From positions 1-64,000 of the forward strand of contig JALFVL010000037.1 in assembly GCA_022787165.1 (NCBI GenBank): DNA of 64,000 nucleotides, given 5' to 3'. The position numbers and the translations under genes were made by a program. Each line of letters begins with the position of its first letter. The first letter of the stretch is position 1. Positions 1-64,000 of this stretch are shown here, piece by piece. The DNA is from Clostridiales bacterium (GTDB lineage Bacteria > Bacillota > Clostridia > Christensenellales > Aristaeellaceae). A model generated the notes under the pieces. It was given only the letters and a program-made list of their open reading frames with translations, was not told the DNA's origin and ran no database searches.

Positions 1-1758
1 CAGCAGCGCAACTGGATCGGCCGCAGCGAGGGCGCCGAGGTCGATTTCTGCATCAAGGACAGCGACATGAAGCTGCGCGTCTACACCACCCGTCCGGACA
101 CGCTCTTCGGCGCGACGTACATGGTCGTGGCCCCGGAACATGCCGCGGTGGATACGCTGCGCGAGCGCATCACCAACTGGGACGAGGTCGTCGCCTACCG
201 CGAGGCTGCGGCCCGCAAGAGCGACTTTGAGCGCACCGAGCTGGCCAAGGACAAGACCGGCGTGGAGCTGAAGGGCATCAAGGCCATCGACCCGGTCAAC
301 GGCCGCGAGATCCCGGTGTTCATCTCCGACTACGTGCTCTCGACCTACGGCACCGGCGCGATCATGGCCGTGCCGGCGCACGACGAGCGCGACTGGGACT
401 TTGCCAAGAAGTTCGGCCTGCCGATCATCGAGGTCGTCGCGGGCGGCGAGGATGTGCAGAAGGCGGCGTATACCGACGTCGCGGACGGCGTGCTCGTCAA
501 CAGCGGCTTCCTCAACGGCCTCTCCGTCGCCCAGGCGAAGAAGACCATCATCGACTGGCTGGTCGAGAACAAGGTCGGCGAGCGCAAGGTCAACTTCAAG
601 CTGCGCGACTGGGTCTTCTCCCGCCAGCGCTACTGGGGCGAGCCGATCCCGCTGGTCTACTGCGAGAAGTGCGGCTGGGTGCCGGTCCCGGAGGATCAGC
701 TGCCCGTGCTGCTGCCGGAGGTCGACAACTATGAGCCGACCGACTCCGGCGAGAGCCCGCTCTCCAAGATCGACAGCTGGGTGAACACGACCTGCCCCTG
801 CTGCGGCGGCCCCGCCAGGCGCGAGACCGACACCATGCCGCAGTGGGCCGGTTCCTCCTGGTACTTCCTGCGCTACGCCGATCCGCACTGCGACACGGCG
901 CTCGCCCGCTGGGACGAGCTCAAGTACTGGATGCCGGTCGACTGGTACAACGGCGGCATGGAGCATACGACGCTGCACCTGCTCTATTCCCGCTTCTGGA
1001 ACCTCTTCCTCTATGACATCGGCGCGATCCCGAACAAGGAAGCCTACAACAAGCGCACCAGCCACGGCATGATCCTCGGCGCGAACGGCGAGAAGATGAG
1101 CAAGTCCCGCGGCAACGTCATCAACCCGGACGACACCATCGCCGAGATCGGCGCGGATGCCTTCCGTCTCTACGAGATGTTCATGGGTGCGTTCGACCAG
1201 GCGATTCCCTGGTCGACCGAGGGCGCGCGCGGCTGCCGCCGCTTCCTGGAGCGCGTCTGGCGCCTGCAGGACATGCTCACCGACGCAGAGGACGTGCGCC
1301 ATGAGATGGAGGCGCCGGTCAACGCGATGATCAAGAAGGTCTCCGAGGACTACGAGCGCATGAAGTTCAACACCGCCATCGCGGCGATGATGTCCTTTGT
1401 CAACGACGTCTACGCCAACGGCAGCGTCACCCGCGGCGAGCTGCGCGCGCTGCTGCTGTGCCTCAACCCGGTCGCCCCGCACATCACCGAGGAGATGTGG
1501 GAGAGCTGCGGCTTCGGCGAGCCGATCTACAGGCAGAGCTGGCCGACTTGGGACGAAAGCAAGCTTGTGGCCGACGAGGTTGAAATCGCCGTGCAGATCA
1601 AGGGCAAGGTGCGCGCCCGCATCATGGTGCCGGCCAGCCTGACCAAAGACGACGGCGAGAAGCTGCTGGAGAACGAGACGGTCAAAAAGCTCGTTGGCGG
1701 CGCGCAGATCAGGAAGCTGATCTTCGTGCCGGGCCGTCTGCTCAACATCGTCTGCTGA
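1..1758 (+). CDS. leuS: Leucine--tRNA ligase, 3' part (5' end outside window)
   Basis: Class I aminoacyl-tRNA synthetase that charges tRNA-Leu in the cytoplasm. The frame is open from base 1, so the gene starts before the window; 585 residues are visible. Seen in order: the end of the segment leading into the CP1 editing domain (NWIGRSEGAEV), the threonine-rich editing motif TTRPDTLFGATY, the editing-pocket segment MAVPAHDERDWDFA, a zinc-ribbon-like CEKCGW...CPCCGG pair, the KMSKS catalytic loop at 1093-1107, the anticodon-binding domain, and the C-terminal domain that ends in a short hydrophobic tail. The HIGH motif must lie upstream. The editing site looks intact, so normal proofreading is expected. 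A hairpin terminator follows 30 bases after the stop codon. Identification is secure from the motifs and their order. Confidence 0.97.
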   Translation, partial: QQRNWIGRSEGAEVDFCIKDSDMKLRVYTTRPDTLFGATYMVVAPEHAAVDTLRERITNWDEVVAYREAAARKSDFERTELAKDKTGVELKGIKAIDPVNGREIPVFISDYVLSTYGTGAIMAVPAHDERDWDFAKKFGLPIIEVVAGGEDVQKAAYTDVADGVLVNSGFLNGLSVAQAKKTIIDWLVENKVGERKVNFKLRDWVFSRQRYWGEPIPLVYCEKCGWVPVPEDQLPVLLPEVDNYEPTDSGESPLSKIDSWVNTTCPCCGGPARRETDTMPQWAGSSWYFLRYADPHCDTALARWDELKYWMPVDWYNGGMEHTTLHLLYSRFWNLFLYDIGAIPNKEAYNKRTSHGMILGANGEKMSKSRGNVINPDDTIAEIGADAFRLYEMFMGAFDQAIPWSTEGARGCRRFLERVWRLQDMLTDAEDVRHEMEAPVNAMIKKVSEDYERMKFNTAIAAMMSFVNDVYANGSVTRGELRALLLCLNPVAPHITEEMWESCGFGEPIYRQSWPTWDESKLVADEVEIAVQIKGKVRARIMVPASLTKDDGEKLLENETVKKLVGGAQIRKLIFVPGRLLNIVC

Positions 1759-1787
1759 TGGAATCTGCGTCGCGGATCGACAATTTG

Positions 1788-1832
1788 AGAGGGCTTCCTC
1801 CCTTCCCCGGGGAGAAAGCCCTCTTTCTCTTA
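1788..1832. terminator. Hairpin terminator after leuS, probably shared with the converging gene
   Basis: Stem AGAGGGCTT (1788-1796) pairs with AAGCCCTCT (1816-1824), with an inner CTCC/GGAG-type extension, and is followed by TTTCTCTTATT on the plus strand. It lies between convergent leuS and the minus-strand gene ending at 1830. The plus-strand T-run makes it a good leuS terminator; the minus-strand tail is poorer. Confidence 0.8.
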
Positions 1833-3602
1833 TTCCTGAAATGCTCCGCCAAACGCCGCCTCGAGCACGCCGCGCTCGCCGACGTAGACGGGCAGCGCGC
1901 TCTGCTCGAGCACGGCATCGCCGCACAGCAGCTGCGCCGTCAGCGTGAGCACGCAGGGCGCGTCGGGCAGGCGCGCCTCGAGCGTTCCCAGCGTGCCGGG
2001 CGCGGCGCAGGGCGCGTCAAAGCGCGCGAGCGTCTCGCCGGATTCCGTCTCCAGCAGCGCGCGGGCGCATAGCGGCCCGTCGGGCAGCGCCCCCTCAAGG
2101 CAGGCGAAGAGAGACGCGCTGAAATGCGTCCCCGTCCACCAGGCGCCGCGAAGGGGCAGCGCGCTCAGATGCAGCGGCGCGAGCGAATCCGTGATCGCCT
2201 GGGCGATATCCGGCTCCAGCAGCTCCTGTGGGGCGCAGAGGGGGCCGGAGAAGCGGCCCTGGCGCGCGGCCTCCGCGAGCAGGCGGATACGCACGGCGCG
2301 CAGCCATTGCAGCACGGCGGCGACGCCTGCCTCCTGCGCGTCGACGGGACGACCGACGGCGTCGGCGAGCAGCTCGGCGGGGACAATACCCGGCTCAAGC
2401 TGCCGGTCGAGCCCGACCATGGAGCCAAGCTGCCAGGCGTTTTCCTCCGGCGCCGGGGCGTCAGGGACGGCCGCGTCGCAGAAGCAGACGCAGGGGAAGC
2501 GGGAAAGGCGCGCGGCCTCGTCTGCCTCGCGCGGACGGCGCATGAGCAGGGCGACGCCCGAGCGCGTGCATGCGGCGCAGAGCGCGTCGGACGGGGCGAA
2601 GGGGAGAAAGACGGCGCGCAGGTGGAGCGCCGCGAGGCGCGGCAGGAGCAGCTGCGGCGGCAGTTCGGCGAGCTCGCGCGGCAGCGGCGCGTAGGCCTGC
2701 GGCGGCTTGCCCGGATAGCCGCACAGCAGCGTTGCGCTGTCGCAGCGCGTCCTGCGGCGGAAGGTCTGCGGCGCAGGGGCCGGGGCGCGGCGAAGGCGCG
2801 AACGCCTCTCCTTTTGAATAGGGGCGGGGAGATCGGTCTCGCAGCTCAGCTCCAGGCGCAGCGAGGGCGCGGCATACGGCTGCCCGCAGACAAAGCGGCT
2901 GCCCGGTACGCAGAGCGTCAGCGCGATATCCCGCCGCTCGCCAGCCTCAAGCGAAAAGGGCAGCTCCCGCGCGGCGCAGGGCGAGGCGACGGCCTGCACG
3001 CCGTCGGGCGGGCAGGGGCGAACGGACAGGCGATAGCGCCCCGCGCGCCCTGCGGCGACGCGCGCGCGCAGGGTCATCGTGGCCGCATCCGCGCTTGGCT
3101 CCGCGCCGGCAAACTCGATATGCGCCAGCTGCGTGACGCGCAAAAGCGCCGCGCCGGGCAGGCCTGCCGGGCGGGTCTCGTCAAAGCGCAGGGTCAGCGT
3201 CTGCCGCCGGGCGAGGCGCAGCGCGTCGGTCACATCGAGCACGAGCGGCCCGCCGTCAAAGCGCGCAAGCCGCCTGTCGCCCAGGAGCACCTCGCCCCGC
3301 CCGGCAAGCAGGCGGAACTCGAGCCAGGCGCGGTCGCCGTGCAGCCGGTCGAAGCGGAGGTCGGCGTGAAGCTCCGCCTGAGCGCTGATCTCCTGCGGCA
3401 GCAGGCCGGGCACGGCAAAGGGGATGGAGGCATCCTGCGTCTGCGGCTCCTCCTGCGCCTCCTCCGGCGCTTCGCCGAGCAGCTCGGCAAAGCGCGAGAG
3501 CTCCTGCGCGCCAGGCAGGGAAAAGCGCCGGGCGCTGCGCGCGGGCGGAAGGCTGTCGGGCAGGGAGGCGGCCGTCAGACGGAAGGCAAGCGCGCGCGTC
3601 AT
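1830..3602 (-). CDS. GH2/beta-galactosidase-like protein, probably catalytically degenerate
   Basis: 590 residues from the ATG at 3602, which overlaps the Nudix gene's TGA (ATGA), so the two are translationally coupled; an in-frame ATG farther upstream lies inside the Nudix gene. There is no signal peptide, so it is probably cytoplasmic. Residues roughly 60-170 resemble the jelly-roll sugar-binding domain of glycoside hydrolase family 2 (WLEFRLLAGRGEVLLGDRRL, then PLVLDVTDAL). A beta-rich middle part follows, then a barrel-like part (LHLRAVFLPFAPSDAL...GVALLMRRPREADEA) and a C-terminal beta domain. I cannot find the GH2 NE acid/base motif or a convincing nucleophile glutamate. The fold assignment is an inference from pattern, and the substrate is unknown. 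Very Ala/Arg/Leu-rich composition makes distant matches unreliable. Confidence 0.55.
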   Translation of the reverse strand: MTRALAFRLTAASLPDSLPPARSARRFSLPGAQELSRFAELLGEAPEEAQEEPQTQDASIPFAVPGLLPQEISAQAELHADLRFDRLHGDRAWLEFRLLAGRGEVLLGDRRLARFDGGPLVLDVTDALRLARRQTLTLRFDETRPAGLPGAALLRVTQLAHIEFAGAEPSADAATMTLRARVAAGRAGRYRLSVRPCPPDGVQAVASPCAARELPFSLEAGERRDIALTLCVPGSRFVCGQPYAAPSLRLELSCETDLPAPIQKERRSRLRRAPAPAPQTFRRRTRCDSATLLCGYPGKPPQAYAPLPRELAELPPQLLLPRLAALHLRAVFLPFAPSDALCAACTRSGVALLMRRPREADEAARLSRFPCVCFCDAAVPDAPAPEENAWQLGSMVGLDRQLEPGIVPAELLADAVGRPVDAQEAGVAAVLQWLRAVRIRLLAEAARQGRFSGPLCAPQELLEPDIAQAITDSLAPLHLSALPLRGAWWTGTHFSASLFACLEGALPDGPLCARALLETESGETLARFDAPCAAPGTLGTLEARLPDAPCVLTLTAQLLCGDAVLEQSALPVYVGERGVLEAAFGGAFQE

Positions 3603-4165
3603 TCGCGCGGCTCCTTCTGGGCGCGGAGGATCTCCCGCGCCATCATCAGGCCGCAAATGGTCTTGCTGTCGCGCAGCTCGCCGCGCAAGACCATCGCGAC
3701 GGCCTCGTCAAGCGGGATGCGGACGAGCCCGAGGAACTCGTCCTCGTCGGGATCCGTTTCTCCCTGGGAGAGGCCCTGCGCCAGGTAGATGGCGATCTTC
3801 TCCGTGCAGAAGCCCGGCGTGGTCAGCAGCGTGGTCAGCAGCGTCATGCGCTGCGCGGAGAGGCCTGTCTCCTCACGCAGCTCGCGCACGGCGCAGTCGA
3901 GCGGATCCTCGCCTGCGCTGTCGAGCTTGCCGGCGGGAATCTCCAGCGTCACCCTGTCCACGGCGACGCGGTGCTGGCGCACGAGCAGCGTCGTGCCGTC
4001 CTCAAAGACGGGGACGACCGCCGCCGCGCCCTTGTGTACGACGATCTCGCGCGTGGCCTTGCGGCCGTTGGGGCAGGTCACCTGCCACTTTTCGACATGC
4101 AGAATTTTGCCGTTGTAAATCGTTTCGCTCGAAAAGGGAATCTCCCGAAGCTCCTGGTCGTTCAT
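3599..4165 (-). CDS. nudF: Nudix hydrolase, ADP-ribose pyrophosphatase type
   Basis: 188 residues, usual length for NudF. The family hydrolyses ADP-ribose to AMP and ribose 5-phosphate in the cytoplasm with Mg2+. The Nudix box spans residues 79-102 and ends in the canonical RELREETGL; its first part reads G-X6-E instead of G-X5-E, a one-residue insertion that I believe also occurs in clostridial relatives. EIPAGK before the box and TTPGFCTEKI after it are typical of the ADP-ribose subfamily, and the C-terminal DEDEF acidic segment fits as well. A ribosome site (AAGGAG) precedes the ATG. The gene overlaps the downstream GH2-like gene by 4 bases. Exact substrate cannot be read from sequence. 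Confidence 0.88.
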   Translation of the reverse strand: MNDQELREIPFSSETIYNGKILHVEKWQVTCPNGRKATREIVVHKGAAAVVPVFEDGTTLLVRQHRVAVDRVTLEIPAGKLDSAGEDPLDCAVRELREETGLSAQRMTLLTTLLTTPGFCTEKIAIYLAQGLSQGETDPDEDEFLGLVRIPLDEAVAMVLRGELRDSKTICGLMMAREILRAQKEPRE

Positions 4166-4293
4166 GGTCTGGCACTCCTTCTGTGAATAGAAATCGTTTT
4201 GATTTATTCGGCCTCTGCGGGAAGAATCCCTGCCCGGGGAACGTCATATTCATGGGAAAGCCGAGCGAAATCCTGCCAAAAATCCTGTCGGAG

Positions 4294-4322
4294 TTGACAG
4301 GCGGCTTTCGACGTTTTACAAT
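4294..4322 (+). promoter_or_regulatory. Promoter for the SH3-repeat surface protein
   Basis: TTGACA (4294-4299), 17-bp spacer, TACAAT (4317-4322), followed about 80 bases later by AAAGGAGG and the ATG at 4405. It lies in the 239-bp gap between the divergent Nudix gene and the surface-protein gene; I see nothing else clear in that gap. Confidence 0.85.
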
Positions 4323-4404
4323 GGATGCAGACTTTCCGGGCGCCCGGATGCCGCTCGCGGCAGCCCCGGAGCCCTTGGCTTGAAAGAAAAAGGAGGATAC
4401 AGAG

Positions 4405-7400
4405 ATGAAAAAAGCCGTCCGCCGCGTGCTGGCCGCGATGCTTTGCGCCCTGCTGGCGCTTTGCGCGCTGCCCGTGTGCGCCCAGGAGGAGAGCGCCCTT
4501 TCCGTGCAGGTGGCGCTGACCCTGGGCGATGGCACGCAGGTGCTCATTCCCGCCCAGCCGGTGACGACCACGCTTGGCGACACCGTCTATTGGGTGGACG
4601 AGACCGTGCTGGAGCCTGAGATGGTGGAGGCGCTCGCCTCCGGACAGCTCGTCGTGACCGATGAGGAGGGCAGCGCCCGCCAGATCCCGCTGAATCCGGA
4701 TGCGGTCGCGCCCGACATGCTCTCGCAGCTGGGTGATCCCGAGGATCCATCCCTGGTGCTCGACGTGCTCTTCGGCGCGAGCATGCCTGTCCCGGCCTCG
4801 CCCGAGGAGGCGGACGCCGTGCTCTATCTGTACGGCTTTATGACGCCGGAACCGGAGGAGACGCCGATTCCTGAGACGCCGGTGCCTGAGACGCCTGTGC
4901 CTGAGACGCCGGTGCCTGAGACGCCGATCCCGGAGACGCCAGTGCCTGAGACGCCGGTGCCCGAGACGCCGGTGCCCGAGACACCGGTGCCTGAGACGCC
5001 GGTGCCTGAGACGCCAGTGCCTGAGACGCCAGTGCCTGAGACGCCGGTGCCTGAGACGCCGGTGCCTGAGACGCCGGTGCCTGAGACGCCTGTGCCCGAG
5101 ACACCGGTGCCTGAGACACCGGTGCCTGAGACGCCAGTGCCGGAGACGCCTGTCCCGGAGGTCGATGTGCCGCAGTACGCGGCGGCCATTGAGGACGGTG
5201 TCAGCCTGATCGATGTGACGACGGGGCAGACCCTGCTGCCGGTGGGCGCGGGCGAGCTGCTCTTCGTCTCGCAGTATGCCTGGGATACGACCGGCGAGCT
5301 GTGGTACAAGGTCGTCGATTACAGGACGATGACCGAGGGCTACGTCCGCGCCAGGCAGGTCGGCGCGGTCGACGAGGCGACGGCGGCTGAATGGATGGCG
5401 CGCATCGACGCGGAGATGAATCCGCCGGAGGAAACGCCCATCTCTGAGACGCCTGTCCCGGAGACGCCCGTGCCTGAAATGACGTCAGTGCCGGAGGAGA
5501 CGGCCGCGGCCGAGAAGACGCCTGCGCCGGAGACGCCTGTCCCCGAGACGCCTGTTCCCGAGACGCCTGTTCCGGAAACGCCCGTGCCCGGCCCGCAGTA
5601 CGCCGTGACGAACAACGACTCCGGCATCAGCATCCTGCGCGACGCGCCCGACGGCGCGAAGCTCGAGGAGCTTGCTAATGGCGTGCTTCTGGAGATCGGC
5701 GACGTCGCCGATGCCGAGGGCAAGTGGTATGCCGTGACGGTGGTGGCCACCGGCAGAACCGGCTACATGCGCAACTACCTGCTGGAGGCGAGGATTTCCG
5801 CCGAGGACGCGCAGAAGCTGATCGACGCGATGGGTGCGAGCGCGACGCCGACGCCGAGCCCCGTGCCCGAGGAGACGCCGGCGCCTGCGCCCGTGGAGAG
5901 TTTCCCGGAGTGGGCCATCACGCTTGAGCAGAGCAACAACACCGCCATCGTGCTGCGCGGCGAGCCGGCCGGCGAGCTGCCCACCAGCGGCGCGATTCCC
6001 ATGATCAACGAGCCGACGCCGCTGGAGCTGTCCGCTTCCGCGACGGACGCAAACGGCCAGCTCTGGTACCTGGCGACCGACCTTTGCACCGGCAACACGG
6101 GCTATCTGGAGGCCTTCAAGGTGCGCATCGTCTCCCGCGATGAGGCGATGGCCGCCGTGAAGACGCCGGAGCCGACGATCATTCCGCCCGCGCCGGAAGA
6201 GACGCCCGCGCCGACGGACACACCGGAGCCCACGCCCACCCCGACGCCGGAGCCGGAGGAGCCGCAGCCGCTGCTGGCGGGCGATGTCTATCACTACGGC
6301 TACAACACGGGCAAGCAGGTTGCCCTGCGCGAGAAGGCGGACGCCAACGGCAAGCTGATCACCCGTCTGACGGCGGGCACCGTGCTCTGGGTCATGCAGC
6401 GCACGGAGGGCGACACGGCGAACGCCTGGTGCTATGTGCGCACGGATGTTGGCGAGGGCTACATCAAGGCCGAGTTTGTGCAGCTGATGGGCGAAAACGA
6501 GGAGGCCGCCTACCGCGAGACCCTCGACGACCCGGAGGTCGCGCCCGTGCCGACGGCGACGCCGACGCCGACGCCGGAGCCGACGGACACGCCGACCCCG
6601 GAACCGACCGATACGCCGGAGCCCACCGACACGCCGGAGCCGACGGCGACCCCGGAGCCGACACAGACGCCGACGCCGGAGATAACCGCCATGCCGACGG
6701 CGACCCCCGCGCCGCAGAGCCTGGATACCTATGCGCGCGTGCTCGCGGACGGAACGCCGCTGCGCGGCAACCCGAGCAAGGACGCCTATCTGCAAACCAT
6801 CCTCAAGACTGAGGACGTCGTCTATGTCTTCCAGAGCCTGACCGCCGAGGATGGCATGACGTGGTACCTCGTCCAGTTCAGCGGCCAGTGGGGCTATGTC
6901 CGCGCCGACCTCGTGCGCCTGATGGGCGAGCAGGAGAAGGCGGACTACCTCGCCGCGCTCGAGGGGGCGCTGGCGACGCCGACGCCGATGCCGCAGGCGA
7001 CGCCGGAGCCTGTCGGCCCGAATTCCACGAGCGCCTATGCCAAGCTGATCAAGGATCAGGTCAACCTGCGCCGCACGCCGTCCGCCTCCGGCACCTCGCT
7101 GGGGCGCATCCCGGTGAACACGCTGCTGCTGGTCGTGAGCACCGAGTCCGACGGCACCTACACCTGGTATCAGGTCGACTACAACGGCCAGACCGGCTAT
7201 GTCCGCAGCGACATGGCGCAGATGCTGACCATCGCCGAGCTGCAGGCCTATCTCAATGAGCAGGCGAGCGCGACGCCCGTGCCGGGCGCTTCCGCCACGA
7301 CTGCCCCGAACAGCAGCAACAACGTCAGCCACGTCATCAACGGCACGCCGCTTCAGGATCTCATTCCCGTGGACGACAGCTGGACGAGCAACGTGATCTC

Positions 7401-8556
7401 CGGCATGCCCTCCTATGCGACGGCGACGCCCGACCCGAACGCTACGCCGACGCCCGTTCCGCCCGCGACGCTCGCGGCGCTGATTGGCAGCTCCGGCAAT
7501 CTGACGGTCAGCAACGTGCCGGCGCTGACGCAGGATGGCAGCTTCAGCGTCTATGGCACGACCATCCCGTTTGGCACGGTCAGGGCGACCGTGAACGTGC
7601 CGGCGGCGACGCCGGAGCCGACGGCAACGCCGGCCACGATCGGTCTGCTGCGCATGCAGCTGATCGCCTCCGCGGCGGCGGACGAAGCCGCGACCGTGCA
7701 GAAGACCGTCGGTCAGGCGGTTGCCGACGCGAATGGACGCTTTACGATGGATGTGACCCTGCCCGAGGCGGGCGAATACATCGTCGAGTTCACCGCGAAC
7801 GACGGCTCCTATGCCCGCTACGGCGTGACCTATGACACGGGTGTGACGCCCGAGCCGACGATGCAGCCGCTGCCCACCGCCGAGCCCATCGAGGAAGAGG
7901 GCGGCATGGGCGCGATGCCCTTCATCATCGGCGGCCTGCTGATCGTCGTCGCGGCCGTGGTCTACGGCATCTATGTCTACCGCCGCAGAACCGAAGAGGA
8001 GGAAGCGGAGGACGAGGATGAGGACGAGGAGACCGAGCTGCGCGAGGAGCAGCTGACGCAGCAGAGGCTGCGCCGCACCGAGCCGGCGGCTCCGATTCCC
8101 CCGGCCGCGCCGCGAGCCCCGCAGGCTTCCGCCGCGCCGAGAATGCCGCAGAATCAGGCGGGTCAGATGCCCTCCTACATGAGAAACACGCCGGCGAGCC
8201 CCTATGCGAGACCGCAGAGCACGACGGAAGCGCCCGTGAACCCGACTGCGCCGAAGGCCCCGGCTGCACCGGTAGCGCCGAAGGCCCCGGTTGCGCCGGT
8301 TGCGCCGAAGGCCCCGGTTGCACCGACCGCGCCGACTGCGCCGGTTGCGCCGACCGCGCCGGTAGCGCCGAAGGCCCCGGTTGTGCCGACCGCGCCGACT
8401 GCGCCGGTTGCGCCGACCGCGCCGGTAGCGCCGAAGGCCCCGGTTGCGCCGACTGCGCCGAAGGCCCCGACTGCGCCGGTTGCGCCGGCGGCTGAGTCTG
8501 CGGGCGATGCCGCGCCGCGCCGCCGCCGCCGTCCGCCGGTGAACCCGAACCCGTAA
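4405..8556 (+). CDS. Large membrane-anchored SH3-repeat protein with a TPVPE stalk and a repetitive cytoplasmic tail
   Basis: 1383 residues with a strong AAAGGAGG site. Residues 1-27 form a signal peptide (basic MKK start, Leu/Ala core, ending near VCAQ). Residues about 153-252 are twenty tandem [10 protein letters not shown] pentads. Six bacterial SH3-like modules follow at roughly 257-338, 398-476, 502-585, 629-706, 772-852 and 874-953, each with a W-Y-x-V...G-Y-V/M-R core. They are separated by Pro/Thr/Glu linkers such as EPTDTPEPT. An Ig-like beta region covers about 1022-1150. One membrane span lies at about 1172-1193, then YRRR, then a strongly acidic stretch, then a cytoplasmic tail of [12 protein letters not shown] repeats (about 1278-1362) ending in [12 protein letters not shown]. 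There is no LPXTG motif; anchoring is by the span. Bacterial SH3 domains usually bind peptidoglycan or peptides, so a cell-envelope scaffold is likely. No enzyme domain is seen. Confidence 0.85.
4861..5160 (+). repeat. 20 tandem copies of a 15-bp unit coding for TPVPE
   Basis: Twenty consecutive in-frame 15-bp units of the form acgccNgtNcctgag fill exactly 300 bp. Copies differ mainly at third codon positions (ccg/cca/cct, cct/ccc/ccg), and two or more encode TPIPE. The unit length keeps the reading frame whatever the copy number, so the stalk can lengthen or shorten. A shorter run of the same unit recurs at about 5440-5590 in the same gene. Confidence 0.97.
8236..8490 (+). repeat. Pro/Ala-rich repeat tract in the cytoplasmic tail
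   Basis: Repeats of 6-18 bp built from gcgccgaaggccccggtt and gcgccgaccgcgccggtt encode APKAPV and APTAPV. Two longer blocks covering about 8330-8440 are almost identical to one another, suggesting duplication by slippage or unequal exchange. The tract is in the same reading frame as the surface-protein gene and lies after its membrane span. Confidence 0.9.
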
Positions 8557-8572
8557 ACGGACAAAGCAGCCA

Positions 8573-8612
8573 AGCCGCCCCTCCCTCCGGGGAGGGGCGG
8601 CTCTTGCATTGT
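8573..8612 (+). terminator. Hairpin after the surface-protein gene
   Basis: Perfect 13-bp stem AGCCGCCCCTCCC (8573-8585) / GGGAGGGGCGGCT (8590-8602) with a TCCG loop, 17 bases after the stop. The tail CTTGCATTGT is only moderately T-rich, so termination may be partial. Confidence 0.75.
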
Positions 8613-8632
8613 CCGGGTCTTTCTGGTATCAT
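8604..8632 (+). promoter_or_regulatory. Promoter for the membrane protein/helicase pair
   Basis: TTGCAT (8604-8609), 17 bp, TATCAT (8627-8632) with a TG one base upstream of the -10 (extended -10). It starts immediately after the preceding hairpin and 57 bases before the ATG at 8689. Confidence 0.6.
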
Positions 8633-8688
8633 GATAAACGGATGGATATGATCTTTTACAACCAACTGCGAAGGAGTAAGGGCTGACG

Positions 8689-10989
8689 ATGGGAAAGAGG
8701 CTGCTGAGCATCGCCGCGATCTGGCTGGCGCTGATCGCGCTGGTGTTTGTCTATACGGATAGGGAGGAGTACCTCTGGCGCTTTGAGGGTGAGGACGTCG
8801 CCCTCGTGCTGCGCACGCGCGAGCAGGCGCAGGCGGCTGAGGCGGCGGCGGCGCAGGCCATGCAGGCCCAGCGCGAGGCGGCGGCAGAGCGCGCCGCGCG
8901 CGGGGAATGGGGGAGCGAGCTCGAATACGGCGGCGCGCCCGGCATGCTCCCCGCCGTGGGCGAAAACGGCGGGCTCAACCTGATGTGGGGCGATTACGAC
9001 GTGACCGTCCGCTATGCGTCGCCGCAGCCGCTGGCGCTCTCGCTCATCAGCGCGCTGCGCCAGTCCTTCATCGAAAACGGCGACCTGTCCGCCCCGGCGG
9101 GCGAGGGGGAGATCAGCGCGCGCGTCACGCTGACCGACTCGACGCAGGAGCTGTATCTGGCCTGCGACCTGCCCGAGGGCGCGGAAATCGAGGCCGTGAC
9201 GCTGCACAGGGTGGGCGCGGGCGTCTTTTCGCGCGACCTGGCGGCCTACGCGGCGCTGGCGGGCGTCGTGCTCACGGCGCTGCTGGCGCTCTCCTGGGAC
9301 AAAAGCCCCGAGGGAAAAAGCCGCCGCCGAGACGCGGTGATCGTCGTCTGCGCGGCGCTGTTTGCGAGCATGCCCTGCCTCTGGGGCAGGCTCTATGAGG
9401 GACATGATCTGTTCTTCCACCTCAACCGCATCGAGGGCATCGCCTCCGGGCTTCGCGCGGGGCAGTTCCCCGTGCGCATTCACGCCTCGACGCTGCTGGG
9501 CTATGGCTATGCGTCCTCGGAATTCTATCCGGAGCTGTTCCTGTATCTGCCTGCGCTGATGCGCAACCTGGGCGTCTCGCTGACCGTCAGCGTGCTCGTC
9601 TTTGAGATGGCGATCAACCTGGCGACGGCGGCGGTCTGCTATCTCAGCGTGCACCGCCTGCTGGGCAGCCGCGCCGTGGCGGCGGGCGCGTCCGTGCTCT
9701 ATACGCTCAGCGTCTACCGGATGGCCAATCTGTACGTCCGCGCGACGCTGGGCGAGAGCCTTGCGATGATCTTCTTCCCGCTGCTGATTCTGGCGATGGT
9801 CGAGGTGCTCACGCGCGACGAGCGGCAGTGGCCGCTGCTGGCGCTGGCGATGACAGGCATCTTCATGAGCCATCTGCTCAGCACGATGTTTACGGCGCTC
9901 TTCTGCGCGCTGGCGGCGCTTTGCTGCCTGCCGCGCCTTGTGCGCGAGCCCCGGCGCATCCTCGCCATCCTCAAGGCGGCGGCGCTGATGGCGCTTTGCT
10001 CGGCGTGGTTTCTTGTGCCGTTTCTCGCCTATGCGCGCGAGGGCATCAGCACCAGCGTCGTGCTCAGCGCGCAGGAGTTTGTGCTCAGGCCTGGCTCCTA
10101 TCTGGTCAGCTTCTCGGGCGACATGACGAATCTGCCCGAGGAGCTGGAGGACTTTGCCTATACCATCGGCGTCGTGCCGGGGCTTGCGATTCTCATGGGC
10201 TGCGCGCTTTTGCTTGTGCGCCGCTATGCCGCGGGGCGCGCGGCGGATGCGCGTGAGCGCCTGGGCGACAGGCTGTCCCTTGCGCTGATGGCGCTGGGCG
10301 CGTTGGCGCTGCTGGGCGCGACGGATTTCTTCCCCTGGTCGTGGGCCTGCTCGCTGCGCCGTCCGTTTTCGACGTTCTTCATGCAGATTCAGTTCCCGTG
10401 GCGGCTGGTGGGCATTGCTGCGCCGATGCTCTCCATCGCTGCGGCTTGGGGCTATCTGAAGGCGCCGCGAGAGCGCGCGGCGGGCATGGCCGCGCTTGTC
10501 GTGATGAGCGTCATGCTCAGCGGCTACACGATGCAGTGCTTCGTGCAGCAGGAACCGGTGCTCGCGCCGCAGGACTTCTGCGACACGCGCATCAAGCAGT
10601 ACGAATACACCTATGTCGGCACGGAGAAGAGCGCGCTGGAGCCGGGCCGCGTCACCGACGGAACGAAGCCCTATGCGTTGAAAAGCTTCGTCAAGCGCGG
10701 CACGAGCCTGACCTGCACGATCGTCAACCCGGGCGGGGGCGCCTATATCGAGCTGCCGCTGCTGTATTATCCGGGCTACCGCGCGCAGATGGACGGCGTC
10801 CCCTGCGCGTTGCAGCGAGGGACGAACAACGTCATCCGCCTGTTCTCGGCAAGCAGCGCCGAGCGGGCGGAGCTGACGGTCTGGTTTGAGCCGCCGCTTT
10901 CGTGGCTGGCGGCGCAGGGCGTCTCGGTTGCAGGCGCGCTGCTGCTGCTCCTGGCGCTCTGGCGCAGCCGCAGGGCGGCGCGGCGATGA
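8689..10989 (+). CDS. Polytopic membrane protein, YfhO / PTPS-related membrane family type
   Basis: 766 residues from ATG 8689 (AAGGAG site). One N-terminal span (about 5-22) is followed by an Ala/Gln/Arg-rich extracytoplasmic region (about 45-185) with coiled-coil character at its start. Then come about a dozen membrane helices, a C-terminal beta-rich extracytoplasmic domain (about 625-740) and a final helix ending in RRAARR. The [28 protein letters not shown] segment (after the second helix) resembles the acidic first loop of GT-C type glycosyltransferases and of the membrane family named PTPS-related. That suggests lipid-linked sugar transfer onto an envelope polymer, but no reaction can be assigned. 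Its stop overlaps the helicase start (ATGA), an odd pairing because the two products have no obvious common role. Confidence 0.6.
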
Positions 10990-13313
10990 ACGCCGGGGAA
11001 AAGCCGGTCGTCCGCGTCAGCGTGCGCGCCGTGGTCGAGACGACGCTGCACGAGAGCGACCTCGGGCCCGCGTCGATGGCGCGGATGCGCGAGGGCAGCG
11101 TGGCGCACAGGCTGCGCCAGCGCGAGGGTGAACGCACGGAGCGCGCCTACCGCGCGGAGACGGCGCTGTCTGCCGACTACGAGGCGGACGCGCTCACACT
11201 GCGCGTCACGGGCCGGGCGGACGCGCTGCTCGAGCGCGAAGACGGCGTGACCATCGTGGAGGAGATCAAGCTGGGCGCGCCGGATGCGCCCCTCATACCG
11301 GCGCACAGGGCGCAGGCGGCGATGTACGGCCACATGCTCTGCCAGAGGGAGGGGCTTTCGCTCGTCTGCCTGCGCGTGCTCTACGTAAGCGCCGCCGGGC
11401 AGCGGCTGGCGGCCTATGAGGAGGAGCAGACGGCGCAGACGCTGCGCTCGGCGTTTGAGGCGCTCTGCGCCCCGGCGGCGGCCTGGGAGGCGAAGAGGCT
11501 CCTGCGGCGGCAGGCGCGGGACGCTTCGCTCGCCGCGCTGCCGTTCCCGTTTGAGACGTATCGCGCGGGGCAGCGCCGCTTTGCGGGCGCGGTGTATGTC
11601 GCCGTGCGCGACAGACAGCGGCTCTTCGCGCAGGCGCCCACGGGCATCGGCAAGACGATGGCGGCGCTCTATCCGGCGCTGCGGGCCGTCGGCGAGGGAA
11701 GATGCGCGCGCGCCGTGTTTCTGACGGCGCGCACGACCGGGCGGCGCAGCGCGATGGAGGCGCTTTCGCGGCTTGCCCGCTTCGGCGCGCGGCTGCTGGC
11801 GGCGGAGATCGCGGCGAAGGACAAGGTCTGCGTGCAGGAGACGCGCGACTGCCGGCCGGAGCGCTGCCCGCGCGCGGCGGGGTTTTACGACAGGCTGCCC
11901 GCAGCGCTTTGTGAGGCGCTGGCGCAGGGCGGGGAGCCGGGCGGCGCGCTGCTTGGACGCGAGGCCGTGGAGGCGCTGGCGCAGAGGCACGCGCTCTGCC
12001 CGTTTGAGCTGTCGCTCGAGCTGGCGCGTCTGGCGGATGCCGTCGTCTGCGATTACAACTACGTCTACGACCCGTTTGTGGCGATGGATGCGCTGCTGGG
12101 CGCGCCGGGCGGGGCCGCGCTGCTGGTCGACGAGGCGCATCAGCTCGCGGGGCGCGTGCGCGACGCGCTCTCATCGGAGCTCTCGCTGGACGCGCTGACC
12201 CTGCTTCGACGGGAGGCGGGCCGGCAATTCGGGCGCAAGGGGCCGCTCTACCGTGCGTTGAGCCGGGCGATTGCCGCGCTTCGGGAGGCGGCGCAGCTGC
12301 CGGAGTTTGAATCGGGCGGCATGACGGAGCCACCCAAGGCGCTCTGCGCGGCGATGGAGGCCGTGCTCGACGCCGCTGCGGCCCAGCTTGCGCAGGGCGG
12401 AGGCGGCTGCGCGCCCGACGTGTTCTCTCTGGCGGCATCCTTCAAGCTGGCGGCGGGGAAATTCGACGAGCGCTATGCGCTGCTGTCCGGCGGCGGGGAG
12501 AAGCACGCGGCGGTTACGCTGCTTTGCCTGAGCGCCGCGCCGGAGATCCTCGCCGTCTCCAAACGCGCGCGGGGGACGGTCTATTTTTCCGCGACGCTCG
12601 CGCCGTTTGACGCGGCGGGCAGGATGCTGGGCAGCGAGCCGGGCGACGGCTGCCTGCTGCTGCCCTCGCCGTTTGACCCGGCGCAGCTTGAGGTGCGCCT
12701 GCTGCCCATCGACATCCGCTATGCCGCGCGGGAGCGCACGCTGCCGGACGTCGTCCACGCGATTGCGCGTCATCTGCGCGAGCATGAAGGCCATGCGCTG
12801 ATCTTCCTCCCCTCCTACGCCTATCTGGCGCGGGTGCATGAGCTGCTCCTGGGCGAGGAGGGGCTTGAAGAAACCGTCCTGCTGCGCGAGCGGCGCGCGA
12901 TGCGCGAGGAAGAAAAAAACGCGCTGCTGGGCGCGTTTGAGGCGGATGCGGACGGGGAGCGCGCGGCGCTGCTGTGCGTGCTGGGCGGCGGCTTTGCCGA
13001 GGGCATCGACCTGCCGGGCGAGCGGCTGAGTAACGTGATCGTCGTCTCGACCGCTCTGCCTCAGCCGGACGCGCGCGTGCGCGCGATGCAGGCGTATTAC
13101 GACAGTATCGGCGAGGACGGCTTCTTCCTGAGTATGACGCTGCCGGGCATGGTGCGCGTCATTCAGGCCGCAGGGCGGCTCATCCGCACGGACGCGGATA
13201 CTGGCTCCCTGCTGCTCATCGACAGCCGCTTTGCCCAATCGCGCATTCGCTCGCTCTTTGAGGGGACGCTGATCGGCGAGGCGATGAAGACGGATCACTC
13301 AAAGCCGGGCTGA
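10986..13313 (+). CDS. DinG/XPD-like helicase with N-terminal RecB-type nuclease domain
   Basis: 775 residues from the ATG that overlaps the preceding TGA. Residues about 60-150 hold a PD-(D/E)XK-like nuclease module: GRADALLE, then VEEIKLG (catalytic E-x-K near 93) and a QAAMYGHML motif of the QxxxY kind seen in Cas4/RecB nucleases. The helicase part has Walker A APTGIGKT (about 217), four cysteines between the Walker motifs (C near 282, 289, 294 and 338) expected to hold an Fe-S cluster as in XPD/DinG, the DEAH box (about 381), and the C-terminal motif QAAGRLIR. This is superfamily 2 with 5'-3' polarity in the family. A role in DNA repair or R-loop/replication-fork processing is inferred. 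The same fusion exists in other Firmicutes as an unnamed helicase, so it is uncommon rather than new. Confidence 0.85.
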   Translation: MNAGEKPVVRVSVRAVVETTLHESDLGPASMARMREGSVAHRLRQREGERTERAYRAETALSADYEADALTLRVTGRADALLEREDGVTIVEEIKLGAPDAPLIPAHRAQAAMYGHMLCQREGLSLVCLRVLYVSAAGQRLAAYEEEQTAQTLRSAFEALCAPAAAWEAKRLLRRQARDASLAALPFPFETYRAGQRRFAGAVYVAVRDRQRLFAQAPTGIGKTMAALYPALRAVGEGRCARAVFLTARTTGRRSAMEALSRLARFGARLLAAEIAAKDKVCVQETRDCRPERCPRAAGFYDRLPAALCEALAQGGEPGGALLGREAVEALAQRHALCPFELSLELARLADAVVCDYNYVYDPFVAMDALLGAPGGAALLVDEAHQLAGRVRDALSSELSLDALTLLRREAGRQFGRKGPLYRALSRAIAALREAAQLPEFESGGMTEPPKALCAAMEAVLDAAAAQLAQGGGGCAPDVFSLAASFKLAAGKFDERYALLSGGGEKHAAVTLLCLSAAPEILAVSKRARGTVYFSATLAPFDAAGRMLGSEPGDGCLLLPSPFDPAQLEVRLLPIDIRYAARERTLPDVVHAIARHLREHEGHALIFLPSYAYLARVHELLLGEEGLEETVLLRERRAMREEEKNALLGAFEADADGERAALLCVLGGGFAEGIDLPGERLSNVIVVSTALPQPDARVRAMQAYYDSIGEDGFFLSMTLPGMVRVIQAAGRLIRTDADTGSLLLIDSRFAQSRIRSLFEGTLIGEAMKTDHSKPG

Positions 13314-13336
13314 CCGGCGCGAAGCGAATATGGGGT

Positions 13337-13441
13337 CAAGGGGCGAAGTCCCTTGGCAGGTCATAGGGCGGCAGCCCTATCGGCATCCCAATTGCGAAGC
13401 AAAGGGGAAACACCCGTCAGGGAGCGAAGCGATACCTGACG
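13337..13441. repeat. String of short perfect hairpins, copy 1
   Basis: Three stems: CAAGGG/CCCTTG (13337-13342/13350-13355, loop gcgaagt), ATAGGGC/GCCCTAT (13363-13369/13374-13380, loop ggca) and CGTCAGG/CCTGACG (13415-13421/13435-13441), with a small TTGCgaaGCAA between. It fills the 132-bp gap between convergent genes and may act as terminator. The leading GGGTCAAGGGGC segment recurs at 52607-52618. Confidence 0.75.
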
Positions 13442-13445
13442 GAGC

Positions 13446-13643
13446 TTATTCTCTCTTATCTTCTTCAAGAAAGCGCGCGATCTGCGCCGCGAGGGGATCA
13501 TCCTGCCGCGGCGGGCGCATCGCCAGCAGCGCGCGGATTGTGCGGCGCATGCCGGCCTCGCCCCGGGGGACGTAGAGGCCGTCCGCGTCATCGCGCTCAA
13601 GAATGAGCGCGTGAAGCAGCGCGCGAAGGAACCGTCTGTCCAT
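13446..13643 (-). CDS. Small protein, possibly a stand-alone N-terminal domain of a macro-domain hydrolase
   Basis: 65 residues from ATG 13643, with AGGGAGGG 6-8 bases upstream. I do not know a named family. The C-terminal half (RRTIRALLAMRPPRQDDPL...QIARFLEED) resembles the helical N-terminal region of protein-ADP-ribose hydrolases of the macro-domain type (pattern L-R-x-L-M-N-V-R-x-P...Q-D-x-Y-L), but no macro domain follows; the gene ends there. It may be a genuine small helical protein or the remnant of a longer gene. It is predicted soluble, with charged ends. It converges with the helicase and diverges from capA. Confidence 0.6.
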   Translation of the reverse strand: MDRRFLRALLHALILERDDADGLYVPRGEAGMRRTIRALLAMRPPRQDDPLAAQIARFLEEDKRE

Positions 13644-13712
13644 GAAAAGCCCTCCCTGTGCCGGATGGATGCATGATAGCACGGCGCGGCGTCTTCCGCA
13701 AGGGGCGCCGCC

Positions 13713-13741
13713 TTGATTTCCCGACGCCGTTGTGGTAGGAT
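13713..13741 (+). promoter_or_regulatory. Promoter for the capA operon
   Basis: TTGATT (13713-13718), 17 bp, TAGGAT (13736-13741), 43 bases before the capA ATG, in the 141-bp gap between divergent genes. Confidence 0.6.
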
Positions 13742-13784
13742 GAAGGAGAGATTCCCCCTGCCTGACCAAGGAAAGGACCAACGT

Positions 13785-14924
13785 ATGAAGCGCTTTTTTC
13801 TGACTTTTCTGCTGATGATGACCGCGGCTGTCTGCGCCGCGGAGATGAATTACGACCTGCCCTCGACGCATCTGACGTATACGCAGTTGGAGGACGGCAG
13901 CATTCCCGTGCTGATTGACGAGCCGTCGCCGGGAGCGATCATCGGCGGCGCGGACGGGGAAACGGAGATCGTCATCGTGCAGACGCAGGAGCCGTCCTGG
14001 CCGCAGACCTTCACGATCACCGTCGCGGGCGACACGACGCTCGGCTCCACGGACGACCTGCGCAAGCGGGACGGCTGCTTTGAAAACGTCGCCGCGGAGA
14101 AGGGCTATGCCTGGTTCCTCTCCGGCCTGACGGAGCTGTTTGGCTCGGACGACCTCACGCTCGTCAACTTCGAGGGCACGCTGACCGAGGAGACGCAGAA
14201 GAAGGAGAAGCTCTACAACTTCAAGGGCCCGGCGGAATACACCGACATCCTCACGCTGGGCAGCGTCGAGGCGGTCAACATCGCCAACAACCACACGCTC
14301 GACTACGGTGAGCAGGGCCGCGCGGATACGATTGAGAACCTCGAGGCGGCGGGACTGACCGTCTCGGGCAACGGCCAGCTGGGCATCTTTGAAAAGAACG
14401 GCGTCAAGGTCGGCATGACGGGCTACTGCTTCCCCTACAGCAATGGCAAGAAGGACATCAGCAAGGACGTCAAGGCGCTGCGCGAGGCAGGCTGCCAGAT
14501 CGTCGTCGCCTCGTTCCACTGGGGCAGCGAATACAGGAATGACTTTACCGCCGAGCAGCGCACCATCGGCCGCGCGGCGCTCAAGGCGGGCGCGGACATC
14601 GTCGTCGGCCATCACCCGCACATCGTGCAGGGCATCGAGGCTTACAATGACAGCTATATCCTCTATTCGCTGGGCAATCTCGTCTTCGGCGGCAATGTCG
14701 ACCCGGACGACCGGGACGCCTATGCCGCGCGCCTGACGTTCACCGTCTACGAGGATCACGCCGAGGGGCCGGAGCTGACGATCGTGCCGCTGCGGCTGAC
14801 GGCGCTTGACGACGGCACGGACTACCGCCCCGTGCTCGCCGGGGAGGACGACGCGCAGCGCATCGTCAGCCGGATCCTCAAGCTCTCCTCGAACATGAGC
14901 GGCTTTGTCAACGGGACGCTCTGA
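13785..14924 (+). CDS. CapA family protein (metallophosphatase fold), secreted
   Basis: 379 residues from ATG 13785 with AAGGAAAGGA upstream; an upstream in-frame ATG lacks a ribosome site and would bury the signal peptide. Residues 1-20 form a signal peptide ending near VCAAE. The CapA/PgsA motifs appear in order: AGDTTLGS (about 81-88), NFEGTLT, VNIANNHTLDYG (about 163-174), ASFHWGSEY, GHHPHIVQGIE (about 275-285) and YSLGNLVFGG. In characterised members these residues bind metals in a calcineurin-like fold. CapA proteins act in poly-gamma-glutamate export or in envelope polymer metabolism, but no capB/capC neighbour is present here, so the role is open. It is followed at 28 bp by the NYN gene, likely one operon. 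Confidence 0.85.
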   Translation: MKRFFLTFLLMMTAAVCAAEMNYDLPSTHLTYTQLEDGSIPVLIDEPSPGAIIGGADGETEIVIVQTQEPSWPQTFTITVAGDTTLGSTDDLRKRDGCFENVAAEKGYAWFLSGLTELFGSDDLTLVNFEGTLTEETQKKEKLYNFKGPAEYTDILTLGSVEAVNIANNHTLDYGEQGRADTIENLEAAGLTVSGNGQLGIFEKNGVKVGMTGYCFPYSNGKKDISKDVKALREAGCQIVVASFHWGSEYRNDFTAEQRTIGRAALKAGADIVVGHHPHIVQGIEAYNDSYILYSLGNLVFGGNVDPDDRDAYAARLTFTVYEDHAEGPELTIVPLRLTALDDGTDYRPVLAGEDDAQRIVSRILKLSSNMSGFVNGTL

Positions 14925-14952
14925 TGCCGGAAAAGAAAGGATGATACGCGAT

Positions 14953-15924
14953 ATGGCCTCCCATTTTGCGCTGTTTGTCGATCTGGAAAACTGCGGCGGC
15001 AAAAAGAGCATGCTGATGGACGTGATCGAGCGGGTCAAGATCCGCGGCGACATCCTCATCGGCAAGGTCTACGGCTACACGGACAGCTATTCCGACCTCA
15101 AGGAGACGCTGCTCTCCAACACCTTTACCGTCGTGCCGAGCCTGCGCTTTGGCCGCAACCAGAAAAACAGCATGGACATCCAGCTCGTCATCGACGCGCT
15201 CGACGTCGCCTACCGCAACGAGCTGATCGACAGCTTCTGCATCGTCTCCGGCGACAGCGACTATGTGCCGCTGGTGGGCAAGCTCAAGAGCATGGGCAAA
15301 TTCGTGCTGGGCATCTCCCGAAGCGAGGCGGCCTCGGGCGTATTCATGAACGCCTGCAGCGAGTTCCAGTTCCTGGAGAGCGTCGCCAGCGGCAAGGAGC
15401 GCGCTGCCGCCGCGCCCGTGGGCGAGGCGCTCACGCTGTCGGACGTCAACAGCCTGATCGTCACGATCCTCGGCGAGAGCGACAGCGGCGAGATGCTGGC
15501 CTCGGAGGTCAAGAGCGTGCTGCTGCGCCTGCGGCCGAATTTCTCCGAGAAGAGCGTCGGATTTTCGACGTTCGGCAAGCTGCTCTCGCGCCTGGCCCAG
15601 CAGTTTGGCGATTTCAGCGTCGCCAGCGAGCAATACAACCTGATCGTCAGCCTCAACCAGGCGCACAGCCCGGCTGGCGAGCAGATCACGCGGGACAACT
15701 ACGTCTCCGTCTTCGCGCGCATCCTCTCGGAATACAAGGAGGACGGCTTTGACCGCGTCAATCCCTCGATCCTCAAATCCGCGGTGCAGGCGGACTATCC
15801 GGACTTCACGGAGCGGCAGATCGGCCTGCGGCGCTTTTCCGACGTGCTGCGCGCGCTGGAGCGCGAGCATCTTCTGACCCTGGAGACGGACGAGGGCGGC
15901 AACATGCTCGTCCACATCCTGTGA
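14953..15924 (+). CDS. NYN-domain protein with two LOTUS/OST-HTH domains
   Basis: 323 residues. I chose ATG 14953 because AAAGGA lies 11 bases upstream; ATG 14941 would overlap that site. Residues 5-145 form a NYN (PIN-like) domain with the acidic set FVDLEN (D10), MDIQLVIDALD (D75, D81) and SGDSDYVPLV (D101, D103) expected to bind Mg2+ for RNA cleavage. Two winged-helix modules of LOTUS/OST-HTH type follow (about 160-215 and 245-315), each ending in FGKLLSRL or FSDVLRAL. In bacteria this architecture (LabA-like) is thought to bind and perhaps cut structured RNA. It is cytoplasmic. Co-transcription with capA and the next secreted protein is suggested by short gaps (28 and 16 bp) but gives no functional clue. 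Confidence 0.85.
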   Translation: MASHFALFVDLENCGGKKSMLMDVIERVKIRGDILIGKVYGYTDSYSDLKETLLSNTFTVVPSLRFGRNQKNSMDIQLVIDALDVAYRNELIDSFCIVSGDSDYVPLVGKLKSMGKFVLGISRSEAASGVFMNACSEFQFLESVASGKERAAAAPVGEALTLSDVNSLIVTILGESDSGEMLASEVKSVLLRLRPNFSEKSVGFSTFGKLLSRLAQQFGDFSVASEQYNLIVSLNQAHSPAGEQITRDNYVSVFARILSEYKEDGFDRVNPSILKSAVQADYPDFTERQIGLRRFSDVLRALEREHLLTLETDEGGNMLVHIL

Positions 15925-15940
15925 CGAAGGAGCATCGCGC

Positions 15941-17461
15941 ATGAAGCATATTGTCCTTTTTCTCCTTCTCGCGGCGCTGATGCTGCCCGCCTGCGCCGCC
16001 GCGCAGCGCATCGTCATGGATGGGGCGCATGTGTCCTTTGACTATCCGGACAGCTGGCTCGTCGTCTCGCCGCAGCTGGCGAAGGTCTATGCGCCGCTGC
16101 TGGAGGACGCAGGCATTGACGCGCAGGCGCTTGGCGAGGAGCTTGCGGACGCAAAGGTGCAAAGCCGCGCCTACAGCGCGGACTATGCCCAGTGCCTGAG
16201 CATCGTCGCTTTTAGCGACGACCTCTCCGAGGAGATCTACGACATCGAGCGCGTCACGGACAGCCAGCGCCGCACGATGAAGAGCCGGGCGGAGAGCGGC
16301 GCCCTCTTTGAGACGACCGGCCTGCGCGTGCAGGACACGGCCTGGCAGAAGGAGGGCGGCCTCTACTGGCTCTATATCCATTACACGAAGACGCGAGCGG
16401 ACGCGACCATCGGCCGCGGCGTCCGCTATGTCACCGTGCGCAACGGCATGTACATCGTGTTGGACTGGCAGAAGACGGACGGGCGCTTTACGAACAAGGA
16501 GCTGAGCGCCTTTCGCGCGCAGACGGCGAACCTGACCGTGACGGAGAGCATCCCCGAGCCGATGCGCACGGTCAGCCTGACGGCGCAGATTCCTACAGAG
16601 ACGAACACCGCCGAGATCATGATCAGCGGAAAGACAGAGGCCGGGGCGACGCTCCTGGCGCAGGCGCCGGACGCGAAGGGCGAGATGCAGACGCTCTCCG
16701 TCGGCGTGGCGGGCGCCAGCGGCAGCTTTGACTTGCTCGTGCAGCTGGAGGACGAGGGCAGCTATGACCTCACGCTGACGGCCAGCGTCGAGGGCAAGCT
16801 CGACGCGAGCGTCTCCGGCACCGTCGCCTACAGCGCCAAAACCCTGCCGGTCAGCCTCGTTGGCGCGCAGGAGGACGGCATGACCGTCGTCACCAGCGAC
16901 AGCGTCACGATTTCCGGGCAGACGCTCGCCGGCACGCAGATGCAGCTCGTCTCCCCGAAGGGGCTGACCAAGAAGAGCACGGGAAACGACGGCAGCTTCT
17001 CCTTTGAGCTGACGACAAAGGAGGCGGGCGAGTACGACTATACGCTCATCCTTTCAAAGAGCGGCTACGACCAGCGGCGCGTGCGCTTCACGCTCGTGCG
17101 CCAGATGACGGACTCGCAGGAGCACGAGGCTGTCAAGAAGAGCGCGGACGCGATCTCCTACAAGAATCTGCAAAAGAACCTCGAGGAAAACCTGGGCAAG
17201 ACGCTGGTGATCTACGGCCCCGTGACCGAGATCAGCGCGGCAGGCAGCAACGTCTACCTGCGCATGCAGTACAACAAGAAGAGCGACGGCACCTGGTATA
17301 ACCCTGTGGTCGTCGTCGCGGACGCGGACACGGGCATCAGGGAGGGCGACATGGCGACGCTCGCCGTGACCGTCGCGGGCGTCTTTGAGGAGCAGGACGA
17401 GCAGGGCAACCCCGTGATGATCCCGCATCTTGAGCTGCTGTTTGTGGACAAGGTGGAATAA
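15941..17461 (+). CDS. Secreted protein with Ig-like repeats, function unknown
   Basis: 506 residues; GAAGGAG lies 9 bases before the ATG. The first 20 residues are a signal peptide; LMLPAC could be a poor lipobox (Pro at -2) or the end is a normal AAA-Q cleavage site. Residues about 28-200 form an alpha/beta region of PsbP-like or bacterial stress-protein character (VSFDYPDSWLVVSPQ). Two beta-sandwich modules follow (about 215-300 and 305-385), each with a GSF-x-L...GxYDxTL core as in carboxypeptidase-regulatory or Ig-like domains. The last 110 residues look like an OB-type beta domain (GKTLVIYGPVTEI). No enzyme motif is visible. It is likely a surface or lipoprotein component; the gene is the last of the capA operon. 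Confidence 0.65.
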   Translation: MKHIVLFLLLAALMLPACAAAQRIVMDGAHVSFDYPDSWLVVSPQLAKVYAPLLEDAGIDAQALGEELADAKVQSRAYSADYAQCLSIVAFSDDLSEEIYDIERVTDSQRRTMKSRAESGALFETTGLRVQDTAWQKEGGLYWLYIHYTKTRADATIGRGVRYVTVRNGMYIVLDWQKTDGRFTNKELSAFRAQTANLTVTESIPEPMRTVSLTAQIPTETNTAEIMISGKTEAGATLLAQAPDAKGEMQTLSVGVAGASGSFDLLVQLEDEGSYDLTLTASVEGKLDASVSGTVAYSAKTLPVSLVGAQEDGMTVVTSDSVTISGQTLAGTQMQLVSPKGLTKKSTGNDGSFSFELTTKEAGEYDYTLILSKSGYDQRRVRFTLVRQMTDSQEHEAVKKSADAISYKNLQKNLEENLGKTLVIYGPVTEISAAGSNVYLRMQYNKKSDGTWYNPVVVVADADTGIREGDMATLAVTVAGVFEEQDEQGNPVMIPHLELLFVDKVE

Positions 17462-17521
17462 AACCGTCGATCCTCCGGCCATGAGCCCGGGGCCGCTGCC
17501 TTGCAACAGGATTTCGACAAC

Positions 17522-17549
17522 AAAAAAGCCTTCCCCGCAGGGGGAAGGC
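17522..17549 (-). terminator. Terminator of the FprA gene
   Basis: Read on the minus strand, GCCTTCCCC pairs with GGGGAAGGC (17541-17549/17528-17536, four-base loop) and is followed by TTTTTTG (17521-17527). It is a textbook intrinsic terminator 13 bases after the minus-strand stop, and it also separates the converging Ig-like gene. Confidence 0.9.
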
Positions 17550-17561
17550 CGGGCGAATGTC

Positions 17562-18716
17562 TCAGCTGTTTGCGATGGCCTGGGCGAGCTGCTCCAGCTG
17601 CGCGCGGCTTTCGTTGCTGAGCGCGGACAGGATGCGCACGGCCGGCGTCAGGAGCGTGATGTCCTTGCTGCCCTCCAGAAGGGTCTGCATGACCTTGGCC
17701 GCCTGCGGCGCCCAGCTGCCGTTCTCCATCAGCGCGACGGTGCGGCCCTTGTATCCGCGGGATGTCAGATGCCCGATGAACGCGCGCATGCACGGGAAGA
17801 CATCGGCGTTGTATGTCGTCGCGGCGAGCACGAGGCGGCGGCTGGCGAAGGCCTGCGCCACGGCCTCGGCCCAATCACAGCGGGCCAGGTCAAACAGGCG
17901 GACAGACAGCCCCTGCGCCGAGAGGCGCTCTGCAAGCAGGTCGGCGGCCTCGCGGGTGTGGCCGTAAACGGAGGCGTAGGCGATGGTCACGCCGTCGTTT
18001 TCCGGCGCGTAGGAGGACCAGATGCCATACAGCTCCAGCGCGCGCGGCAGGTTGTCGGTGAGCACGGGGCCGTGCAGCGGCGCAATCGCCGTGACCGTCA
18101 GCGCGGAGAGCTTGCGCAGCACGCCCTGCACCTGTGCGCCATATTTGCCGACGATGCCGAAGTAGTATCTGCGGGCCTCGTCCTCCCAGGGCTCCGGACA
18201 GTCGAGCGCGCCGAATTTGCCGAAGGCGTCCGCAGAAAAGACGACCCCTTCCTTCTCGTCATAGGTCATCATGACCTCCGGCCAATGCACCATCGGCGCG
18301 GCGATGAAGCGGAGCGTGCGGCCGCCCAGCGGCAGCGTATCCCCGTCCTTGACGGTCAGGCTGCGCCCCTCACCGCAATCCCCGTAGAAGCCCTTCATCA
18401 TGGCCAGCGCCTTGGCGGACGCCACGACGGCCGCCTGAGGATAGCGTTCCAGGAACAGGCGGATATTGGCGGAGTGATCCGGCTCCATGTGCTGCACGAT
18501 GAGATAGTCGGGCTGGCGGCTGCCCAGCACGCGGGCGATGTTTTCCAGCCAGACGCCGCCAAAGCGCGCCTCCACCGAATCCAGAACGGCGACTTTCTCA
18601 TCCGTAATGACATAGGAATTATAGGACATGCCGTGCGGCACGGCGTACTGCGCTTCAAACAGGTCGAGGTCGTGATCGTTCACGCCCACATAAGCGATTC
18701 CAGGACGGATGGTCAT
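17562..18716 (-). CDS. fprA: A-type flavoprotein FprA (diiron O2/NO reductase)
   Basis: 384 residues from ATG 18716, which has GAGGAGG 9 bases upstream; longer in-frame starts lack a site. The N-terminal metallo-beta-lactamase domain carries the diiron ligands H76-x-E78-x-D80-H81 (HMEPDHS), then MVHWPE (H near 143), FSADAFG (D near 162) and PLHGPV (H near 223). The C-terminal flavodoxin domain (about 250-384) has the FMN phosphate loop ASVYGHTREAAD and a WAPQA segment. Clostridial FprA reduces O2 to water with electrons from NADH through rubredoxin and its reductase. The divergent neighbour encodes a rubredoxin 255 bp away, fitting an oxygen-defence pair. No reductase gene is nearby. Confidence 0.95.
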   Translation of the reverse strand: MTIRPGIAYVGVNDHDLDLFEAQYAVPHGMSYNSYVITDEKVAVLDSVEARFGGVWLENIARVLGSRQPDYLIVQHMEPDHSANIRLFLERYPQAAVVASAKALAMMKGFYGDCGEGRSLTVKDGDTLPLGGRTLRFIAAPMVHWPEVMMTYDEKEGVVFSADAFGKFGALDCPEPWEDEARRYYFGIVGKYGAQVQGVLRKLSALTVTAIAPLHGPVLTDNLPRALELYGIWSSYAPENDGVTIAYASVYGHTREAADLLAERLSAQGLSVRLFDLARCDWAEAVAQAFASRRLVLAATTYNADVFPCMRAFIGHLTSRGYKGRTVALMENGSWAPQAAKVMQTLLEGSKDITLLTPAVRILSALSNESRAQLEQLAQAIANS

Positions 18717-18760
18717 GGTGTTTTTCCTCCTCATGATTGGTTTCCCCTGACTTCGTAAAT

Positions 18761-18789
18761 ATATTATCAGCAATGCGCGGCAAGTTCAA
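18761..18789 (-). promoter_or_regulatory. Promoter for fprA
   Basis: On the minus strand: TTGAAC (18789-18784), 17 bp, TAATAT (18766-18761), about 45 bases before the fprA ATG. The divergent rubredoxin promoter lies about 75 bp away. Confidence 0.7.
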
Positions 18790-18860
18790 TGCGTTTGCAC
18801 AGATTCGTCATGACCGCACAAAAAGGAAATGAAAAAATGCCTTTTTTATGGGGAAAGCCC

Positions 18861-18889
18861 TTGTTGCCCCCGCCCGTTTGGGGTATAAT
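18861..18889 (+). promoter_or_regulatory. Promoter for the rubredoxin gene
   Basis: TTGTTG (18861-18866), 17 bp, TATAAT (18884-18889), about 80 bases before the ATG at 18971. Confidence 0.75.
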
Positions 18890-18970
18890 GCCGTGCATGA
18901 CCCATGCCGTGCGGAGCGCTTCGCCTGCCCGCGCGCGGGGTCAGCCAAATATTTGAAAGGAGGCGGCGTC

Positions 18971-19129
18971 ATGAAGAAGTACGAGTGCCCGTGCGGCTAC
19001 ATCTATGATCCGGCGATCGGCGATCCCGACAACGGAATTGCCCCCGGAACGGCCTTTGAAGACATCCCGGATTCCTGGGTCTGCCCGGTTTGCGGCCTGG
19101 GCAAGGATGCGTTCTCCGAGATCGATTGA
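18971..19129 (+). CDS. Rubredoxin with an unusual C-P-C first metal-binding knuckle
   Basis: 52 residues, the usual rubredoxin length, with AAAGGAGG 7 bases before the ATG. It carries a single Fe(Cys)4 site and transfers electrons, here probably to FprA next door. The second knuckle is standard (C38-P-V-C41-G), as is the core [26 protein letters not shown]. The first knuckle reads E-C6-P-C8-G-Y, one residue shorter than the normal C-x-x-C-G-Y; the DNA (tgc ccg tgc ggc at 18986-18997) is unambiguous in this sequence. All four cysteines are still present, so iron binding may persist with altered geometry. A bidirectional terminator follows directly. Confidence 0.93.
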
Positions 19130-19141
19130 CCGGTGAACGGC

Positions 19142-19192
19142 AACAAAGCGGCCCTGCTGCGCTCTTTGAAAGCGCGGCAGGGCCGCTTTGTT
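19142..19192. terminator. Bidirectional terminator between rubredoxin and the CotH gene
   Basis: A 22-bp stem (19142-19163 with 19171-19192, one G-T pair, loop ctttgaa) has AACAAAG at the left foot and CTTTGTTT at the right, so a T-rich tail appears on both strands. It lies 13 bases after the rubredoxin stop. Confidence 0.9.
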
Positions 19193-19273
19193 TCTGCGCC
19201 GCTTCGGACCCGGCCGCAGAGCAACGGGATGGACGGCATTTCGTCGGAGATGCCGCCAGCAGCATGCCGGTTT
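19193..19273 (-). repeat. Hairpin-headed intergenic element, inverted copy
   Basis: Read on the minus strand: AACCGGCA-tgc-TGCTGG head hairpin (head starts at 19270), then CTCCGACGA starting at 19249, 21 nt after the head start, as in the copies at 28742 and 50882. It lies between the CotH stop and the shared terminator, so it would be in the 3' untranslated region of the CotH transcript. Confidence 0.6.
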
Positions 19274-21602
19274 ATTGCGCCGTATACAGGTCGCCGAAAT
19301 AGCGCGCCATCTCCTCGTCGCTGAGCTTGAAGGCCCGCTGCGCGCTTTGCACCATCGCCGCCACGCGGTCGTTTTCCTCGCTTTTGACGAAGTCGCGCAA
19401 AAACTGCACGTGCTCCTGCCAGGATGCATAGGAGCCTCCCCAACGCTCGTAGTTGTAGGGCAGATCGTGCGCAACCTCCTGCGCCAGCTCGTCGATGCGC
19501 GCGAGGACCCGCTCCGGCGCGTAGGTGTTCTCAAGATGCCAGACGAGCCGTCGGATCATCTGATCCTTGAACTGCGGGTTCTCCAGCAGCGCGTTGATGA
19601 CCACCGTGTTGAGCGCGGCGTCCTCGCTGACCTTGCCGATCATCTGGTGCAGCGCGGCGGGCTGCGACCCGAAGGCCCAGTCGAGGTCGAAATTGACGAT
19701 GCGCCACAGGCCGTCCCCGCCTTTGGAGCGGACGTGGCGGATGTTCGGGTAATCGCGGTCGCCGGAGTAGGCGCGCGCGATGTAATAATCCATGAAGCTC
19801 TCCAGGCAGAGCTGGCTGGCGACGTAGTCAAAGCTCTCCTGCTGGGAGAGGTCGCTGCGCTTGCAGTAGCGCATCAGCGCGAGCCAGTCGTCCCGCTCGC
19901 CGGCCTCGGCCTTCGTCCAGCCGTAGATGATGTCGACGTCCTCCTCCTCGCCGCCCAGATAGGAGGCGACGAAGTCGTCCGAGACGCGCTCGCGGATGTA
20001 GTAGACGCCGAAATACGCGCCGTCGATGAAGAGGTTGACCGGCTTGTAGCGCTGATAGAGCACCTCCGGCATCGTCTGCGCCGTCAGCGAGGTCAGAAAT
20101 TCATCGCGAAAAAAAGCGCGGTTCGCGTCCTCCGAGCCGCAGCGAAGCACGAGCGAATTGAAGGAGGTGACAGGCGAATCCTCAAACAGCGCGTATTCGA
20201 GCTGCCCGGTTCCGTACTGGGCACGGAAGCGCACAGAGAAGCTCTTCTTCTCCAGCTTGCGGCTGCCCTGCCCGTGAATCTTCAGCCCGCAGTCGACGCT
20301 GAATGCCGTCTGTCCGCTCTCAATGAGGGTCAGGTTGACGGCGATCTCGCGGTTGTGCTGCTCATAGAGCGTGTAGATGCCGTTGGGGCCGAGGATGGCG
20401 CCCGGCTCGCCGCTGATGCACAGCAGCGGGAGCTCGTATTTCTCCGCGTCAAACAGGTAATGGCAGGTCGCCGTGGGTGACCAGAGCTTTCCCTCGGCCA
20501 GGGCGCGCGCGCGCAGCACACAGCTTGCCGTAACGTCGATGGGCGTGCCGTCGTAGCGCGCGCTCTTCTGCGTGGGCAGACGGCCGTCGAGCGTATAATA
20601 AATCGCGCCCTCGCCGCTGAGCGTCACGGCGGCGGGGGCGCTGACTGCGCCGCTTTTGAGGCTGACCTGGGGCGTCTGCGTGATGCCCGTCAGGCCCTCG
20701 GGGTTTGGCTGCCCGATGGAGGGCGTATCGTAGTAGCAGAGGGCGTCTCCGCTCCTGCCGTAGGAGGTATCCGGCGTCAGCGGCGGGACATAGAGCGCGT
20801 CGACGCACTGGCCGTTTGAATCGCTGACGTAGAGCGCCTCGCCGGTGGCGGGAATCTTGAAGGGCGCCTCGCGCGGCGCTTCCCTGCCGGAGGCCTGTAC
20901 GACGTAGCATTCGCCCGGCGCGAGCTCGACAGCGGGCAGCTGCCAGAGGAAGGGATTCTTCTTCTTGTCGGAGAGGTAGTAGTCGCTCAGAAGCAGGGGC
21001 TCGCTGCCGACATTTTGCAGCTCGATCAGGTCGTTGTATTCGCCGTCCAGCGGCAGCAGCCTGCTGTTGGAGGAGATGACCTCGCTGACGGCCAGCGTCT
21101 GCCCGCTCGTGACGCTGGCGCGGTAGGCTGCCGCGCCCTCCGCCGTGTTGGCATAGCCGGGCGAGGGCTGCTGCGTCAGGCCCAGACCGGCCTGCCAGAC
21201 GTTGTTCTCCATCGCGGGCAGCTCGGCCTCGTCGCACAGCGCGCCGTCGCGATCAAACAGATACAGCTCACAGCCCTCCTTCGCCAGGCGCAGGCCGGGC
21301 AGATCCACGTCGCACAGCAGCAGCGCATAGCTGTCCGGCGCAAGCTCGACGGCAGGCAGATGGCAGGCGAGGGGATCGTCCGCCTCCCGCGAGAGAAAGT
21401 AATCGGAGAGCATCACCGCGCTGTCCCCACCGTTGTAAAGCTCGACATAGTCGTGAAAGCCCAGCAGGAAGTCCGTGTCGTTGTTGCTCTGGGCCTCGCT
21501 GATGCGCAGCGCGCCGTCCTCCGCCAGGGCAGGGAGGGCAGTCAGCGCCAGCAGGCATGCGAGACAGAGAAGCCGGATCGCGGGAAGGACAAAGCTGCGC
21601 AT
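19272..21602 (-). CDS. Secreted protein with two lamin-tail domains and a CotH kinase-like domain
   Basis: 776 residues from ATG 21602 (GAAAGGAAA upstream); the open frame extends farther 5' but only through intergenic and antisense sequence. Residues 1-27 are a signal peptide (LLALTALPALAED). Lamin-tail beta domains follow at about 30-140 (ISEAQSNNDTD...DYVELYNGGDSAVMLSDYFLS) and 165-290 (VSEVISSNSR...DLIELQNVGSEPLLLSDYYLS). A short Ig/chitobiase-like segment (IYYTLDGRLPT) comes next, then the CotH domain (about 380-740) with GSRKLEKKSFSVRFR, LRCGSEDANRAFFRDEF, VNLFIDGAYFGVYYIRERV and NFDLDWAFG (paired Asp expected to bind metal/ATP). CotH of spores is a protein kinase; extracellular clostridial relatives have unknown targets, and no ATP source outside the cell is known. 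Alone in its transcription unit. Confidence 0.85.
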   Translation of the reverse strand: MRSFVLPAIRLLCLACLLALTALPALAEDGALRISEAQSNNDTDFLLGFHDYVELYNGGDSAVMLSDYFLSREADDPLACHLPAVELAPDSYALLLCDVDLPGLRLAKEGCELYLFDRDGALCDEAELPAMENNVWQAGLGLTQQPSPGYANTAEGAAAYRASVTSGQTLAVSEVISSNSRLLPLDGEYNDLIELQNVGSEPLLLSDYYLSDKKKNPFLWQLPAVELAPGECYVVQASGREAPREAPFKIPATGEALYVSDSNGQCVDALYVPPLTPDTSYGRSGDALCYYDTPSIGQPNPEGLTGITQTPQVSLKSGAVSAPAAVTLSGEGAIYYTLDGRLPTQKSARYDGTPIDVTASCVLRARALAEGKLWSPTATCHYLFDAEKYELPLLCISGEPGAILGPNGIYTLYEQHNREIAVNLTLIESGQTAFSVDCGLKIHGQGSRKLEKKSFSVRFRAQYGTGQLEYALFEDSPVTSFNSLVLRCGSEDANRAFFRDEFLTSLTAQTMPEVLYQRYKPVNLFIDGAYFGVYYIRERVSDDFVASYLGGEEEDVDIIYGWTKAEAGERDDWLALMRYCKRSDLSQQESFDYVASQLCLESFMDYYIARAYSGDRDYPNIRHVRSKGGDGLWRIVNFDLDWAFGSQPAALHQMIGKVSEDAALNTVVINALLENPQFKDQMIRRLVWHLENTYAPERVLARIDELAQEVAHDLPYNYERWGGSYASWQEHVQFLRDFVKSEENDRVAAMVQSAQRAFKLSDEEMARYFGDLYTAQ

Positions 21603-21665
21603 GGTCAGGTTTCCTTTCGTGAGCGGGCCTGCCGGACGGATGCGGGGCCCCTGATTTTCAATAGA

Positions 21666-21695
21666 ATTATATAATGCAGGCCGTTTTGATGTCAA
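21666..21695 (-). promoter_or_regulatory. Promoter for the CotH gene
   Basis: On the minus strand: consensus TTGACA (21695-21690), 18 bp, consensus TATAAT (21671-21666), about 65 bases before the ATG at 21602. Confidence 0.85.
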
Positions 21696-21792
21696 GTTTG
21701 TTTCATGCGGCGTGCCGGATGAAAGCGGATGGAGGGACGGCGGGAGCATCATGGAAATTTTTGGGATGAAAATGGAAGTCTGCTTCGTTGTA

Positions 21793-21801
21793 TGGTATAA
21801 T
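21793..21801 (+). promoter_or_regulatory. Extended -10 promoter for the FHA/SEDS/PBP operon
   Basis: TGGTATAAT (21793-21801) is an extended -10; the matching -35 position (21773-21778, TGGAAG) is weak. The TTG start of the first gene lies 57 bases downstream. Confidence 0.65.
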
Positions 21802-21857
21802 CGGTGGGAATGCATGTCCCGCCGGCGGCGACCTCCGGCGGAGAGGAGGCGCGGCGA

Positions 21858-22496
21858 TTGAATCAGGCGTGGTATCAGGTGGTTTCCCTGCTGTTTGGCT
21901 ATGCGGGCGCGGCGATCATTGCCGTGGTCGTGCTGCTGGGCGCGCGCAAGCTTGCCGCGGACAGGGCGCTCTGGCGGCGCGTCGGGCGAGAGCTGCCGCG
22001 CTGCGGCGCGGCGGGGACGCTCTGCGTGCTCACGGCGGGGGAGCGGCGGCTGAGCGCGGGGACGGAGCTCCCCGTTCCCTATGAGGGGACGCTCGGCTCG
22101 GCGCACAGCTGCGACGTCTGCATTCCCGTGCGCAGGGTACACATGCGCTCGGCCTTCTTCTGGATGGAGAAGGACGCGCTGCACATGGTCGCGCTGCACA
22201 GGGACGGCTTCATGGCCGACGGCGTGCCGGTGGAGCCGGGCGACGAGGCCGTGCTGCGCGACGGCGCGGTGCTGTGCATCGGGGAGATCCGGCTGGCGCT
22301 GCGCCTGAAGGGGCGCACGGCGGATCGCGAGGCCAATGTCGGCCCGTATGTCACGAAGGCCAGGCGGAGCAAGGCGCAGCAGGGCCGGGGCGACGGGTTG
22401 GGCGCGCCCGGCAAGGGCGAGGCCCGCCGCGAGCGGAAGATCGAAAGCAGGACGACGGAGAAGGCGCGCAGAACGGGCGCGGCCAAGAAGGGGTGA
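21858..22496 (+). CDS. Membrane-anchored FHA-domain protein
   Basis: 212 residues. I chose the TTG at 21858 (L N Q A W Y as Met-Asn-Gln...) because GAGAGGAGG ends 8 bases upstream; an upstream in-frame ATG at 21804 sits next to the promoter and has no site. Residues about 6-28 form one membrane helix. Residues about 70-150 resemble a forkhead-associated phosphothreonine-binding domain (LGSAHSCDVCIPVRRVHMRSAFFWMEKDALHM...FMADGVPVEPGDEAVLRDGAVLCIGEIRLAL). The last 55 residues are Arg/Lys-rich and probably disordered. It lies 4 bp before a SEDS gene and its PBP partner, a common arrangement in Clostridia and Actinobacteria in which the FHA protein probably couples Ser/Thr phosphorylation to wall synthesis. 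No Ser/Thr kinase is in this window. Confidence 0.75.
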   Translation: MNQAWYQVVSLLFGYAGAAIIAVVVLLGARKLAADRALWRRVGRELPRCGAAGTLCVLTAGERRLSAGTELPVPYEGTLGSAHSCDVCIPVRRVHMRSAFFWMEKDALHMVALHRDGFMADGVPVEPGDEAVLRDGAVLCIGEIRLALRLKGRTADREANVGPYVTKARRSKAQQGRGDGLGAPGKGEARRERKIESRTTEKARRTGAAKKG

Positions 22497-22500
22497 ACGC

Positions 22501-24042
22501 ATGGCGCGCAGGCAGGAGGTCTATACCGCCCGCAGGAGGCCGGCGGACGAGGAGGTCCGCACCTCCGCAAAGGACATGCTCCCTAAAAAGATCCTCGTCA
22601 GGGAGGAAGAAAGGGCTGGCGGCGAGGCGGCGCAAAAGCCGGCGGCAAAGGCGGCCTCCTCCGCCAGAAAGACGGAGGCATCCGCCCCAAGGCGGGCCGC
22701 GCGCTCCGCAAAGCAGAGCGGCGCGGCTTCCCGCGCGAACAAGCGCGCGCTGAAGGAGAAAAAGAAGAAGGACGCCATCTTCCGCGACCGGCGGCGCGCG
22801 GTCAGCCGGGGCGCGGACTTCGGCGTGACGGTCATCGCGCTGCTGACGGCGGCGTTTGAGGCGATGGGCCTGATGCTGGCCGCGCTGCGCACGCCGGGCG
22901 CGATGGACACGCAGGCGCTCATGCTGATGGCGGCGATGGTGCCGCTGGGGCTGGCGACGACGCTGCTACTGCCGCGCGCGCTGCCCATCGACGCGCTGAT
23001 CATGGCGCTGACGAACTTCCTTTGCGGCGTGAGCGTCGTGATCCTCTACACGGTCTCCCCGGAGCGCGGCGTGCGCCAGACGGTGTTTTATGCCGGGGGC
23101 CTGGCCGTCATGCTGCTCGCAGCGGCCGTCGTCTCGCGCAAGCGGCGATGGAAGGGGCTGACGCTGCTGTCGATGGTGCTGGGCATCGCGGCGCTCGTGC
23201 TGCCGCTGCTCTTTGGCGAATGGAACAACGGCGCGAAGAATTGGGTCTCCGTGCCGGGGCTTGGCTCGTTTCAGCCCAGCGAGCTGGTGAAGCTCTGCGT
23301 CGTGCTGACGCTGGCCTACTATTTCAGCGCGCACAGAACCGTCGCGCAGATGATGCCGGCGATCCTCTTTGTCGGGGCCTGCCTGCTGCTGCTCATGCTC
23401 CAGCGGGATCTGGGCACGGCGCTGATCTACTACATGACGACGCTGGTGCTCTTCTATGTCGCCTGCGGCAACGTGCCGCTGACCGTGCTGGGCGCCGGCG
23501 GGGGCGCGGCGGCGGCCGTGATGGGCTACCAGATGTTCGCGCATGTCAAGGTGCGCGTCGCGATGTGGAAAAATCCGTGGAGCGATCCGCTGGATAAGGG
23601 CTACCAGATCATTCAGGCACTGCTGGCCATCGGCTCGGGCGGGCTCTTTGGCGTGGGCCTGGGGCAGGGCACGCCGGAGAAGATTCCCGCCTACTACAAC
23701 GACTTCATCTTCGCCGTCATCTGCGAGCAGATGGGCCTGATCTTCGGCCTGCTGGTGCTGGCGGTCTATCTGCTGCTCATCGCCCGGGGCGTGACGGTCA
23801 TCACGCGGGCGCGCCGCTCGTTTGACATGCTGCTGGGCTGCGGCGTGCTGGCGATGCTGGCGATTCAGACGCTGATGATCGTCGGCGGCGTCATCAAGAT
23901 GATCCCGCTGACCGGCGTGACGATGCCGCTGATGAGCTACGGCGGCTCGTCGCTGGTCTCCTGCCTGGCGATGACCGGCATCCTGCATGGCGTCAGCGCC
24001 CGCGCGCAGGACAATCTCGAGGAGGACATCCTGGGCGCCTGA
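22501..24042 (+). CDS. SEDS-family peptidoglycan glycosyltransferase (FtsW/RodA/SpoVE type)
   Basis: 513 residues from ATG 22501, 4 bases after the FHA gene, with AAGGGG upstream. Residues 1-100 are an unusually long, very basic, presumably cytoplasmic extension (many Lys/Arg, low complexity, KEKKKKDAIFRDRRRA), then about 10-12 membrane helices. SEDS landmarks are present: LFGEWNNGAKNWVSVPGLGSFQPSELVKL (first extracellular loop and catalytic region), QRDLGTALIYYMT, then GSGGLFGVGLGQGTPEKIPAYYNDFIFAVICEQMG and GVTMPLMSYGGSS. SEDS proteins polymerise lipid II at the membrane with a class B PBP, encoded directly downstream. Whether it serves elongation, division or sporulation cannot be told from the sequence. 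Confidence 0.92.
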   Translation: MARRQEVYTARRRPADEEVRTSAKDMLPKKILVREEERAGGEAAQKPAAKAASSARKTEASAPRRAARSAKQSGAASRANKRALKEKKKKDAIFRDRRRAVSRGADFGVTVIALLTAAFEAMGLMLAALRTPGAMDTQALMLMAAMVPLGLATTLLLPRALPIDALIMALTNFLCGVSVVILYTVSPERGVRQTVFYAGGLAVMLLAAAVVSRKRRWKGLTLLSMVLGIAALVLPLLFGEWNNGAKNWVSVPGLGSFQPSELVKLCVVLTLAYYFSAHRTVAQMMPAILFVGACLLLLMLQRDLGTALIYYMTTLVLFYVACGNVPLTVLGAGGGAAAAVMGYQMFAHVKVRVAMWKNPWSDPLDKGYQIIQALLAIGSGGLFGVGLGQGTPEKIPAYYNDFIFAVICEQMGLIFGLLVLAVYLLLIARGVTVITRARRSFDMLLGCGVLAMLAIQTLMIVGGVIKMIPLTGVTMPLMSYGGSSLVSCLAMTGILHGVSARAQDNLEEDILGA

Positions 24043-24057
24043 CGGGGAGGGATTTGT

Positions 24058-25464
24058 ATCAAGGTCATCAAGCGGCGCATCCGCATGCTCCTGGCGGTCG
24101 CGGCGGCGTTTTTCGCCGTCACCGTCGCCTATTGCTGCTACTCGGTCTACTTCTACGGCGGCCGCTGGGTCGCCAACCCGTACAACCCGCGCATCAGCAG
24201 CCGCAAGCAGAGCGTCATCATGGGCACGGTCACGGACAGGGACGGCGCCGTCCTCGCCTACACGGATGAGAGCGGAAGCCGCCGCTATAACGGCAGCGAG
24301 GCGACGCGCAGGGCCGTCTCCCAGGTGATCGGCGACAGCGGCGGCAAGGCCTCCACGGGCGTGGACACGTTCCACGCGCAGTACCTGCTGGGCTTCAAGG
24401 CGAGCATCTTTGAGCGCCTGGGCGACGCGATCACCGGCACGACGCAGCGCGGCGACGATTTGCAGCTGACGGTCTCCGCGCAGCTCTCGCGCTACATCAG
24501 CGAGCAGTTTCCCGCGGGCAAGCGCGGCGCGGTGGTCGTGCTCAACTATCGGACGGGGGAAATCCTCTCGATGGTCTCCATGCCGCAGTTCGACCCAACG
24601 GACATGGACAGCGCGCTTGAGGACGAGGAGGCCGGCGCGCTCATCAACCGCGCGACGCAGGGGCTCTATCCGCCCGGCTCGACGTTCAAGATCGTGACGC
24701 TGGCCGCGGCGCTTGAAAACCTGCCGGACCTTGACAGCTTCGCCTTTGACTGCACGGGCTATTATCCCGTGGGCAGCTACGCCGTCACGGACAACAGCGC
24801 GCACGGCGTGCAGTCGCTCTCCAGCGCGTTCACGAATTCCTGCAACACGACGTTCGCGGCGCTCTCGCAGGAGCTGGGCTACTCGATGCTCGGCGCGACG
24901 GCGGAGCGCTTTGGCTTCAACCAGAACTTCCTCTTCGACGATCTGATCGTCTACAACTCGAGCTACCCCATCGACGGCCTGAGCGCGGAGGATCTGGCCT
25001 GGTCGGCGGTCGGCCAGGGGCGCGTGCTCGCCACGCCGCTGCACATGGCGATGATCGCCGCCTCGGTCGCCAATGGCGGCGTGATGAACGAGCCGCGGCT
25101 GCTGCGCCGGATCACGACGCCGCAGGGCGGCACGCGCCCACTGCCGGCGAGCGACACTGGCTGGCGCGTGATGAGCGAGAGCGTCGCCGCGCGGCTGGAG
25201 ACGGAGATGATCCGGGTCGTAAAATCCGGAACGGGCACGCATGCCGCGCTGGGCAACGGCTACGTTGTGGCGGGCAAGACGGGCTCGGCGGAGGTCAGCG
25301 ACGACAAGAGCGTCGCCGCACACGCCTGGTTTGTCGGCTATATCACCAATGACAACGCGCCCTACGCGATCTGCGTGCTCGTGGAAAACGGCGGGGCGGG
25401 CGGCACGGTCGCCGCGCCTCTGGCGCGAAGGACGCTGCAAAAGGCGATCAATCTCGGCCTGTAA
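24058..25464 (+). CDS. Class B-like penicillin-binding protein (transpeptidase), probable ATC start
   Basis: About 468 residues if translation starts at the ATC at 24058 (Ile-Lys-Val-Ile-Lys-Arg-Arg...), 6 bases after GGGGAGGG. The first ATG, at 24085, has no ribosome site and would remove the basic stretch before the membrane anchor (LLAVAAAFFAVTVAYCCYSVYF). The transpeptidase motifs are complete: S208-T-F-K (YPPGSTFKI), S261-C-N and K407-T-G-S. The N-terminal dimerisation region is short, and there are no PASTA domains. It crosslinks peptidoglycan outside the membrane, paired with the SEDS polymerase encoded 15 bp upstream. Resembles the PBPA/PbpA group of FHA-SEDS-PBP operons. Start codon is the only uncertain part. 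Confidence 0.9.
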   Translation: MKVIKRRIRMLLAVAAAFFAVTVAYCCYSVYFYGGRWVANPYNPRISSRKQSVIMGTVTDRDGAVLAYTDESGSRRYNGSEATRRAVSQVIGDSGGKASTGVDTFHAQYLLGFKASIFERLGDAITGTTQRGDDLQLTVSAQLSRYISEQFPAGKRGAVVVLNYRTGEILSMVSMPQFDPTDMDSALEDEEAGALINRATQGLYPPGSTFKIVTLAAALENLPDLDSFAFDCTGYYPVGSYAVTDNSAHGVQSLSSAFTNSCNTTFAALSQELGYSMLGATAERFGFNQNFLFDDLIVYNSSYPIDGLSAEDLAWSAVGQGRVLATPLHMAMIAASVANGGVMNEPRLLRRITTPQGGTRPLPASDTGWRVMSESVAARLETEMIRVVKSGTGTHAALGNGYVVAGKTGSAEVSDDKSVAAHAWFVGYITNDNAPYAICVLVENGGAGGTVAAPLARRTLQKAINLGL

Positions 25465-25550
25465 GCCGGGAGCGGACAGATACGAAAGGGCCCGGCAAGC
25501 GGGCCGCGAGGCGTTTCAAAAACAGAACCGACGAAAGCGAGGAATCTGGC

Positions 25551-26663
25551 ATGAAAAAGGGAATCATGGCGATGCTTGTGATGCTGGCGCTGCTTGGCGT
25601 CTGCGCCGGCGCGTGTGCCGCGGGCGTCACGCTGCGCGTGTTCACGCCGTTTGCGGACGTGGACTTTGCCGCGCAGAGCTACATGGACATGGTCACGGCC
25701 TGGGAGGCGGAGACGGGCAACCTCGTCGAGGACTATTCCGGGCTTCAGGATGAGCGCTGGCTCGAGCAGATGAGCCGGATGGTCGCCTCCGGCGAGGCGG
25801 ACGTGGTCGTCGTGCCAGCCGGCACGACGCTGTCCGGAGAACAGGTGCTCACGGCGCAGGAGCTCACGCAGGCGCTGGGCGGAACGGGCGCGCGGACGTT
25901 TGCCTCGATGCGCGAGAAGGACGGCAGCGTGCTGCTGATTCCGCTGCGGCTGAACTGGGAGGCGCTCTACATCAACACGGACGTGCTGGCCAGGTATGGG
26001 CTGAACGTCCCCACGACCTACGATGAGCTGATCACGGCCTGCGCCGTGCTCTCGCAAAACGGCGTCGTCGCGATTTCCAACGCGCTGTGCGAATGGGCGG
26101 AGATCACGCTGGATTGCGTGGCGCTGGCGGGCGCGCCGGAGGCGGAATATGGCCTGCAGAGCTCGTTGGAGGGCGCGCAGGAGATTCTCACGGCGCTGAC
26201 GCAGGTGGGCGCGTTCGGCGCGGACGCCTGGAACGTCACCGACGCGGAGGCGGAGCGGCGCTTCCTTGACGGCGAGGCGGCGATGCGCATCGACGCGGAC
26301 TGGCTTGCCGAGAGCGTCGCGCCGGAGCGCTGCGACAGAGTGATCGTGATGAACGTGCCCGCGCCGGACGGACAGGCGCGCACGCTCGCCGTGGGCACGC
26401 CCTGCTTCGGCCTGACGGTGACCCGCGCCTGCTGGGAGGACGACGCGCGCTGCGAGGCGGCGCTCTCGCTGGTGAGCATGATGCTTGAAAGGGAAAACGC
26501 CGCCAGGCTTGCCGCCGCGCCCTCGGGCAAACTGGGCGAGAGCATCGCCGCGCTGACGCTTGCGGCGAGCGACTGCACCGGCGTGCTTTACGACCTGAAC
26601 GCGCAGACGTATGAGGCCTGGTCGGAAAAGGTGATCGCGGGGCTGATGAGCCTGAAAGAATGA
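25551..26663 (+). CDS. Extracellular solute-binding protein (family 1 type), orphan
   Basis: 370 residues; a GCGAGGAA site precedes the ATG. A signal peptide covers about residues 1-24 (LLGVCAGACAAG); the GAC could be a lipid-attachment cysteine but the box is weak. The body has the pattern of carbohydrate-binding proteins of ABC importers: LRVFTPFADVDFA, YMDMVTAWEAETGNLVEDY, WLEQMSRMVASGEADVVVV, LLIPLRLNWEALYINTDVLARYGLNVPTTYDEL, then the C-terminal lobe. No permease or ATPase gene is adjacent, so its transporter is elsewhere or it acts as a sensor. The preceding gene is 86 bp upstream; co-transcription with the PBP operon is possible because I see no clear promoter between them. Confidence 0.75.
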   Translation: MKKGIMAMLVMLALLGVCAGACAAGVTLRVFTPFADVDFAAQSYMDMVTAWEAETGNLVEDYSGLQDERWLEQMSRMVASGEADVVVVPAGTTLSGEQVLTAQELTQALGGTGARTFASMREKDGSVLLIPLRLNWEALYINTDVLARYGLNVPTTYDELITACAVLSQNGVVAISNALCEWAEITLDCVALAGAPEAEYGLQSSLEGAQEILTALTQVGAFGADAWNVTDAEAERRFLDGEAAMRIDADWLAESVAPERCDRVIVMNVPAPDGQARTLAVGTPCFGLTVTRACWEDDARCEAALSLVSMMLERENAARLAAAPSGKLGESIAALTLAASDCTGVLYDLNAQTYEAWSEKVIAGLMSLKE

Positions 26664-26671
26664 GGATTCAA

Positions 26672-26720
26672 AAAACGGGCCGGGCCGTGAAGCATGTCGC
26701 TTCGCGGCCCGGCCCGTTTT
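26672..26720. terminator. Bidirectional terminator
   Basis: A 22-bp stem (26672-26693 with 26699-26720, one G-T pair, loop atgtc) begins with AAAA and ends with TTTT, so it works for both the solute-binding-protein gene and the converging membrane-protein gene. Confidence 0.9.
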
Positions 26721-26741
26721 GACGTGTGCGGGCGGCGCGGT

Positions 26742-27515
26742 TCAGCAGAGCAGAAAGAACACGGCGCAGAGCATAAAGCAAAGCAGCGCGATGCACAGGC
26801 AGCACAGGAAGACGCCCTGCGCGATGTCGCCGGACATGGGCGCGTGCGTGTCCGTGCCGTCCCCGGCGATGCCGAGGATGCTCATCAGGCGCTCACGCGC
26901 GCCGCGTCCCCGCGTGCGGAAGGGATTGCGGCCGACCGCGCAGGCGCACAGCAGCAGCATCGCGCAGAAGACGCTCTCGGACAGGCGCAGAACGGGCGCG
27001 AGCAGCCGCCGCGCGAGGGGAAGCTCGCCGCAGACGGCGCGCAGCGCGAGGAAGATCCAGCCCAGCGCGCAGCCAAGCCACAGCGGCATCCCGACGGCGC
27101 ACAGCAGCAGCGGTGCGCAGGCGTCGAAGGCGAACGCGGGCCCCAGGGAGGCGCAGGCCGTGCGCACGCGGGACTCGTACTCGGGAATGTCGCTCGCGTA
27201 TTTGCCGGAGTCGAGCTCCTCCTTGACGGCGGCGCACTGAGGCAGCAGCGAGAGCGCGGGAAACAGCGGCGTCATCGCCAGGGCGCAGACCGCCGGATGG
27301 AGCGCGCCCAGCAGCGTCACGGCGCCGCCCAGCAGGAGCAGCATTGCACAGAGCGCCGGCGCGGCATCCGCCCCGCCATCCTTGCGCGTAAAGCGGCGCA
27401 GCACGAGATGATACAGGCGCAAAAGCGCCCGGCTGATGAGCTGCGCGCTTTGAGGCAGCGGCAGGTACAGGCAGAAGGCCAGCGCCAGCGCGGCGGGCAG
27501 GGCGAGAATACGCAT
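26742..27515 (-). CDS. Hydrophobic membrane protein, weakly CbiB/CobD-like
   Basis: 257 residues from ATG 27515, with GGGAGG upstream. About six to seven membrane helices, Leu/Ala/Cys-rich. I do not recognise it with confidence. The stretch YESRVRTACASLGPAFAFDACAPLLL followed by a hydrophobic GMPLWLGCALGWIFLALRAV segment runs in parallel to the VESLAEN-x-x-D-x-x-x-APLFY core of adenosylcobinamide-phosphate synthase (CbiB), with the AEN residues not conserved. It may be a degenerate or repurposed CbiB relative; there are no cobalamin genes nearby. It is 26 bp downstream of tmcAL in the same direction, so probably co-transcribed. Confidence 0.5.
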   Translation of the reverse strand: MRILALPAALALAFCLYLPLPQSAQLISRALLRLYHLVLRRFTRKDGGADAAPALCAMLLLLGGAVTLLGALHPAVCALAMTPLFPALSLLPQCAAVKEELDSGKYASDIPEYESRVRTACASLGPAFAFDACAPLLLCAVGMPLWLGCALGWIFLALRAVCGELPLARRLLAPVLRLSESVFCAMLLLCACAVGRNPFRTRGRGARERLMSILGIAGDGTDTHAPMSGDIAQGVFLCCLCIALLCFMLCAVFFLLC

Positions 27516-27541
27516 GGGAATGCCTCCCTTAAACAGTGAAT

Positions 27542-28729
27542 TCACAAGATCACAGGCCCGGTCGTGAGATCGCGGCAGCTCTGGCGCAGGGTGGGATTTG
27601 TGCAGCCGAGGCTCCAGAGATCCTGCGCGCGCAGATCGAGCGCGAAGAGCGGATGGCGGCGGTCGAAGTCCGCCGCCTTCGCAATCAGCGGCAGGGCAGA
27701 CTGCCGCCGGATCGCATGGAGCAGCGGCTTTGCGCTGCGCCGGAAGCCGAGGATGCGCGCGTAAGCGGGCGCGGCGTTCTCCCGGGCGAAATCCTTCGTC
27801 AGGCCCAGCAGCACGCCTGCGCAGGCGCGGGACAGGCGCGCGTAGGTGTGGCGCTTGCTCTTGACGGCAAGGATCAGCGCGTCGCGGGTGGAGGCGGTCT
27901 GCGCGGCGGACAAAAACGCGTTTTGCAGCCCCTCGTCCATCCCGCGGATGGACGCGAGGGTCTGCGCGTCCGCCGTGCGCAGGGCGTAGAGCAGCGCCTG
28001 CGTCAGCGCCTCCTCCTCGTGGACAAAGCCCGACGTCTCCGCCCGCTCAAAGCCCTCCGGGAAGGGCAGGGCCGCCATCGCCTCGCGCAGCTCGCCCCGC
28101 GCGCAGGCGGCGCGCACGGCCGACGCGCTTGAAAGCGGCTGAAGGCGCTCGTCGTGATAGCCCGCGCCCTCGCGCGCGATGGGCATGGCGCGGATGCCGC
28201 CCGGCAGCGCGCGCAGGTATTCAAGCGCCAGCGCGGCATTGGGCTGCGCGATGGCGGCGGCGAGGCCCGGCTCTCCGAGCGCGGCCCCGGCGGCCTCCGC
28301 CTGCGCGCGCGGGTAGGAGAGGCCCCGGTCAAGCCCCTCGCGCAGCGCCTTGCGGAAGGCCGGGGGCTCCTCGCGCAGCACGCTGGCGGCCCGCTCAAGC
28401 AGCGGCAGGGCCTCCGCCTCGCAGCCAAAGGACAGATGCGTCACGACGCCCAGCGAGCCAAGCAGCGCGACGCCGCCGCCGGCGAATTCCGGCGCGGGCG
28501 CGCAGGCGAAGCGCGCGGGCAGCTCGAGCACGAGGTCGGCCCCGGCCAGCAGCGCCGCGCGGGCGCGCGTCCACTTGTCATAGCGGGCGAAGCGGCCGCG
28601 CTGGGTGAGGGCGCCGCTCATCGCGCAGACGGCATAATCGGCCCCGCAGGCCTCCCGCGCGCGGGCGAGATGGAGCGCATGCCCCCGATGAAACGGGTTG
28701 TATTCGCAGATGACGCCCACAACGCGCAT
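27542..28729 (-). CDS. tmcAL: tRNA(Met) cytidine acetate ligase
   Basis: 395 residues from ATG 28729 (GGAGGGG site). The N-terminal nucleotidyltransferase fold begins MRVVGVICEYNPFHRGHALHLA with the H-x-G-H ATP-binding motif, followed by CAMSGALTQRGRFARYDKWTRARAALLAGADLVLELP, highly typical of the YlbM/TmcAL family. The enzyme activates acetate with ATP and forms N4-acetylcytidine at the wobble base of elongator tRNA-Met. Length is about usual. It diverges from pta; the acetate link between the two neighbours is notable but may be coincidence. The open frame continues upstream through two copies of an intergenic repeat and is not coding there. Confidence 0.93.
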   Translation of the reverse strand: MRVVGVICEYNPFHRGHALHLARAREACGADYAVCAMSGALTQRGRFARYDKWTRARAALLAGADLVLELPARFACAPAPEFAGGGVALLGSLGVVTHLSFGCEAEALPLLERAASVLREEPPAFRKALREGLDRGLSYPRAQAEAAGAALGEPGLAAAIAQPNAALALEYLRALPGGIRAMPIAREGAGYHDERLQPLSSASAVRAACARGELREAMAALPFPEGFERAETSGFVHEEEALTQALLYALRTADAQTLASIRGMDEGLQNAFLSAAQTASTRDALILAVKSKRHTYARLSRACAGVLLGLTKDFARENAAPAYARILGFRRSAKPLLHAIRRQSALPLIAKAADFDRRHPLFALDLRAQDLWSLGCTNPTLRQSCRDLTTGPVIL

Positions 28730-28741
28730 GAAACCCCTCCC

Positions 28742-28931
28742 AAACCGGCATGATGCCGGTTGCATTTCCGACGAAGTGACATAAGTCCAGTTGCTTTGTG
28801 CCCGAGACCGGAGCTTTGCAGAAGGACTTACAGAGTAAACCGGCATGACGCCGGTGGCATTTCCGACGAAGTGACATAAGTCCAGTTGCTTTGTGCCCGA
28901 GACCGGAGCTTTGCAAAAGGACTTACAGAGT
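28742..28931 (+). repeat. Tandem pair of 95-bp hairpin-headed elements before pta
   Basis: Two copies, 28742-28836 and 28837-28931, differ at only about three or four positions. Each has CCGGCA-tga/tgac-TGCCGG-type head hairpin (28745-28759; 28840-28854), TTCCGACGA (28766-28774; 28861-28869) and GAGACCGGAGCTTTG (28804-28818; 28899-28913). Inside each copy AAGTCC can pair with GGACTT some 45 nt later, giving a long lower stem. The pair lies between divergent tmcAL and pta, upstream of the pta promoter. Confidence 0.85.
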
Positions 28932-28968
28932 AAAGAACGACGTTTATCGATAAAATTCCCATGCCGCC

Positions 28969-28997
28969 TTTTCAAAATGGCCAAAATGCGGTATAAT
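28969..28997 (+). promoter_or_regulatory. Promoter for pta-ackA
   Basis: TTTTCA (28969-28974), 17 bp, consensus TATAAT (28992-28997). The roughly 65-nt leader contains a small hairpin GACTTA/TAAGTC (29024-29040) before the ribosome site CAAGGAGG. Confidence 0.75.
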
Positions 28998-29069
28998 CAT
29001 CCTGTATCGTTTTGTCTACCCAGGACTTATCCTGTAAGTCTATTATATCACGCCAAGGAGGATTTACAA

Positions 29070-30068
29070 ATGTCTGTCATCGACAAAATCAGGGCAAAAG
29101 CGGCTGCGGACGTCAAGCACGTTGTGCTGGCGGAGGGCAGCGAACCGCGCACCGTGCAGGCGGCGGAGAAGATCGTGAAGCTGGGCCTGGCCAAGATCAC
29201 GCTCGTGGGCGCGAAGGCCGAGATCGAGGCCAAGGCGGCCGAGCTGGGCGTTGACCTGACCGGCGTGAGCATCGCCGATCCCGCGACGAGCGACAAGACC
29301 GCGGCGTATGCCGAGCAGCTCTTCCACATCCGCGAGAAGAAGGGCATGACCCTGGAGAAGGCGACCGAGCTCTGCCTCAAGAACACGCTGTTCTACGGCA
29401 CGATGATGCTCAAGATGGGCGACGCGGACGCGATGGTCGCGGGCGCGATCAACACCACCGGCGACGTGCTGCGCCCGGCGCTGCAGATCATCAAGGGCGC
29501 GCCCGGCATCAAGACGGTTTCCTCCTGCTTCCTGATGGAGGTGCAGGACAAGAAGTACGGCGACGACGGCGTGCTCGTCTTCGGCGACTGCGCGGTCAAC
29601 ATCGATCCGACCAGCGAGCAGCTCGCGGATATCGCCATCGCCTCCGCGCAGACCGGCAAGGCCCTGCTGGGCATGGAGCCGCGCGTCGCGATGCTCTCCT
29701 TCTCCACCAAGGGCAGCGCCAAGCATGACCTCGTGGACAAGGTTTCCGCCGCCGTGAAGCTCGTGCATGAGCAGGCGCCGGAGCTCAACGTCGACGGCGA
29801 GATGCAGGCCGACGCCGCGCTGGTTTCCTCCGTCGGCGAGCTCAAGTGCCCGGGCAGCCCGGTCGCCGGCAAGGCGAACGTGCTCGTCTTCCCGGATCTG
29901 CAGGCCGGCAACATCGGCTACAAGCTCGTGCAGCGCCTGGGCGGCGCGAAGGCCGTGGGCCCGGTCATTCAGGGTCTGGCCAAGCCGGTCAACGACCTCT
30001 CCCGCGGCTGCTCGGTCGAGGACATCGTCGATGTCGTCGCCATCGCGGCGGTCAAGGCGCAGGCGTAA
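29070..30068 (+). CDS. pta: Phosphate acetyltransferase
   Basis: 332 residues, the short Pta form typical of Firmicutes, without the long N-terminal extension of enterobacteria. It converts acetyl-CoA plus phosphate to acetyl phosphate and CoA in the cytoplasm. Family landmarks: [31 protein letters not shown] near the start, [39 protein letters not shown] in the middle, and [60 protein letters not shown] at the end. CAAGGAGG lies 8 bases before the ATG. It is followed at 33 bp by ackA, forming the usual acetate-producing, ATP-yielding operon. Confidence 0.98.
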
Positions 30069-30101
30069 GCCGCTGACAGACAGAACGGAGGTAGAATTCC
30101 C

Positions 30102-31298
30102 ATGAAAATTCTGGTCATCAACGCCGGTTCCTCCTCCCTCAAGTATCAGCTCATCGACATGGACGACGAGTCCGTCAAGGCGAAGGGCCTGGTCGAGCGC
30201 ATCGGCATCGAGGGCACCCACTTCAAGCAGACCGTGCCGGGCACGGACAAGGTCATCGAGTTCACCCGCAACATGGCGGCGCACACCGAGGCCATCGCCG
30301 CGGTGCTTGACGCGCTGATTGACAAGGACAACGGCGCGATCGCCTCTCTTGACGAGATCGGCGCCTGCGGCCACCGCGTGCTCCACGGCGGCGAGACGTT
30401 CTCCGCCTCCGCGCTGATCACCGACGAGACCATGAAGGAGATCGAGGCGCTCATCCCGCTGGGCCCGCTGCATCAGCGCCCGAACATCGCGGGCATCCGC
30501 GCCTGCCAGGAGGTCATGCCGACCAAGCCGAACGTCGCCGTGTTTGACACCTCCTTCCATCAGACGATGCCGCCCAAGGCGTTCCTCTATGGCGTGCCCT
30601 ACGAGTACTACACCGACCTCAAGGTTCGCCGCTACGGCTTCCACGGCACCAGCCACCGCTTTATCGCGGGCGAGGCGCCCAAGCTGCTGGGCATGGATCC
30701 CAAGCACTGCAAGCTGATCATCTGCCACCTGGGCAACGGCTCCTCCCTGAGCGCGATCGTCGACGGCAAGGTCGTCGATACCTCCATGGGCCTCACGCCG
30801 CTTGAGGGCGTGCTGATGGGCACCCGCTCCGGCGACGTCGATCCGGCCGTCCTTGAGTACATCATGGACAACACCGGCATGGACATCCACCAGATGCTCA
30901 ACACGCTCAACAAGAAGTCCGGCTTCGCGGGCATGTCCTGCTCCAGCGACATGCGCGACGTCAAGGCTGCGGCGGAGCAGGGCGACAAGCAGGCGCAGAA
31001 TGCGCTGGACGTCTGGTGCTACCGTCTGCAGAAGTACATCGGCGCCTACAACGTCGCTGTCGGCGGCGCGGACGCCATCGTCTTCACGGCGGGCATCGGC
31101 GAGAACGACACCGACTCCTGCGCGAAGGTCATCGAGGGCCTCGCGTTCATGGGTGTCAAGGTCGACCCGCAGAAGAACAAGCGCGGCGTCGCGGCCGTCA
31201 TCAGCACCGACGATTCGACCATCAAGGTGCTGCGCATCCCGACCAACGAGGAGCTGCTCATCGCCCGCGACACGCTGGAGATCGTCTCCAAGCTGTGA
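30102..31298 (+). CDS. ackA: Acetate kinase
   Basis: 398 residues, standard length. Converts acetyl phosphate plus ADP to acetate plus ATP, completing the pathway begun by pta upstream. Signature motifs: MKILVINAGSSSLKYQLID at the N-terminus, VFDTSFHQTMPPKAFLYGVP, RRYGFHGTSHRFI, HLGNGSSLSAI, GLTPLEGVLMGTRSGDVDPA and VFTAGIGEND near the C-terminus, covering both the nucleotide- and substrate-binding lobes of the ASKHA fold. ACGGAGG lies 11 bases upstream of the ATG. Confidence 0.98.
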   Translation: MKILVINAGSSSLKYQLIDMDDESVKAKGLVERIGIEGTHFKQTVPGTDKVIEFTRNMAAHTEAIAAVLDALIDKDNGAIASLDEIGACGHRVLHGGETFSASALITDETMKEIEALIPLGPLHQRPNIAGIRACQEVMPTKPNVAVFDTSFHQTMPPKAFLYGVPYEYYTDLKVRRYGFHGTSHRFIAGEAPKLLGMDPKHCKLIICHLGNGSSLSAIVDGKVVDTSMGLTPLEGVLMGTRSGDVDPAVLEYIMDNTGMDIHQMLNTLNKKSGFAGMSCSSDMRDVKAAAEQGDKQAQNALDVWCYRLQKYIGAYNVAVGGADAIVFTAGIGENDTDSCAKVIEGLAFMGVKVDPQKNKRGVAAVISTDDSTIKVLRIPTNEELLIARDTLEIVSKL

Positions 31299-31354
31299 TG
31301 GAGAATGCAGCTCTGCGGGCGAGGCTGGCGCTTGGCGAGCGATGAAGCCGAGTT

Positions 31355-31395
31355 ACGGCATGCTGCCGGCCCCGCTTGGCGAGGCCGGCGGCTTG
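31355..31395 (+). terminator. Hairpin downstream of ackA, possibly a shortened intergenic element
   Basis: GCCGGCC (31365-31371) pairs with GGCCGGC (31383-31389). There is no T-run, so it is a weak terminator candidate. An upstream CGGCA-tgc-TGCCG palindrome (31356-31368) followed at 21 nt by TTGGCGA and then GAGGCCGGCGGCTTG (31381-31395) resembles a contracted version of the elements at 28742 and 49861. The rest of the 191-bp gap holds only the yceD promoter. Confidence 0.4.
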
Positions 31396-31432
31396 CGGGA
31401 TTCAGGCAAGTTATGCCAACGCAAAATACGGC

Positions 31433-31461
31433 TTGACAAGCCTGCGCAAACTGCGTATAAT
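31433..31461 (+). promoter_or_regulatory. Consensus promoter for yceD-rpmF
   Basis: Perfect TTGACA (31433-31438), 17 bp, perfect TATAAT (31456-31461), 29 bases before the yceD ATG, matching the strong expression expected for a ribosomal-protein gene. Confidence 0.92.
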
Positions 31462-31489
31462 ATGGAACGGTCAACTTTGAGGTGGAACG

Positions 31490-32011
31490 ATGAAGCTGGA
31501 TATCACCCGAGGCATTCAGAAAAAGGGCGTTGAAGTGGCCTTTGATCTTCTCGAGCCCTGGGGCGAGGATCACTGGAACGGCGATACGATTGCGTATGTC
31601 CGTCCCGTTTCCTTTTCCGGCACCTACATGCTCGCCGATGAGACCGTGATCGTGCGCGGCACCGCCAGCGCGCGCATTGAGTCCCCCTGCGCCAGATGCT
31701 TAAAGCCGGCGCTGACCGACGTGACCGCCGAGCTCGACGAAGCGTTCATCCGTGACAAGGGCGAGGAGCGGGAACCCGGGGACGACCAATACATGTATTC
31801 GGGTCATGTGCTTGAGCTGGACGAGGCTGTGCGCACCGCGCTGCTTCTGGAGCTGCCCTCGCGCATCCTCTGCAAGGAGGATTGCCGCGGGCTGTGTCCC
31901 CAGTGCGGCCAGGACCTGAACATCAACGAGTGTTCGTGCCAGAAGGATCTGACCCACAGAAATCCTTTTTCGGCATTAGCATCTTTGCTGAATGAGGATG
32001 AGGAGGTGTAA
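31490..32011 (+). CDS. YceD family protein (DUF177)
   Basis: 173 residues, usual length, starting MKLDITRGIQKKGVEVAFD; GAGGTGGA lies upstream. Members are linked to 23S rRNA biogenesis and are almost always encoded just before rpmF, as here (3-bp gap). The N-terminal half is a beta domain ending in ESPCARCL. The C-terminal half has a Cys-rich module C-KED-C-RGL-C-PQ-C-GQDLN followed by C-S-C, likely binding zinc; this extra cluster is typical of Firmicutes members. It ends in FSALASLLNEDEEV, the family's C-terminal signature. Confidence 0.92.
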   Translation: MKLDITRGIQKKGVEVAFDLLEPWGEDHWNGDTIAYVRPVSFSGTYMLADETVIVRGTASARIESPCARCLKPALTDVTAELDEAFIRDKGEEREPGDDQYMYSGHVLELDEAVRTALLLELPSRILCKEDCRGLCPQCGQDLNINECSCQKDLTHRNPFSALASLLNEDEEV

Positions 32012-32014
32012 ACA

Positions 32015-32212
32015 ATGGCTCTTCCGAAGGGGAAAATTTCGAAGTCCCGCGGCCGTATGCGCCGTGCGAACTGGAAGCTGTCCGCGCCCGGCATCGTCAA
32101 GTGCCCGCGCTGCCAGCAGATGAAGCTCGCCCACCGTATCTGCAAGCATTGCGGCTACTACGATGGCAAGCAGGTCATCAACATGGAAGCGGAGACCGCT
32201 TCCGAGAAGTAA
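32015..32212 (+). CDS. rpmF: 50S ribosomal protein L32
   Basis: 65 residues. Starts MALPKGKISKSRGRMRRANWK, and contains the zinc-ribbon pairs CPRC and CKHC with GYYDGKQVI, diagnostic for bacterial L32 of the zinc-binding (C+) type. GAGGAGG in the end of yceD serves as its ribosome site. In many genomes plsX follows; here a strong terminator follows and the next gene is a regulator. Confidence 0.98.
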   Translation: MALPKGKISKSRGRMRRANWKLSAPGIVKCPRCQQMKLAHRICKHCGYYDGKQVINMEAETASEK

Positions 32213-32224
32213 ACACTTCGATTT

Positions 32225-32265
32225 CCCCCGGCCACAGGAATGTGGCCGGGGGTTTTCCGTTTTTG
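32225..32265 (+). terminator. Terminator after rpmF
   Basis: Perfect 12-bp stem CCCCCGGCCACA (32225-32236) / TGTGGCCGGGGG (32241-32252), loop GGAA, followed by TTTTCCGTTTTT. Confidence 0.95.
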
Positions 32266-32309
32266 GGGCAGAGGCATGTGTTCATTTTGAAGAAGGTGTG
32301 CTGACCGTC

Positions 32310-32338
32310 TTGACAGCGAAACGGCACGGCTATATAAT
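32310..32338 (+). promoter_or_regulatory. Consensus promoter for the ROK regulator/MFS pair
   Basis: TTGACA (32310-32315), 17 bp, TATAAT (32333-32338), 42 bases before the GTG start at 32380. Confidence 0.9.
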
Positions 32339-32379
32339 CAACATGCTTTATAAAGCTGATTTAAAAAGGAGGGGGATGC

Positions 32380-33384
32380 GTGAAGACAGGGGCAGATCCA
32401 CGCCTTGCGGAGCACATCGACAGCGTTCGCGGGGCGCTGATGGCGCGCGGACGTGCGACGCGCGCCGAACTGTCGGCGGATACGGGGCTGAGCACGATGA
32501 CCATCGGCAAGCTGCTGGCGGTGATGGAGCAGCGCGGCGAGGTCAGCCAGGACGGGACGCTGCGCGGCGGCAACGGCCGGCCCTCGACTGTCGCGCGCTA
32601 TTGCGGCGATTATGCGCACGTTGCGACGCTGACGGCGGAGCAGAAGGGCGGACACAGCGTCTTCCGCTTCTGCGTCTATGACGCGCTTGGCAGGCCTGTG
32701 CATAGCAGCGAGCGGACGATCGACGACGTGCGCCCGAGGAGCTTTGACGTCTTTTTTGAGGAGGCCGCAGCGCGGGGAGAGCAGGTGCGTCTGGCGGTCT
32801 TCGCGCTGCCGGGCGAGGCGCGCGGAGACAGCCTGTTCATCAGCGACTTTGAGCGGCTGAGCGGCGACGGCTTTCTTCCGGGTATCCGGCGGCGCTGGCG
32901 GGTGGAGACGCTGTTTGAAAACGACGTCAACGCAGCGGTTTACGGCCATTCCTTCGCGGAGACGGCCGACGGCTGCGCGGGCATCTACTTTCCGCGGCGG
33001 TTCTGCCCGGGCGCAGGCCTTGTGCTCGACGGGAGGATTGTGCATGGGCACGGCAACTTTGCGGGGGAGATGACGTTCTTCCACGGCCCGCAGGCTTGGG
33101 CGGAGCTTGACTATGCCGACACGCCTCGCGTCGCCGGGATGATTGTCGATCTGCTGACGGCGCTGGCCTGCACGGTGGCGCCACAGAGCGCGGTGCTCTA
33201 CGGCGACTTTCTGACGGACGCGCTGATGCGGATGCTGGAGGAGGGGCTGCGGACGCGGCTCCACGGCCAGTTTGACATGCGGCTCAGCGCGCAGACGGAG
33301 ATTGGCCCGGACATGGAGCGCGGCGCGCGCAGGCTTGGCCTGCAGGGACTGAGAGCGCTTCTCGCCGGGCAGAATGTACGATGA
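32380..33384 (+). CDS. ROK-family transcriptional regulator
   Basis: 334 residues from a GTG at 32380 preceded by AAAGGAGGGGG; the ATG at 32376 is in another frame. Residues about 8-65 form a MarR-like winged helix (ALMARGRATRAELSADTGLSTMTIGKLLAVMEQRGEV...GRPSTV) followed by a ROK sugar-binding lobe with the FENDVNAAVYG motif. The zinc-binding Cys motif and phosphate-loop residues of ROK sugar kinases are not evident, so it is a regulator, not a kinase. It probably controls itself and the sugar carrier 36 bp downstream in response to an intracellular sugar. Shorter than typical (about 390), mainly through a compact C-terminal part. Confidence 0.82.
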   Translation: MKTGADPRLAEHIDSVRGALMARGRATRAELSADTGLSTMTIGKLLAVMEQRGEVSQDGTLRGGNGRPSTVARYCGDYAHVATLTAEQKGGHSVFRFCVYDALGRPVHSSERTIDDVRPRSFDVFFEEAAARGEQVRLAVFALPGEARGDSLFISDFERLSGDGFLPGIRRRWRVETLFENDVNAAVYGHSFAETADGCAGIYFPRRFCPGAGLVLDGRIVHGHGNFAGEMTFFHGPQAWAELDYADTPRVAGMIVDLLTALACTVAPQSAVLYGDFLTDALMRMLEEGLRTRLHGQFDMRLSAQTEIGPDMERGARRLGLQGLRALLAGQNVR

Positions 33385-33420
33385 ACCAAACGGGAGAGGG
33401 AGAGGGAGAGGAAAAAACAC

Positions 33421-34575
33421 ATGGTCACAACGGCACTTCTGGTCATCATCTATCTTTCATTCATCAGCCTCGGCCTGCCGGACTCTGTGCTGGGCAGCGC
33501 GTGGCCGCTGATGAGCGGGAGCCTGAGCGCGCCACTGTGGAGCGCGGGCATCGTGCAGATGACGGTCTCCTTCTGCACGATTGTCTCGAGCCTGAACAGC
33601 GCGCGGCTGATCCGGCGCTTCGGCACGGGGAAGCTGACGGCGCTCTCTGTGCTGCTGACGGCGCTTTCGCTGCTGGGCTTTTCGTTTGCGAAGCACTACG
33701 CATTCCTGATCGCGCTGGCCATTCCGCTGGGGCTGGGCGCGGGCGCGGTCGACGCGGCGCTCAACAACTACGTCGCGCTGCACTGCCAGCCGCGGCACAT
33801 GAGCTGGCTGCACTGCTTCTGGGGCGTCGGCACGATCATGGGCCCGATGCTTCTCTCGGCCTGCCTGAATGCGGGCGCGTCCTGGCGCGCGGGTTACTGG
33901 GTCATCGGATTGCTGCAGTGCCTGCTGTGCGCCGTGCTTCTGGCGACGCTGCCGCTGTGGAGGCGGGAGGAAGCGCGGGAGGAGGAGAAGGCGCGCGTGC
34001 TCTCCGTGCCGCAGGTGCTCGCGCTGCCGGGCGCGAAGGCGGGCATGCTGACGTTTTTGTGCTACTGCGCGGTGGAGTCGACGATGATCCTCTGGGCGCC
34101 GACGTTCATGGTCGAGGCGCGCGGCATCGCGGAGGACACGGCGGCGTCGTTCGGCGCGCTTTTCTGCATCGGCATCACGGCAGGGCGCGCGGCCTCCGGC
34201 TTCATGACGCTGCGCTTTTCGCCCAAGCAGATGGTGCGTCTGGGGCAGGCTGTGAGCGCAGCGGGCTGCCTGATGCTCTTTGTGCCGGTCAACGCGGTGA
34301 TGCTTGCGGGCGTCGTGGTCTGCGGACTGGGCTGCGCGCCGGTGTATCCCAACATCATCCAGGACACGCCGGTCAACTACGGCGCGGAAAATTCGCAGGC
34401 GGCCATCGGCGTGCAGATGGCGGCGGCCTACGTCGGCTCGACGTTCGTGCCGACGCTCTTCGGCTGGCTTGCCAGCGCCGTGGGCTACGGCGCGCTGCCT
34501 GCGTTCGCGCTGGCGGTGACGGGCGTGCAGGCGGCGATGTTTGCCATGCAGAAGCGCGCGGTGGAGCGGCGTTGA
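33421..34575 (+). CDS. Major facilitator superfamily transporter, probably sugar
   Basis: 384 residues, about twelve membrane helices. GAGGGAGAGG lies upstream of the ATG. The first half contains the MFS loop motif (SARLIRRFGTGKLTALSVLL between helices 2 and 3) and GLGAGAVDAALNNYVALHCQPRHMSWLHCFWGVGTIMGPML, a pattern of the FucP-like sugar-carrier group. The fused partner upstream is a ROK regulator, which also points to sugar uptake. Substrate is not deducible. No signal peptide beyond the first helix. Confidence 0.85.
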   Translation: MVTTALLVIIYLSFISLGLPDSVLGSAWPLMSGSLSAPLWSAGIVQMTVSFCTIVSSLNSARLIRRFGTGKLTALSVLLTALSLLGFSFAKHYAFLIALAIPLGLGAGAVDAALNNYVALHCQPRHMSWLHCFWGVGTIMGPMLLSACLNAGASWRAGYWVIGLLQCLLCAVLLATLPLWRREEAREEEKARVLSVPQVLALPGAKAGMLTFLCYCAVESTMILWAPTFMVEARGIAEDTAASFGALFCIGITAGRAASGFMTLRFSPKQMVRLGQAVSAAGCLMLFVPVNAVMLAGVVVCGLGCAPVYPNIIQDTPVNYGAENSQAAIGVQMAAAYVGSTFVPTLFGWLASAVGYGALPAFALAVTGVQAAMFAMQKRAVERR

Positions 34576-34611
34576 CGCGCGCCGCGGGCTGTCTCATGAA
34601 TCGCGCAAAAG

Positions 34612-34640
34612 AGCCCCCGGGCTGCTGCCCGGGGGCTTTA
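34612..34640. terminator. Terminator between convergent MFS and glycan operons
   Basis: AGCCCCCGGGC (34612-34622) / GCCCGGGGGCT (34627-34637), loop TGCT, TTTA on the plus strand and CTTTTGC on the minus strand, so it probably serves both sides. Confidence 0.85.
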
Positions 34641-34653
34641 CGTATACGGGGGC

Positions 34654-35433
34654 TCACAGGTCGCGGCCGAAGACCTCCCATTCGATCAGGGCCGGAAACG
34701 CGGAGGGATCGTCGCTCTTTTGCAGACGCTCCAGCCGCAGCCAGCGAACCGTGTGCCGGCCCAGCGGGATGTGCTGGCGATCCGCCGTCTTCTGAAGATC
34801 GAAGGCCAGCTCACCGCCGTCGGAGAGGACGACATGACCGTGCGTCCAGTAGGCGTCGTGCGGGAAGTCCGCGCGCAGGGTCAGCGCCATGGCGTCGATC
34901 TCGACCTCGCGGCCCAGATCGAGCAGACACCAGGCGTCCTCGCGCGCGCCGATGCCCCAGGACTGATACGGCCATTCGCCGTGAAAATCGTTGTGTCGCA
35001 TGCCGTCGATCACATTGCGCGCGGCAAAGCAGGATTCCCCGCGCGTCTCCACGTTGGCGGTGCAGTGTGGGAAAAAGTTCGTTTCCCCACGCAGGTCTGC
35101 CGGGTTGCGCGCCAGATTGCGCCGCGCGGCCGTCTCCCCCTGCGTCATTGCGCGGGCGGTGACGATATGCCGCGCCCCGGTGAACGCGGCGGGGCTGTAC
35201 GCCAGTCGATGCTCGCCGCAGGGCACCGGCCACGTCATCCTGCCAGCGGGCAGATAGACCTCGCCAGGCAGGATTGCCGCGTCCATCTGAACGATCAGGT
35301 GGGGCGCGTCCGACTCGATGACGATCACGTCACCCGGCTGATACACGCGATCCACGCGCGCGAGCGCCTCGTCCGGATGTGTGCTTTGGGCAAGCAGCGC
35401 GCCCTGCGCATCCCGAATGCTGATTTGAATCAT
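34654..35433 (-). CDS. F5/8-type carbohydrate-binding-like protein, cytoplasmic
   Basis: 259 residues, ATG 35433 with GAGGTGAG that overlaps the end of the GH88 gene. No signal peptide. The first 90 residues are a small beta domain (PGDVIVIESDAPHLIVQMDAAILPGEVYLPAGRMTWPVP). The rest resembles a discoidin/F5-8C jelly roll: NLARNPADLRGETNFFPHCTANVETRGESCFAARNVIDG, then SWGIGAREDAWCLLDLGREVEIDAMALTLRADFPHD and the strand pattern HTVRWLRLERLQKSDDP. Such modules bind sugars. No catalytic motif is visible. It is the last gene of the glycan operon, 9 bp after GH88, and an intracellular sugar-binding or uncharacterised sugar-processing role is inferred. Confidence 0.65.
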   Translation of the reverse strand: MIQISIRDAQGALLAQSTHPDEALARVDRVYQPGDVIVIESDAPHLIVQMDAAILPGEVYLPAGRMTWPVPCGEHRLAYSPAAFTGARHIVTARAMTQGETAARRNLARNPADLRGETNFFPHCTANVETRGESCFAARNVIDGMRHNDFHGEWPYQSWGIGAREDAWCLLDLGREVEIDAMALTLRADFPHDAYWTHGHVVLSDGGELAFDLQKTADRQHIPLGRHTVRWLRLERLQKSDDPSAFPALIEWEVFGRDL

Positions 35434-35442
35434 GCGCTCACC

Positions 35443-36570
35443 TCAGCCCTTCGCAAGCCAGAGCTTCGCGTCCGTGCCGCGCAGCTTGCACAGCGCCTCC
35501 ACGAAGAAGTAATCGCCGTAGAGGATGTTGACATGCCGGCCCGCGCCGTCGTCGTGATAGGAGGCGGTGCACTTTTGCAAAATGCCGGGGGCCTCCTCGC
35601 TCCAGTCGGCGCACAGGTCATAAAGCGCGCGCAGCAGCCGCATTGCCGCGGCTCGGTACGTCTCCCCCTCCTCGCCGCCGACGAGCTGCGCAAGCTCCAG
35701 CAGGCCGCAGGCCGCGCACGCGCCCGCGATGTTGTCGATGCGCTCCTCGTCCTTTGGCTGGCAGAAGTCGCTGTCCGTCAGGCCGTCCTCGCGGATATGC
35801 GCGATGAAGTATTGCGCGCAGCGGCGCGCCACATCCAGATACCTGCGCTCGCCCGTGTTGATCGCGCTGAGCGTGAAGCCATACAGCGCCCAGGCCTGGC
35901 CTCGGCTCCAGCTCGAGCCCTCGCAATACCCCTGCCCTGCCGGACGCGCGATAACCTTGCCCGTTTCCGGGTCAAAGATCACGATATGGCAGCTGCTGCC
36001 GTCCTCGCGCAGGAAGTCGCGGATGGTCGTGTCGGCATGGATGCGCGCGATTTTGGCAAATCGCGGATCGCCGGTCTGCTCGCTGGCCCAGTAGAGCAGC
36101 GACAGGTTCATCATGCAGTCGATGATGGCATAGCCCGCGCGCTCACGATGCGGCCACGCGCGGATGAAGCCCTCGGGGTTGAAGCGCCCGGCCAGAATCG
36201 TCGCGGCATGCAGGGTGTCGGTGCGCGCCTGCGCGTCGCCGGTGAGGCGGAAATGCGCGCCGGTGGAGAGCAGATACATGAAGCCCACATCGTGGTTGAG
36301 CAGGTCAAAGCTGCGAAATTCCGCTGTCAGCAGCTTTTCCACGCGCAGCGCCTCATCCATGTAGACCTGCTCGCCCGTCGCCTTGTACAGCTGCCACATC
36401 AGGGCTGGCCAAAAGCCGCCCGTCCACCAGCTGTTGCCGTCGTAGGGGGAGGCGACGTAGCGATTGCCCTCGCTCTTGTAGGGGATGATGCCCTGCTGCG
36501 CCGCCAGCCTTGCGCCCCGCGCGAATTTCGCGCACACGCGCTCAAAGGCGAAATCAATCCATTTTTCCAT
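35443..36570 (-). CDS. Glycoside hydrolase family 88, unsaturated glucuronyl hydrolase
   Basis: 375 residues, usual length; ATG 36570 with GGAGGTGA. No signal peptide, so cytoplasmic. The (alpha/alpha)6-barrel signatures are clear: NSWWTGGFWPALMWQLYKATG, FDLLNHDVGFMYL (Asp94), AIIDCMMNLSLLYWASEQTGD (Asp151), EGSSWSRGQAWALYGFTLSA and the C-terminal GDYFFVEALCKLRG. The two Asp residues correspond to D88 and D149 of the Bacillus enzyme, which hydrates the double bond of 4,5-unsaturated uronic acids released by polysaccharide lyases. Neighbouring heparinase-like lyase supplies such ends. Its start overlaps the end of the DUF2264 gene by 17 bp, implying translational coupling. Confidence 0.95.
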   Translation of the reverse strand: MEKWIDFAFERVCAKFARGARLAAQQGIIPYKSEGNRYVASPYDGNSWWTGGFWPALMWQLYKATGEQVYMDEALRVEKLLTAEFRSFDLLNHDVGFMYLLSTGAHFRLTGDAQARTDTLHAATILAGRFNPEGFIRAWPHRERAGYAIIDCMMNLSLLYWASEQTGDPRFAKIARIHADTTIRDFLREDGSSCHIVIFDPETGKVIARPAGQGYCEGSSWSRGQAWALYGFTLSAINTGERRYLDVARRCAQYFIAHIREDGLTDSDFCQPKDEERIDNIAGACAACGLLELAQLVGGEEGETYRAAAMRLLRALYDLCADWSEEAPGILQKCTASYHDDGAGRHVNILYGDYFFVEALCKLRGTDAKLWLAKG

Positions 36571-38344
36571 ACGCCGTCACCTCCGTCGGGGGATTGTCAA
36601 GCAGCGCGCGTCCGCCGGTCACGGTGCCCAGCACAGCGCTGACGAGCACGTGCTCGCCCGGCTCCAGCTTCGCCGTGAGCGTGGGCAGCAGCGTGCGCGG
36701 GGTCATCAGGTTGGTGTTCGGCTCCGGGAGGACGACCGTGCCGCCCGTGTAGCCGCCAAGGCGCTTCACGGCGCTCACGCCCCAGGGCGCGATGACCGCC
36801 GCGCAGTCCGCCTGCTCGATCAGCTCCGCCTCGCCGTTTTTCCCGCGGGCGATGGCGAAGCCGCCCTCCGCCGCCAGAAGCGTGCGGTCGGTCGTAATGC
36901 GGTGCTCCCGCACATGCCACTCGCCGCAGGGGATGATCGTGGTCTGCACCGTGACCCCGGCGAAGGGATGCCAGGTCGAAACCACGCGATCCTCACCGAT
37001 CTCATACTCGGTGCAGCCATAGCGCGGATGATAGGTGTCGCCGTCCTCGGAGAGGGCGAGCATGTTGTCAAACGCACCGTCCTTGAGCAGCTTGTGCGCC
37101 TTGCACACGGAGAAGCCAAACCGCGTCGAATACACGAATTTCTCATATTTGGCCTCGTCGTGGGCGTGTTCATGCGCGCGGTTGCCCGCCGGGAAGGCCA
37201 TCACATGGCTGCCGTCCGCGCTGCGCTCAAGGAGCATGCGCATGTGAATCTGCCGCGAGCGCGCCGGCGCGTCAAACGCCTGCTCCTGCGCCTGCCAGAA
37301 CGGATGCTCCGCCGGCAGGGCCAGCACGGCAAAGGCCTTCATCGCCCAATACGGCGAGCCGGGCGCGTTATAGCCCTCGGCCATCAGCAGGTTCGGATAG
37401 CCGTAGCCGATGGTCAGCACGCCGTCGCGCGTGAAGATGGGCTTGCCAAACCAGCAGCGCATGTTGCCCAGCAGCAGGTGCTTCATGACGCCATAGCCGA
37501 CCGCCTCACAGGGGGCCTCTGCCAGCGCCTGCGCCGCGTAAAACGCGCCCTGCGCGAAGCGATAGGTCAGGCTGCGTCCGTAGGGCAGCGCCTCGCAGCT
37601 GTTGTCGAACCAGCAGGCAAAGTCCGGCGCGATGAGCCTGCCGCGGCGGATATACTCGGCGCTGCGCTCCGGGTCGCGCTCGCCCATCACCTTCGCGTAG
37701 ACCAGGCCGTAGAAGTGGAACGCCCACAGCGTGTAGTATTCGCGCTGGTTGACATAGTCGAAATACCAGCCGTCGCCCTCGTAGTGCTCCTCGATCATGG
37801 CGAAGTCCTTGCGAAGGCGCTCCTCGTCATACGGCTGGCCGCAGACCATGAAGCCCATGTTCACCAGCACGCGGAAGAACGTCCAGTTGTTTTTGGGCAT
37901 ATCGTGATGGTTGATCTGATCGAGCCAGGCGTGCAGGTTGCGCTGCGCGCGCTCGGGCAGCTCGAAGAAGAAGCGCTGCGGGCACAGCGCCATGCCCATG
38001 CCAAAGACCGCCATCTCCACCAGACGCTGGTCGTAATCCTCGACCTCGCCCCAATATTCCGGGTGATCCGGGTCTGTACCGTGGATGATGCCCTGCTTCC
38101 ATTCCCGCCAGATGGGCTCGACGCGCTCGCAGCCGCCCGCCAGCATCGGCACGATTGCCCAGAGGGGGCGGGCAAAGGCCTCCATCTCCGCGATTTCCTC
38201 GGGATACACCGCGCCCGTATCGCCCAGGTGCAGACGCGCACGACCCTCGCTGAGCAGCGGCACAAGCGGCTCAATCAGCTCGATGGCCGCGCGCTCCACG
38301 TCTTCACGCGTGCGCAGGGGATTGTTTTTCACATGGTTACCCAT
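36554..38344 (-). CDS. DUF2264 protein
   Basis: 596 residues from ATG 38344 (AAGGAG site). The N-terminal two thirds match the DUF2264 family pattern: NPLRTREDVERAAIELIEPLVPLLSEGRARLHLGDTGAVYPEEIAEMEAFARPLWAIVP, then NNWTFFRVLVNMGF, YWFDY..., GRSLTYRFAQGAFYAA, and TIGYGYPNLLMAEGYNAPGSPYWAMKAF. The C-terminal third is beta-rich. The family has an alpha/alpha-barrel related to polysaccharide lyases and GH88/GH105 enzymes and occurs in glycan loci, but its reaction is unestablished to my knowledge. No signal peptide. Its position between the lyase and GH88 genes (4-bp gap and 17-bp overlap) strongly suggests a step in the same uronide pathway. Confidence 0.88.
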   Translation of the reverse strand: MGNHVKNNPLRTREDVERAAIELIEPLVPLLSEGRARLHLGDTGAVYPEEIAEMEAFARPLWAIVPMLAGGCERVEPIWREWKQGIIHGTDPDHPEYWGEVEDYDQRLVEMAVFGMGMALCPQRFFFELPERAQRNLHAWLDQINHHDMPKNNWTFFRVLVNMGFMVCGQPYDEERLRKDFAMIEEHYEGDGWYFDYVNQREYYTLWAFHFYGLVYAKVMGERDPERSAEYIRRGRLIAPDFACWFDNSCEALPYGRSLTYRFAQGAFYAAQALAEAPCEAVGYGVMKHLLLGNMRCWFGKPIFTRDGVLTIGYGYPNLLMAEGYNAPGSPYWAMKAFAVLALPAEHPFWQAQEQAFDAPARSRQIHMRMLLERSADGSHVMAFPAGNRAHEHAHDEAKYEKFVYSTRFGFSVCKAHKLLKDGAFDNMLALSEDGDTYHPRYGCTEYEIGEDRVVSTWHPFAGVTVQTTIIPCGEWHVREHRITTDRTLLAAEGGFAIARGKNGEAELIEQADCAAVIAPWGVSAVKRLGGYTGGTVVLPEPNTNLMTPRTLLPTLTAKLEPGEHVLVSAVLGTVTGGRALLDNPPTEVTAYGKMD

Positions 38345-38348
38345 CGTA

Positions 38349-40163
38349 TCAGCTCCTTGTGATGGTAAAGTTTTGCGTATGCCTTCCCTGCTTCGCCGCA
38401 TCCAGCGTCAGCCGCCAGAGCGAGCCGGGAAAACTGCGCGCCATCCGCGCGTCGGTGACGGGCAGCTCCTCCGCCTCCGCGCGCAGGGAGGGGTCAAACG
38501 TCAGGCAAAGCCGCCCAAAGCGCGCCTCGCCCGCCGAAAGCTCCGGCCGCTCGCGCAGCATGAAGACCCACTGTACCGGCGCTTCGCGCGCAAGGACGAT
38601 GTCGTCCGTCAGCAAAATGCCCCTGTCCGTCATGCGCAGGCTGCGCACGGCGGAGACGGCGCCCGCCTCTGCCGGATACGCCCCGGCGATGTCCAGACTT
38701 GCCCCCTGCGCGTCCGCGCGCACATTGCGCGCGGCAAAGCGCCGGCCGGGCGCCTGCTCCATTCCGTCAATCAGCGGCAGGCTGTGGTTTTTGGAGCGGG
38801 TGTTGTCAAGCGTGTAGCGCTGCGGGCCAAAGGTCGCCGCGGTATATGTCCGGTTGCCCATATCCACAAGCTGCGGCTCGCCGTCGCAGAAAACGACAAG
38901 GCTGCCGACGTCGTTGTGGTTGTGGTTTTCGCCGTTGTGGCCGCCCTTGATCGCGGCCAGCAGTCCGCCCTGCCGCCAGACATAGACCTGCAGGTCCGGC
39001 AGCGCCTCAAACGGCGCATGCGCCGGGGCGGGCGCGTCCTCTGGCAGGCGCGCAAAGAGCGTCAGCAGCACGCGATTCATCTGCGGCGTGTCCAGCGGCT
39101 TTACGCCGTCATGCTGCGCGGCCAGCCACGCCCCCAGCGACGCGAGCGCGGCGTTGCCCGTGCGCTCGCCGAAGCGATGGATGCGCTCGCCGTCCATGCG
39201 CGGCATGGCGTCGCAGTCCGCAAAATTGAGGAAATACGGTCCGGCCACATGCGCGCGAAGCGGAAACTCCCCGATGGCGCGGATGTGCGGCTCTTCATAA
39301 AAGCTGACGCGCCCCTGCGTGGCGAGATAGACGCTCTCCAGACAATCCAGCAGCGCCGCTCCGGCCATGTTGAAGTAGCCTGCGCCCTCGTCGCAGCCGC
39401 CGTCCGCCGGCATGACGGCCAGATAGCTGTCCAGCATGCGCAGCGCGCGGGAGACGATCTCGCCCCGCCGGATGCGGTCCCCCTCGAGCAGCAGCGCCGT
39501 CTCGATCACATTGGAGCAAATCCACGGCGTCCAGTTGTTCACGTCGCGGCGGATCATGCCCATCCACCAGAAATCGTCGTGGGTCATGAACGGATGAATC
39601 ACGCGCCGCTCGATTTCCGCGCGCACGCGCCGCGCGATCAGCGGGCTGACGGCGTCCAGCCTGTCCTCCAGCAGATAGAGCGTGTCGGCCAGCGCCGCCG
39701 CCGTCTGCGCGGCAAAGAGATCGACGTAGGGGTTCGCCACGTCGGGCAGGGGGCGCTTGTCCATCGCCGGCGCGCCCGGATGGTCGCTGCCGTTGTGCGC
39801 GGAGATCACCCAGGTGCTCTCCTCACAGATGCACCAGATGCCGTCGATCACCGCGTCCAGATAGCTGCCGTCGTCGCGCACGCACTCCGCCAGCGCCGCG
39901 CCCATCATCATCCGCCGCCGCGCAAAGTACGGCGTCTCGTAGGCCTCGCGGCTGCCGCTGCGGGAGAAGGCGAGGAACTGCGTCGCCGTGAGCATCGGAT
40001 AGCCCGCGCGGGCCTCCTCGCCCCAGGCAAGCAGCGCCTCGCGCTTGTGCGCGCTGAGGGATTCCCATTGCTCGCGCGCCTGCCGCCCCGGGAAGGGATG
40101 ATACGCCTCCCGGGGGACGAGCAGGGCCGTCAGATCATGACGATCCAGGTATTCGTAAAACAT
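38349..40163 (-). CDS. Heparinase II/III-like polysaccharide lyase, cytoplasmic
   Basis: 604 residues, ATG 40163. No signal peptide. The N-terminal helical toroid includes ARRRMMMGAALAECVRDDGSYLDAVIDGIWCICEESTWVISAHN and MTHDDFWWMGMIRRDVNNWTPWICSNVI. The C-terminal beta-sheet domain has GGHNGENHNHNDVGSLVVFCDGEPQLVDMG, the heparinase II/III C-terminal signature with histidines that bind zinc or act in catalysis in the family. Family enzymes cleave uronic-acid-containing glycans such as heparan sulfate, alginate oligomers or related gut polymers by beta-elimination. Cytoplasmic location implies action on imported oligosaccharides. The permease gene lies 9 bp upstream and DUF2264 4 bp downstream. 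Substrate cannot be read from sequence. Confidence 0.9.
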   Translation of the reverse strand: MFYEYLDRHDLTALLVPREAYHPFPGRQAREQWESLSAHKREALLAWGEEARAGYPMLTATQFLAFSRSGSREAYETPYFARRRMMMGAALAECVRDDGSYLDAVIDGIWCICEESTWVISAHNGSDHPGAPAMDKRPLPDVANPYVDLFAAQTAAALADTLYLLEDRLDAVSPLIARRVRAEIERRVIHPFMTHDDFWWMGMIRRDVNNWTPWICSNVIETALLLEGDRIRRGEIVSRALRMLDSYLAVMPADGGCDEGAGYFNMAGAALLDCLESVYLATQGRVSFYEEPHIRAIGEFPLRAHVAGPYFLNFADCDAMPRMDGERIHRFGERTGNAALASLGAWLAAQHDGVKPLDTPQMNRVLLTLFARLPEDAPAPAHAPFEALPDLQVYVWRQGGLLAAIKGGHNGENHNHNDVGSLVVFCDGEPQLVDMGNRTYTAATFGPQRYTLDNTRSKNHSLPLIDGMEQAPGRRFAARNVRADAQGASLDIAGAYPAEAGAVSAVRSLRMTDRGILLTDDIVLAREAPVQWVFMLRERPELSAGEARFGRLCLTFDPSLRAEAEELPVTDARMARSFPGSLWRLTLDAAKQGRHTQNFTITRS

Positions 40164-40172
40164 AAGCTCATC

Positions 40173-41030
40173 TTAGCCCTTCATGCCGGTCGTGGCGATG
40201 CCCTCGATGAAGTAGCGCTGCAGGAACAGGAACACCACGCTCACCGGGATCAGCGAGCACAGCGAGGCCGCCATGATCAGGTTGTAATCGGCGGAATACG
40301 CCTGAATGAAGCGGCGAAGGCCGACCTGAATGGTCTTGCGGATGTCTGTGGTCAGGTAGATCATCGGGCCCATGTAGTCGTTCCAGGTGTTGACAAAGGT
40401 GAAGATGCACAGCGTCGCGATGGCGGGCTTGGCCAGCGGCAGGATGATGCGCGCCCAGATGCCGTACTCGCTCAGACCGTCGATGCGCGCGGCCTCGGAA
40501 AGGTCGTTGGGGATGCCCAGGTAGAACTGGCGCATCAGGAACACGCCGAAGGCCGTGAAGCTCTGAAGCACCACCAGCGCCCAGATGGTGTCATACAGCC
40601 CGATGGAGCGCATCATGATGAACTGCGGCACCATGTAGGCCTGCCACGGCACCGCGATGGTGCCGATGTAGCACATGAACAGCAGATCGCGGCCCTTGAA
40701 GCTCATCTTCGCAAAGGCATACGCCGCGAAGGAGGAGGTCAAAATCTGCATGAAGGTGACGATGATGGCCAGCACGGCGGTGTTCTTGAAATAGGCCATC
40801 AGCGGCACGCGCTCCCAGATGAGGGAATAGTTTTCCCAGTGGAATTCCTCGGGGATCCACTTCATCGGAATGGAGAAGACATCCACGCTCGTCTTGAGCG
40901 AGGAGGAGATCATCCAGACGAAGGGCACCAGCGCGACAACGGCCAGCGCCAGCAGCACGGTATACTTGATGACGGAGAGGACGATCTGACCCGCCGTCAT
41001 GGTCTTGAAGGATTTTTTTGTAGCGGACAC
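40173..41030 (-). CDS. Carbohydrate ABC transporter permease (MalG/LacG type)
   Basis: 285 residues from a GTG at 41030 (Val-Ser-Ala-Thr-Lys-Lys), 9 bases after AGGAGG; the ATG ten codons later has no site. Six membrane helices of CUT1 type. The cytoplasmic coupling loop reads EAARIDGLSEYGIWARIILPLAKPAIATL (EAA motif). The C-terminus ends QRYFIEGIATTGMKG, highly typical for MalG-like subunits. Together with the next upstream permease it forms the channel for oligosaccharides delivered by the binding protein at 42140. No ATPase gene is in the locus, so a shared MsmK-type ATPase encoded elsewhere is expected. Confidence 0.96.
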   Translation of the reverse strand: MSATKKSFKTMTAGQIVLSVIKYTVLLALAVVALVPFVWMISSSLKTSVDVFSIPMKWIPEEFHWENYSLIWERVPLMAYFKNTAVLAIIVTFMQILTSSFAAYAFAKMSFKGRDLLFMCYIGTIAVPWQAYMVPQFIMMRSIGLYDTIWALVVLQSFTAFGVFLMRQFYLGIPNDLSEAARIDGLSEYGIWARIILPLAKPAIATLCIFTFVNTWNDYMGPMIYLTTDIRKTIQVGLRRFIQAYSADYNLIMAASLCSLIPVSVVFLFLQRYFIEGIATTGMKG

Positions 41031-41044
41031 AGCCTCGCACCTCC

Positions 41045-41989
41045 TTACATGTAGTTGACCCATTTCTTCTCGCCGCGGAACTGCACGAACGTGACCGCCA
41101 GCACGATTGCCAGCAGCACCATCGACACGGCGCTCGCCACGCCATACTGCGCGGAGGTCGCGATGCCCTCGCCGCCGAAGCTCAGCTCGAAGATATAGGT
41201 GACCAGCATCTTGGTCGCGCGGCCCGGGCCGCCCTGCGTCATGATCGCGACGACGTCGTAGATCTTGAAGCAGGAGATGACCATCATGATGGAGCAGAAG
41301 AACGTGGTGGGCGTGAGCATCGGAAGCGTCACCTTGGTGAACTTCTGCCAGCCGTTGGCGCCGTCCATCGTGGCGGCCTCGTACAGCTCTGCCGGCACGC
41401 CCTGCAGGCCCGCCAGGTACATGACCATGTAGTAGCCCGCGTTGCGCCAGACGGAGACGATGATGATCGCCCAGATCGCCAGCTCGCGGCTGGAGGTCCA
41501 GCTCTTCTTCATGTTGAAGCCGATGGCGTTGAGAATCTGGTTGACCGGGCCGGTCTTCATCAGCAGGAAGTTCCAGCAGACGCAGATGGCCACCATCGAG
41601 GCGACATACGGGAAGAAGAACACCGCGCGGAAGAAGTTCGCGCCCCTGACGGCCTTGTTGAGCACTAGCGCCAGGCACAGCGAGCACAGCAGCGTCAGCG
41701 GCACCGTCATCAGGGTGTAGAAGACGGTGTTCTTGAGCGCGATGCCAAGATTGCTCTTGGTGAAGCTGAAGTCCTTAAAGATGTAGCGGAAATTGGCAAG
41801 ACCCACGAAGGTGACATTCTGTCCGCCGCCCCAATCCATGAAGGCGAGGGCGAACGAGAAGATCACCGGGACCAGCGTAAAGATGACAAAGCCGATAAAG
41901 TTCGGCGCCAGGAACGAGTAGGCGATCAGCGTGTTGCGCTTTTCCAGCCTGCTCATTTTGCGTCTGGCGTTCGCAGCGCTGTCTGTCAT
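41045..41989 (-). CDS. Carbohydrate ABC transporter permease (MalF/LacF type)
   Basis: 314 residues from ATG 41989, preceded by AAAGGAAGG; an ATG seven codons earlier is possible but lacks a site. Six main membrane helices. N-terminal RRKMSRLEKRNTLIAYSFLAPNFIGFVIFTLVPVI is typical of CUT1 MalF-like subunits without the large periplasmic loop. The EAA loop reads ELYEAATMDGANGWQKFTKVTLPMLTPT. It ends RGEKKWVNYM. It partners the MalG-like permease 14 bp downstream. A hairpin between this gene and the binding-protein gene probably lowers its expression relative to the binding protein. Confidence 0.96.
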   Translation of the reverse strand: MTDSAANARRKMSRLEKRNTLIAYSFLAPNFIGFVIFTLVPVIFSFALAFMDWGGGQNVTFVGLANFRYIFKDFSFTKSNLGIALKNTVFYTLMTVPLTLLCSLCLALVLNKAVRGANFFRAVFFFPYVASMVAICVCWNFLLMKTGPVNQILNAIGFNMKKSWTSSRELAIWAIIIVSVWRNAGYYMVMYLAGLQGVPAELYEAATMDGANGWQKFTKVTLPMLTPTTFFCSIMMVISCFKIYDVVAIMTQGGPGRATKMLVTYIFELSFGGEGIATSAQYGVASAVSMVLLAIVLAVTFVQFRGEKKWVNYM

Positions 41990-42091
41990 GGAACAACCTT
42001 CCTTTCGCATGAATTCTGCGCGCCCCTGTGAGGCGATGTGTTTGCGCCGCTTCGCTCCCGGGGCAGGGGCCGGGCGGCTTTTCCGGGGCTC

Positions 42092-42125
42092 AAGAAAAGG
42101 GGGAGTGCGGTATCCGCGCTCCCCC
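42092..42125 (-). terminator. Internal hairpin/attenuator between binding-protein and permease genes
   Basis: On the minus strand CCGCGCTCCCCC region pairs as a 12-bp stem (42114-42125 with 42099-42110, one G-T pair, loop ata) followed by TTTTCTTG (42091-42098). It lies 14 bases after the binding-protein stop. Partial termination here would give more binding protein than permease, the usual stoichiometry. Confidence 0.85.
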
Positions 42126-42139
42126 TTCCGCAGCCAGTC

Positions 42140-43384
42140 TTACTTCTTGATGAACTCGGCAGCGCGCTCTTCCATCTCCGCGATGCCCTCGTCGACAGTC
42201 AGCTCGCGGGTCATGATCAGGGTGTGCTCCTCGTTGACAATGGACTTGATCTCGTTGACGCCCTCGCCGATCGGCCACTCCAGGGAGATGGCGGTGGGCA
42301 GGAGCGCGGCCTTGCTGGTCTCGTCAGTCGGGAAGCCCTCGGCAGAGGCCATGACAGCCGCGACAGCGTCGCTCACATACGCCGGACGGGTGCCGGTGGT
42401 GGCGATGGCCTTCGCGCCCTCCTCGGAGCACATCCAGGAAGCGAACTTCCAGGCGGCATCCTGATTGGCGCTGGCGGCGCTGATGGCGATACCGGTCGGG
42501 GAGCCGAAGGAGGAACCCGCGGCCACGCCCTCCAGGTGCGGCACGGCGGTGATGCCCCAGTTCATGGAGGCGGTGCCGTCCTTGATGTAACCGATCAGCG
42601 TGGAGGCGTACCAGTAACCCATCGGCATCATGGCGATGTTGCCCTGCGCGAACGCGCCGGAGTAGTGCAGGCCGGCGGCCTTCAGCTCGTCATAGCTCAT
42701 GCAGACGCCCTCGTCCTCCAGCGCCTGATACAGATCGTAGAAGTACTTGAGGTCGGCATACTCGCCGTCGGCCAGCGTGTTCACGCCGTCGCAGACTGCC
42801 CAGTTCGCCACGCAGGAGAGCCAGGTGTGGTAGTGCGTGCCGTAGGCGCCGGTCTTCTCGTTGATCTCGCGGGCAATGGCGGCATACTCGTCCCACGTCC
42901 AGTCGTTGGTCGGGTAGGCGACGCCGGCCTGATCGAACAGATCCTTGTTGTAGAACATGACCCAGTAGTCCGCGCGGAACGGCAGCGCATACTGCGCTCC
43001 GTCGGCGAGGCCGACGTAGCAGGTATCCATGCCGGCGTACTTGCCCATGTCGTAGCCCTCGGCGGCGATGCGGTCGCTCAGGCTGACGATCAGGCCTTCC
43101 TTCGCCCAGTTCTGCATGTCGGAAAGCTCCTTGACACAGTACAGGTCGGTGGTGTCGCCGCCGGCGAGCATGGTGCTGGCCTTGACGTTGTAATCCTGGG
43201 ACGCGAGGTCGACCCACTCGATGGTGATGTCCGGGTTCGCAGCCTCAAAGCCTTCCTTGATCGCGGTGTAGTAGGGCGTGGTGGTGATGTCCCAGCCGGC
43301 GACCGTCAGGGTGGTGTCTGCCATCGCGCTCGCCATCGCGGCGATCATCAGCGCAGCCATCAGCACAGCAACGAGTTTCTTCAT
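42140..43384 (-). CDS. Extracellular sugar-binding protein of an ABC importer (family 1)
   Basis: 414 residues, ATG 43384 with AAGGAGGA. Residues 1-22 form a signal peptide (MKKLVAVLMAALMIAAMASAMA); there is no lipobox cysteine, so the anchoring, unusual for a Gram-positive binding protein, is unclear. Body motifs are typical: TLTVAGWDITTTPYYTAIKEGFEAANPDITIEWVDLASQDYNVKASTMLAGGDTTDLYCV, WVMFYNKDLFDQAGVAYPTNDWTWDEYAAIAREI, AFAQGNIAMMPMGYWY and AAWKFASWMCSEEGAKAIA. First gene of the glycan operon; its leader carries a LacI-type operator. Likely binds uronic-acid-containing oligosaccharides, by association with the lyase and GH88. Confidence 0.95.
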   Translation of the reverse strand: MKKLVAVLMAALMIAAMASAMADTTLTVAGWDITTTPYYTAIKEGFEAANPDITIEWVDLASQDYNVKASTMLAGGDTTDLYCVKELSDMQNWAKEGLIVSLSDRIAAEGYDMGKYAGMDTCYVGLADGAQYALPFRADYWVMFYNKDLFDQAGVAYPTNDWTWDEYAAIAREINEKTGAYGTHYHTWLSCVANWAVCDGVNTLADGEYADLKYFYDLYQALEDEGVCMSYDELKAAGLHYSGAFAQGNIAMMPMGYWYASTLIGYIKDGTASMNWGITAVPHLEGVAAGSSFGSPTGIAISAASANQDAAWKFASWMCSEEGAKAIATTGTRPAYVSDAVAAVMASAEGFPTDETSKAALLPTAISLEWPIGEGVNEIKSIVNEEHTLIMTRELTVDEGIAEMEERAAEFIKK

Positions 43385-43421
43385 GAGGTGTTCCTCCTTC
43401 TTGATTTGGGTACACGGATTA

Positions 43422-43435
43422 TGTAAGCGATAACA
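43422..43435. promoter_or_regulatory. LacI-type operator in the leader of the glycan operon
   Basis: TGTAAGCGATAACA is an imperfect palindrome of the LacI-family type with a central CG. Its reverse complement differs at one of 14 positions from the site at 43594. It lies about 55-70 bases downstream of the predicted start of transcription and 38 bases upstream of the ATG, where bound repressor would block elongation. Confidence 0.8.
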
Positions 43436-43496
43436 TTCTGAGTATACAAATTTTCGAGAATCTCTTTGTCACAATCCGGCCCCTCTTGTTGGCGCC

Positions 43497-43526
43497 ATTA
43501 TAGCACTACACAAGAAACCGTGTCAA
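43497..43526 (-). promoter_or_regulatory. Promoter for the glycan operon
   Basis: On the minus strand: TTGACA (43526-43521), 18 bp, TATAAT (43502-43497), both consensus. The leader to the ATG at 43384 is about 105 nt. Confidence 0.88.
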
Positions 43527-43593
43527 GGTTTGTGCATCTATTTTGCTAAAATTTTTGTTCCACGCCCTTTTCCTACCATTTTGCTCTGATGAA

Positions 43594-43607
43594 TGTTATC
43601 GATTACA
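43594..43607. promoter_or_regulatory. LacI-type operator before the lacI-uidA pair
   Basis: TGTTATCGATTACA, a near-perfect palindrome, ends 8 bases before the -35 of the lacI promoter and about 68 bases upstream of the -35 of the divergent glycan operon. Position suggests autoregulation or a loop with the 43422 site. Confidence 0.8.
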
Positions 43608-43615
43608 TTTTCCTC

Positions 43616-43644
43616 TTGCGAAAAACCGGGCCTTGCGGTATAAT
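43616..43644 (+). promoter_or_regulatory. Promoter for lacI-uidA
   Basis: TTGCGA (43616-43621), 17 bp, TATAAT (43639-43644), 49 bases before the ATG at 43693. Confidence 0.78.
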
Positions 43645-43692
43645 CAAACGAGGATCAGGCCGCGGCCGGGCCGCGCGCCGGAAGGGAGCGAT

Positions 43693-44742
43693 ATGCCCAA
43701 AAAAGTCACCATCTACGATATCGCGCGGGAGGCCGGCGTATCCACGGCGACCGTCACGCGCGTGGTATCCGGCAGCCCGAGCGTCAAGGCTGCCACCCGG
43801 GAAAGGGTGCAGCGCGTCATCGACGCGCACGGCTATGTGCCCAGCGCCTCTGCGCGCAGCCTGGAGGGCAGCTGCACGCGCACCATCGGCATCGTCATGC
43901 CCCGCGTCATCAACCCCTATTTCACCCGTGTTTACGATTCCGCCTACGAAGAGGCGGAGGCCAACGGCTACTACGCCGCGCTCTTTCATATGAAGGAAAA
44001 CCAGCCCATCGAGCGTGAGCTGGTGCATGAGCTGATCCGGCGCCGGCTGGACGGCGTGATTTTCGCGGGCAACATCTGGAGCAGCGAGCGCTCCGGGCTG
44101 AAGGAGGCGCTCGAGTGGCTGCACAATTACATGCCCGTCGTCGCCGTCTGTCCGCCGGCGACGCAGCTTGACTGCATCTGCGTTCACAGCGACCTGATCG
44201 GCTGCTCCCGCCTCCCCGTGCGCCATCTGCACACGCTGGGACACAGGCGCATCGCGTTCATCGGCGGCTCCATGCGCCTGTCCGACGCCAGCCGCCGCGG
44301 GCAGAATTTTCTGGAGGAGATGCGCAGGCTCGACCTGCCGGACGATCCCGCCTATCATGTGGACTGCGGCTACGACTCGGAGGGCGGCGAGCGCGCCGTG
44401 CTGCGCATGCTCTCCGGGCTGGACAAGGGCCGCTGGCCGACCGCGCTCATCGCGTTCAACGACCTCGTCGCGCTCGGCGCGATGAAGCAGCTCAAGAAGA
44501 TGGGCCTGCATCTGCCCGATGATATGGCGATCATCGGCTGCGACAACCAGTTTTTCTGCCCCTACACCGACCCGCCGCTGACCTCCGTCGACTTGCACCC
44601 GGAGGAGATGGCGCGCAGCGCCGTGCGCGAGCTGCTCGTCAGCCGGGAGCGTGACGCGAAGTCGTTTTCCCTGATGCGGGAGGCGACGCTCATCGTGCGC
44701 GAGAGCTGCGGCACGTCGCTGGGCTACCGCAATCTGGGCTGA
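43693..44742 (+). CDS. LacI-family transcriptional regulator
   Basis: 349 residues from ATG 43693 (GGAAGGGAGC site). N-terminal helix-turn-helix and hinge: KKVTIYDIAREAGVSTATVTRVVSGSPSVKAATRERVQRVIDAHGYVPSASARSLEG. The periplasmic-binding-protein-like effector domain follows (TIGIVMPRVINPYFTRVYDSAYEEAEANGYYAALFH, LHTLGHRRIAFIGGS, TALIAFNDLVALGAMKQLKKMGLHLPDDMAIIGCDNQFFCPYTDPPLTSVDLHPEEMARSAVRELL). Very likely represses the divergent glycan operon and itself through the two 14-bp operators nearby, released by an oligosaccharide or uronate inducer. Co-transcribed with the GH2 gene 33 bp downstream. Confidence 0.95.
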   Translation: MPKKVTIYDIAREAGVSTATVTRVVSGSPSVKAATRERVQRVIDAHGYVPSASARSLEGSCTRTIGIVMPRVINPYFTRVYDSAYEEAEANGYYAALFHMKENQPIERELVHELIRRRLDGVIFAGNIWSSERSGLKEALEWLHNYMPVVAVCPPATQLDCICVHSDLIGCSRLPVRHLHTLGHRRIAFIGGSMRLSDASRRGQNFLEEMRRLDLPDDPAYHVDCGYDSEGGERAVLRMLSGLDKGRWPTALIAFNDLVALGAMKQLKKMGLHLPDDMAIIGCDNQFFCPYTDPPLTSVDLHPEEMARSAVRELLVSRERDAKSFSLMREATLIVRESCGTSLGYRNLG

Positions 44743-44775
44743 CGCAGCAGACATCAACCAAGGAGGATACAACCG

Positions 44776-46518
44776 GTGCTCTATCCGCAGACAAACGCCG
44801 CGCGCACTGTGCTCGATCTGGGCGGCATCTGGGATTTTCGCCTTGACGAGCGCGATCCCTGGCAGCCCATCGCCGTGCCCGCCTCCTACAACGACCAGAA
44901 GGCCGACCGCCGCTTCCGCAGCCACGTCGGCTTCGCGTGGTACCGCACGCGCCTGACCGTGCCCGCCGTGCTGGCCGGGCAGCGCCTGACGCTGCGCTTT
45001 GACGCGGTGACGCATGACGCCGAGGTCTTTCTGGACGGGCAGAGGCTGTGCAGCCATCGCGGCGGCTTTCTCCCCTTCGAGGCCGATGTGACCGGCAGGC
45101 TCCGCCCGGGCGACACCTGCGAGCTGCTCATCCGGGTGGACAACCGCATCAGCCACAGCACGCTGCCCGTGGGCAACGAGGGCGGCATCGCCTTTTTCGG
45201 CTCGGACAATCCCGGCGTGCCTGCCGTGGAGGCCGGCAAGCGCATGCAGCAGGCCCGAGGCGTGAACCTGCCCAACTTCGACTTTTTCAACTACGCCGGG
45301 CTTACCCGGCCTGTGCGCCTGTGCGCGACGCCCACGGCGTATATCCGCGATGTGACGATCGAGGCCGGCATGGATGGCGTCGTGCGCTATCGCGTGGAGA
45401 CCGCCGGAGCGGGCGACGTGCGCATCGCCATTTTGGACGCGCAGGGCCAAACCGTCGCGGGCGCGCAGGGCGCCGAGGGCACGCTGCGCGTGGAGAATCC
45501 CCGGCTCTGGCAGCCGCGCCCCGGCACGCCCGCGCTGTACACTGCGCGCGTCACCTTCGGCGAGGACGTCTACGACCAGCCCTTTGGCTTCCGCTCCGTG
45601 GAGGTGCGCGGCCATCAGCTCCTGATCAACGGCGCGCCCATCCATCTGCACGGCCCCTGCAAGCACGAGGATACGCCCTTCCACGGGCGCGGGCTGGATC
45701 TTTGCGCCGACGTGCTGGATCTTTCGCTATACGGCTGGCTGAACGCCAATGTCCTGCGCATGAGCCACTACCCCTACGCAGAGGAGGTCTACGCCCTGTG
45801 CGACCGGGAGGGCATCCTTGTCATCGACGAGACGCCGGCGGTCGGCATCGGCGCGGGCGACCGGGTGGACCCCTATAAGACCTTTCCGCTCTTTGACTAT
45901 CACGCGCAGGTGCTTTCCGACATGATCGCCCGCGACAAGAACCATCCCTGCGTCATCCTCTGGAGCCTGGGCAACGAGCCGGATACCGAGCACTTCCCCC
46001 AGAGTGCATACGACTACTGGCGGCCCCTGTATGAGCTGGCCCATCGCCTCGATCCGCAGAATCGCCCGGTGACACTGGTCTGCTGCCAGAATGACTACAC
46101 CCGCGATCGGATCACCCGCACGATGGACGTGGTCTGCGTCAACCGCTACTACGGCTGGTACAATCTCTCCGGCGATCTGGAGACGGCAAAATACGCCCTC
46201 AATCTCGAGTTGGATTTCTGGGAAGCCATCGACAAGCCGCTCATCCTCTCGGAATACGGCGCGGACACGATCAGCGGCCTGCACGGCGTATCGCCGGAGA
46301 TGTTCAGCGAGGAATTCCAGGCGGAATACTACGAGGCCATCGGCGAATGCCTGGACGCGCGAGACTTCGTCGTGGGCGAGCTGCCGTGGACGTTTGCGGA
46401 TTTCAGCACGCAGCAGGGGCCCATGCGCGCCGGCGGCAACCGCAAGGGCCTCTTTACCCGGGACAGACAGCCCAAGCTTGCCGCGCATGTGCTGCGCCGG
46501 CGTTGGGCGAAAAAATAG
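44776..46518 (+). CDS. uidA: GH2 beta-glucuronidase
   Basis: 580 residues from a GTG at 44776, 9 bases after AAGGAGG. No signal peptide, so cytoplasmic. Three GH2 domains: the sugar-binding jelly roll (GIWDFRLDERDPWQPIAVPASYNDQ...GFAWYRTRL), the immunoglobulin-like domain, and the TIM barrel. Catalytic residues are visible: acid/base Glu401 in SLGNEPDTE and nucleophile Glu493 in ILSEYGADT. The NEP and SEYGAD motifs and KHEDTPFHGRG favour beta-glucuronidase over beta-galactosidase. Hydrolyses terminal beta-glucuronides; here probably removes saturated glucuronic acid from imported oligosaccharides. Exact loop type (and so drug-glucuronide activity) cannot be judged reliably. Confidence 0.9.
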   Translation: MLYPQTNAARTVLDLGGIWDFRLDERDPWQPIAVPASYNDQKADRRFRSHVGFAWYRTRLTVPAVLAGQRLTLRFDAVTHDAEVFLDGQRLCSHRGGFLPFEADVTGRLRPGDTCELLIRVDNRISHSTLPVGNEGGIAFFGSDNPGVPAVEAGKRMQQARGVNLPNFDFFNYAGLTRPVRLCATPTAYIRDVTIEAGMDGVVRYRVETAGAGDVRIAILDAQGQTVAGAQGAEGTLRVENPRLWQPRPGTPALYTARVTFGEDVYDQPFGFRSVEVRGHQLLINGAPIHLHGPCKHEDTPFHGRGLDLCADVLDLSLYGWLNANVLRMSHYPYAEEVYALCDREGILVIDETPAVGIGAGDRVDPYKTFPLFDYHAQVLSDMIARDKNHPCVILWSLGNEPDTEHFPQSAYDYWRPLYELAHRLDPQNRPVTLVCCQNDYTRDRITRTMDVVCVNRYYGWYNLSGDLETAKYALNLELDFWEAIDKPLILSEYGADTISGLHGVSPEMFSEEFQAEYYEAIGECLDARDFVVGELPWTFADFSTQQGPMRAGGNRKGLFTRDRQPKLAAHVLRRRWAKK

Positions 46519-46563
46519 ACCGGCGTGACGGCGCGTGCCCGATTCGCGCAAGGCAGATAAAAG

Positions 46564-46594
46564 AACCGCTCCGGCAGGACACCGGGGCGGTTTG
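46564..46594 (+). terminator. Terminator after the GH2 gene
   Basis: AACCGCTCCGG (46564-46574) / CCGGGGCGGTT (46582-46592) with one G-T pair and a 7-base loop, then TTTG. The remaining 80 bp to the next convergent gene show nothing clear. Confidence 0.75.
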
Positions 46595-46676
46595 CGTTGA
46601 TCAGATGGATCCATGCCGAGAATTGCGGTCTGCCAGTCCGGGCGTCGACGGCGCGCGATGAATCCGCTGCCGTGAG

Positions 46677-47246
46677 TCAACGGACAGTCCCGGAGGTTTC
46701 CTCGACGAGAATCTGGCACGAGCGCATGGTCTCCAGCGCGGCCTCGTGCTTTTGCGGCGTGACGCCCGCGCAGAGCGAGGAATTCACAACGAGATCGGCC
46801 TCCGGCAGCGCGGCCTTGATCAGCAGCGCGTTGGAGACGACGCAGATGTCCGTGCAGACGCCGCACAGCTCGATGGTCATGCCCGCGCCCTCGGGCGCAC
46901 CCTGCGAGCGGGCGAGCTGGGCGACGTGGTGCGCCAGCTCGGTCGAGCCGAAGGTCGGCTTTTCAAAGGAGATCATGCCGCGCGCGCATTCGGCGGCGAT
47001 GGCGGGCTCCAGCGCCCAGCCCTCCGTGCCCTGGATGCAGTGCGGCACGGGAAGAAGCCGGCCCTCGCGGGTGGCGGCGTAATCCTCGCCGTGCGTGTCG
47101 AGGGTGAAGATCACCTGCGTGCCCTCGGCGCGGGCCTCGCGGATGCGCGCGGCGACGGCGGGAACGATGGCGCGCGCCTCCGCGCTGCCAAGGGCGCCGG
47201 AGATGAAGTCGCGCTGCATGTCGACGACGATGAGCAGATCAATCAT
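46677..47246 (-). CDS. Cysteine hydrolase, isochorismatase/nicotinamidase family
   Basis: 189 residues from ATG 47246 (AAGGAG site). The Asp-Lys-Cys triad is present: Asp9 in LIVVDMQRDF, Lys96 in FEKPTFGS and Cys131 in CGVCTDICVVSNA. LDTHGEDYAATREGRLLPVPHCIQGTEGW resembles nicotinamidase (metal-binding D-x-H and the PHC-x-x-GT-x-G motif), so conversion of nicotinamide to nicotinate for NAD salvage is the most likely reaction; other amidase activities in the family cannot be excluded. It is transcribed divergently from cggR and is alone in its unit. Confidence 0.88.
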   Translation of the reverse strand: MIDLLIVVDMQRDFISGALGSAEARAIVPAVAARIREARAEGTQVIFTLDTHGEDYAATREGRLLPVPHCIQGTEGWALEPAIAAECARGMISFEKPTFGSTELAHHVAQLARSQGAPEGAGMTIELCGVCTDICVVSNALLIKAALPEADLVVNSSLCAGVTPQKHEAALETMRSCQILVEETSGTVR

Positions 47247-47341
47247 GGGAAAAAACTCCTTGTCATGCAAAATGGGGGCGGAAGGCGTCCGCGCGAAGGG
47301 TTCATTCGTGCCGGAGGATGGAATTTCCTGCCTGCGCGCAC

Positions 47342-47407
47342 TTGCGGCGGAAAAGAAAATATGATATCCTATCCGGGACAGAAAACGCAATGCGGGAACA
47401 AATTGAC
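47342..47407 (+). promoter_or_regulatory. Weak promoter and possible CggR-type operator before cggR
   Basis: A weak promoter TTGCGG (47342-47347), 17 bp, TATCCT (47365-47370) is followed by two direct half-sites CGGGAC (47374-47379) and CGGGAA (47393-47398), 19 bases apart, the second followed by TTGAC. The Bacillus CggR operator is two CGGGAC-N6-TGTC repeats 20 bp apart, so this is similar but imperfect. Confidence 0.45.
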
Positions 47408-47428
47408 CCGCTCGGCGCGGAGGCGGAT

Positions 47429-48457
47429 ATGGACACATCGATTCTGGGGATTCTCTCGCAGATCGCGCCCGACCTGATGGAGGAGATGGAGCTGCGCGCG
47501 CTGATTCTGGAGCGCGTCGCGGCGCTGGAGCCGATCGGCCGGCGCGCGCTGGCGGCGCGGCTCAACCTGACGGAGCGGGAGGTGCGCGCGGCGGCGGAGG
47601 CGCTCAAGCTGGCGGGCTGCCTGACGCAGAGCGCGGCGGGCATGGAGATGACCGCGCAGGGGCAGCGGCTGGTCGACACGGCGCGCACGGTCAGCCGCGG
47701 ACGGCGCACGCTGCAATCGATGGAGCAGACGCTCGCGCGCAAGCTGGGGGCGCAGCGCGTGTGCATCGTCAGCGGGGACAGCGACCGCGACGCGAGCGTG
47801 CTGGGCGAGGTGGCGCGCGCAGCGGCGCGGCAGCTGCGTCCGCTTTTGCAGGACGCGCATGTGCTGGCCGTCTCCGGCGGACGGACGATCGCGATGACGG
47901 CGGAGGCGCTCTCGGAGGCCGCGCCGATGGACATCACCGTCGTGCCCGCGCAGGGCGGCATGGGGACGGGCGTGCGCACGCAGGCGAACACGCAGGCGGA
48001 GCTGCTGGCGCGCAAGCTGGGCGGCTGCCACCGCCTGCTGCATCTGCCGGACGGCCTTTCGCCGGAGGCGGCAGACAGGCTCGCGCGGCTGCCGCAGGTG
48101 CGCGAGGTGCTCGAGCTGCTGCGCGGCGCGGACGTGCTGCTCTACGGCATCGGCCGGGCGCAGGACATCGCCGCGCGCCGGGGCGTAGGCCCGGCGGAGC
48201 GGGAGGCGCTCATGCGGGAGGGCGCGGTCGCCGAGGCGCTGGGCTTTTATTTCGGCGCGCAGGGGCGCGTCATCGGCGGCGGGCGCTCGCTGGCGCTTGA
48301 CGCGCAGAGCCTGGGGCGCGGAAGCCGCGCGGCGGCTGTCGCGGCAGGCTGCTCCAAGGCGGAGGCGATCGTCGCGGTCTGCGCCCATCATCCGCACAGC
48401 CTGCTGGTGACGGACGAGGGCGCCGCGCAGCGCATGATGGAGCTGCTGCGTGTTTGA
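47429..48457 (+). CDS. cggR: Central glycolytic genes regulator (SorC/DeoR family)
   Basis: 342 residues from ATG 47429, which has GGAGG 5 bases upstream. ATG 47390 is an alternative but lacks a site and would place the possible operator inside the gene. N-terminal winged helix: APDLMEEMELRALILERVAALEPIGRRALAARLNLTEREVRAAAEALKLAGCLTQSAAGMEMTAQG, strongly like Bacillus CggR. The sugar-phosphate effector domain has VLAVSGGRTIAMTAEAL, ITVVPAQGGMGTGVRTQANTQAELLARKLGG and LLHLPDGLS. In Bacillus it represses gapA-pgk-tpiA-pgm-eno and is released by fructose 1,6-bisphosphate. Here it precedes pgk-tpiA-gpmI, with no gapA between. Confidence 0.93.
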   Translation: MDTSILGILSQIAPDLMEEMELRALILERVAALEPIGRRALAARLNLTEREVRAAAEALKLAGCLTQSAAGMEMTAQGQRLVDTARTVSRGRRTLQSMEQTLARKLGAQRVCIVSGDSDRDASVLGEVARAAARQLRPLLQDAHVLAVSGGRTIAMTAEALSEAAPMDITVVPAQGGMGTGVRTQANTQAELLARKLGGCHRLLHLPDGLSPEAADRLARLPQVREVLELLRGADVLLYGIGRAQDIAARRGVGPAEREALMREGAVAEALGFYFGAQGRVIGGGRSLALDAQSLGRGSRAAAVAAGCSKAEAIVAVCAHHPHSLLVTDEGAAQRMMELLRV

Positions 48458-48481
48458 GCCGCCGCTTTTTTCGAGAAATCT

Positions 48482-48510
48482 TTGACAATTAGGGTAAAAG
48501 ATGCTACACT
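48482..48510 (+). promoter_or_regulatory. Promoter for pgk-tpiA-gpmI
   Basis: TTGACA (48482-48487), 17 bp, TACACT (48505-48510). The 140-nt leader holds two hairpins: GGCGAAG/CTTCGCC (48521-48540) and ATCCCGAT/ATCGGGAT (48594-48601 with 48620-48627), just before the pgk ribosome site. The second could mask or protect the leader. Confidence 0.82.
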
Positions 48511-48657
48511 AATCATGGTCGGCGAAGCTGCGTCTTCGCCGCTGTCAACCTGCGGAAAAGCCCGGATTCCCGAGGCTTTCACGGGCGGCGCAGATCCCGA
48601 TGCGCGCGCCTGAGGACATATCGGGATACGACAGTTATTGAAATGGAGGAGTTTCCC

Positions 48658-49860
48658 ATGGCGAAGAAGACGGTTGAAGACATCAAAGTGACCGGCAAAA
48701 AGGTGCTCGTCCGCTGCGATTTCAACGTGCCGATGAAGGACGGCAAGATCACCAACGACAAGCGCATTGTCGCGGCGCTGCCGACCATCAAGAAGCTCAT
48801 CGCGGATGGCGGCAAGGTCATCCTGTGCAGCCACCTGGGCAAGCCGAAGAATGGCCCGGAGGCCAAGTTCTCCCTCGCGCCGGTCGCCGCGCGCCTGAGC
48901 GAGTATCTGGGCAAGACCGTCGTGTTCGCGGATGACGACACCGTCGTCGGCGAGAATGCGAAGGCCGCTGTCGCCGCGATGAAGGACGGCGACGTCGTGC
49001 TGCTGCAGAACACCCGCTTCCGCAAGGAAGAGACCAAGAACATCGAGGAATTCTCCAAGGAGCTCGCTTCCCTGGCGGACTGCTATGTCGACGACGCGTT
49101 CGGCTCCTGCCATCGCGCGCACTGCTCCACCGAGGGCGTCACGAAGTTCCTCTCTCCCTGCGTGGCCGGCTATCTGATCGGCAAGGAGCTCGACATCATG
49201 GGCAAGGCGCTGGAGAACGCCGACCGTCCGTTCGTCGCCGTGCTGGGCGGCGCGAAGGTTGCGGACAAGCTCAGCGTCATCGAGAATCTGCTGGAGAAGG
49301 TCGACACCCTGATCATCGGCGGCGGCATGGCCTTCACCTTCCTCAAGGCGCAGGGCTACGGCGTGGGCAACTCCCTGCTCGACGAGACGAAGATCGACTA
49401 CTGCAAGGACATGCTCGCCAAGGCCGAGGCCAAGGGCGTCAAGATCCTGCTGCCGGTCGACACCGTCTGCGTGAAGGCGTTCCCGAACCCGATCGACGCC
49501 GAGGTCGAGACCCTGGTCGTCGACGCCGACAAGATTCCGGACGGCATGGAGGGCTGCGACATCGGCCCGAAGACCGCTGCGCTCTACGCTGAGGCGGTCA
49601 AGACCGCGAAGACCGTCATCTGGAATGGCCCGATGGGCGTGTTCGAGAACCCGACCCTCGCCGCCGGCACCCTGGCCGTGGCGAAGGCGATGGCCGAGAG
49701 CGAGGCTGTCACCATCATCGGCGGCGGCGACTCCGCGGCGGCGGTCGAGCAGATGGGCCTTGGCGACAAGATGACCCACATCTCCACCGGCGGCGGCGCG
49801 TCCCTTGAGTATCTCGAGGGCAAGGTGCTGCCGGGCGTCGCGTGCCTGGACGAGAAATAA
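48658..49860 (+). CDS. pgk: Phosphoglycerate kinase
   Basis: 400 residues from ATG 48658 (GGAGGAG site). Glycolytic ATP-forming step: 1,3-bisphosphoglycerate plus ADP to 3-phosphoglycerate plus ATP. Landmarks: [79 protein letters not shown], the hinge and nucleotide part [33 protein letters not shown] and the C-terminal [13 protein letters not shown]...[15 protein letters not shown]. Typical length. Followed by the repeat block and tpiA; transcribed from the promoter at 48482. Confidence 0.98.
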
Positions 49861-50056
49861 CCGGCTGGCGCCGGGGCACTTCCGACGAGACTGTGAAGGA
49901 TAACAGTCCCGGCTGCACGAGGCCGGTGCTCTGTGAGCTTTCCTGATCATCGGCTGGCGCCGGGGCACTTCCGACGAGACTGTGAAGGATAACAGTCCCG
50001 GCTGCACGAGGTCGGTGCTCTGTGAGCTTTCCTGATCACAGGCTGCGCCGGAGGCA
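49861..50056 (+). repeat. Tandem pair (plus fragment) of hairpin-headed elements between pgk and tpiA
   Basis: Two nearly identical units with an 89-bp period (about 49861-49949 and 49950-50038), then a fragment resembling the head only (50039-50056). Each has CCGGC-tggc-GCCGG (49861-49874 in copy 1), TTCCGACGA (49880-49888) and GAGGCCGGTGCTCTG (49919-49933; the second copy has one substitution). The spacing of these blocks equals that of the pair at 28742 within one or two bases, although intervening sequence differs. They start directly at the pgk stop codon. Confidence 0.88.
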
Positions 50057-50077
50057 CACAATTTCATGCAACTCAAA

Positions 50078-50110
50078 AGCCCCGGACGGCCTTGGGGCCG
50101 CTCCGGGGCT
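50078..50110 (+). terminator. Hairpin upstream of tpiA, attenuator or stabiliser
   Basis: AGCCCCGGA (50078-50086) pairs with TCCGGGGCT (50102-50110), with inner GGCC/GGCC. No T-run follows (CATGAT), so full termination is unlikely. It lies 8 bases before the tpiA ribosome site region. Confidence 0.55.
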
Positions 50111-50131
50111 CATGATATGGAGGAAAACACC

Positions 50132-50881
50132 ATGCGTACACCGATCATTGCCGGCAACTGGAAGATGAACAAGACCCCCAGCGAGGCGAAGGCGCTCGTC
50201 TCCGCGCTCGTGCCGCTCGTCGCCGACGCGAAGTGCGACGTCGTCGTCTGCACGCCGGCCGTCGATTTCGCCGCGGTCAGCGAGGTGATCAAGGGCACGA
50301 ACATCAAGCTCGGCGCGGAGAACATGCATTGGAAGGAATCCGGCGCGTTCACCGGTGAGCTGAGCGCCGCGATGCTGAAGGAGAGCGGCGTCGAGTACGT
50401 CATCCTCGGCCACAGCGAGCGCCGGCAGTACTTCGGCGAGACCGACGCGACCGTCAACCTGCGCACGCTGGCGGCTGTCAAGGCCGGCCTCACCCCGATC
50501 ATCTGCGTGGGCGAGAAGAAGGAGGAGCGCGAGGCGGGCTACACCAACGCGCTGGTCACCTATCAGACCCTGATCGCGCTCAGCGGCCTGACCGCCGAGC
50601 AGGTCGCGAAGGTCGTCATCGCCTATGAGCCGGTTTGGGCCATCGGCACGGGCCTCACCGCGACCGACGAGCAGGCCAACGAGACCATCGGCGTCATCCG
50701 CGAGGCCGTCCGCTCCGTCTACGGCGACGCGGCCGACGAGGTGCGCATCCAGTATGGCGGCTCGATGAACCCGAAGAACTGCAAGGGCCTGATGGCGCAG
50801 CCCGAGATCGACGGCGGCCTCATCGGCGGCGCGTCCCTCAAGGCGGAGGACTTCTCCAAGGTCGTGCATTTCGACGCGTAA
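50132..50881 (+). CDS. tpiA: Triosephosphate isomerase
   Basis: 249 residues from ATG 50132 (GGAGG upstream); longer in-frame starts run through the hairpin and are not used. Interconverts dihydroxyacetone phosphate and glyceraldehyde 3-phosphate. Motifs: TPIIAGNWKMNK with the substrate-binding Asn and Lys, YVILGHSERRQYFGE with the catalytic His, VVIAYEPVWAIGTGLTATDEQAN with the catalytic Glu and the mobile loop, and IQYGGSMNPKNCKGLMAQPEIDGGLIGGASL at the phosphate site. Standard length. Confidence 0.98.
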   Translation: MRTPIIAGNWKMNKTPSEAKALVSALVPLVADAKCDVVVCTPAVDFAAVSEVIKGTNIKLGAENMHWKESGAFTGELSAAMLKESGVEYVILGHSERRQYFGETDATVNLRTLAAVKAGLTPIICVGEKKEEREAGYTNALVTYQTLIALSGLTAEQVAKVVIAYEPVWAIGTGLTATDEQANETIGVIREAVRSVYGDAADEVRIQYGGSMNPKNCKGLMAQPEIDGGLIGGASLKAEDFSKVVHFDA

Positions 50882-50985
50882 CCGGCAGGGTGCCGGAGGC
50901 GATTCCGGCGACATCGTGAATTTGATCCGGGCGGGCCGCGCAAGGGCTGCGACAGCGCAGCCGGCATGCGTCCGGGAGCTTGAGA
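50882..50985 (+). repeat. Hairpin-headed element between tpiA and gpmI, single copy
   Basis: CCGGCA-ggg-TGCCGG head (50882-50896) and TTCCGGCGA at 50903, 21 nt after the head start, as in the 28742 copies. The distal box is not conserved; instead GGGCTGCGACAGCGCAGCC gives another hairpin (about 50944-50962). It occupies the whole gap between the two genes. Confidence 0.6.
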
Positions 50986-50995
50986 AGGAGCAATT

Positions 50996-52522
50996 ATGAC
51001 CAAGAAACCTGTTCTTCTGTGTATCATGGACGGCTTCGGCTGGGTGCCGGAGACGACCTATGGCAACGCGATTTCCGCCGCGAAGAAGCCGAACCTCGAC
51101 AAGCTCTTTGCCGAGTGCCCCTATACCACCATCGACGCCTCCGGCATGGCCGTTGGCCTGCCCGACGGCCAGATGGGCAACAGCGAGGTCGGCCACACCA
51201 ACATCGGCGCGGGCCGCATCGTCTATCAGCAGCTGACGCTGATCACCAAGTCCATCCTCGACGGCACGATGAAGGAAAACGACGTGCTCGTGCGCAACAT
51301 GAAGAAGGCCATCGACGGCGGCAAGGCCATCCACTTCATGGGTCTGCAGGGCACCGGCGGCGTCCACAGCCACATCGACCACCTCTTCGGCCTGCTCGAC
51401 CTGGCCAAGCATCTGGGCGCAAAGGATGTCTACATCCACGCGATCATGGACGGCCGCGACACCGACCCGCACGACGGCAAGGGCTTCCTTGAACGCGTGC
51501 AGGCCAAGCTCGACGAGCTGGGCATCGGCAAGATCGCGACCGTCACCGGCCGCTACTACGCGATGGACCGCGACTCCAACTGGGACCGCATCGAGAAGGC
51601 CTACGCGGCGTTTGTCTACGGCGAGGGCGAGCATGCTGAGAACGGCCTCGCGGCGATTGAGAAGAGCTACGCCGACGGCGTCACGGACGAGTTTGTCGTG
51701 CCGTGCGTCACCTGCGAGGGCGGCCGCGTCAGCGAGGGCGACACCGTCATCTTCCTCAACTTCCGCCCGGACCGCGCGCGCCAGATCACGCGCACCTTCG
51801 TCGACGACAATTTCAAGGGCTTTGAGCGCCGCTATGGCCGTTTCCCGGTGCAGTACGTCTGCATGGCGGAATACGACGCGACGATGCCCAACGTTGAGGT
51901 TGCCTATCCGCCGGTCGAGCTGACGAACGTGCTGGGCGAGTACCTCGCCAAGAACGGCAAGACGCAGCTGCGCATCGCGGAGACCGAGAAATACGCGCAC
52001 GTCACGTTCTTCTTCAACGGCGGCGTCGAGGCCCCCTACGAGGGCGAGGACCGCAAGGTCATTCCGTCCCCGAAGGTCGCGACCTACGACCTCAAGCCGG
52101 AGATGAGCGCCTACGAGGTCGCGGACGAGTGCGCGGCGCGCATCCGCAGCGGCAAGTATGACGTCGTCATCCTGAACTTCGCCAACTGCGACATGGTCGG
52201 CCACACCGGCGTGTTCGACGCGGCGGTCAAGGCGGTCGAGGCCGTCGACGCCTGCGTGGGCAAGGTCTGGGAGGCCGTGAGCGAGATGGGCGGCTGCATG
52301 TTCCTGACTGCCGACCACGGCAACGCGGACAAGATGAAGAACGAGGATGGCTCCCCGTTCACCGCGCACACGACCAACCCCGTGCCCTTCCTCGCGGCGG
52401 GCGTGGGCGACGTGAAGCTGCGCAAGGGCGGCTGCCTGGCGGACATCGCGCCGACCATGCTGCCCTACATCGGACTGCCCGTGCCGAAGGAAATGACGGG
52501 CAAGAGCATCATCGAGGGATAA
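50996..52522 (+). CDS. gpmI: 2,3-bisphosphoglycerate-independent phosphoglycerate mutase
   Basis: 508 residues, usual length; AAGGAG lies 6 bases before the ATG. Converts 3-phosphoglycerate to 2-phosphoglycerate with two Mn2+ ions and a phosphoserine intermediate. Visible: Asp12 in LLCIMDGFGW, catalytic Ser63 in QMGNSEVGHTNIGAGR, HSHIDHLFGLL, HAIMDGRDTDPHDG, NFRPDRARQITR, and the second metal cluster NCDMVGHTGVFDAAVKAVE...TADHGNADKM. Last gene of the glycolytic operon; eno and gapA are not in this window. A strong terminator follows. Confidence 0.98.
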   Translation: MTKKPVLLCIMDGFGWVPETTYGNAISAAKKPNLDKLFAECPYTTIDASGMAVGLPDGQMGNSEVGHTNIGAGRIVYQQLTLITKSILDGTMKENDVLVRNMKKAIDGGKAIHFMGLQGTGGVHSHIDHLFGLLDLAKHLGAKDVYIHAIMDGRDTDPHDGKGFLERVQAKLDELGIGKIATVTGRYYAMDRDSNWDRIEKAYAAFVYGEGEHAENGLAAIEKSYADGVTDEFVVPCVTCEGGRVSEGDTVIFLNFRPDRARQITRTFVDDNFKGFERRYGRFPVQYVCMAEYDATMPNVEVAYPPVELTNVLGEYLAKNGKTQLRIAETEKYAHVTFFFNGGVEAPYEGEDRKVIPSPKVATYDLKPEMSAYEVADECAARIRSGKYDVVILNFANCDMVGHTGVFDAAVKAVEAVDACVGKVWEAVSEMGGCMFLTADHGNADKMKNEDGSPFTAHTTNPVPFLAAGVGDVKLRKGGCLADIAPTMLPYIGLPVPKEMTGKSIIEG

Positions 52523-52536
52523 GCACAAGGCTTTTA

Positions 52537-52565
52537 CAGGCGGCCCGGCTGGGCCGCCTGTTTTT
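52537..52565 (+). terminator. Terminator of the glycolytic operon
   Basis: Perfect 10-bp stem CAGGCGGCCC (52537-52546) / GGGCCGCCTG (52551-52560), loop GGCT, then TTTTTG; 14 bases after the gpmI stop. Confidence 0.95.
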
Positions 52566-52606
52566 GTGGCGCGCCTGTGAGGCCTTACATGGCGCGAAGC
52601 GAAGCA

Positions 52607-52735
52607 GGGTCAAGGGGCCAAGCCCCTTGCGGGGTCTGGGGCGGCGCCCCAGGCGGGTTTCAGGGCGGCAGCCCTGATCATAAAAGGAAAACGTAGTTTC
52701 AGAGCAGGCTGCGAAGCAGCCTACGATGGAGACGG
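52607..52735. repeat. String of short perfect hairpins, copy 2
   Basis: Successive stems: CAAGGGGC/GCCCCTTG (52611-52618/52622-52629), TGGGGC/GCCCCA (52637-52642/52646-52651), TCAGGGC/GCCCTGA (52660-52666/52671-52677) and AGGCTGC/GCAGCCT (52706-52712/52716-52722, loop gaa). The first and third match in order and wording the stems at 13337 and 13363. It fills the gap between the gpmI terminator and the SIMPL gene; I see no clear gene or promoter in the rest of that 350-bp gap. Confidence 0.8.
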
Positions 52736-52919
52736 GTTCGCTTCGCAAAGCGTGAATTCAGAAATCCATCCGCCTCCGCCCAATCGTGACATTTTTGTGA
52801 ACCGGGAAAAATCTGGGAAGAATCGGCGCAGCCGCTTCGTCTTTATGGCAGAGGATGCCAAGCGGGCATCCCGCAAAAGACATGTACGACGGCGCGAAGC
52901 GCCAGAAGGAGGATACACG

Positions 52920-53624
52920 ATGAAGCAATGGATGGCGATGCTGCTGGCGGCGGCAATGCTGCTGACGATGACGGCCGGCGCGCTGGCAGACGGGGATGAA
53001 GCGGAGATCACCGCGCAGGGCAGCGCGCAGATCACGGCGGCGCCGGATATCGTGAGCATCACGGCGAACGCCAGCGTGCAGGCGGCGACGGTCTCCGAGG
53101 CGCAGACGCAGATGAGCGCGATCATCGCGGCCGTGACGGACGGGCTCAAGGCGCTCGGCCTGACGGAGGAGGACTTCGTCACGACGAATTACACCTATTA
53201 TCCGGCCTACGATTACAGCACGGGCAACGGCGTCATCAACGGCTACCAGGCCAATCACACGCTGCGCATCACCTGCCGCGACACGAAGGCACTTGACGCG
53301 GTCATCACGGCGATCACCGAGAACGGCATGACCGAGATCTACGACGTCAGCTACGACATTTCGACCCGCTCGCAGCTCTACCGCGACGCGCTTGCGCTGG
53401 CTGTCGCGGCGGCGGAGGAGAAGGCCACCAAGATGGCGGCGGCCGGCGGCCTGACGATCACCGGCATCGAGCAGATCGCGGAAAACGAAAGCTATGGCGC
53501 GGACTACGGCGCCTATCGCGAGGCGGACGCGCTCGCATCCAGCGGCGCCATCGACACGGGCATCCGCTCCGGCAGCGTGACAGTCAGCGCGAACGTCACC
53601 GTGGTCTATGAGGCGGCAAAATAA
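52920..53624 (+). CDS. Secreted SIMPL-domain protein (DUF541)
   Basis: 234 residues from ATG 52920, with AAGGAGG 6 bases upstream; the open frame extends 5' through non-coding repeats. Residues 1-22 form a signal peptide (MLLTMTAGALAD). The rest is a SIMPL/DUF541 domain: ITAQGSAQITAAPDIVSITANASVQAATVSEAQTQMSAIIAAVTDGLKALGLTEEDFVTTNYTYYPAYDY, then RSQLYRDALALAVAAAEEKATKMAAAGGLTI and a final VTVSANVTVVYEA strand. Bacterial members form oligomeric cage- or ring-like assemblies at the envelope and are linked to stress tolerance; the mechanism is unsettled. Monocistronic. Confidence 0.9.
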   Translation: MKQWMAMLLAAAMLLTMTAGALADGDEAEITAQGSAQITAAPDIVSITANASVQAATVSEAQTQMSAIIAAVTDGLKALGLTEEDFVTTNYTYYPAYDYSTGNGVINGYQANHTLRITCRDTKALDAVITAITENGMTEIYDVSYDISTRSQLYRDALALAVAAAEEKATKMAAAGGLTITGIEQIAENESYGADYGAYREADALASSGAIDTGIRSGSVTVSANVTVVYEAAK

Positions 53625-53655
53625 CAGCAGAGGTTGGCGGACTGCCGGGCGGCAT

Positions 53656-53703
53656 GAAGCGCAACGCTTCGGGGATGCATGAAGGGGCCGCAGCCCCTTC
53701 ATG
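53656..53703. repeat. String of short perfect hairpins, copy 3
   Basis: GAAGCG-caa-CGCTTC (53656-53670) is followed by an 11-bp stem CATGAAGGGGC/GCCCCTTCATG (53678-53688/53693-53703). Further short palindromes continue to about 53850. Same style as the elements at 13337 and 52607 but with different wording. Confidence 0.65.
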
Positions 53704-53850
53704 TGAAATCCGCAGCGGCGACATGCGCGTCGCGAGGAGCAGACGCAGTCTGCTTCCGATATCATTTGGAGTGTGCCCGAAGGGCGCGCGAGAAATGATG
53801 TTTTTCGTCCCTCTCCCGCGGCAAGGATGCGAAGCAGACTTGCCGCGAAA

Positions 53851-53882
53851 TTTCTCCCCCAAACGGGGGAGAAAAATTGTTT
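53851..53882. terminator. Terminator between SIMPL gene and converging murA
   Basis: TTTCTCCCCC (53851-53860) / GGGGGAGAAA (53865-53874), loop AAAC, with AATTGTTTTT on the plus side and AAATTTCGCGG on the minus side. Clearer for the plus strand, usable for both. Confidence 0.8.
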
Positions 53883-53897
53883 TTGGGGCAAACTCTC

Positions 53898-55151
53898 TTA
53901 GGTGGGCTTTTCGACGCGCCGCACGTCGCCGCCGACCTGCGAGAGCTTCTCCTCGATGCGGCAGTAGCCGCGGTCGATGTGCCCGCCCTCGTCGTCGATG
54001 AGCGTCTCGCCCTCGGCGCACAGGCCCGCGAGGATCAGCGCCGCGCCCGCGCGCAGATCCGTCGCGCGCACCGGCGCGCCGGTCAGATAGCGCGCGCCCT
54101 CCACGACGGCGACGCGGTTCTCCACGCGGATGTGCGCGCCCAGGCGCGCGAGCTCCGCGGCATGCATGAAGCGGTTTTCAAAGATCGTCTCGAGGAATAC
54201 GCTGGTGCCGGGCGTCTTGCAGGCGACCGCCATCATCGGCGCCTGCAAATCCGTCGGAAAGCCCGGATAGACCATCGTGCGGATTTCAAACGGCTGCTTG
54301 GCCCGGCCAAAGACCATCAGCCCGCCCGGCGTATCCTGAATATGTACGCCCGCCTCGCTGAGCTTGAAGAGCAGCGAGCGCAGGTGCTCTGCCCGCGCGC
54401 CGCGCAGCAGCAGCTCGCCGCCCGTGATCGCGCAGGCGCAGGCCATCGTGCCCGCCTCGATGCGGTCGGCGATGGGCTGCCAGGAGGTGCCGTGCAGCGA
54501 GGCGACGCCCTCGACCGTCACCGTCGAGGTGCCCGCGCCGGCGATTTTCGCGCCCATCGACCCCAGAAACGCCGCCAGATCGACGATCTCCGGCTCCTTG
54601 GCGGCGTTCTCGATGCGCGTCGTGCCCTCGGCGAGCGTGGCGGCCATCATGAGGTTTTCCGTCGCGCCGACCGACGGCATGTCGAGGTAGATGACCGCGC
54701 CCCGGAGCCGGCCGGTCAGCGTCACGCCGCCATGGTCGAAGACGGCCTTCGCGCCCAGCGCGCTCATGCCCTTGATGTGCTGGTCGATGGGGCGCTGGCC
54801 GATCGCGCAGCCGCCCGGCAGTGGGATGCGCGCCTCGCCCAGCCGCGCCAGCAGCGGCCCCAGCACGAGCACCGACGCGCGCATCTTGCGCACATCCTCC
54901 TCGTCCTGCGGGCTGTGCAGCGCGCCGGCCGTGACCGTCAGCGCGTCGCGCTCGCGGCTGACGCGGCAGCCGCAGGCCTCAAGCAGCGAGCAGAGCGTCG
55001 TCACGTCGGTCAGACCGGGCGGCCGTTCAATGCGCACATCTCCGTCCGTCAGCAGCGCGCCGCACATGATGGGCAGCACCGCATTCTTGGACGTGCTGAT
55101 CGGTATCTCTCCCCGCAGGGGCGGGCTTTCGCGTACCGCATAGTGCGCCAT
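53898..55151 (-). CDS. murA: UDP-N-acetylglucosamine 1-carboxyvinyltransferase
   Basis: 417 residues, normal length; ATG 55151 with GGAGGG upstream. Catalyses the first committed step of peptidoglycan synthesis in the cytoplasm, adding enolpyruvate from PEP to UDP-GlcNAc. Lys22 in STSKNAVLPIM and the catalytic Cys115 in LPGGCAIGQRPID are both present, so the fosfomycin-target cysteine is not replaced. Further landmarks: PSVGATENLMMAATLAEGTT, NAAKEPEIVDL, YPGFPTDLQAPMMA and DLRAGAALILAGL. The first residues are somewhat short relative to MurA1 proteins (begins AHYAVRESPPLRGEIPIS). Diverges from glnN across 400 bp. Confidence 0.97.
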   Translation of the reverse strand: MAHYAVRESPPLRGEIPISTSKNAVLPIMCGALLTDGDVRIERPPGLTDVTTLCSLLEACGCRVSRERDALTVTAGALHSPQDEEDVRKMRASVLVLGPLLARLGEARIPLPGGCAIGQRPIDQHIKGMSALGAKAVFDHGGVTLTGRLRGAVIYLDMPSVGATENLMMAATLAEGTTRIENAAKEPEIVDLAAFLGSMGAKIAGAGTSTVTVEGVASLHGTSWQPIADRIEAGTMACACAITGGELLLRGARAEHLRSLLFKLSEAGVHIQDTPGGLMVFGRAKQPFEIRTMVYPGFPTDLQAPMMAVACKTPGTSVFLETIFENRFMHAAELARLGAHIRVENRVAVVEGARYLTGAPVRATDLRAGAALILAGLCAEGETLIDDEGGHIDRGYCRIEEKLSQVGGDVRRVEKPT

Positions 55152-55395
55152 GAGGATCCCTCCGTTTTGAAGAATGGCGGCGGCAGCAGATACCCGCCTG
55201 ATGGCAGATTATGCCGCGGCACGGCGATGTGTCCGCCCCGCCGCACGAGGATTTTCCCCCGGCATGGCGGCAAACATGCCGCGAGGGAAACGCAGGCGCG
55301 GGCCGGATTTTCGCTTTCCACTGGAAACGTGAGCGCGGCGGCGGCTCAAAATAACGCCCGTGCTCAAGCAGAGACTGCCAGATGGCAATTTTTCG

Positions 55396-55424
55396 TTGCA
55401 TTTGAACGCCAGATGGTGTATTGT
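55396..55424 (+). promoter_or_regulatory. Promoter and structured leader of glnN
   Basis: TTGCAT (55396-55401), 17 bp, TATTGT (55419-55424). The roughly 120-nt leader is very GC-rich and contains a CCGGCATGCCGCCGG palindrome (about 55438-55452), a GCGCGCG...CGCGCG hairpin and AGGCCCC/GGGGCCT (55499-55505/55513-55519) before CAAAGGAG. The first 240 bp of the 400-bp gap, next to murA, show no clear element. Confidence 0.6.
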
Positions 55425-55551
55425 AGAGGGGATTTGACCGGCATGCCGCCGGGAACGCCGCGAAGGAACGCGCGCGTCTCCCCGCGCGTCGGCCGCACAG
55501 GCCCCGCCCCCCGGGGCCTTCACAGGGATTCAGAGCAAAGGAGAACAGGCG

Positions 55552-57646
<2,095 letters not shown>

Positions 57647-57654
<8 letters not shown>

Positions 57655-59254
57655 GAGGAAGAGCGGCGGGAGGAGCCTTGAATACGCGCTGGCGGCTACC
57701 GTGCTTGTGCTCTCGTTTGCGGTTTCTCTGGGCATGTTTGCAGCGTTTGGCGCGCACAATCTGGATGCGGACATGTCCAGCGAGATGCTGTTGGCCCGCC
57801 TGCAGAATGAGGAGGGCACGCTGCTGAGCCGGTCGTGGTATTATTCCACGGAGCTGCGGGTGGTCAGCCCGGTTCCGCTGTTTCAGCTGGGGCTGCTGCT
57901 CTTTCCACAGGACTGGCAGGCGGCGCGCACCGTGGCGACGGGCATCATGCTCGCGGGAATCGCCGCGTCGTTTCTGTATTTTGCCCGAAAGGCGCGCATG
58001 GGCGCCTCCGGCGTGCTGATGGCGGCGATTCTGATGATGCCGTTTTCGCAGGTCTATGCGTATGTGGGCTTTCAGAACGGCGGCTATTCGGTCTATCTGA
58101 TGCTGGTGTTCGTGCTGCTGGGGCTCGTGCTGGGGATGGAACAATCGAAGCGGCGGCCTGCGCGGCTGGCCGTGATCGCGCTGCTGAGCCTCTGGGGCGG
58201 CATGGGCGGCATCCGGATGATGCTGTTTCTGGCGCTGCCGCTGGCGGGCGCCTGCGCGTTGGAGTTGTTTGACGCGCTGAGGCGGGAGGAACGGATCGCG
58301 CAGGCGCTGCGCGGCGGGCTGTCCCCGAGGCTGAGCGCGGCGGCGGTGATCTTCGCGGCGACGGCGGCGGGCTATGCCGTCAATGAGAAGATGCTGACCC
58401 GGCTGTTTGACTATGACCATTACAGCGGAATCGCGCTGAGCATGCCGTCGTCGGACGTGGTCTTCGCGCAGCTGATGGGCATTGCGGAGTTTTTCGGCTG
58501 CCGCGCGTCAAGCCGGCTCTTTTCCGCGCGCGGCGTCGCGAGCCTGCTGGGGTTTGCGATGATGGGGCTGTGCGCGCTGGCGCTCTGGGTGCTGCTGCGC
58601 AGGCGCCGGGAGGGCAGGCTGAGCGCGGAAAACGGCATGCTGCTGGTTTTCACGGTCTTTTCCGTGGCGCTGGGCATGATGGTCAACGTGCTGACGGGCA
58701 ACTACTTCGTGCGCTATTATCTGCCCGGCCTGCTGATGCTGGTGGTCATGCTGCTGCTCGCGTGGCAGGGCACGGCATGCAAAAACCGCATGCTGCGCGC
58801 CGCCGTGCCGCTGGCGATTGTGGCGGTCTTCGCGCTGGAGGCGGGAATCTGCCTGAGACAGGACCAGCGGATGGACGAGGCGCCCTATGAGAAGGCGGCC
58901 GGCTGGCTCCTCCAGAACGGCTATACGCAGGGCTTTGCGACCTTCTGGAACGCGGCGACGCTGACGGAGGCCACCAACGGCGCGATCACCGTGTACACGA
59001 TGCCGGACCCGTATTGGCAGGACGATTACAAGTCGCTGACGATGCTTCGCTTTCTTCAGGAGAAGGCGAACGTGGAAAGGGCAGAAAGCGGCGCTCTGGA
59101 GGGCGAGGTCTTTGTGCTGCTGACGGACGAGGAGCTGGCACAGGGCGTGCCCTATGCGGATGATGGACGGCTGGCCTGCCGGATGGAGGCGGGCAGCATC
59201 TATCTCTATGAGGATGACGAGGCGCTGCGCTCCGCGGCAAGCGCAAAACAATAA
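57647..59254 (+). CDS. Polytopic membrane protein, GT-C-like, paralogue of the gene at 61194
   Basis: About 535 residues from ATG 57647 (ATGTGTAA overlap with the glnN stop); an ATG at 57629 is an alternative. About eleven to twelve membrane helices, then a soluble tail of about 130 residues. The first loop, AFGAHNLDADMSSEMLLARLQNEEGTLLSRSWYYSTELRVVSPVPLFQLGLLLFP, contains acidic residues (DAD) as in GT-C glycosyltransferases. It aligns nearly word for word with HNLNADDASEMVLASLLNREGALLSRNWLYSTELRIISPVPLYQLGLLLFP in the gene after glmS. Both tails share ENGYTQGFATFWNA / ENGYTQGYATFWNA. Likely an undecaprenyl-phosphate-sugar-dependent transferase; substrate unknown. Confidence 0.7.
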
Positions 59255-59275
59255 CCCGAAAAGGAGACAAAAACG

Positions 59276-61162
59276 ATGTGCGGAATTGTGGGCTATGTCG
59301 GCGTACGCCAGGCGGCGCCGATCCTGCTTGAGGGGCTGAGCAAGCTTGAATACAGAGGATACGACTCGGCGGGCATCGCCGTGCGGGACGAAAACAGCGA
59401 GCATGTGGAGGTCGTCAAGGCGAAGGGACGGCTGCGCAACCTGATGCAGATGACCGATTCCGGCAACGCCGTGCGCGGCTGCTGCGGCATCGGCCACACG
59501 CGCTGGGCGACGCACGGCGAGCCCAGCGCCGTCAACGCGCATCCGCACTATTCGAAGGAAAAGCGCGTCGTCGTCGTGCATAACGGCATCATCGAGAATT
59601 ATCAGGACATCAAGGACATGCTCAGGCGCAAGGGCTACGTCTTCAGCACGCAGACGGACACCGAGGCCGCCGCGCTGCTGCTGGACAGCTACTATACGGA
59701 GCCGGGCAGGAGCAGCCTCTCCCCGCGGGAGCGCGCGCTTGGCGCCATCCGCGACATGATGATCCGCGTGCGCGGCAGCTATGCGCTGGGCATTCTCTTT
59801 GGCGACCAGCCAGGGGTGATCTACGCCGCGCGCAAGGACAGCCCGCTGATCCTGGGCTGCTGCGAGGGCGAAATGGAGGGACACATGATCGCCTCCGACG
59901 TGCCCGCCGTGCTGCAATACACGAGGAAGGTCGTCTACATCGACAACCTTGAAATCGCCTGCCTGACGCGCGAGGAGATGCACGTTTACAACATCGACTG
60001 CGAGGAGATCGAAAAGCCCGTCGCGGAGATCCGCTGGGATGCCGCCGCCGCCGAGAAGGACGGCTACGAGCATTTCATGATGAAGGAGATTCACGAGCAG
60101 CCGCGTGCCGTGCGCGACACGCTCTCCCCGCGCATCAAGGAGGCGGAGGACGGCACGCGCAGCATCGACCTGAGCGAGACGAGCCTCACGGACGACGACC
60201 TGCGCGCCGTCTCGCGCATCCTGCTCATCGGCTGCGGCTCGGCCTACCACGTCGGCATGGCGGAGCGCTATGTGATCGAGAAGCTTTCCCGCGTGCCCTG
60301 TGAGGTCGAGCTGGCCAGCGAATTCCGCTACCGCGACCCGATCCTCGCGCAGAACTGCCTCGCCGTCATCGTCAGCCAGAGCGGCGAGACGGCCGACAGC
60401 CTCGCGGCGCTGCGCCTTTGCAAAGAGCGCGGCGTGCGCACGCTGGCGGTCGTCAATGTCGTCGGCTCCTCGATCGCGCGCGAGGCCGACGCGGTCATGT
60501 ATACCTGGGCGGGGCCGGAGATCTCCGTGGCGACGACGAAGGCCTATTCGACCCAGCTCGCGGCGCTGTATCTGCTGGCCGTAAAGCTCGCCGCCGTGCG
60601 CGGGAGCATTGACGCGGCGCGGGAGCAGGCGCTCATCGGCGAGCTGCTCGCGCTGCCGGAGAAGATCGAGCGCATCCTTGGGGACAAGGAGCGGCTGCAA
60701 TGGTTCGCCAACAAGATGGCCGCCAGCAAGGACGTCTTCTTCATCGGCCGCGGGCTTGACTACGCCATCAGCCTGGAGGGCAGCCTCAAGCTCAAGGAGA
60801 TCAGCTACATCCACTCGGAGGCCTACGCCGCCGGCGAGCTCAAGCATGGCACGATCAGCCTCGTCGAGGAGGGCGTGATGGTCGTGGGCGTGGCGACGCA
60901 GCCGGAGCTGTTTGAAAAGGTCGTCTCCAACCTGGTCGAGGTGCGTAGCCGCGGCGCGTATCTCTTCGGCCTGACGACCTACGGGCAGTACGCTATCGAG
61001 GATACGGTCAACTTTACGGTCTATGTGCCGCGCACGGACCCGCTGTTTGCGACGTCGCTGGCGGTCGTGCCGCTGCAGCTGCTGGCCTACTACATCAGCT
61101 GCGCGAAGGGCCTGGACGTCGACAAGCCGAGGAACCTCGCCAAGAGCGTGACGGTGGAATAA
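59276..61162 (+). CDS. glmS: Glutamine--fructose-6-phosphate aminotransferase (isomerizing)
   Basis: 628 residues, slightly longer than the usual 600-610. Forms glucosamine 6-phosphate from fructose 6-phosphate and glutamine, feeding UDP-GlcNAc and so MurA. The N-terminal amidotransferase domain begins Met-Cys-Gly-Ile-Val with Cys2 as nucleophile after Met removal, then GHTRWATHG, VVHNGIIENY and TDTEAAALLL. Two SIS domains follow (IGCGSAYHVGMAERYVIE, VIVSQSGETADSLAALRL, GRGLDYAISLEGSLKLKEISYIHSEAYAAGELKHGTISLVEEG). It ends DKPRNLAKSVTVE. AAAGGAGAC precedes the ATG. Only 21 bp separate it from the previous gene, so no glmS ribozyme is present. Confidence 0.97.
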   Translation: MCGIVGYVGVRQAAPILLEGLSKLEYRGYDSAGIAVRDENSEHVEVVKAKGRLRNLMQMTDSGNAVRGCCGIGHTRWATHGEPSAVNAHPHYSKEKRVVVVHNGIIENYQDIKDMLRRKGYVFSTQTDTEAAALLLDSYYTEPGRSSLSPRERALGAIRDMMIRVRGSYALGILFGDQPGVIYAARKDSPLILGCCEGEMEGHMIASDVPAVLQYTRKVVYIDNLEIACLTREEMHVYNIDCEEIEKPVAEIRWDAAAAEKDGYEHFMMKEIHEQPRAVRDTLSPRIKEAEDGTRSIDLSETSLTDDDLRAVSRILLIGCGSAYHVGMAERYVIEKLSRVPCEVELASEFRYRDPILAQNCLAVIVSQSGETADSLAALRLCKERGVRTLAVVNVVGSSIAREADAVMYTWAGPEISVATTKAYSTQLAALYLLAVKLAAVRGSIDAAREQALIGELLALPEKIERILGDKERLQWFANKMAASKDVFFIGRGLDYAISLEGSLKLKEISYIHSEAYAAGELKHGTISLVEEGVMVVGVATQPELFEKVVSNLVEVRSRGAYLFGLTTYGQYAIEDTVNFTVYVPRTDPLFATSLAVVPLQLLAYYISCAKGLDVDKPRNLAKSVTVE

Positions 61163-61193
61163 GGCGGCACGAGGGAAAAACAAGGAGAAGCCC

Positions 61194-62780
61194 ATGAAGA
61201 AGAGAGAGGCGCTTGGGCGCGCGCTGCCCTGGCTCGTTTTGGCGGCGGCTTATGCGCTGTCCGTGGCGTTTATCGCGCGCTGCGGCATGCACAACCTCAA
61301 CGCGGACGACGCGAGCGAGATGGTGCTCGCATCGCTGCTCAACCGCGAGGGCGCGCTGCTCTCCCGGAATTGGCTGTACTCGACGGAGCTGCGGATCATC
61401 AGCCCTGTGCCGCTGTATCAGCTGGGGCTGCTGCTGTTTCCCGGCTCCTGGCATGCGGCGCGGACATTTGCCATCGCGATCGTGATGCTGCTCATCGCGG
61501 CGGCGATGCTCTTTGTGCTTGGCGAGCTGGGACTGCGCCGCTGCGCGCCCTGGCTGACGGCCGTCTTCATGCTGCCCTTCAGTCAGCCCTATGCCTATAT
61601 CATCCTGTATGAGTGCTATTACTCGATGCACTTCGTGCTGTCGCTCGTGATGCTGGGCCTTCTGTGCAGGGTGTCGCGCGTGGGGCTGCGCAGGGGGAAG
61701 GCCGGTTGTCTGCTGCTCGCGCTTTTGGGTCTGCTCAGCGGAATCAACAGCGTGCGGATGCTGACGAGCTTCATCGTGCCGGCTGCCGCGGCGGGACTGC
61801 TGCTGGCGACGGGCGAGATGAAGCGCCATGCGCGCTGCCGCGAGGCCGTTCATACGCCGGCCGTGCGCCTGGGCGCCGCCGGGCTGCTGGCGGCGCTGGC
61901 CGCCGGGGCGGGGTATCTGGCGAACATGAAGGGGCTCAGCCGGATCTACCGGTACAGCACCTATGAGGACATGGTCTTCACGGAATTCCGGCTCGATGAT
62001 TTCTGGCATCAGTTTGACGGCATTGTGCAGTCGTTCGGCTATCGCGCGAACGCGCCGTTCTTTTCGCCGCAGGGCATGGCCTGCATGATCGCCCTGGCGC
62101 TGACGGCCGCCGCCGCGCTGGCATGCGTGCGCCTGGCGCGCTGCTTTGGCAGTTTGCCGACGGAACACAGGCAACTGCTGCTGACCGCCGTGCTGGCGAT
62201 CGTGCTGGGCATGGTGCTCAACGTGCTGCTGAGCCAGTACATGACGCGCTATTTCTTTATCGGCATCCTGCTGCTGCTGCTGGTGCTTGCGGCGGCGCTT
62301 GAGCGCGAACTATCTGTGAACGCGTCACTGCGCAGGGGCGCTTGGGCGCTTCTGGCTGGCTGCTTTCTGTTTCAGACGTCCTGCGCTATGCGCTATGACT
62401 ATACGCAGGGAGAGGTCAACTACGAGATGGCGGCGGACTGGCTGCTTGAAAACGGCTACACGCAGGGCTACGCGACCTTCTGGAACGCCAATCTGCTGAC
62501 GGAGGCGAGCGACGGGCAGATCGAGATGTGGGTGCTCAGCGACAGGGGCGAGGCGGAATGGACGAGCCTGAGGCTGCATACGATGCTTCAGGAGGCGTCG
62601 CATTTGACGCGCGACCCGCAGGGCAGGGTCTTCCTGCTGGTCGACGAGATCGAAAACCAGGCGGATGCGCCGGTGCTTGACGAAGGTCACCTCGTCGGCG
62701 AGCTGGTCGGCTGGAGCTATTACGTCTACGGCTATGAGAGCGTGGACGAGATGCGCGCGCTCATCGGCGAAGGGCAATAA
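61194..62780 (+). CDS. Polytopic membrane protein, GT-C-like, paralogue of the gene at 57647
   Basis: 528 residues; AAGGAGAAG precedes the ATG. About eleven membrane helices, then a soluble tail of about 130 residues (EMAADWLLENGYTQGYATFWNANLLTEASDGQIEMWVLSD). The first loop carries an N-A-D-D-A-S-E acidic motif comparable to GT-C enzymes. Clearly paralogous to the gene on the other side of glmS across the whole length, with similar size and tail. Both probably use lipid-linked sugars for an envelope glycan, with GlmS supplying amino-sugar precursors, but this is an inference from neighbourhood. Followed by a strong terminator. Confidence 0.7.
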   Translation: MKKREALGRALPWLVLAAAYALSVAFIARCGMHNLNADDASEMVLASLLNREGALLSRNWLYSTELRIISPVPLYQLGLLLFPGSWHAARTFAIAIVMLLIAAAMLFVLGELGLRRCAPWLTAVFMLPFSQPYAYIILYECYYSMHFVLSLVMLGLLCRVSRVGLRRGKAGCLLLALLGLLSGINSVRMLTSFIVPAAAAGLLLATGEMKRHARCREAVHTPAVRLGAAGLLAALAAGAGYLANMKGLSRIYRYSTYEDMVFTEFRLDDFWHQFDGIVQSFGYRANAPFFSPQGMACMIALALTAAAALACVRLARCFGSLPTEHRQLLLTAVLAIVLGMVLNVLLSQYMTRYFFIGILLLLLVLAAALERELSVNASLRRGAWALLAGCFLFQTSCAMRYDYTQGEVNYEMAADWLLENGYTQGYATFWNANLLTEASDGQIEMWVLSDRGEAEWTSLRLHTMLQEASHLTRDPQGRVFLLVDEIENQADAPVLDEGHLVGELVGWSYYVYGYESVDEMRALIGEGQ

Positions 62781-62820
62781 GGCCACGGCAGCAAGGCGTG
62801 CCTTCAGCGAAGGAAACGGG

Positions 62821-62855
62821 ATCGGAGCGGGATGACCCGCTCCGATTCTTTCGTT
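62821..62855 (+). terminator. Terminator after the glnN-glmS operon
   Basis: Perfect 11-bp stem ATCGGAGCGGG (62821-62831) / CCCGCTCCGAT (62836-62846), loop ATGA, then TCTTTCGTTGT. Confidence 0.88.
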
Positions 62856-62972
62856 GTATTTTCAGGACGCTCGTGCTACAATAAGCATAATGGGTGCTTA
62901 TGGCTGACGATAGATGCCATTTTTCCCATCCTGCCCGAAACGGTTGATCATTCAGGACGGGAATGATATAAT
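62854..62972 (+). promoter_or_regulatory. Two tandem promoters before secA
   Basis: Distal: TTGTAT (62854-62859), 17 bp, TACAAT (62877-62882). Proximal: TTGATC (62944-62949), 17 bp, TATAAT (62967-62972), 65 bases before the secA ATG. Both have good -10 hexamers and identical spacing. The stretch between them shows only a weak palindrome (cataa...ttatg). Confidence 0.72.
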
Positions 62973-63036
62973 AGACAAGATGCGGCTGTGCGGGCAGACA
63001 ATCCGGCTGCCCCGCGCCGCGGTTTGGAGGATAGAC

Positions 63037-64000
63037 ATGGGGTTTTTTAGCAAGCTGTTCGACCCGACTGCCGGGGAGATCAAGCGCCTGGGGAAGATCG
63101 TCGATCAAATCGATTCCTTCGAAGAGGCGCATAAGAAGCTGAGCGACGCCGAGCTGCGCGCGAAGACGGATGAATTCCGCGAGCGCCTCAAAAAGGGCGA
63201 GACGCTTGACGACCTGCTGCCGGAGGCCTATTCCGTCGTGCGCGAGGCGACCTGCCGCGTGACCGGCAAGCGCCAGTTCCGCGTGCAGATGATGGGCGGC
63301 ATCGTGCTGCATCAGGGGCGCATCGCCGAGATGAAGACCGGCGAGGGCAAAACGCTCACGGCGACCATGCCGGCCTACCTCAACGCGCTCAGCGGCGAGG
63401 GCGTGCACGTCGTCACGGTCAACGACTACCTGGCCAAATTCCAGGGCGAGGACATCGGCCGCATCTTCCGCTTTTTGGGCATGAGCGTGGGCGTCATCGT
63501 GCATGACCTCAACCAGGAGGAGCGCAAGGCGGCTTACGCCTGCGACGTCACCTACGGCACCAACAACGAGATGGGCTTTGACTACCTGCGCGACAACATG
63601 GTCATCTACCAGAAGAACATGGTGCAGCGCGGTCATCACTTCGCCATCGTGGACGAGGTCGACTCCATCCTCATCGACGAGGCGCGCACGCCGCTGATCA
63701 TCTCCGGCGCGGGCGACAAGTCGACCGACATGTATGAAAAGGCGGATCGCTTCGTCTGCACGCTTCAGGAGGGCGAGGAGCCCGAGGAGGAGCGCTGGGA
63801 GGAGAACCCCCTCTCCGAGGAGGAGAAGGCCGCCATGCGCAAGGACTACGTCAAAGACGAGAAGAAGAAGACCTGCAACCTCTCCGAGGCGGGCGTGCGC
63901 AAGGCGGAGAAGTGGTTCGGCGTGGAGAACCTCGCCGACATCGCCAACAGCGAGCTGATGCACCACATCAACGCCGCGCTCAAGGCGCATGCGCTGATGA
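63037..64000 (+). CDS. secA: Preprotein translocase ATPase SecA, 5' part (3' end outside window)
   Basis: 321 residues visible, open to the window end; the full protein is about 850-900 residues. ATG 63037 with TTGGAGG 8 bases upstream. Drives export of signal-peptide proteins through SecYEG. Visible: the N-terminal SecY-facing helix ([25 protein letters not shown]), Walker A MKTGEGKT at about 100-107 within [68 protein letters not shown] and the [19 protein letters not shown] Walker B region at about 206-225, then part of the preprotein-binding domain. In most SecA the stretch before Walker A reads GMRHFDVQ; here GKRQFRVQ, a mild divergence. Supplies secretion for the many signal-peptide proteins here. 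Confidence 0.97.

Follow-up and report, generated by a model that had tools for sequence, protein, structure and literature searches.

The repeated units between pgk, tpiA and gpmI in this DNA are, to judge by their weak scores with a model built from 132 copies, very diverged members of a family of intergenic repeats, and comparison of sites and genomes makes it quite likely that the family consists of non-autonomous mobile DNA repeats of about 95 bp. As far as its matches show, the family is genome-wide, dispersed and confined to one group of bacteria, and the units between pgk, tpiA and gpmI are probably old members that have since decayed. Coordinates of the features in the window, by which we mean the whole 64,000-nt stretch that was analysed (contig JALFVL010000037.1, positions 1 to 64,000), are collected in Table 1.

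Table 1. Units, fragments and remnants of the repeat family in the window.
Feature	Position	Strand	Evidence
Probable head-less remnant directly after the stop TAA at 17459-17461	17462..17522	+	E 0.0038, model positions 44-86
Unit at the stop codon of the minus-strand gene ending at 19272	19182..19273	-	E 7e-10 (12-copy model)
Canonical 95-bp unit (ACCGGC...CAGAGTAA), upstream of the gene called at 29070	28744..28838	+	E 1.3e-28 (12-copy model)
Second canonical unit, in tandem	28839..28933	+	97% identical to the first; E 3.3e-27 (12-copy model)
Unit 1, diverged, pgk-tpiA gap	49860..49948	+	Sequence read; E 0.0035 (132-copy model, window; match starts at 49858)
Unit 2, tandem copy of unit 1	49949..50037	+	Sequence read
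Head-like fragment after unit 2	50038..50062	+	Sequence read
Diverged left half-unit, at the tpiA stop TAA (50879-50881)	50881..50925	+	E 0.00033 (132-copy model)

A sequence-only reading of this interval had described two 89-bp units and a fragment in tandem after pgk and a further diverged unit in the tpiA-gpmI gap; all of these were found as described on reading the sequence. Its 3' box, 38-39 nt beyond the first, also lies where it was placed, and the first box does begin 19-21 nt after the start of the head, except that in the second pgk unit it reads GAGGTCGG. Unit 1 overlaps the pgk stop codon (TAA, 49858-49860) by one base, its first. Units 1 and 2 are 97% identical to each other; unit 2 on its own gave an E of only 9.2 with the 132-copy model, and for the fragment the family model reported no match. 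The match at 50881 extends over the first ~45 nt only, and no recognisable family sequence was found in the remainder of the tpiA-gpmI gap, to 50995. Since the single-sequence fold predictions for the units at pgk and tpiA differ from the fold of the family, no structural conclusion is drawn from those units. Elsewhere in the window, the plus-strand pair has a 95-bp period and scored E values of 1.8e-26 (at 28742) and 3.1e-22 (at 28838) with the 132-copy model, the minus-strand unit, whose box is CTCCGACGA, scored 8.4e-15 with the same model (match at 19184), and the head-less remnant resembles the right-hand stem part of the model.

The pgk-tpiA gap could be read in 22 relatives, and in 20 of these no unit was recognised, a result that tells against the role within the operon that the sequence-only reading had proposed. 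Diverged units follow pgk directly in two relatives, G007 and G010; in G017 and G003 the gap opens with what, by eye, may be unit remnants. By this comparison, the insertion at pgk could predate the species.

The intervals around tpiA also hold features of other kinds. Upstream of tpiA, at 50079-50109 of the window, there is a nearly perfect, GC-rich hairpin (GCCCCGGACGGCC...GGCCGCTCCGGGGC), and a similar hairpin, its sequence changed, was seen by eye in all 23 of the 23 printed pgk-tpiA gaps; a search for mismatch-free stems gave a best stem of at least 10 pairs in 11 of the 23, that of G009 being another hairpin. Unlike the repeat, the hairpin before tpiA is thus conserved, and it may act as an intra-operon attenuator or a processing stem. 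Another repeat-like sequence (AGGGGCGGGGCTCTGC...CCGCCC), found in the tpiA-gpmI gaps of G007, G009, G020, G003 and G017, is perhaps a second intergenic repeat family of the genus.

The pattern of head, gap and TTCCGACGA matched 13 times in the 2.49-Mb genome and not once when reversed; the short box alone was not significant (17 matches at one mismatch vs 16.1 expected). A covariance model built from 12 copies found at least 116 matches at E<=1 in the window's genome, antisense echoes of palindromes included, and the 76 curated copies comprise 75 of these 116 matches plus the unit at 49947, matches antisense to a stronger copy and weak matches that were not fetched having been left out. All copy numbers are lower bounds, with 150 candidates scored in the window's genome and 69 or 34 per genome otherwise. 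The sequence-only reading had proposed a search of relatives with such a model; run with stricter filters, the 12-copy model matched 17 of 60 genomes, that is, the window's own, 15 of 28 others of the same genus, 1 of 7 from other genera of the family and 0 of 24 from other families. The second model, of 132 copies, found the repeat in 8 of 120 genomes of the family, in 3 of 50 genera. That all copies lie in central-carbon transcripts, as had been supposed, is true of the copies in the window only, the family being genome-wide. A search of phages and plasmids with window positions 28735-28935 gave no match, a second pattern searched in IMG/VR found no contig, and among the 118 stretches listed by a loose-pattern scan two had the 3' box, neither of them family-like by eye. 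One 8.6-kb IMG/VR contig (L340) has a unit directly after a TAA, around position 4585.

The family consensus reads AAACCGGCATGATGCCGG TTGCATCACCGACGAAGTGATG TAAGTCC CGTTGCTTTGCGGCCGAGGCCGGAGCTTTGCAGAA GGACTTA CAGAGTA(A). Units of ~95 bp carry the head hairpin (CCGGC) at the left end, and the right part forms a longer outer stem in which TGTAAGTCC is paired with GGACTTACA (in subfamily variants AAATCC with GGATTT, AAAGTCCC with GGGACTTT, and others) and an inner stem of six pairs, GCTTTG with CGAAGC or CGGAGC, before the unit closes with TAA or CAA. Twelve copies aligned in their own orientation had a mean column identity of 85% over ~95 bp. The consensus ends ACCGGCATGATG and CTTACAGAGTAA are, by eye, not complementary, and there are no terminal inverted repeats. 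A coding repeat, to which a frame beginning MMPVASPTK... tempts the reader, was rejected because there is no coding signal: the ATG frame is interrupted by a stop in 67 of the 120 copies carrying the start, and variability is hardly higher at third codon positions (0.90 bits) than at the other two (0.75 and 0.72).

Folding was assessed on an alignment of 132 of the 137 sequences collected, from which RNAalifold retained only the head; the consensus and inspection by eye suggested the other two stems, whose pairs were then counted. Covariation over 26 tested pairs was 0.151 vs 0.124 for column shuffles, none of 500 being as high, and reached at most 0.096 when the pairing was slid; these pairs include a small second hairpin, only 60% paired, that is not relied on. 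When the trees were built from the remaining columns only, compensatory changes numbered 4 in the head, 6 in the outer and 4 in the inner stem, vs 0.8, 1.4 and 0.7 in re-paired controls, which were as high in 2, 2 and 8 of 300 cases, respectively. Single-sided changes were far commoner (49, 187 and 116 in the same three stems), as expected for decaying copies. Compensatory change in the three stems is modest and above controls, and the fold is conserved. The sequence-only reading had taken the units for a folded RNA under selection and not an insertion; the compensatory changes bear out one family with a conserved fold, and the contrast of a selected RNA with an insertion is not supported, given the dispersal of the copies and the turnover of their sites.

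The compensatory changes are also what would be seen if the family were a structured RNA acting in cis on the stability, processing or regulation of its mRNA, spread by duplication and kept for its effect on the neighbouring gene, an explanation that we consider unlikely. The inner stem, where G-U (200) exceeds A-C (32) as expected if the plus strand folds, agrees with such an RNA, and the outer stem, where A-C (89) exceeds G-U (46), does not. The fold may instead be kept for mobility, and covariation therefore cannot choose between a regulator and a mobile repeat.

Copies at random places, including inside genes, had been named as something that would speak against a selected RNA; as it turned out, 74 of the 76 curated copies overlap no gene predicted by a simple codon-based caller in their own genome. 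Among 122 non-tandem sites (64 in the window's genome and 58 in relatives), 31 begin exactly at the in-frame stop of the upstream gene (27 TAA, 4 TGA), where the frame had to be open, coding-like and at least 45 codons long. Stops at offsets -2 to 0 number these 31, and the 58 preceding positions together hold 13, scattered (binomial ~1e-30). Comparison shows that insertions favour the 3' side of A-rich triplets, above all TAA and TGA stops, and the right flank of the copies is A-rich, declining with distance. The many copies just after stop codons would also suit a cis-acting RNA, as would the excess of sense over antisense copies between co-directional genes (30 vs 13, p 0.014; 23 vs 11, p 0.058, with tandem arrays counted once); the 13 antisense copies between co-directional genes would not. 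The diverged units of G007 and G010 at the pgk stop, a site that may be old and kept, count against a mobile repeat.

Insertion near transcription starts was considered too: 7 TATAAT-like boxes fall 11-20 nt upstream of copies, compared with 5 in the reverse-strand control, which is no clear enrichment. Four loci of G000 lie no more than ~20 nt downstream of such a box, C1:71475-71570 (L157), C4:5252-5442 (L228), C7:24204 (L152) and C10:12944 (L229), and in one of them the unit lies, by eye, between the promoter and a T-box-like leader. On contig C41 of the same genome (L347, 690-4184), two similar ORFs of 544 aa stand in tandem on the minus strand, an apparent gene duplication, with a decayed repeat, represented by its right end only, between them.

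Tandem arrays contain two or three units with a period of 89-97 bp, each unit using the closing triplet of the preceding one in common. Neighbours within arrays are 79-98% identical vs 75% for random pairs, a range that points to mixed origins: some arrays look like local duplication, and those at C14:77310 and C21:83519, in which the tandem neighbours belong to different subfamilies and are 79-85% identical, suggest successive insertions, each at the end of a unit already there.

Signs of turnover come from sites that are filled in one genome and empty in another. At six loci a unit is present in G027 or G011 and the site is empty in the other, and at some of them in further relatives too, as in the pair ...GTTACGCAGTAA[ACCGG...CAGAGTAA]ATAGCATGG (filled) vs ...GTTACGCAGTAAGCCAAGCAG (empty). 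In the window's genome, four occupied loci have alignable relatives without the unit: 6, 4 and 7 relatives at the first three (two of the seven with an unrelated longer gap) and 1 of 3 at the fourth, where the other two failed to align on the left. The tpiA-gpmI gap is itself such a site, with a canonical unit directly after the stop in G027 (TAA[ACCGGC...CAGAGTAA]gaaggag) vs gaps of 13 nt in G011, G014 and G028 (TAAgaaggag in the last). Sites are thus not conserved between species where tested, which weighs against a cis-acting RNA, and a regulator built for the glycolytic operon is rejected on account of the genome-wide copies together with the turnover of the tested sites. The operon role suggested earlier likewise fits poorly with a dispersed family whose sites are occupied or empty depending on the species and whose tandem neighbours can be of differing subfamilies, and the small mobile repeat that the sequence-only reading had named as its alternative explains the dispersal, the empty sites and the mixed-subfamily tandems better.

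The junctions also bear on how units insert. The tpiA-gpmI pair suggested a strict 3-bp duplication of a TAA target, which was rejected since the first triplet bases differ at 52 of 91 sites. Left and right triplets agree at 33 of the 91 non-tandem sites vs 24.1 in shuffled data (41 of 5000 shuffles as high), and among nearly identical young copies of G000 they differ in 4 of 7. Going by these differences, a good share of the copies, at the least, carry the closing triplet as part of the element, and some insertions may involve a target duplication or a common A or AA.

A narrower form of the mobile-repeat explanation is that the family derives from an IS200/IS605-type element, or is a REP, and relies for its movement on a Y1 transposase that acts on hairpins in single strands, which we regard as conceivable though doubtful. 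IS200/IS605 derivatives are recognised by subterminal hairpins, a target kept at the left end, no target duplication, and ends identical to those of a transposase-carrying element; the repeats resemble them in their subterminal hairpins and in the target retained at the left end. The missing terminal inverted repeats and strict target duplication, the hairpins near the ends, insertion 3' of a short target and the head-to-tail arrays would all suit this origin, which the triplet agreement slightly above chance makes less probable by weakening the case against duplication. Against it, Y1 transposase (PF01797) occurred in 7 of the 16 genomes that have copies and in 9 of the 13 that have none, giving no positive association over the 29 genomes, it was not found in the drafts of G000, G026, G011 and G027, several copy-rich genomes being among those without it, and no GTAG or CGTC tag stands beside the palindrome. 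RNA-mediated dispersal through a reverse transcriptase is very improbable: the plus-strand fold of the inner stem and the declining A-richness of the right flank are in keeping with it, but RVT_1 showed no association with the repeats (4 of 16 genomes with copies, 5 of 13 without) and was not found in G000, G026, G018 or G027, and most of the aligned copies are full length, in a search that favoured such matches. Of the matches from a scan for right ends in three genomes, six of G000 without a model hit were read, and none of the six was a larger element; one proved to be a decayed copy. As the genomes are drafts, a gene for the mobiliser could be missed. It seems rather unlikely that the mobiliser lies outside the Y1 and RVT families and actively selects stop codons as targets, stops being then more than sites where insertion is tolerated, possibly through coupling to the termination of transcription or translation and a folded transcript or exposed strand.

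If the family is a non-autonomous mobile repeat, as we prefer, an enzyme encoded elsewhere would recognise the hairpins, probably on a single strand, and attach the element's left end 3' of the target, with the element supplying its own right closing triplet. Comparison shows head-to-tail arrays that build on the triplet closing a previous unit, and landing just after a stop codon would spare the gene, so that copies would accumulate inside operons. After insertion they would decay, any effect on the mRNA being incidental. The family is of interest as a compact repeat with copies so alike that they are probably recent; its preference for inserting after stop codons and onto itself can be read from filled vs empty sites. 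It also gives reason for caution: where intergenic folds covary in such genomes, mobility and not regulation may be the cause.

No Rfam match reached the gathering score in the window, in 49700-51100 or at four loci, which is a further point against a cis-acting RNA. The head sequences were not found in the literature searched, which yielded analogues at most; such strings are seldom printed in text, so that this is weak evidence of novelty. MITEs are recognised by terminal inverted repeats and target-site duplication, and the former are missing here. RU-1 is the repeat also called ERIC. RU-1, RU-2 and RU-3 of Enterobacteria are small mobile intergenic repeats, 103-168 bp long, that are described as MITE-like (PMC2759123); on that description, our family differs from them in having no terminal inverted repeats. 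More distant are the REPs of the GTAG and CGTC families, described as palindromic, intergenic and present in many copies, those of the CGTC family also being without a known transposase (PMC3733652). REPs are given there as 20-40 bp long with a terminal tetranucleotide tag (PMC3733652), whereas the unit described here has 95 bp, two hairpins and, by eye, no tag beside the palindrome; nor was a Y1 transposase (RAYT) found in the draft genomes G000 or G026. The word Firmicutes is absent from the main text of that REP paper (PMC3733652).

The closest kinds are the bcr and MIRU repeats. Repeats bcr1-bcr18 of the Bacillus cereus group are described as group-restricted, some MITE-like, some with conserved secondary structure, and often in UTRs (PMC3446304); our family resembles them, compared by description, as a group-restricted intergenic repeat with conserved structure, and differs in its host group and in having no terminal inverted repeat. 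MIRUs are reported as intergenic repeats of 40-100 bp, apparently mobile, often tandem, and placed at gene boundaries where the neighbouring gene is spared (PMC12548453, PMC2734929). Again by description, our family shares the intergenic position, the frequent tandems and, in a wide sense, insertion at a codon of the gene boundary (here the 31 of 122 sites at stops). According to one account (PMC12548453), MIRUs target start codons and contain an ORF that is coupled to the gene after it, unlike our family, whose left end lies at the previous gene's stop codon and which shows neither a coding signal nor such an ORF. By these comparisons, the family is probably a small mobile intergenic repeat of the MIRU/bcr1 kind.
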